Origin: a virus
DNA: 20,527 nucleotides
Direction: 5' to 3' (one strand)
Virus record (IMG/VR): IMGVR_UViG_3300017725_000103
Location: 1-20,527 of that record
The position numbers and the translations under genes were made by a program. Positions 1-20,527 of this stretch are shown one piece after another. Each line of letters opens with the position of its first letter. Position 1 is the first letter of the stretch. The notes under the pieces were generated by a model, which was given only the letters and a program-made list of their open reading frames with translations, was not told the DNA's origin and did not search any database.

Positions 1-608
1 CTTAGGTCTATATAATGATTTTCCTCAAACAAAGTATTAACAGCTTCTTCCTCCGCAATCTCGATAGCAGGTTTGTAATTTATTTGCATATACAAAGAAA
101 GCTCTTCATCGTTTTGAGGTAATGACTCAGGGTCTGTTGTAAACGGGTCAGCACCTGTCGCTTTTTGTATGTCTAACAAAATATCTTTAGCGGCCATTTG
201 GCCTTCAATCATATCTTGATACTTGCTTCTCTTGGCTTGAGACATTGCGTCTTGAGCATAAGCATTTACTTTAAAAAGCCTATCAGACATTCCATTAACA
301 ACAATATCTACAAATTTAGGCAATATAGGTACTGGAGTCCAATCTAAGTTGAGGTAAGATAAATCGCCGTCAATAGCGATTTCATTTTTATACTTCCCCA
401 CTGACTGCTCTCCTCGGGCGTATAGTCTTAGTCTATGAAAGTTTCTCCATTGGTCATAATAACGACAAGCGTTACCATCTTTTTTAAACCATTCATACTG
501 TATTGCTTGCCCAATTTGTAATCCAAACTCGTCAGTTGCTTTTTCAGCGTCAGAAACAAATTGACTGGGAAAACCTACAGATGAAATATTTACCTTAACG
601 TCTTTCAT
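1..608 (-). CDS. Portal-like protein, N-terminal 202 residues (runs off left edge)
   Basis: An open frame starts with ATG at 608 and stays open to the window edge, giving about 202 residues with no stop. The reading begins MKDVKVNISSVGFPSQF and contains a Tyr/Trp/Arg-rich stretch (KKDGNACRYYDQWRNFHRL), then LNLDWTPVPILPKFVDIVVNG and an acidic helical region. The start directly abuts the TAG stop of the terminase large subunit, and portal normally follows TerL in tailed phages. The early N..DWTPVPILP.FVD segment resembles portal-type proteins I associate with flavobacterial and uncultured marine phages. The portal call is inference from position and general resemblance; no catalytic motif is expected. 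A minor head protein is the main alternative. Confidence 0.72.
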   Translation of the reverse strand, partial: MKDVKVNISSVGFPSQFVSDAEKATDEFGLQIGQAIQYEWFKKDGNACRYYDQWRNFHRLRLYARGEQSVGKYKNEIAIDGDLSYLNLDWTPVPILPKFVDIVVNGMSDRLFKVNAYAQDAMSQAKRSKYQDMIEGQMAAKDILLDIQKATGADPFTTDPESLPQNDEELSLYMQINYKPAIEIAEEEAVNTLFEENHYIDL

Positions 609-2855
609 CTATCTAATTAATTCACTTAATACTCCGTTGTTAGTATACCTTGCAAAGTTAAGTTTTATTTTTGATTCTTTCTTTTCAGGTGTATACAAGT
701 GCTTTTGACACGCCATTATGGCTAAACCAGAGCTAATCGAGGCATCATACTTAGTTCTATTGCTAATATCAAACTTCGCCCAGTCTTCTAATGTCCGTGT
801 GAATGGCATAGAGCCCATTGCGTCTGAGTCTCTAAAGCTACCATCTAAATCTATGCCAATGTGTTTTTCTATATACGACTCAATAGCTGATGCGTGAGCT
901 TGCTTAATGTCTTCGCTACTGTTTGGTATTCCACCTAACTCTCGCTCTGTTTTAGACAAACGATTAAATTGTTTGTCAGGTCTATTTAAACTAAATCCTC
1001 GGTAACCTCTATTTTTAAAATGATATAAGAGACGGGGTTTGTTGTTTTCAATTAATATTGGCATTCCGTAAAATACACAAGCCATAAGTACTTCTTCAAA
1101 AAATATTTCAGCAGTTTGTGGCCTGGCTATGTATTCAAGAAAAAACTCATTGCTTGGAGCATCGTCCATATTAAACTTGGTTAAACCATGAAGCGCTCCG
1201 TTTGAACCTTTACCCCCAACCGTTCCTGAAATATCATAACTATCACAACCAAAAGCCCCCAGGTGTTCATTCCCTGGATATTTTTTACCATTCTTATTAA
1301 AGAATCTATTTTGTAAATTTGCGCTCGGTAGCCAAGAACAAAGAAACCTTCCCTTTTTGTCTGGAGACCATATTACTTTAGTGTCTTTTATTCCGTCTTT
1401 CCAAGAAAAACTTCCTCTTGTTAAATAATGCTCTTTAATCATAGAGTCATTATAATCTATTTGTTGGTATATGCGTGTAAGATTAAATAAAGATTGTTTG
1501 CTCTCGTCACGGAACGCATGTGATTCAGTTCTTGGAAATTGTCTATAAAACTCATTAAGAGCATCAGCATCTGATTTTAATGATTCAACTTCATTTTGCC
1601 AATAATCCAAGGCCCCTTGGTTAATGTATTCACCATAAGTATCTACCTTTGGGTTTTTAGGGGTGTGAAACACAGGCATTCCGTATCTATCTATAAAGCC
1701 CTCCATGTTCCATTCCATCGGGATAAACAAACTATACATTCCGCTTTTTGTTTGCCCGTTAGCATTTCGGTTAAAAACATTAGAGTCATTATAAAGTTTT
1801 TTAAAATTGTTACCACCCTTGTCTAATGCGTTTGATGTAGAGCCCATCATACACTTGCCTATAATCCTACTACCTAAACGCAAACATGTTTTTGTAACTC
1901 TCCAATTATTAAGAATATTATTTGGCTTTATCCATTTACCGCTTTCATCGTGAACAAGCAACAATAACTTTTCGCCATCATAGCTGTTATCATCTGTGTT
2001 TTTCCAATCAATTGTTGTGTCTAATCCATAGAGCTCTTCAGTCTCTACATCATACATATTTTTCTTTGTAATTTTAGAGGCTGGTATCCTAAAGGCTAAC
2101 TCTGTTTTGGGCTTATCCATACCGTCTTGTATGGGTTTAAAAAAGAAAGGTAACCTGTTAGATATCGGCACTACTTTATCTGTAAACATTTTTTTAGCAT
2201 CAGACCCGGTTTTTGAAAGTATTCCAACTCTTGAATCTTTTGCAAGTGTCCCTGTGTTTACGCATTCTGAAGAACCCATAAATGAAAATCCAGAGCGTCT
2301 TATCTTTAAGTAAATCATACCAAAGCTTCTCTTATCAGCTTTGCAGGCTTCCCAATAAATATAAAATATACGATTAGCCTCACGGTACTCCGGATACCCA
2401 ATGTCAATATTAGTCCACTGTAAGTACATATAATGCGCACCTGTTATATATGTTGGCACTCCATTATTCATAAACCAAGCGCCTTCATCCCGTCTATCAA
2501 ACTCTCCTTCTATGTAATCTACCCATCTGTTTTTAAACTCTGACGGCATTTCATTCCATTGAAATATAGACTGTATTCTGGAAAGCTGCTTAGGTAATTG
2601 TTTACGCTCCCAATACTGTTCTTCTTTTTTAGAGTGTCTTTGAAGACACTCATCTGGAGTTTTAGGAAGCGCTATATGCAGTCCGTTAATTAAAATTACA
2701 TTTCCAATTTGACCTGTTTTTGAAATTATAACAACATCATATTTTTCATTATATCCATATACCCAACTTCTATTTCTATTTTTGTTGGTTATTACGGATT
2801 TAGAGATATAATCTTTAACTACTCTATATAATTTATTTTGACCTTCTTTCTGCAA
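609..2855 (-). CDS. terL: Terminase large subunit (DNA-packaging ATPase/nuclease)
   Basis: This is the motor that pumps phage DNA into the prohead and cuts it to length. A deviant Walker A-like segment, IRRSGFSFMGSS, lies near residues 185-196. A Walker B strand, LLLLVHDE, is at about 297-304 with the acidic pair D303/E304, and a Ser/Thr-rich coupling motif (MMGSTSNALDKGG) follows at about 336-348. The C-terminal half looks like an RNase H-type nuclease, with acidic candidates D538 in GCDSYD, E603 in LIEN and further Asp residues near 676-691. The 748-residue length fits large Bacteroidota phage terminases. The start is a TTG at 2855: an in-frame TAG lies 18 bases upstream of it, and the first in-frame ATG is only at residue 103. 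The gene overlaps the preceding gene by 23 bases and abuts the portal-like gene. Confidence 0.9.
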   Translation of the reverse strand: MQKEGQNKLYRVVKDYISKSVITNKNRNRSWVYGYNEKYDVVIISKTGQIGNVILINGLHIALPKTPDECLQRHSKKEEQYWERKQLPKQLSRIQSIFQWNEMPSEFKNRWVDYIEGEFDRRDEGAWFMNNGVPTYITGAHYMYLQWTNIDIGYPEYREANRIFYIYWEACKADKRSFGMIYLKIRRSGFSFMGSSECVNTGTLAKDSRVGILSKTGSDAKKMFTDKVVPISNRLPFFFKPIQDGMDKPKTELAFRIPASKITKKNMYDVETEELYGLDTTIDWKNTDDNSYDGEKLLLLVHDESGKWIKPNNILNNWRVTKTCLRLGSRIIGKCMMGSTSNALDKGGNNFKKLYNDSNVFNRNANGQTKSGMYSLFIPMEWNMEGFIDRYGMPVFHTPKNPKVDTYGEYINQGALDYWQNEVESLKSDADALNEFYRQFPRTESHAFRDESKQSLFNLTRIYQQIDYNDSMIKEHYLTRGSFSWKDGIKDTKVIWSPDKKGRFLCSWLPSANLQNRFFNKNGKKYPGNEHLGAFGCDSYDISGTVGGKGSNGALHGLTKFNMDDAPSNEFFLEYIARPQTAEIFFEEVLMACVFYGMPILIENNKPRLLYHFKNRGYRGFSLNRPDKQFNRLSKTERELGGIPNSSEDIKQAHASAIESYIEKHIGIDLDGSFRDSDAMGSMPFTRTLEDWAKFDISNRTKYDASISSGLAIMACQKHLYTPEKKESKIKLNFARYTNNGVLSELIR

Positions 2856-3114
2856 AACCTTGTTTTGAATCTACACTGTTATTATTTTTACTTAAAGATA
2901 AAGCTTCTTTTTCACTTTCTATTCTATTTAAAATCTCAAACGCATCAAATATAGCAAGCTTTTTTGTTGCTGCCGCATTTTTTAATCTATCCGCAGATAT
3001 ATCGTCTTCTGGGTCTGGCTTTATTATATCTTCTTTTGCTACCTTTATAAGTTGCTCTACAGCTCTTCGCCCCGCATTTATAATTTCTAATTTAATTTCT
3101 TCAGTAGATTTCAT
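2833..3114 (-). CDS. Putative terminase small subunit
   Basis: A 93-residue, largely helical charged protein directly upstream of terL and overlapping its start by 23 bases. It contains KPDPEDDISADRLKNAAATK followed by KLAIFDAFEILNRIESEK, and ends GFAERRSK. The predicted long helices, the size and the position immediately before terL suit a small terminase subunit, which recognises phage DNA and delivers it to TerL. I recognise the DISADRLKNAA..KLAIFDAF pattern from genes next to terL in marine Bacteroidota phages, but no helix-turn-helix is obvious. The function is therefore inferred mainly from context. Its ATG overlaps the stop of the preceding gene by four bases, indicating translational coupling. 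Confidence 0.62.
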   Translation of the reverse strand: MKSTEEIKLEIINAGRRAVEQLIKVAKEDIIKPDPEDDISADRLKNAAATKKLAIFDAFEILNRIESEKEALSLSKNNNSVDSKQGFAERRSK

Positions 3115-3674
3115 AAAACCATAGTTATTTGGTGGTCATACATCCTGTAAAGTTTTTTACCATCTAAAGTAAACTTGTATTCACTATCCGGTTTAAAAGA
3201 AACTAAGTCCCCCCTCTTAACGCCTTGTTGTGATAACTTGCTATTTGGGTAAATCATCTTTGCGACTAAAGGCTCCTCCTTTAATGGTTTTAAAATAATT
3301 GATTCTTTTGGAGGTATAGGTTCAACAAAACAATACTTATCATGAGCATACCACTGGTGGATTTTTTTGTACAAAAAGAATTGGTCGTTATCTACTAAAA
3401 ACAAATTTTCCTTAAGAAAACTTTTACCGCTTTTACGCCTTCCTTTTATGTCGTTATAAAATTTAAACACATTATGATGCACAAGCAAAGTGTCGCCTGG
3501 TTCAATTTCTCCACAATACCCTATAGGTGTAGATAAAACTACAGCCTCCCTGTTTGCGGACTCGTAATCTTCTTCAGATGTACTTACTACAAATTCAATA
3601 CCGCCAATTTTTTTGGTGTTATTGTACCTCTTATTATCTTGAGGTTGTACGATAAAACTAAATGGTGATTTCAA
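3111..3674 (-). CDS. Protein with two GroES-like modules in tandem (putative co-chaperonin-like or assembly protein)
   Basis: This 187-residue protein appears to hold two repeats of a GroES-type small beta-barrel. Module 1 (about residues 22-103) has AVVLSTPIG, then IEPGDTLLVHHNVF (57-70) and LFLVDNDQFFLYK (91-103). Module 2 (about 112-187) has KYCFVEPIPPKESIILKP, then QGVKRGDLVSFKPDSEY (150-166), FTLDGKKLYRMYDHQITMVL (168-187). The closing pattern V..GD.V.F......LDG..LY...........L matches how GroES proteins end (VKVGD, then LDGEEYLI, then DDILAVL). Tandem GroES domains are known in chloroplast Cpn20. The gene sits in the packaging block, four bases into its neighbour on each side, so a structural role that merely uses the fold is also possible. 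The fold assignment is inference from pattern, not a database match. Confidence 0.5.
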   Translation of the reverse strand: MKSPFSFIVQPQDNKRYNNTKKIGGIEFVVSTSEEDYESANREAVVLSTPIGYCGEIEPGDTLLVHHNVFKFYNDIKGRRKSGKSFLKENLFLVDNDQFFLYKKIHQWYAHDKYCFVEPIPPKESIILKPLKEEPLVAKMIYPNSKLSQQGVKRGDLVSFKPDSEYKFTLDGKKLYRMYDHQITMVL

Positions 3675-3895
3675 AAGTTTATATTATATTCAATTGATAT
3701 AGGCATTGTTGAGCTAAACTCTTTCCAAAGCATAACTACCTCCTTATCTTGAATATAAATCTTGAAAGAATCTTTTGGCTCGTCATACTTTATTAAATGA
3801 ATAATGTAATTACCACCTAATACATCTTGCCCAACCAAGTAGTGCATAGCGCCTGACTTGTAATCAGGGCCAACTGATATTTTTCTTATGTCCAT
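3671..3895 (-). CDS. Conserved small phage protein of unknown function (74 aa)
   Basis: A 74-residue protein beginning MDIRKISVGPDYKSGAMHYL and ending SSTMPISIEYNINF. The alternating hydrophobic and charged residues suggest a small beta-rich domain; there is no membrane segment or catalytic motif. I recognise the opening GPDYK.GAMHY and the closing MPISIEYN.NF as a pattern shared by small proteins in marine Bacteroidota phages, but I know of no assigned function. It overlaps the next gene by four bases (ATGA), so it is translated as part of the packaging-module mRNA. Confidence 0.75.
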   Translation of the reverse strand: MDIRKISVGPDYKSGAMHYLVGQDVLGGNYIIHLIKYDEPKDSFKIYIQDKEVVMLWKEFSSTMPISIEYNINF

Positions 3896-3917
3896 TTAAT
3901 TTAATTTTATTAATTTT

Positions 3918-4136
3918 TTAATTTAAACTTGATATTATTTCATCTAATTTTAATTGATACTCCTGCATAACTTCTTCAGTCCAAATACTTGAAGCTGTAT
4001 CTTGAAGTTCAATTGGCAAATCCTCTATAGGTATGAAAGGAGAATAAGTACTAACAAGAGTCTCATTATCTTCTAATTTATAAACACCTCTTATCACGTA
4101 TTCTTCAGCTACTTCTATTTGTATTAATTCTTTCAT
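3918..4136 (-). CDS. Small acidic protein of unknown function (72 aa)
   Basis: A 72-residue, Glu-rich protein starting MKELIQIEVAEEYVIRGVYK. It has a predicted beta-like first half and a helical acidic C terminus (WTEEVMQEYQLKLDEIISSLN). It starts four bases after the stop of tail fibre A and is followed by a 22-base A/T-rich gap before the 74-aa gene. No family was recognised. A fibre-associated accessory role is conceivable only from its position. Confidence 0.7.
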   Translation of the reverse strand: MKELIQIEVAEEYVIRGVYKLEDNETLVSTYSPFIPIEDLPIELQDTASSIWTEEVMQEYQLKLDEIISSLN

Positions 4137-4140
4137 AATT

Positions 4141-7100
4141 TTACGCTAATCTATAGTTTATATATCCTTTTAATCTAAACAAAGCTCCGCTTGTAATAAC
4201 AGAGCCAAGAGATACTGTTGATATTAAATTATTGCTTTGATGTGTTAAACCAACTCTGTTAGATGAGGACTTTGTAAAAGAAACTGGTATTGAATTAGTT
4301 CCTTCTGTATAAGTAAAAACACCCCCTATAGACTCTACCGTGCCTCCAGAAGGAGAACTTGCGATAGCGTAAGGTAATCCTTCTATAAATGGAGAGCCTG
4401 TTGATGATGCCCAAGTAGCAGTGCCCCTAATTTCAAACCAGCATGTTATGGTGTTGCCTATTATGTTATATGTTCCTTGAGGATATCCTGTGGTTGGTAC
4501 AAAATTAAAATTAATGCCACTGCCTAAACCTATGAGCTGAGGAGTCCACATACCTTGATTAATAACTGTACTTCCTGTATTAATTCTTAAGCCTCCATTA
4601 CTTTGGTAGAGACCTCCTGAGGGTATTCCAATAGCAGTTGCAGCTGTATCGTCACTTGCTGAAAACGAAGGTACTGTTGGTAAAATAACTCTTGGCACCT
4701 GAGGTACTGTTCCGCCACTACCACCGCTTATACCGCCTTCTGTTATTAATAAAGCATTTGCGTTTGTTGTTGTGCTACTTCCTACTGCAACTACAAATTT
4801 TGTTTCTCCAAGTCCGTTATTTCGGTCTATTGTTGGATATAATGTAGTATCATTTCTGTAACCTAAAGTCATTGTTTGATTTACCCCTACTAAATCTCCA
4901 CCAATATTGAAATCGTTTCTATGTGGAGTTGATGAAAGGCCTAAATTAGATATACTATATCCAAAGCTAAATGAATTTTGTAAAGTATGCCTTAAATCAT
5001 TATCGTGTCCTATAACAAAACTCAATCCACCACTTGAAGGTGCGGGGCTTCCATCATCAGTTAAAAGCAAATTGTCTGACCCAATTATTAAAGAGTTGTT
5101 TAAACCCGAAAAGTTACTTGGGTATTCATCTCCCATTTGGTTATTTTGACCAATTACGTGAGAGTTATTTGAATATTTTAATATGTTGGTATTACCAACA
5201 TTCATAGAGTTATCAGATTGTATTGTTTCATTATTATTTCCAAATGAAACTGACCTATCAGAATCATTAAGTATTTGATTACCACTACCAACTGTCAAAC
5301 AATGGTCTGAACCATTAACTATATCATTTGAACCACTACCAATAACAAGAGAACTATCATCTACTTGAACATTTGTTGGGTTAGGTGAGATTACCATTCC
5401 ACCCCTAACGTATGCTTTTTGTCTTACTTCTAATGCGACTAAACCCGCATTTAAACCACTACCGACATCTATTTTAGCATTAAATTCGTTTACTCCAAAA
5501 TTTCTTGTTGCATTAAAGTTTCTACTTGAAGAAATATTTATATCTGCTCCGTCATCAGTAATTTGAGAATCTGTTAAATCAGTAGTTGTACTCCAAATTG
5601 GTATAGTATTAACTGTACCTGAACCGCCAACTCCGCCGCCGCCGCCTCCAGAAACAACAGACCAACCGCTATTTTGACGAGCATATTGCTGCCCATCAGT
5701 TGGAGCTTCTGGAAAACTAACTTTTAAATTATTTGTACTTATATCACTTGCTTGTTGTACGCTTATGGTTGTTGTATTGCCAGCTAATGCTTGCCCTGCA
5801 CCTGAACCTATTTCAAGAAAACCACCAATATCAATGTCCCCAAGGCTACCTGTTCTTTCAAGCGTTAAAGTACCACCGCTATAAGTACCCCCGTTTACGT
5901 AGTTGTCAATGTCAACAGCGGAAATTTCAATAACTTCTCCAAAAGCGGTAACCCCTAATGCAAAAGCTGTTGTTCCTGTAATAACTCCAGAACCGTATGC
6001 GTTTAACCTTATATTATCTCCACCAATCGCAACTTGGTCAGCTACGTTATCTATAGCGTCTTTACCAATAGCAACACTCCCCTGGTTTTTTGTCCAAGCG
6101 TTTTCACCTATAGCTACGGATTGATTAGACTCTGCTTTTGCGAGATAACCTAAAGATATACTTCGGTTGCCTAATGTTACGCTTTCAGCTCCTATAGCAA
6201 AAGAGCCCTCTGTGGCATTTACATTTCTTGAAAAAGAAACAGTCTCACCTGCATCTAAAATAAATCCTGGTGAGTTTACAACAATAGTGTATACATCTCC
6301 AGCGGGTGTACCCGAATTAAATGTTGCGCTAACAACTGTATTTATTCTATTGTCTTGAGATTCAGTCCAAGTTTGACTATTAGAGCCATTATTATATATT
6401 GTGTCTCCAGGCTGTATATTAGCTCCCCCTATTACATTTATAAGTTGAAAAGCTGTAGTGGGTATGCCTACTGATGTTTGAATTATACCAGCGGCAATGT
6501 CTGTTACGCTCACGCCTTCTCCTAAAGCGCCTGAACCATGTCCAGAAACAAAACTACCATGACCCGAGGCAAGTCCTTCAGAGCCTACATTAAAAGCTCT
6601 CCAGCCCATAGCAAAAGCACCAAACGACCCTCCCGCTAAAGTTTCAAATCCAAAAGCTGCATTTTCATTAAAATCTGAAATTCCTAATCCAGCTATAGCA
6701 TTGTTTCCAAAAGCTATAGAGTTTTCTGAGTTTGCTCTAACTACTGAATCTTTTCCTGCGGATAAACTGTAATTACCACTTGCAATAGTGTTATCACCCA
6801 TAGCTGTTGAAACATCTCCACTTGCTGTTGTGCTTCTTCCCATTGCTGTTGAAGCAATTCCACTTGCATCTGTAAACGAACCCATTGCTGTTGAAGCAAT
6901 TCCAGACGCTTGGGTATTACTACCTATGGCTGTAGAAATATCTGCGGTTGCTGATGATGAAGAACCCATAGCTGTTGAAGAGCTTCCACTTGCAGTTGTA
7001 AGTTGACCCATTGCTGTAGACCTGTCTCCACTTGCTGTTGTTTGACGCCCCATAGCTGTTGAACCGCCTCCACTTGCTGTTGCGCTTGACCCAGATGCAA

Positions 7101-8769
7101 ATGAATTATCTCCACTTGCTGTTGCACCATTTCCCATAGCTGTAGAGGTCGCCCCACTTGCTACTGTTCCCTGACCCATAGCTGTAGAACGAGTTCCACT
7201 TGCTGTATTAAAGTTAGGGCTATTTAAAACTACAGACTTTATGCTTTCGTTTATAAATACACTTTCAGATGTAATTGTATTCAATTGACTTCCTACAAAT
7301 ATTTTACCTTCAGGTAGATTAGGAACGTCATTCTCTCTTCCTAAAGCAAACACTTCAATATCTCCATTATTTGCATTTGACCTGGAAACAACGGCAATTT
7401 TTTGTATTAAATTGGGAGTAATTGGTTTAACATTTGTAAGACCCCCGTTTGCTGCCACATACAATGAGTCGCCTACACTATAAGAAGCAGTATTAAAATC
7501 AGGGAAATCACCAGCTACAATTATTTCACCGGTAGTGTTTTGAGCTTGATTAGATACCGCTAATCCTATAGCACCCATTTTAGTGGGGTCGGATGCAAAA
7601 GCTTTTTCTACTTCAGTAAGATTTTGACCATTGTTATATCCAGTTATATAAACAGGGTCACCCGCATTTACTGCTTGCGCAAATCTAACCGTCTGTATAA
7701 TTTTTTCAGCGCTTTCTACGTTAAAGGTATTAATATTTTGATATTCTAATTGACCTGAAGAATTAGAAACAAGTACATCATTTTGTGTTCCTAAAGAAGC
7801 ATTGGTGTCTTTAACAGCCCCTTGTAATGAAAGAATAGATTCAATTACTACTTCTTCTCCAGCCCCAGTGCCAATAAAAAGAGTATTATTATTAGGGTCT
7901 TGAATCATAGATACTGGAGCAGCATTACCAAGAACCTTGGAAGCTGTCCACATAGCCATGTTATTTGTTGTTCCCCCACCATCTACAGATGAGTTGTCTA
8001 TCTTATCCCAGAATATATTACCAGCATCATCTTCAGATATAATAGCCCAGTCACCAGGACTCCATTGAGTTATTGGAGTTGTTTGGCCCTGCAACGAAGC
8101 TGTTCCCGCTGTAGAAACTACCCAGTATTTACCAGTGTTTCCAGCTATTAGTTGTATGTTTTGAAGATTTGGATTACCTCCATCGGTAATACCACCCTCA
8201 GCAATTGTTCTCGCATCCCAAGCTCCTTGAAACTCAAGACCTGAACCCTGAAAGTTTTGCCAAGTTACATTACCCAAAGAATCAGAAACTAATACTTGTT
8301 CATTGTTTCCAGCAAAACTATTAGCATCATAAATTTTTCCAAGTAAATATAAATTAGCATCTGGGTTTATTGTTGCGTTTGTTTTAAAGAAAGCATCACC
8401 TTCAAAAGTAGACACACCAAATGGAGTAAAAGCATCTGCTATTATTAAGCTTCCAGCGCCTGAGCCATTATCTATAGTTACGGTTGTACCTAAAACAGCT
8501 GACCCAGACTGCTGAGCTGTATCTTGACTTATAAGAGAGCTTACTATTTTTTCAGAATCAGCTCCTGCTGACGCTGCAGTAAACACGGGTATTCTATATG
8601 AAACCCCATCAAAAAGTCCATCAATGATAAAATCTTTTAGGTCAGATATTGTAAAAGTTTTAGTCTGCTTCTCAATTGGAGAAGAGTCTGCGTCTGTACC
8701 TATTAAATAATCCGCACCCTGTATTGGTGATGCTTCAGGGTACGAAAGTTTATCACTGATTTTTGACAT
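4141..8769 (-). CDS. Tail fibre A: very long adhesin with YadA-like head repeats
   Basis: A 1542-residue virion fibre expected to mediate host attachment. Residues 1-55 form an anchor module (YLIGTDADSSPIEKQTKT) shared with tail fibre B. Residues about 520-690 carry about ten 14-residue repeats of the YadA/Hep_Hag head type (consensus STAMG..T.ASG.), which fold as trimeric left-handed beta-rolls in bacterial adhesins. A second, more diverged set (..S..FGN...I..SDNS..VGN) spans about 1150-1257. A Gly-rich linker lies near 1040 (SGGGGGGVGG), and a DDTAATAIGIPSGGLYQSNG motif lies near 1375-1395. The last roughly 130 residues (from MWTPQLIGLG) form a beta-rich tip, the likely receptor-binding or trimerisation domain. 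No enzymatic motif was seen. It follows the 76-aa coiled-coil gene by five bases. Function is inferred from architecture. Confidence 0.88.
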   Translation of the reverse strand: MSKISDKLSYPEASPIQGADYLIGTDADSSPIEKQTKTFTISDLKDFIIDGLFDGVSYRIPVFTAASAGADSEKIVSSLISQDTAQQSGSAVLGTTVTIDNGSGAGSLIIADAFTPFGVSTFEGDAFFKTNATINPDANLYLLGKIYDANSFAGNNEQVLVSDSLGNVTWQNFQGSGLEFQGAWDARTIAEGGITDGGNPNLQNIQLIAGNTGKYWVVSTAGTASLQGQTTPITQWSPGDWAIISEDDAGNIFWDKIDNSSVDGGGTTNNMAMWTASKVLGNAAPVSMIQDPNNNTLFIGTGAGEEVVIESILSLQGAVKDTNASLGTQNDVLVSNSSGQLEYQNINTFNVESAEKIIQTVRFAQAVNAGDPVYITGYNNGQNLTEVEKAFASDPTKMGAIGLAVSNQAQNTTGEIIVAGDFPDFNTASYSVGDSLYVAANGGLTNVKPITPNLIQKIAVVSRSNANNGDIEVFALGRENDVPNLPEGKIFVGSQLNTITSESVFINESIKSVVLNSPNFNTASGTRSTAMGQGTVASGATSTAMGNGATASGDNSFASGSSATASGGGSTAMGRQTTASGDRSTAMGQLTTASGSSSTAMGSSSSATADISTAIGSNTQASGIASTAMGSFTDASGIASTAMGRSTTASGDVSTAMGDNTIASGNYSLSAGKDSVVRANSENSIAFGNNAIAGLGISDFNENAAFGFETLAGGSFGAFAMGWRAFNVGSEGLASGHGSFVSGHGSGALGEGVSVTDIAAGIIQTSVGIPTTAFQLINVIGGANIQPGDTIYNNGSNSQTWTESQDNRINTVVSATFNSGTPAGDVYTIVVNSPGFILDAGETVSFSRNVNATEGSFAIGAESVTLGNRSISLGYLAKAESNQSVAIGENAWTKNQGSVAIGKDAIDNVADQVAIGGDNIRLNAYGSGVITGTTAFALGVTAFGEVIEISAVDIDNYVNGGTYSGGTLTLERTGSLGDIDIGGFLEIGSGAGQALAGNTTTISVQQASDISTNNLKVSFPEAPTDGQQYARQNSGWSVVSGGGGGGVGGSGTVNTIPIWSTTTDLTDSQITDDGADINISSSRNFNATRNFGVNEFNAKIDVGSGLNAGLVALEVRQKAYVRGGMVISPNPTNVQVDDSSLVIGSGSNDIVNGSDHCLTVGSGNQILNDSDRSVSFGNNNETIQSDNSMNVGNTNILKYSNNSHVIGQNNQMGDEYPSNFSGLNNSLIIGSDNLLLTDDGSPAPSSGGLSFVIGHDNDLRHTLQNSFSFGYSISNLGLSSTPHRNDFNIGGDLVGVNQTMTLGYRNDTTLYPTIDRNNGLGETKFVVAVGSSTTTNANALLITEGGISGGSGGTVPQVPRVILPTVPSFSASDDTAATAIGIPSGGLYQSNGGLRINTGSTVINQGMWTPQLIGLGSGINFNFVPTTGYPQGTYNIIGNTITCWFEIRGTATWASSTGSPFIEGLPYAIASSPSGGTVESIGGVFTYTEGTNSIPVSFTKSSSNRVGLTHQSNNLISTVSLGSVITSGALFRLKGYINYRLA
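6780..7205 (-). repeat. 42-bp tandem coding repeats (YadA-type head units) in tail fibre A
   Basis: About ten consecutive units with an exact 42-bp period encode 14-residue STAMG-type repeats. On the plus strand each unit starts near cccatagctgttgaa (for example 6797, 6839, 6881, 6923, 6965 and 7007) and carries tccacttgctgttg. All units remain in frame, so gain or loss of a unit would lengthen or shorten the fibre without a frameshift. One unit (near 7090) encodes ASG instead of AMG. Confidence 0.92.
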
Positions 8770-8774
8770 CTATA

Positions 8775-9005
8775 TTATTCTTTTTTTTCTGAGACCTCTC
8801 CTGTTTGAATATTTACAACAGAATTTTCCCCATATTTTTTGATTAACTTCTCTTCTTCTTTAGCGAACTTTTCTTTTAATTCACCTAAAGAGTTTATTAA
8901 ACTATGCTTTTGAATTTCAACATCAGCTATAGCGCCTTTTGTCTTAGTAAATTCATTGTTTAAGGATTGTAGAGCTTCTAACTCTTTTTGACTTAATTTT
9001 GCCAT
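8775..9005 (-). CDS. Coiled-coil protein of unknown function (76 aa)
   Basis: A 76-residue protein, almost entirely charged helix: a heptad-like run from about residue 5 to 60 (LSQKELEALQSLNNEF, then LGELKEKFAKEEEKLIKKYG), followed by a short tail, VVNIQTGEVSEKKE. There is no membrane segment. It lies between holin and tail fibre A and has its own upstream -7-like element at 9032-9039. A fibre chaperone, trimerisation helper or tail-associated role is possible, but this is inference from position only. Confidence 0.75.
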   Translation of the reverse strand: MAKLSQKELEALQSLNNEFTKTKGAIADVEIQKHSLINSLGELKEKFAKEEEKLIKKYGENSVVNIQTGEVSEKKE

Positions 9006-9031
9006 GATTAAAAATTATTTAATTTATTGTA

Positions 9032-9039
9032 CAAAGATA
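9032..9039 (-). promoter_or_regulatory. TAnnTTTG -7 element upstream of the coiled-coil/tail fibre A genes
   Basis: The minus strand reads TATCTTTG, a match to the Bacteroidota -7 consensus, 26 bases before the ATG of the 76-aa gene and inside a 40-base non-coding gap. No good TTG -33 box was found at the usual spacing, so this is a candidate only. Confidence 0.5.
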
Positions 9040-9045
9040 TGAATT

Positions 9046-9441
9046 TTATTCTTGCTTATCTTTTTTAGTTTTCTCCCAAGTTCTTCCTACAAAATAAGCT
9101 CCGTAAACTGTAATTAGCAATGATTGAAATATCGGTATATATTCTTTTGCTATTTTAAATTCACCTATATTCCCGTCAGTAAAACATAAAGCTGTGAATA
9201 TTACAGTTAGATAAATAAGAACCATTGGCCTTATATTTTTAGACAAAAAAGAATCTGACTGCATATCATACTTCCACCTGGCGCTAACTTGCTCTTGAGC
9301 CTCTTTATCAGCCTGCTCTAAAATCTCTTGAATTTTTTGCTTAGCCTCAAGTCTTTCTTCGTCTGTAGTAACTAAGTCATCAATAACATTACCAACTTGT
9401 TTAATTACGCCGCCAGTTAACCATTGTATAATTTTTTTCAT
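9046..9441 (-). CDS. Holin of the gene-transfer-agent 3TM type
   Basis: Predicted to permeabilise the inner membrane at lysis and release the amidase. In the 131 residues an amphipathic N terminus (IIQWLTGGVIKQVGNVIDDL) precedes a helical charged region (25-60). Two clear hydrophobic segments follow, about 71-88 (RPMVLIYLTVIFTALCF) and 101-118 (IPIFQSLLITVYGAYFVG), then a basic tail. The layout, including the R-P before the first membrane segment, resembles the GTA_holin_3TM family as I know it. It overlaps the amidase by four bases (ATGA), forming a classic lysis pair. The exact topology is inferred. Confidence 0.78.
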   Translation of the reverse strand: MKKIIQWLTGGVIKQVGNVIDDLVTTDEERLEAKQKIQEILEQADKEAQEQVSARWKYDMQSDSFLSKNIRPMVLIYLTVIFTALCFTDGNIGEFKIAKEYIPIFQSLLITVYGAYFVGRTWEKTKKDKQE

Positions 9442-9845
9442 AACGTACAGTATTCATTTGTTGCATCAAAACTTGGGCAAGATTTTGTTGAAAAATCTCT
9501 GTGACCATGTATAGTAGCTTTAGGAAATATATTTTTTAGCAATCTTAATAAAGAAAGAAAGCTTGCAATTTGAGCGCTTGTTCTGTTGTCTTCTGGAGAC
9601 ATGTCTTTATCTACACCACCAGCATAACAAAGACCAATGCTATTTTTATTGTGATTTTTAGTGTGAGCGCCTTGTTTTTCTAATGGCCTGCCCAATTCTA
9701 TTTGACCATCTCTTTTAATAAAAAAATGGTAGCCAATTCCTGACCACCCTCTTTGCTTATGCCAATCGTCCACCAGTTTTGCGTCTACATACATGTTTGG
9801 TGGTGTAGCGGAACAATGAATAATTATTTCATCAATTGTTCTCAT
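9438..9845 (-). CDS. N-acetylmuramoyl-L-alanine amidase, T7-lysozyme-like endolysin
   Basis: Cleaves the amide bond between MurNAc and the peptide in host peptidoglycan. The 135-residue protein is a single Amidase_2 domain. Zinc ligands are visible as H10 (IIIHCSA), H115 (GHRDF) and C123 (KSCPSFD); Y39 (GIGYHFF) and K121 match the catalytic Tyr46 and Lys128 of T7 lysozyme in position. There is no signal peptide, so export would depend on the neighbouring holin. T7 lysozyme (151 aa) also inhibits its RNA polymerase through an N-terminal extension, which is shorter here; no such role is implied. The gene is coupled to the holin (four-base overlap) and lies four bases after the membrane/coiled-coil gene. 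Confidence 0.93.
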   Translation of the reverse strand: MRTIDEIIIHCSATPPNMYVDAKLVDDWHKQRGWSGIGYHFFIKRDGQIELGRPLEKQGAHTKNHNKNSIGLCYAGGVDKDMSPEDNRTSAQIASFLSLLRLLKNIFPKATIHGHRDFSTKSCPSFDATNEYCTL

Positions 9846-9849
9846 TTAT

Positions 9850-10122
9850 TTATTTTAACTCATAAAGACGTTCTTCCATTATTTGAAGTTGTTGTTTAAC
9901 ATCTGAAAGCTCTTGTTTTATAAACTCTAATTCTGTATTTGTTTTAATTAGCGCATCTGTTATTTCAGAATTAATTGGCGCTTGAACCGGAAGAAGTTTA
10001 GCTTCTTGTATTTGAGCTTGAAGAGAATAATACATGCCCGTCATGGATATGACAAGTAGAATAATTGTAACAAGATTTTTTGGTGTTAAATCAATCTTGG
10101 TCTGTTCGCTCAATTTGCTCAT
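9850..10122 (-). CDS. Single-pass membrane protein with C-terminal coiled coil (lysis-associated?)
   Basis: A 90-residue protein: a short polar N terminus, one membrane helix at about 16-33 (NLVTIILLVISMTGMYYS), a Pro-containing linker, then a coiled coil at about 52-90 (LEFIKQELSDVKQQLQIMEE). It is the first gene of the amidase/holin cluster. Membrane anchor plus periplasmic coil resembles inner-membrane spanins, but no partner outer-membrane lipoprotein is visible, so this is only a possibility. An antiholin-like role is the alternative. Confidence 0.72.
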   Translation of the reverse strand: MSKLSEQTKIDLTPKNLVTIILLVISMTGMYYSLQAQIQEAKLLPVQAPINSEITDALIKTNTELEFIKQELSDVKQQLQIMEERLYELK

Positions 10123-10190
10123 TTGTTACGAGTGTATATATTACCTTTATATCGTTTACGAGCGTAGTGGTCTGATGAAATTCCATGATA

Positions 10191-10198
10191 CAAATATA
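10191..10198 (-). promoter_or_regulatory. TAnnTTTG -7 element ahead of the lysis cluster
   Basis: The minus strand reads TATATTTG in the 96-base gap between the Cys-containing structural gene and the membrane/coiled-coil gene, leaving a leader of about 70 bases. A pair of ttacgag repeats 30 bases apart (10126-10132 and 10156-10162) lies in that leader. There is no well-spaced TTG -33 box. Confidence 0.42.
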
Positions 10199-10218
10199 AT
10201 AAAATAATTACAGAATAT

Positions 10219-10731
10219 TTATGGGCAACATTCTGTATAATCAAATTGTGCTGTCCAATCCCCTGCATTGGGTGGGTTAAATGCCTGGTTAGATACTACG
10301 CATGGATTTATAAGGCCATTCGGGTTGTTTGGGTCTATCTCGTAATTTCTCATTTGAATTGTTCCAGCATTACCATTTCCATTCGCCTGGGTGTTATCCA
10401 TAAATATAGTATTTAACCCTGTTGTTAAAATAAGCGGGTTAAAATAATAAACTACCATGCCTGGTAAGGGACAAACGAAATCTGCTTGAGTTATAACTTT
10501 ATTAGTGTCGGTGCTCCCAATAAAAATAGAGCCTACTTGAGCCGCCTGGTTTAAATCAAGAGACCCAATAAATTGATTGTTTAAATACAAATCAAAATTG
10601 TCATCAATGGCTGAGTTGTTATTACAAACCTGAAGAACAAAAACTTTATCAGGGCATGACGGGGGCGGCGGATTGCCAAACCCTTGGGTGTCATTGTTTA
10701 TTCTATTTGCTATTGCAATTGATAAAGCCAT
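10219..10731 (-). CDS. Beta-rich, Cys-containing virion-associated protein of unknown function
   Basis: I choose the ATG at 10731 (MALSIAIANR, 170 aa) because it lies 10 bases after the stop of the preceding gene; the longer frame from 10785 would overlap that gene by 44 bases. After a proline run (GNPPPPSCP) the protein is a series of short beta strands with paired Cys residues (SCPDK, QVCNN, VCPLP, NPCVV, final ECC) and Gly/Asn-rich loops (ANGNGNAGTIQMRNY). It follows the spike-base-like gene, so it is probably a tail-tip or spike component. This is inference from position and from resemblance to proteins I have seen beside such genes in marine phages. No catalytic motif was seen. Confidence 0.7.
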   Translation of the reverse strand: MALSIAIANRINNDTQGFGNPPPPSCPDKVFVLQVCNNNSAIDDNFDLYLNNQFIGSLDLNQAAQVGSIFIGSTDTNKVITQADFVCPLPGMVVYYFNPLILTTGLNTIFMDNTQANGNGNAGTIQMRNYEIDPNNPNGLINPCVVSNQAFNPPNAGDWTAQFDYTECCP

Positions 10732-10741
10732 TGTTTTTGTA

Positions 10742-10999
10742 TTACCACAATGATATAATGTCGGTTGCAGTTGTATTAGTTGCAAATACTTTTACGACTT
10801 GCACTGGAACAAATGAGCCCGTTGGTAAATTTTTAAATACAACATCATCACCGCCAGCTGTTTCAACTCTTACATCACCGCCAACTCCAACATAGAGAAC
10901 ACAACCATTGTTTACTCCACCTGAAATAGAAGGAATAGTGTCAGTATCACTTGGGGTAACTATTGAGGCTCTTCCTGCTTGTAATTTTTGATACGCCAT
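10742..10999 (-). CDS. Spike-base-like small virion protein
   Basis: An 85-residue beta-rich protein with GGVNNGCVLYVGVGGDVRVE and ETAGGDDVVFKNLPTGSFVP, then VQVVKVFATNTTATDIISLW at the C terminus. The pattern VLYVG.GG.V.V.TAGGD.V.FKN.P.G.F.PVQV.KV...TTATDI..LW is one I associate with the spike-base family named after the Rhodobacter gene transfer agent (RCAP_Rcc01079-like), common in tailed phages. It would sit at the distal tail tip. It begins one base after the previous stop. Confidence 0.75.
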   Translation of the reverse strand: MAYQKLQAGRASIVTPSDTDTIPSISGGVNNGCVLYVGVGGDVRVETAGGDDVVFKNLPTGSFVPVQVVKVFATNTTATDIISLW

Positions 11000-11000
11000 T

Positions 11001-11156
11001 TTATTTGTTATATGGGAATTTTCTATTTAAACTATCTCTACGCTCACCACATCCGCAGGGCTTCCCTGTTGCCTTGCTTACAGTGTCGACAACCTTCTTA
11101 ATACCAGTTGCGGTAGTTATTTTTTCGATGGTATCTCCTAATCCTCTTGATTTCAT
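11001..11156 (-). CDS. Microprotein with CGCG motif (51 aa)
   Basis: Reads MKSRGLGDTIEKITTATGIK, then KVVDTVSKATGKPCGCGERR and DSLNRKFPYNK. The CxC pair (CGCG) followed by basic residues could bind a metal, but this is not demonstrated. I recall very similar GLGDTIEKIT..TGIKK...C.CG.RR..LN..FP sequences in Bacteroidota phages, without known function. I choose the ATG at 11156 because it forms an ATGA overlap with the preceding gene; an in-frame ATG nine bases earlier (11165) would add MQK. Confidence 0.8.
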   Translation of the reverse strand: MKSRGLGDTIEKITTATGIKKVVDTVSKATGKPCGCGERRDSLNRKFPYNK

Positions 11157-11293
11157 TTTTTGCATGTACACAATTTATTTGGACAGCTATCTATCTTAAA
11201 CATAAGTTTAGATATTAGCCAATTCCATTTGCATTGAAACTTACTCCAAACGCTTTGCATCCAGAGACCTATTTTTACAAAGAGCTTGCCCAT
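11153..11293 (-). CDS. Trp-rich microprotein with C-terminal CxC motif (46 aa)
   Basis: Reads MGKLFVKIGLWMQSVWSKFQ, then CKWNWLISKLMFKIDSCPNK and LCTCKK. The first 33 residues form an amphipathic Trp-rich helix with basic residues that could lie on a membrane; the tail has C...C.C spacing. Its ATG shares one base with the preceding stop (TAATG), and its stop overlaps the next start (ATGA). It is too short for ordinary gene calling. Function unknown. Confidence 0.78.
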   Translation of the reverse strand: MGKLFVKIGLWMQSVWSKFQCKWNWLISKLMFKIDSCPNKLCTCKK

Positions 11294-11514
11294 TACTTTT
11301 TAATTAAAGAACCTAAGTGCGCGTGAACTTTCCCGTCTTTAATACACTGATGCTCATAACTCATAGAATGGTCTCCGCCATAAGCATGACCATAATCTTT
11401 TTTAGACATTGCTTTAGATTCATCACGTCTGTCTTTCATAGACTGACTATGCTTACCTTTGTGTTTCGCTCCTAAAGACTCATCGAGTCTTGAATTATAA
11501 CCTTGTTTTTTCAT
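11293..11514 (-). CDS. Lys/His-rich small phage protein (73 aa)
   Basis: Begins MKKQGYNSRLDESLGAKHKG, continues KHSQSMKDRRDESKAMSKKD, and ends with a His-containing tail (GDHSMSYEHQC, GKVHAHLGSLIKK). Highly charged and probably disordered. The opening MKKQGYN.RLDESLG and SMKDRRDES pattern is one I recognise from several marine phages, without a function. A TAnnTTTG-like octamer lies only four bases upstream. Confidence 0.78.
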   Translation of the reverse strand: MKKQGYNSRLDESLGAKHKGKHSQSMKDRRDESKAMSKKDYGHAYGGDHSMSYEHQCIKDGKVHAHLGSLIKK

Positions 11515-11518
11515 ATTA

Positions 11519-11526
11519 CAAAGATA
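11519..11526 (-). promoter_or_regulatory. TAnnTTTG-like octamer between two microprotein genes
   Basis: The minus strand reads TATCTTTG in the 12-base gap before the 73-aa gene. It matches the Bacteroidota -7 element, but a transcript from it would begin at or inside the start codon (leaderless), so it may be chance. Confidence 0.3.
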
Positions 11527-11817
11527 CTAATATTTTCCTTTCCTACTTTTTGGAGATGACTTGGTAGAACCCCCTTTACCTGCCCATAGATTTTTACAAG
11601 CCCAATATCTTGCAGTTAGTTTAGATTTGGCGGTATCACATTTATGTCGAGCTTTAAATGACTTGCGTGCTGCAGCAGAATAGTTGTGCCCATATCCTTT
11701 AGCTCCAAAGTGAATAAGCTTCTCTTTACCGCCCTCACACGCCTTTACCATTTTCTTTTTTCCAGCCCTGTCGCTTGGTCTAACGACATTGCATTTCATT
11801 TTGCTTTTATCTGCCAT
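11527..11817 (-). CDS. Lys/Cys-rich protein with FGAKGY domain like that of large DNA viruses (96 aa)
   Basis: A strongly basic 96-residue protein with KLIHFGAKGYGHNYSAAARK, then SFKARHKCDTAKSKLTARYW, ACKNLWAGKG and a Lys/Ser tail. The pattern K.I.FGAKGY..Y......R..F.ARH.......LTA.YW...LW resembles a small domain of unknown function (DUF5754-like, from memory) found in giant and other large eukaryotic DNA viruses as well as in phages. Four Cys residues might pair or bind metal. A virion-associated nucleic-acid-binding role is a guess from the charge. It starts one base after the preceding stop. Confidence 0.75.
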   Translation of the reverse strand: MADKSKMKCNVVRPSDRAGKKKMVKACEGGKEKLIHFGAKGYGHNYSAAARKSFKARHKCDTAKSKLTARYWACKNLWAGKGGSTKSSPKSRKGKY

Positions 11818-11818
11818 A

Positions 11819-12061
11819 CTATGCGTTTCTTACTCTTGCCGCAGAAGTGTTAGATACAAATTGAGTACCCTTGCTCCCTGCTTTCTTTTTTTTTCTGGCT
11901 GTTGCGGCCAATTGTCTTTTTGATAAACTACGAGCTTTTGCTAACGGCAAACAACGGTCAGGATTCTTCTTGTTTTTAGAAGTACCACAAGCCCCTTTTA
12001 TCTTTCCGTCAGTACCAATGCGAACCCATTTTTGGTCTCGCCATTTCTCAAGCTCACCCAT
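11819..12061 (-). CDS. Basic small protein with DUF5872-like domain (80 aa)
   Basis: Begins MGELEKWRDQKWVRIGTDGK and continues IKGACGTSKNKKNPDRCLPL, then AKARSLSKRQLAATARKKKK. The KW....DGK..G.CG......P.RC.P..KA pattern resembles a domain (DUF5872-like, from memory) found in phages and large eukaryotic viruses. It has two Cys residues, is very basic, and probably binds nucleic acid or sits in the virion; function is not established. Its ATG shares a base with the preceding stop (TAATG). Confidence 0.75.
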   Translation of the reverse strand: MGELEKWRDQKWVRIGTDGKIKGACGTSKNKKNPDRCLPLAKARSLSKRQLAATARKKKKAGSKGTQFVSNTSAARVRNA

Positions 12062-12408
12062 TACAGCATTCCTTGTTGTCTACGCTGAAGTCTTTTTATT
12101 TTTCTTTCAGCAGCTCTTCTTGATATATTTCTCTCAGAGCTTCTTCCGTTTCTATTTTTTAAAACAGTTCCACCTGATGGTGTAACATTTATTTGTTTAA
12201 ACACAGAAGTACTCTTCCCGTTTTTATTTTTTATTTTTGTTTTGCTTGCAGAAGAACCGTCTGGGTTTGTTGATATACTGTTCTGTCTAAACTTGCTCTT
12301 ACTTGCGTATCCATTTCTGGTCATTCTATTTGATGAAGTATAAGAAGACCTGGAAGTAACATAATTAATATCCTTGTCTCTAAAACCTATGTCCCCGTGC
12401 TTTTTCAT
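12061..12408 (-). CDS. Basic low-complexity protein of unknown function (115 aa)
   Basis: A Ser/Asn/Lys/Arg-rich protein starting MKKHGDIGFRDKDINYVTSR, with a Lys-rich middle (SKTKIKNKNGKSTSVFKQ) and an Arg-rich helical C terminus (ERNISRRAAERKIKRLQRRQ). No family was recognised. Probably largely disordered and nucleic-acid binding by charge. It overlaps the preceding 58-aa gene by four bases (ATGA) and the next by one. Confidence 0.7.
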   Translation of the reverse strand: MKKHGDIGFRDKDINYVTSRSSYTSSNRMTRNGYASKSKFRQNSISTNPDGSSASKTKIKNKNGKSTSVFKQINVTPSGGTVLKNRNGRSSERNISRRAAERKIKRLQRRQQGML

Positions 12409-12581
12409 GCTGTTGTTTTTCTTTTTTTCATTTTACGAACTCTGTCTGGATTGTATGACTGACCAGATGGCCCAACTTTAAACTTAGACTTAAGCTTTTT
12501 AATATCTTTATTTCTCATAGGGATTTCATTCTCATTAAGAGGCCCCATCTTTCCGTAATTCTTGTGTCCTGGGAATGGCAT
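12405..12581 (-). CDS. Lys-rich microprotein (58 aa)
   Basis: Reads MPFPGHKNYGKMGPLNENEI, PMRNKDIKKLKSKFKVGPSG, QSYNPDRVRKMKKRKTTA. The stop overlaps the next start in ATGA, supporting translation as a real gene despite its length. It is preceded by the same A/T-rich leader (aataatt before ATG) as its neighbours. No function recognised. Confidence 0.75.
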   Translation of the reverse strand: MPFPGHKNYGKMGPLNENEIPMRNKDIKKLKSKFKVGPSGQSYNPDRVRKMKKRKTTA

Positions 12582-12583
12582 AA

Positions 12584-12691
12584 TTATTTCTTTTTCTTTT
12601 TCTTAAGAGCCACAAAATCTGCAGCAGTTATTTTATTTAAAGGCATAGCTGCTCTCGCAATCTTTCTTTGTCCTTTGCTTAACTTACTCAT
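12584..12691 (-). CDS. Lys-rich microprotein (35 aa)
   Basis: Reads MSKLSKGQRKIARAAMPLNK, then ITAADFVALKKKKKK. A short basic helix followed by a six-Lys tail. It overlaps the 23-aa gene by four bases (ATGA) and ends two bases before the next start. I recall similar 'GQRKIARAA.P.NKIT..DF..LK' short proteins in marine phages, with no known role. Confidence 0.72.
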   Translation of the reverse strand: MSKLSKGQRKIARAAMPLNKITAADFVALKKKKKK

Positions 12692-12759
12692 TTCTTTTTC
12701 TTTTTATACATTGTTTTAGTCTTGGGTTTAGCCTTTGACTTTTTTTTACCGTATGCCAT
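12688..12759 (-). CDS. Ultra-short Lys-rich microprotein (23 aa)
   Basis: Encodes MAYGKKKSKAKPKTKTMYKK plus three more Lys. Thirteen of 23 residues are Lys. It is supported as a gene by its leader (identical to that of the 58-aa gene), a two-base gap to the previous stop and an ATGA overlap with the next start. Similar MAYGKKK microproteins occur in marine phages as far as I recall. Function unknown; the charge suggests nucleic-acid contact. Confidence 0.65.
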   Translation of the reverse strand: MAYGKKKSKAKPKTKTMYKKKKK

Positions 12760-12761
12760 AA

Positions 12762-12920
12762 TTATTTCTTTTTAGCTCCTTTAGCGTAGTTAGGGTCTTT
12801 ACAATACTTGCTTGCCGCCATATTAGCGTAAGCTGAAGGGTACTTATCAAATGTACGCTTCGCCCACGCAATACCGGCGGGGCATATTTTATTTCCTTTT
12901 GTTCGTCCTTTTTTTGCCAT
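12762..12920 (-). CDS. Basic microprotein with two Cys residues (52 aa)
   Basis: Reads MAKKGRTKGNKICPAGIAWA, KRTFDKYPSAYANMAASKYC, KDPNYAKGAKKK. The KICPAGIAWAKRTFD..PSAYAN.AASKYCKDPNYAK pattern is one I associate with conserved small phage proteins. The two Cys residues could form a disulfide or bind metal. It starts seven bases after the stop of tail fibre B and is not similar enough to its neighbours to call a duplicate. Confidence 0.78.
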   Translation of the reverse strand: MAKKGRTKGNKICPAGIAWAKRTFDKYPSAYANMAASKYCKDPNYAKGAKKK

Positions 12921-12927
12921 AATTATT

Positions 12928-15900
12928 TTAGGTATTATCTATAAGAAATACGGGTCCTGTATAATTTGGTAGAATAGTTGGCCTTGTTAAAAAAGTCCAA
13001 GATGCTCCAAAATCACTGCTTAAATAACCACCAGATGGATTACCTATACGCTGGATAAATATAAACTGACCTGTGTTCGACATAGACGTACCGTAATTTC
13101 CTGATACTCCGTTTACTACTGTAAATGTAGCCCCATAATCAGAGCTAATGTAAAACCCAAATTGACTTCCGCCAGCGACATATTGACCATCATAGCTTTG
13201 TTTAAGCCTATTGTCAGGGCTGATGCTTACTTGATTAGAAAGTTTCCAAGTTTCTCCAAAATCATCTGAATATTGATTTCGTAAGGTTGAGAAGCTGCTT
13301 GTAGGCCCCACAGCAGTTACATACTGTCCTGTTCCTGAACATGATGTGTCTAATAAGTTATACCTGTCGCCAAACATATTGTTTGAAACTATATCCCAAG
13401 TTACGCCAAAATCAGTAGACCTTACAATATATCCATTGGTAGCGTTTGGGTTAGTATCATCACTTATTCCAACATAAATATATTGGCCATTACCTGACAT
13501 AGAAGGGGATTCGGCTCGTTCAAAGTTTATACCTGCTGGAAGTAATGCGTCAAATTTAGTAGCTTGGTCTGTCCATGTTGAACCAAAATCATTAGAAACC
13601 CAAAAATTGTGTCTTGTGGAGACGCTTGTGTTAATGGTTACCATCACCTTGCCGCTTTTTGACATTTTTGTAAATGCGGGTGAACCTCCAAGTATACCAG
13701 GTATAGTTGCCCAACTAACGCCGAAATCCGTTGTAAGAGATAGAGAACTGCTGGCGGAGCTTGAGTCTGATGCTAATCCGTATTCAAAATCATCACTTGC
13801 CGCAACAAAGCCTTCACTGTTTGTAGTTGCGCCAAATGATACTGGAGGTGCGGTAATATTTAAAGAACTATCTAATAAAGCAACGTATGGGCTTCCTGAT
13901 TGCCCCGACAAAAACGTAGCGTTTGCTCCTTCTACAGGTACATAATCGTCAATTGGAAATCCTACGTCTACTATAAACGTTGGCCCATCACCTACGTTCC
14001 CAGCGTTCGTTGTAGCCGTCCATGTTAATCCTCCATCTGTTGAGTAATTGTAAGCTGGAGTGGGGTCACTTGAATCTGTGCCTATTATTGTTAGTCCAGA
14101 GTTAGAGGTTCTAACATTTGGAGCTTGTATACCGGTGCGCGATGATTGAGGTAATGAAAATGCAAAATTAGAGCCGTACCATTGTATGGTATTAAAATTA
14201 TTTCCTGAAATTGTATAATATTTACCATCAGTATTTTGAGCAACCCCACTACTTCCTATTACAGAGGAAATAGTATCAGATAAGCCTGAATAATCTTTTT
14301 GACTCCAGAGCTGTCCATAATCAGTTGATTGATAAGAGTTGGCATAGGTAAAAGAAGAAGTGGCGTTTATAAGTGTGATATACTCACCTTTTCCTGATAT
14401 CATACCAACTATCCCAGAGTTAGTTAAACCGCCTGTGATAGCATCAGTTGATACAAAAGAAGCTCCATAATTAGTGGAATAAAAACTTTTGTTTAAAGCA
14501 CCAAAATTAGGGTCTTCTAACCTGAGGGTCATAAATATAAACTTACCTCCTGCAGACATATCTATTTGACGTATATCAATTATATTTGACCAAGTATTTA
14601 ATGGAGGTAATATAATTATATTTAGCTCTGACCAAGCCGCCATTCCGTTACGTGATATAATTAATCTTCTATCAGTAACAGGCTCTCCTACATTTATCAA
14701 GGAAATAACTACATTTCCTGATTTTGACATTTTTGTTTTTGACCAAGATGTTCTATCTGCTTGCCCTAACACCTGTACGTTTACATTTGTAAAAGTTTGT
14801 CCACTATCAACAGATTGTAATGCTGTTAATGGATTGGTCGTATCTCCTGTAACAATCATTTTTGTGAAGTCATCACTTACTCCAGCTAAATGATAACCAG
14901 AGGGTATGGTTGCAAAAGGGTTTGGCGGAGTTAGAGGGTTAAAATCTAAATCGTACAACTGTATTTGAGAACTTGCGTTTGTTTTTATTAGCCTTGCCTG
15001 CCCTTCAATAGGGTTGTAAGGGTCTTCATTAGAAGACGCAATTACAGTACCTGATACTACTTGTTGTACGTTTTGGTTTGTCGCTTGATAAGTCCCTGTT
15101 GGGTTAGTTGCTGTAAATGGATTAGATGCTTCAAACTGAAATCCTGCATTAACATTTGCTCCCGTTACAAAGGCGTATGTATCAACAAAAGGTTGACCTG
15201 TTTGCTGTGCACCTTGTAAATCTCCAGTTAACGTATAATTAGGCGCTCCAGCAGTATTATCTACAATATTGTTTACAAGCGGTGTCATTGTAACTGTTAC
15301 ATCAGAAACAGGTACAATAGTACCCCCTACTGTTTGTGTTACATTTTGGTTGGTCGATGAAAAAGTTCCAGAAGGGTCAGTTGCTGTAAATGGATTATTT
15401 GTGTCAAATGCAAATCCAGGGTCTACAGTGACTCCTGTAGTAAAAGAATATGTTCCAACAAATGGCTGTCCAGATTGAGTAGCCCCATCTTGGTCTCCAG
15501 TTAAAGTGTAATGTGGGCCGCCTGGCTCGTTATCTACAATATTATTTACAAGCGGCGTCATGGTTACAGTAACATCAGAATCTGGGATAATTTTTCCAGC
15601 CAACACTTGCTCTACGTCTAAGTTGTTACCAGGTATAGTTCCAGATGGATTTGTTGGATTAAACGGATTGTTAGTGTCAAACCTATATCCTTGGTTTGGA
15701 GTTACCACAGTTGTGAACGCATAGACCGTACCTTGCTGACCAGTTATAGTATCGCCCTGTAAATTACCAGTAATAGTATAGTTTGGCGCACCTGGATTTA
15801 AGTCTACGATATTATTTGTTAAAGGTGTCATAGTCACCACAAAATCGTTTGGTGGAAGCGGAACAATAGTTCCTGTAAGTTCTCCATTTACAGTCGCTCC

Positions 15901-17115
15901 ACCCACCGGTATTAGCCCTGATGGATTAGTAGAAGCAAAAGCTGGGTCAAACTCAAATCCTTGGTTAGCAACTCCTGTGGTTAAGAACTCATAAGATGTA
16001 CCTACTGTACCAGTCACTGTCGAACCATTTTGAGCACCACTTAATTGATAGTTAGGCGCTCCAGGCTCGTTGTCTACAATTGAGTTTGTAAGATTTAATA
16101 CAACAGTATATTCAGTTGGCTGAATATCTGGCTGTACAATCATAAGTATTCCTGGCACATTAAGCGGGTTTTCCGCAGTACCATCTGTTTGATATACGTC
16201 TCCATCTGTTAACCCACCATTTGTGGCCGCTACGTTGTCCGCAAATATAGGACAATCAGTAAGCGTTAAACTTTTTGCTTCTAAATGTCCGGCTAATTCC
16301 GAAGGAACATCTAATGTGCTTTTAATAAATTTTGTTGTTGTGGCAACGGGAACTGTGTCTTTTGTTTCTAAATAAGTAAACTCTTGAATATTATTAGAGT
16401 TTGTTACTGAAGTTCTCATACAGATTCCGTAACCTTCATCTACTGTTGAGCCATTAAAACTTAAATCAATTAAATGGCCATAAGCATAATTTACAGTTGA
16501 AGAAGGAGCAGTAATGTCGATAGTACTCTGCGTACCTATAGCATTAGTTATATTTCCTGTATGCGTGTTTGAATTTAAGATTGATTGGTTATGTGCTCCA
16601 CCAACTACACCAACAATTTTTTGTCCACCTTGTTGTAGTTTAGCAACATTAACCGAGCCGTAAATCCCATTGCTTATTGTGGCATCAGCAATTGTAGATA
16701 AATCTACAAGGTTATATGTACCGTAAATCTCTCCAATAGGGTCTGTTCCGTTGTAAACTATTCTATTAAATGTTCCATAAAATAAATCGTTTGGAGATTC
16801 AGTACCTGGTGCGTGGCCGCTTTTTGTTACAAAGTTATATATACCTACTTGGTCTGAAGAAGTGTAGTTGTTACTAATTACAGCAACATTACTATTATAA
16901 GGATTATCACAAGAGTTTACATTTTGAAGTACAATATAAGGGCTACAAAGTCCCTCTCCGCCACTACCATTTATATAACCAGCAAGCTGGTTTACAGTAA
17001 CAGTTTTAGTCTGCTTCTCTATAGGGTTTGAATCAGCATCTGTTAAAACTAAATAGTCACTCCCAGATAAATTACTGATAAGCGGATATGCCTCTTGATT
17101 ACTTATTTTAGCCAT
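12928..17115 (-). CDS. Tail fibre B: anchor + Ig-like repeats + tandem Asp-box propellers
   Basis: A 1395-residue virion fibre. Residues 1-52 are the same anchor module as in tail fibre A (SDYLVLTDADSNPIEKQTKT). Residues about 60-290 are beta-helix-like (YGTFNRIVYNG, IYGTYNLVD). FADNVAATNGGLTDGDVYQT lies near 291-310. About 336-690 holds four repeats of roughly 90 residues (V.MTPL.NNIVD..PG.P.Y.L.G). About 698-1395 has ten Asp-box motifs (S.D.G.TW/F, for example STDYGQLW, STDGGLTW, SDDFGETW) in two homologous halves, indicating two sortilin- or BNR-type beta-propellers. No sialidase catalytic Arg triad or RIP motif was seen, so glycan binding is more likely than hydrolysis. Function is inferred from architecture. 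Confidence 0.86.
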   Translation of the reverse strand: MAKISNQEAYPLISNLSGSDYLVLTDADSNPIEKQTKTVTVNQLAGYINGSGGEGLCSPYIVLQNVNSCDNPYNSNVAVISNNYTSSDQVGIYNFVTKSGHAPGTESPNDLFYGTFNRIVYNGTDPIGEIYGTYNLVDLSTIADATISNGIYGSVNVAKLQQGGQKIVGVVGGAHNQSILNSNTHTGNITNAIGTQSTIDITAPSSTVNYAYGHLIDLSFNGSTVDEGYGICMRTSVTNSNNIQEFTYLETKDTVPVATTTKFIKSTLDVPSELAGHLEAKSLTLTDCPIFADNVAATNGGLTDGDVYQTDGTAENPLNVPGILMIVQPDIQPTEYTVVLNLTNSIVDNEPGAPNYQLSGAQNGSTVTGTVGTSYEFLTTGVANQGFEFDPAFASTNPSGLIPVGGATVNGELTGTIVPLPPNDFVVTMTPLTNNIVDLNPGAPNYTITGNLQGDTITGQQGTVYAFTTVVTPNQGYRFDTNNPFNPTNPSGTIPGNNLDVEQVLAGKIIPDSDVTVTMTPLVNNIVDNEPGGPHYTLTGDQDGATQSGQPFVGTYSFTTGVTVDPGFAFDTNNPFTATDPSGTFSSTNQNVTQTVGGTIVPVSDVTVTMTPLVNNIVDNTAGAPNYTLTGDLQGAQQTGQPFVDTYAFVTGANVNAGFQFEASNPFTATNPTGTYQATNQNVQQVVSGTVIASSNEDPYNPIEGQARLIKTNASSQIQLYDLDFNPLTPPNPFATIPSGYHLAGVSDDFTKMIVTGDTTNPLTALQSVDSGQTFTNVNVQVLGQADRTSWSKTKMSKSGNVVISLINVGEPVTDRRLIISRNGMAAWSELNIIILPPLNTWSNIIDIRQIDMSAGGKFIFMTLRLEDPNFGALNKSFYSTNYGASFVSTDAITGGLTNSGIVGMISGKGEYITLINATSSFTYANSYQSTDYGQLWSQKDYSGLSDTISSVIGSSGVAQNTDGKYYTISGNNFNTIQWYGSNFAFSLPQSSRTGIQAPNVRTSNSGLTIIGTDSSDPTPAYNYSTDGGLTWTATTNAGNVGDGPTFIVDVGFPIDDYVPVEGANATFLSGQSGSPYVALLDSSLNITAPPVSFGATTNSEGFVAASDDFEYGLASDSSSASSSLSLTTDFGVSWATIPGILGGSPAFTKMSKSGKVMVTINTSVSTRHNFWVSNDFGSTWTDQATKFDALLPAGINFERAESPSMSGNGQYIYVGISDDTNPNATNGYIVRSTDFGVTWDIVSNNMFGDRYNLLDTSCSGTGQYVTAVGPTSSFSTLRNQYSDDFGETWKLSNQVSISPDNRLKQSYDGQYVAGGSQFGFYISSDYGATFTVVNGVSGNYGTSMSNTGQFIFIQRIGNPSGGYLSSDFGASWTFLTRPTILPNYTGPVFLIDNT
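15030..16115 (-). repeat. Four Ig-like coding repeats (about 270 bp each) in tail fibre B
   Basis: Units recur at 270-273 bp, seen for example at the TMTPL codons near 15284, 15557 and 15827, with a more diverged first unit near 16100. The middle copies are the most alike at DNA level (acaatattatttacaagcgg and close variants), suggesting recent expansion. The protein unit is a roughly 90-residue beta domain of the kind often repeated in phage fibres. Confidence 0.85.
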
Positions 17116-17118
17116 TAG

Positions 17119-17280
17119 TTATTGTGTTGGTAGTGTAGGTTTGCTTCCAAATGTTCTTAGTCCAGTTTTTGGCAATGACTTTTTTTTAGATTTAGTTTTA
17201 GTTTTTTTACCCTTCTCTAAATTACTTAGCCTATCTATAACAGCATTTCTAAATGCAATGTCATTTTTATCTGAACTCAT
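17119..17280 (-). CDS. Lys-rich microprotein, first gene of the structural operon (53 aa)
   Basis: Reads MSSDKNDIAFRNAVIDRLSN, then LEKGKKTKTKSKKKSLPKTG, and LRTFGSKPTLPTQ. A short N-terminal helix is followed by a very basic middle. It ends three bases before the tail fibre B ATG and is the first gene after the minus-strand divergent promoter, so it may be coupled to fibre expression. No family recognised. Confidence 0.75.
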   Translation of the reverse strand: MSSDKNDIAFRNAVIDRLSNLEKGKKTKTKSKKKSLPKTGLRTFGSKPTLPTQ

Positions 17281-17285
17281 TTATT

Positions 17286-17293
17286 TATCTTTG
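17286..17293 (+). promoter_or_regulatory. Plus-strand TAnnTTTG element for the winged-helix/SET genes
   Basis: TATCTTTG lies 24 bases before the ATG at 17318. No clear TTG -33 box at 17-23 bases; the upstream half would lie inside the 53-aa gene on the other strand. Confidence 0.5.
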
Positions 17294-17296
17294 TGA

Positions 17297-17325
17297 CAAA
17301 GTTACAAAATTTAATTTATGTCAAA
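17297..17325 (-). promoter_or_regulatory. Minus-strand promoter (TTTG - N17 - TAnnTTTG) for the structural operon
   Basis: On the minus strand TTTG (17325-17322), then exactly 17 bases, then TAACTTTG (17304-17297), a full match to the Flavobacterium -33/-7 arrangement. The ATG of the 53-aa gene is 16 bases downstream, giving a short leader. The -33 box lies inside the first codons of the winged-helix gene, so binding of a regulator there could affect both directions. This is the best-formed promoter in the window. Confidence 0.68.
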
Positions 17326-17755
17326 TCGAAATCACGACTACCTAAAATATTGGCGTGTCATCAGGTATTTTATCAAAGCTAAGTACAATTTAACACAGGC
17401 TGATTTAGATATATTATTCTTTTTATATTCAGAATCTTATTTTTCAAAAGATAGATTTGACGAGTTTGATGAGCTATTATCTTGGAATGTAAATAGATTC
17501 GATAATCTACTTCGTGATGGTTGGATTGAAGTATTTAGAAAACGCTCTGGCAAAACAAAAGGACTATATCAACTTTCTTACAAAGCTGTTAGATTGATAA
17601 GTTCTACTTATAAAAAACTGCAAGGAGAAGAAATACCCACAAGTCAATCAGCTAACCCTATATACGCTAAGAACGTTTCTTATTCAGATAAGGTTTATAA
17701 AAACTTTATAACTGAAATGAACAGGGAGCTAAAACAAAAAAAGCATGAAGACTAA
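17318..17755 (+). CDS. Winged-helix (MarR-like) DNA-binding protein
   Basis: A 145-residue protein whose central part reads NLTQADLDILFFLYSESYFS, KDRFDEFDELLSWNVNRFDN, LLRDGWIEVFRKRSGKTKGL, YQLSYKAVRLISSTYKKL. This is a winged-helix layout: helix (LTQADLDILFFLY), recognition-type helix (about 58-70, ending LLRDGWI), and a wing (VFRKRSGKTKGLYQLS). MarR-type repressors share this order. The C-terminal 40 residues are polar. It is divergent from the structural operon and lies at its promoter, so control of that promoter is a reasonable but unproven inference. It overlaps the SET gene by 11 bases. Confidence 0.72.
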   Translation: MSNRNHDYLKYWRVIRYFIKAKYNLTQADLDILFFLYSESYFSKDRFDEFDELLSWNVNRFDNLLRDGWIEVFRKRSGKTKGLYQLSYKAVRLISSTYKKLQGEEIPTSQSANPIYAKNVSYSDKVYKNFITEMNRELKQKKHED

Positions 17756-18125
17756 TCCTTATGATATAGAGTTTGTATACAATGAGCTTGGGTGTACAAA
17801 AGAACAACTTGAAGAGCTAACTCATACAGGAAGTGTTATTGAAATAAAGTCTGACTTTTTTAAAAGAGGTGTGTCTGAAATTCATGGATATGGAATGTTT
17901 GCTCAAAAAGATATTGAAAAAAATCAATACATTGGAATGGCATCTATAGATAATAAATATAAAACATATTTAGGTAGATACGTAAATCACTCAAGGAGGG
18001 CTAATATAAAATTTATATTTACCGATACAGGAGATTTAATAACAAAATCTATTAAAGAAATAAAAAAGGGGGAGGAATTGTTTGTTGATTATACAAATCA
18101 CTTTTTAACTCCTGAGTATTTATAA
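17745..18125 (+). CDS. Minimal SET-domain protein (putative protein lysine methyltransferase)
   Basis: SET enzymes transfer a methyl group from S-adenosylmethionine to lysine. The 126 residues show SEIHGYGMFAQKDI (44-57, the SAM-binding GxG-type start), RYVNHSRRANIKF (78-90, the NHS pseudoknot motif) and KKGEELFVDY (107-116, ending in the catalytic-type Tyr116). The usual SET-I insert between the GxG and NHS motifs is very short and there are no pre- or post-SET Cys clusters, so this is a minimal domain. The substrate is unknown; a phage or host Lys-rich protein is possible given the cassette nearby. It overlaps the winged-helix gene by 11 bases and its stop overlaps the groES stop by six bases on the opposite strand. 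Confidence 0.85.
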   Translation: MKTNPYDIEFVYNELGCTKEQLEELTHTGSVIEIKSDFFKRGVSEIHGYGMFAQKDIEKNQYIGMASIDNKYKTYLGRYVNHSRRANIKFIFTDTGDLITKSIKEIKKGEELFVDYTNHFLTPEYL

Positions 18126-18377
18126 TACTACAACAACGTCCCTTAATTGAATGATGGTAAACTTTTCGTTTTCAATGAGCATTGTGTACCCTCGGCTTTC
18201 GTCATAATAAATAGTGTCTCCTTTCTTAACTACAGAAACTTCATTGCCTGGCTCTATAACTTTTCCCTTTTGATATCTAAACTTACTTGTATCGTCTGAA
18301 GATAAAAGTAATCCAGATTCTGTTTTTACATCTTCCTTTATCTGATTGATAAGAATATTTGTTCCAATTACTTTCAT
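18120..18377 (-). CDS. groES: GroES-like co-chaperonin, divergent
   Basis: The 10-kDa lid of the GroEL chamber. The 85-residue protein (about 95-97 usual) has the expected order: MKVIGTNILINQIKED (first strands), KTESGLLLSSDDTSKFRY (mobile loop with hydrophobic tripeptide LLL, about 18-35), GKVIEPGNE, then VVKKGDTIYYDESRGYTMLI, and the closing IIQLRDVVVVL. The GroES roof loop is shortened, as in small phage co-chaperonins. Encoded two genes after groEL in the same direction, with an ATGA overlap to the membrane microprotein. The assignment is strong from fold pattern and context. Confidence 0.88.
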   Translation of the reverse strand: MKVIGTNILINQIKEDVKTESGLLLSSDDTSKFRYQKGKVIEPGNEVSVVKKGDTIYYDESRGYTMLIENEKFTIIQLRDVVVVL

Positions 18378-18481
18378 AGATGGCTAATTAAAACATAAAT
18401 TCCACCACATATTCCTAAAAGAGCGTAAAAAACCATGAAAGCTAATATACCCCATGCGATACCTTCTAATATTTTTTTCAT
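18374..18481 (-). CDS. Single-pass membrane microprotein between groEL and groES (35 aa)
   Basis: Reads MKKILEGIAWGILAFMVFYA, then LLGICGGIYVLISHL: a basic N terminus, a hydrophobic segment spanning about residues 8-33 and no charged residue within it. Its ATG overlaps the groEL stop (ATGA) and its stop overlaps the groES start (ATGA), the tightest possible coupling. I know of no described family for it. It could target or tether the chaperonin, act as a holin-like peptide, or be an unrelated small membrane protein. Supported by the two overlaps and the uninterrupted hydrophobic reading frame. Confidence 0.72.
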   Translation of the reverse strand: MKKILEGIAWGILAFMVFYALLGICGGIYVLISHL

Positions 18482-20109
18482 TTTGTTTCGTATGAACGAG
18501 CCATAGTTACAATGGCGTTAGTTGATAGTATTGTTACAGCAACAGACACTGCATTTTGCAAGGCGCTACGAGTAACTTTTAGTGGGTCAATAATTCCCAT
18601 TTCAAACATATCGCCATAAGTTTCTTCTTTTACATCATAACCGTACTCCCAATCTTCACATAAAACATGTTCAGGAATATCATCATTTATATAAATATCC
18701 TCTAAATTATACCCTGCGTTAAAAAGTATTTGTCTTATTGGGGCACGAAGTGCGGCGTTTAAAATCGCGTAAGCGATTTTTTTCGAATGATTTTTTTCTG
18801 CCATCTGAAGTTCTTGGTACGATTCATGAATATTGTAAAGCGCTACACCACCGCCCGGCAAAATCCCTTCTTCAAGAGCAGAACGGACAGCGCACACAGC
18901 GTCATCAACTCTGTCGTAAAGTTCCTTCTGCTCCAGGTCGGTGTTACCACCTACGTATATAACCCCTATTCCGCCTGTTAAAGACGCTATACGGGACATT
19001 ATAAAATCTTTGTCATGTTTCTTGGTAGCATTATCATAAGCCACTCTAAGCTCAGCTACACGTTCAGAAACGTCAGGCACATCATCGCCCTCGTCTTTGA
19101 GGATAACCGTTGAGTCACGACCAACTATCACCTTGGCGGCGTGACCCAAATCAGTAAAATTAATAATACTCAAGTCATCCCCTGTCTTTTCAGAAAAGTA
19201 TGTAGCTCCAACTGTGTGAGCAATGTCTTGCATTAGCTCATGTTGTTTGTATCCAAAGTTTGGCGGAGGTATGTTACAAATCTTCAAGTTATTTTTCATC
19301 ACGTTAGCCGCAAGCGTGTTTATAACATTAGTTGCTGTTGGCGCAATAAGCAATAATTTTTTTCCGTCTTGTATTATTGGCTTTAATACGTTCTCTATTT
19401 GAAGTATGTTTGATACCTCAGCATCAGAAACCAATATATAAACATCCTCAAGTATACACTCATCACGCTTCTGGTCATTTATAAATAAAGGGGTAGAGTA
19501 TCCTTTGTCTACTTTAATCCCCATGGTAGTTTCAAAATACGTAGATGAACTCAAGGATTTCTCAACGGTAACAATGCCGTCCTTACCAACCTTGTTGTAT
19601 ACGTCAGATATAATACCACCCACCTGCTTGTCGTTATTAGCTGATATAACAGCTACATCCCGCATCTTTCGCTTGTTTAATTTTTTAGATTTTTTCTTTA
19701 GAGTGTTAACCGTTGAGGTTGTTAAATCAACCAGGTGTCTAAGCACCTCAGTGCGATTTGTTTCTGTCGCTAAATAATCTGTACCCGCTTTCACAAGAGC
19801 TTCCGTAAGTACAATGGCTGTAGTAGTGCCATCACCAGCTAATGAAGCTGTTCGGTCTGCCGCTTCCTTCATCATGCGAACCGCAAGGTTCTCGGTGGGG
19901 TCTATAAGGTTAATTGATTTGGCAACAGTTACTCCATCTTTAGTAACAGTAATCCCGCCAACGTGTTCTGGAGATTCTATAAGCACCGTGTTGCCCTGTG
20001 GGCCTAAAGTACTCTTAACTGCGTTTGATAGTTGGGATATGCCGGAGATTAATTTATCTCTTCCGTCTTTACCGAATTGTAATTCTTTAGGTGAGTAGCC
20101 TTGATTCAT
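18478..20109 (-). CDS. groEL: GroEL-type chaperonin, 60 kDa, phage-encoded
   Basis: ATP-driven folding chamber, normally two rings of seven subunits. All three domains are present in 543 residues (548 in E. coli). ATP site: LGPQGN (35-40), TKDGVTVAK (56-64) and AGDGTTTAIV (91-100), with D93 matching Asp87 and D403 (RVDDAV) matching the catalytic Asp398. The apical domain (about 190-375) holds YSTPLFIN and the helices expected to bind GroES and substrate. GILPGGGVALY (415-425) is intact. The C-terminal GGM tail of bacterial GroEL is missing; the protein ends MARSYETK. It starts a short operon with a membrane microprotein and groES, 24 bases after a TATCTTTG -7 element. The sequence appears diverged from host-type GroEL, which suggests a phage lineage rather than a recent capture. 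Confidence 0.97.
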   Translation of the reverse strand: MNQGYSPKELQFGKDGRDKLISGISQLSNAVKSTLGPQGNTVLIESPEHVGGITVTKDGVTVAKSINLIDPTENLAVRMMKEAADRTASLAGDGTTTAIVLTEALVKAGTDYLATETNRTEVLRHLVDLTTSTVNTLKKKSKKLNKRKMRDVAVISANNDKQVGGIISDVYNKVGKDGIVTVEKSLSSSTYFETTMGIKVDKGYSTPLFINDQKRDECILEDVYILVSDAEVSNILQIENVLKPIIQDGKKLLLIAPTATNVINTLAANVMKNNLKICNIPPPNFGYKQHELMQDIAHTVGATYFSEKTGDDLSIINFTDLGHAAKVIVGRDSTVILKDEGDDVPDVSERVAELRVAYDNATKKHDKDFIMSRIASLTGGIGVIYVGGNTDLEQKELYDRVDDAVCAVRSALEEGILPGGGVALYNIHESYQELQMAEKNHSKKIAYAILNAALRAPIRQILFNAGYNLEDIYINDDIPEHVLCEDWEYGYDVKEETYGDMFEMGIIDPLKVTRSALQNAVSVAVTILSTNAIVTMARSYETK

Positions 20110-20133
20110 TATTTGATTTTATTTAATTCTTAG

Positions 20134-20141
20134 CAAAGATA
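20134..20141 (-). promoter_or_regulatory. TAnnTTTG -7 element for the chaperonin operon
   Basis: The minus strand reads TATCTTTG 24 bases before the groEL ATG, the same spacing as in the plus-strand element at 17286. No clear TTG at the expected -33; the upstream DNA is a run of TA repeats. Confidence 0.55.
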
Positions 20142-20172
20142 GTAAAATTAAATTATGCTGTGTAAAGGTCTC

Positions 20173-20189
20173 TATATATATATATATAT
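20173..20189. repeat. (TA)8 dinucleotide tract
   Basis: An uninterrupted TA run about 32 bases upstream of the groEL -7 element; easily melted DNA that may be prone to length change. Confidence 0.85.
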
Positions 20190-20233
20190 TTTATTAATGT
20201 GTAATTATTTTTTTTGTATACGAGGCTTTAAAG

Positions 20234-20333
20234 TTAACATTCTTAACATTATTTATTTAACTATCTGATAATAAAGAAGTTATAAAATAAAAGACAGCAT
20301 AAAGACAACATTATCACAACATTGCACAACATT
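20234..20333. repeat. Repeated AACATT motifs in the groEL upstream gap
   Basis: Two copies of ttaacatt (20234-20241, 20243-20250) and three of acaacatt (20305-20312, 20316-20323, 20326-20333). The last three are 10-11 bases apart, about one helical turn. This 295-base gap (20110-20404) has no convincing gene. The regular spacing suggests a binding site for a regulator or replication protein, but this is inference. Confidence 0.6.
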
Positions 20334-20340
20334 ATTCCAT

Positions 20341-20365
20341 AAAAAAAAGAGGGATATACCCTCTT
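20341..20365 (-). terminator. Rho-independent terminator
   Basis: A 7-bp stem (aagaggg / ccctctt) with a five-base loop is followed on the minus strand by a run of eight T. It lies about 40 bases after the stop of the small right-edge gene and separates its transcript from the groEL operon. Confidence 0.88.
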
Positions 20366-20404
20366 CTTCTTACCCTTATGGGTCAATCATCAAACACTAC
20401 ACAA

Positions 20405-20524
20405 TTATAGTTTCTTAAATAAGTCTATGTTAGCCTTAGCCAGTTCATTGCCCTCAGCAATCATACGAACCTTTTTAGCTCGCTTCATTTCTTTTCGCAT
20501 ACGTGCAGCTTTTGTAATACCCAT
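20405..20524 (-). CDS. Small basic protein at right edge (39 aa, or longer off the edge)
   Basis: Reads MGITKAARMRKEMKRAKKVR, then MIAEGNELAKANIDLFKKL to a TAA, followed by a terminator. A basic helix (RKEMKRAKKVR) precedes an acidic-polar helix. The frame stays open upstream of the ATG at 20524 to the window edge, so this may be the C-terminal part of a longer gene. No family recognised. Confidence 0.55.
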   Translation of the reverse strand: MGITKAARMRKEMKRAKKVRMIAEGNELAKANIDLFKKL

Positions 20525-20527
20525 CTC

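What the first reader, a model, noticed from the sequence alone, without database searches (positions are those of the whole stretch)
11001..12920. Cassette of tiny, overlapping, mostly Lys-rich genes between the tail modules
At least nine ORFs of 23 to 115 residues are packed with one- to four-base overlaps (ATGA, TAATG). Most are highly basic; several have Cys pairs. Four or five are too short for normal gene finders. Such a dense cassette inside a virion operon suggests packaged DNA-binding proteins, or early-acting peptides injected with the genome.
Basis: partly seen in the sequence, partly recalled or inferred. Interest (0 to 1): 0.62.

Follow-up and report, generated by a model that had tools for sequence, protein, structure and literature searches.

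The report
Travelling kit of basic head peptides
Ten tiny, strongly positively charged genes sit head-to-tail in a marine Bacteroidota phage; several belong to protein families that unrelated phages (and, for one family, giant viruses) also keep beside their head-building genes, which suggests they work inside the virus head, perhaps on the packaged DNA.

Summary
The cassette is real. Ten minus-strand ORFs (23-115 aa) cover 1903 of 1920 bases with ATGA/TAATG overlaps or 1-2 nt gaps (one 12-nt gap). All are basic (net +7 to +22). Seven recur in relatives under purifying selection (pN/pS 0.09-0.30, tighter than neighbouring holin or fibre genes). g2, g4 and g5 are local additions.

Three are identifiable. 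g7 is a Tlr6F/DUF5754 relative, a family of unknown function in polinton-like viruses, virophages, giant viruses and phages. g6 is related to DUF5872. g1 is PHROG 27331. g1-g6 form a fixed couplet: 80 of 80 g1-bearing contigs of other phage groups carry g6 just downstream, yet share no non-cassette window gene.

The Tlr6F domain is fused to XkdF-type head proteases (ICP1 gp125, Aeromonas 4L372D gp127) and sits inside a portal-MuF protein (CL131 ORF012; 50% identity to g7), which a paper reports in purified virions. A stand-alone copy lies between minor head protein and scaffold in KBS-S-2A.

Best reading: small basic proteins acting inside the head, comparable to T4 internal proteins. Head association is supported by context and fusion; packaging of these peptides, DNA binding and injection are untested.

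The parts
12762..12920 (-). g1, 52 aa, 'KxCPxGxAxAKRxFxxYPSAYAN...C' family (PHROG 27331), basic, two conserved Cys
   Evidence: PHROG 3.8e-24; pN/pS 0.09 in 55 relatives; fixed upstream partner of g6 in other phages
12688..12759 (-). g2, 23 aa, 52% K+R; 2-nt gap after g1; few relatives
   Evidence: 3 relatives aligned, no stops, pN/pS 0.14
12584..12691 (-). g3, 35 aa, poly-Lys C-terminus; ATGA overlap with g2; homologue also in pelagiphage HTVC106P
   Evidence: 17 relatives; HTVC106P 67%
12405..12581 (-). g4, 58 aa, basic; lineage-specific
   Evidence: 4 loci, one of them the window's own copy
12061..12408 (-). g5, 115 aa, pI 11.7; ATGA overlap with g4; a variable insertion, missing from the nearest relative L002
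   Evidence: one homologue, 74% (L032)
11819..12061 (-). g6, 80 aa, DUF5872-related (PHROG 23735); TAATG overlap with g5; invariant C25, C37, W7, W12
   Evidence: pN/pS 0.23
11527..11817 (-). g7, 96 aa, Tlr6F/DUF5754-related; predicted three strands then two helices
   Evidence: pN/pS 0.12 in 80 relatives
11519..11526 (-). TATCTTTG, Bacteroidota -7 promoter-like box in the only real gap of the cassette, upstream of g8
   Evidence: all four TATCTTTG copies of the window are intergenic; TAnnTTTG upstream of g8 in 16 of 33 relatives, 0.5 expected
11293..11514 (-). g8, 73 aa, basic, His-rich
   Evidence: 49 relatives, pN/pS 0.30
11153..11293 (-). g9, 46 aa, Trp/Cys-rich with hydrophobic N-terminal half; TAATG overlap with g8
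   Evidence: 51 relatives, pN/pS 0.30
11001..11156 (-). g10, 51 aa from ATG 11156, 'GLGDTIxK...CGC..R...LN..FPY'; ATGA overlap with g9
   Evidence: 74 relatives; start corrected; homologues in MW202828, Nonlabens P12024S/L and Microcystis Mel-JY01
12928..17115 (-). upstream neighbour, 1395-aa tail-fibre-like protein, very acidic; probable head of the transcription unit
   Evidence: -33/-7-like match at 17325-17297
10742..10999 (-). downstream neighbour, 85-aa tail fibre protein
   Evidence: PHROG 12296, 5.7e-12

Best explanation
A module of small, basic, late-expressed proteins that act inside the phage head. Shown: the genes are real and conserved; the g7 (Tlr6F-type) domain is fused to head proteases, sits inside a portal-MuF protein and lies beside scaffold genes in unrelated phages; g1 and g6 travel as an adjacent pair that in other phages lies between portal or scaffold and major capsid genes. 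Inferred: g7 and its partners enter the procapsid through contacts with scaffold or portal, stay with the packaged genome, and use their Lys/Arg-rich surfaces to bind and partly neutralise the DNA, like T4 internal proteins. Some may leave with the DNA at injection.
For: Basic charge and purifying selection. CL131 ORF012 = Phage_portal_3 60-419, Tlr6F about 533-604, Phage_Mu_F 991-1103; BLASTP with g7 50% identity, 2e-19; the paper lists portal ORF012 among LC-MS/MS virion proteins (PMC6293099). ICP1 gp125: S78_2 protease 37-160 then Tlr6F 184-261, gene order portal-gp126-protease-scaffold-decoration-coat. Aeromonas 4L372D gp127: Tlr6F 84-150 then S78_2 176-287, two genes after portal. KBS-S-2A: stand-alone copy between MuF minor head protein and PHROG 206 scaffold, then coat. 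P-SCSP2: scaffold, g1-like, DUF5872, DUF6321, MCP. 80 of 80 g1-seeded contigs carry g6 downstream on the same strand, 54 carry DUF6321, usually with portal upstream or GroES/MCP downstream, and share no non-cassette window gene.
Against: No stand-alone cassette peptide is known from a virion; I found no proteomics for any phage that carries g1/g6. In CL131 and ICP1 only the fused forms are known, and MS of CL131 ORF012 does not show that the Tlr6F segment stays attached. In the window the cassette lies between fibre genes, not head genes. No PDB relative or DNA-binding fold was found for g7 or g6. A paper's introduction says basic proteins are not known to contribute much to neutralising phage DNA (PMC3281028). 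In HTVC008M and immuto the g7 relative is not next to recognised head genes.
Confidence: 0.5

Rival explanations
1. Head-assembly factors rather than DNA packers: the Tlr6F domain is a docking module for scaffold, portal or procapsid wall, and the other peptides are transient core or portal-vertex proteins removed or left behind at maturation. The basic charge serves protein-protein contacts with acidic scaffold or fibres.
For: The domain's partners are a head protease and a portal-MuF protein, both placed in the procapsid. Local gene order is portal-protease-scaffold or MuF-Tlr6F-scaffold-coat. No DNA-binding fold found.
Against: Does not by itself explain why nearly every member, including unrelated g1, g3, g6 and DUF6321, is so basic. 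Conserved Cys pairs and poly-Lys tails look more like nucleic-acid ligands (inference).
Confidence: 0.28
2. Late-expressed peptides that never enter the virion: host-takeover, anti-defence or nucleoid-acting peptides parked in the late operon as accessory genes (morons).
For: Variable content: g2, g4 and g5 are lineage-specific, and other genes are inserted between members. g8 onward probably has its own promoter. Cassette often lies beside endolysin and holin genes.
Against: g1, g6 and g7 are more constrained than holin and fibre genes, and g7 occurs as a domain of head proteins in several phage groups.
Confidence: 0.17
3. The Lys-richness is mostly a by-product of A-rich ribosome-binding sequence in an AT-rich Bacteroidota phage: each gene's AAA/AAG-rich 3' end serves as leader of the next.
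For: The poly-Lys C-termini of g1, g2 and g3 directly precede the next start.
Against: Charge is spread over whole proteins and conserved in aligned cores with Arg, Trp and Cys. Other genes on the same strand have 3-19% K+R.
Confidence: 0.05

Closest known systems
Tlr6F / DUF5754 (PF19058)
   Same: g7's syntenic counterpart in elemo phages scores 44 bits against a cut-off of 27.4; 23 of 101 g7-like proteins match; the g7 model matches predicted proteins of a marseillevirus and an iridovirus. The literature calls Tlr6f a small conserved protein of PLVs, virophages, Megavirales and some phages, without known function (PMC4642659).
   Different: g7 itself scores 21.4 bits, below the cut-off. No earlier description was found of the head-gene context and fusions reported here.
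DUF5872 (PF19197)
   Same: g6 aligns with pelagiphage and cyanophage proteins, some of which match DUF5872 (5 of 89 aligned, best 5e-14); invariant W and Cys positions.
   Different: g6 itself has no Pfam match; the link is through intermediates.
T4 internal proteins IPI-IPIII and the prohead core
   Same: Comparable in proposed role: small proteins placed in the procapsid in hundreds of copies with protease and core; IPI is injected (PMC9958956).
   Different: No sequence link; T4 targeting peptide and protease processing not examined; virion presence of cassette peptides unknown.
PBCV-1 virion DNA-binding proteins
   Same: Basic proteins packaged with viral dsDNA (PMC3281028).
   Different: No homology tested or claimed; the same paper contrasts this packaging with that of bacteriophages.
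Basic cassettes of pelagiphages HTVC106P, HTVC027P, HTVC023P, phage 023Pt_psg01 and cyanophage P-SCSP2
   Same: Same g1 and g6 families, sometimes with g3 or Tlr6F, as tightly packed or overlapping tiny basic ORFs.
   Different: DUF6321 is often added there and absent here; the location is in the head gene block rather than between fibre genes.

Membership tests
Tlr6F / DUF5754 | Sequence similarity over the Tlr6F domain | tested here: met
   Ortholog at the same place in elemo phages 2.2e-11, above cut-off; 23 of 101 aligned relatives match
Tlr6F / DUF5754 | Curated Pfam score reached by g7 itself | tested here: inconclusive
   E 0.00027, 21.4 bits against 27.4; links run through closely similar orthologs
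Tlr6F / DUF5754 | Fold shared with giant-virus proteins | tested here: met
   BFVD match to Tunisvirus V9SE36 (E 2.2e-3, TM 0.57) and Chloriridovirus W8QE68; model pLDDT 80.6; modest scores
DUF5872 | Profile match | tested here: inconclusive
   g6 itself no match; 5 of 89 aligned relatives match, best 5e-14
PHROG 27331 (g1) | Profile match | tested here: met
   3.8e-24; P-SCSP2 and HTVC106P homologues match the same family
T4-type internal head proteins | Small and basic | tested here: met
T4-type internal head proteins | Packaged in the mature head | not testable with these tools
   needs virion proteomics
T4-type internal head proteins | N-terminal capsid-targeting peptide cut by the prohead protease | not tested
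   no prohead protease identified in the window, which is a fragment
HU/IHF, MC1 or histone-type packaged DNA-binding proteins | Known DNA-binding domain | tested here: not met
   no such Pfam match for any of the ten at E up to 1; no convincing PDB match for g7, g6 or g1

The most novel reading that the evidence does not exclude
Tlr6F, DUF5872, DUF6321 and the 'YPSAYAN' peptides form a mix-and-match kit of virion genome-organising proteins, in effect phage protamines, exchanged among unrelated tailed phages and shared in part with polinton-like and giant viruses. Tlr6F would be the part that docks to the portal/scaffold core.
Probability: 0.27. Interest if true: 0.85.

Novelty: new variant of a known kind. 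Interest (0 to 1): 0.56.

Why it matters
Tlr6F has been known for years as a protein conserved across polinton-like viruses, virophages, giant viruses and phages without a function. The fusions and gene order here tie it to portal, head protease and scaffold, and so make a concrete, testable placement. If the basic partners are packaged too, the view that tailed phages neutralise packed DNA with little help from proteins would need a second look for a very common group of aquatic phages.

Tried and rejected
Pfam on the ten proteins: only a sub-threshold DUF5754 match for g7 and weak chance-like matches (DUF2683, PRR22, DUF1547) that I discard. PHROG 220 'minor head protein and DNA pilot' at first looked like a match to a MuF protein; it proved to be the Tlr6F segment of the CL131 portal-MuF protein. 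The GR11A label 'Peptidase_S78_2' is probably carry-over from fused relatives: that 118-aa protein has no protease match. A distant-relative search from alignment A2 failed for lack of conserved stretches. No Foldseek PDB match at E <= 0.001 for g7 or g6, and at best Z 2.2 by VIA-align; this does not show the folds are new. Sequence search of the PDB gave only matches that look like chance. Virion MS for cassette peptides was sought in papers on P-SCSP1u, cyanopodoviruses, cyanomyoviruses, pelagiphages and Baltic Flavobacterium phages without success. No Rfam family in the window. Hits in bacterial MAGs are mostly phage contigs binned with them.

Full report
WHAT THE WINDOW IS. A 20.5-kb virus record from a podovirus-like phage. 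Its nearest named complete relative is MW202828 (TerL 76% identity) and its cultured relatives are Flavobacterium elemo phages (46%) and Cellulophaga phages. The minus strand reads GroEL and GroES, then a 1395-aa fibre-like gene, the cassette, an 85-aa tail fibre gene, amidase, holin, a 1542-aa fibre-like gene, a GroES-like gene and terminase.

Ten ORFs cover 1903 of 1920 bases on one strand with ATGA, TAATG or 1-2 nt junctions; one 12-nt gap lies before g8. Residue-weighted K+R is 27% against 8% for the other 17 genes, and every cassette protein is net positive, +7 to +22. Since an open 104-aa frame also exists on the other strand, I relied on conservation. Among 80 relatives chosen by similarity to g7, homologues of g1 (55), g6 (60), g7 (80), g8 (49), g9 (51), g10 (74) and g3 (17) evolve with pN/pS 0.09-0.30, against 0.34 for GroES, 0.44 for the small fibre and 0.47 for holin. 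Synonymous sites are near saturation, so true ratios are probably lower still. g2, g4 and g5 are local; g5 is missing from the nearest contig, L002. g10 starts at the ATG at 11156, not at the listed GTG.

ORDER AND TRANSCRIPTION. In relatives the order g1>g6>g7 holds in 53 of the 55 contigs in which all three are found, always on one strand, with fibre and other genes inserted between members. All four copies of TATCTTTG, a form of the Bacteroidota -7 box (TAnnTTTG; consensus from general knowledge), fall in the 523 intergenic bases of the window. TAnnTTTG lies within 60 nt upstream of GroEL in 22 of 23 relatives, of the gene after holin in 43 of 50 and of g8 in 16 of 33, but in at most one relative for g6, g7, g10, the small fibre, amidase or GroES. 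So g1-g7 probably share the fibre gene's transcript and g8 onward can also start separately. This is inference from motifs.

THE FAMILIES. g7: the counterpart at the same place in elemo phages matches DUF5754 above the curated cut-off, and 23 of 101 relatives match it at E 0.001 or better; g7 itself is below the cut-off. DUF5754 is the Tlr6F protein (PMC12220804), described as conserved in nearly all polinton-like viruses, several virophages, many Megavirales and some phages, with no detectable similarity to domains of known structure or function (PMC4642659). The AlphaFold model (pLDDT 80.6) has three strands and two helices and matches predicted viral proteins labelled XkdF and ChaB, ICP1 ORF125, and a marseillevirus and an iridovirus protein. 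g6 is linked to DUF5872 through pelagiphage and cyanophage intermediates. g1 is PHROG 27331.

THE MODULE TRAVELS. Eighty viral contigs found with the pelagiphage g1 all carry g6 on the same strand; in 59 of 80 the junction lies between a 4-nt overlap and a gap of at most 2 nt. Fifty-four also carry DUF6321 and nine Tlr6F. None has a detectable homologue of any of the 17 non-cassette window proteins. Pelagiphage HTVC106P has g7-, g3-, g1- and g6-like genes within 1.3 kb. Contigs were sampled by g1 similarity and are not independent lineages, so 80 of 80 is a description, not a probability. Many show portal, then holin, g1, g6, DUF6321, GroES, and further on major capsid protein. In P-SCSP2 the small genes fill the space between scaffold and major capsid protein.

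THE HEAD LINK. Four contexts, in unrelated phages, put the Tlr6F domain with head proteins. (1) CL131 ORF012: Phage_portal_3, then a segment 50% identical to g7 (BLASTP 2e-19), then Phage_Mu_F; its authors report this portal among LC-MS/MS virion proteins (PMC6293099). (2) ICP1 gp125: XkdF-type protease followed by the domain. (3) Aeromonas 4L372D gp127: the domain followed by the protease. The opposite order in 2 and 3 suggests separate fusion or rearrangement events. (4) KBS-S-2A: stand-alone gene between MuF minor head protein and a PHROG 206 scaffold. Contexts that do not help: HTVC008M and Flavobacterium immuto.

MECHANISM. Portal, MuF, head protease and scaffold meet inside the procapsid (established phage biology), so the simplest reading is that Tlr6F works there. 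With nine further basic peptides in the same late region, I favour a set of head-internal proteins that sit with the packaged DNA, like T4 internal proteins (PMC9958956). The step from 'head' to 'DNA' rests on charge alone. A pure assembly role is the main rival. I put head association near 0.7, DNA contact inside the head near 0.45 and injection near 0.3; these are judgements.

NOVELTY. The families are catalogued; what I did not find described is the travelling g1-g6 couplet, the cassette as a unit, and the ties of Tlr6F to portal and head protease. The literature held here is partial (open-licence papers only), so prior mention elsewhere cannot be excluded.

Noticed in passing
9032-9039, 11519-11526, 20134-20141 (-); 17286-17293 (+); 17297-17325 (-): Bacteroidota -7 boxes (TATCTTTG) confined to intergenic DNA, with the TAnnTTTG motif upstream of GroEL and the post-holin gene in most relatives; supports a Bacteroidota host and maps likely promoters.
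   Followed up: yes
17745-18125 (+): SET-domain protein (PF00856, 3.7e-12) beside GroES, found in only a minority of relatives: a possible phage protein-lysine methyltransferase next to a cassette of Lys-rich proteins.
   Followed up: partly
3111-3674 and 18120-18377 (-): A GroES-like protein upstream of terminase in addition to the GroES-GroEL pair; pelagiphage relatives of the cassette also have a GroES gene close to it.
   Followed up: no
L289:4957-6222: Cyanomyovirus S-MbCM6_093 (T4-GC_110), between gp16 and gp17, ends in a DUF6321 domain (1.1e-20): another basic family fused into a protein of the virion gene region.
   Followed up: partly
L094:3168-3293: P-SCSP2 basic peptide between scaffold and major capsid protein resembles an EF-hand (9.4e-6, just under the cut-off): a possible calcium-binding basic head peptide; similar sequence in HTVC023P.
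   Followed up: no
L297-L316: Close Tlr6F relatives appear in MAGs labelled Nitrosomonadaceae, Aliivibrio, Maricaulis and others, mostly on contigs with this phage's other genes: phage DNA binned into bacterial genomes.
   Followed up: partly
4141-8769 and 12928-17115 (-): Two very large acidic fibre-like proteins (net charge -68 each) share an N-terminal segment (compare MSKISDKLSYPEAS and MAKISNQEAYPLIS, both followed by DADS-PIEKQTKT) and flank the basic cassette and lysis genes.
   Followed up: no
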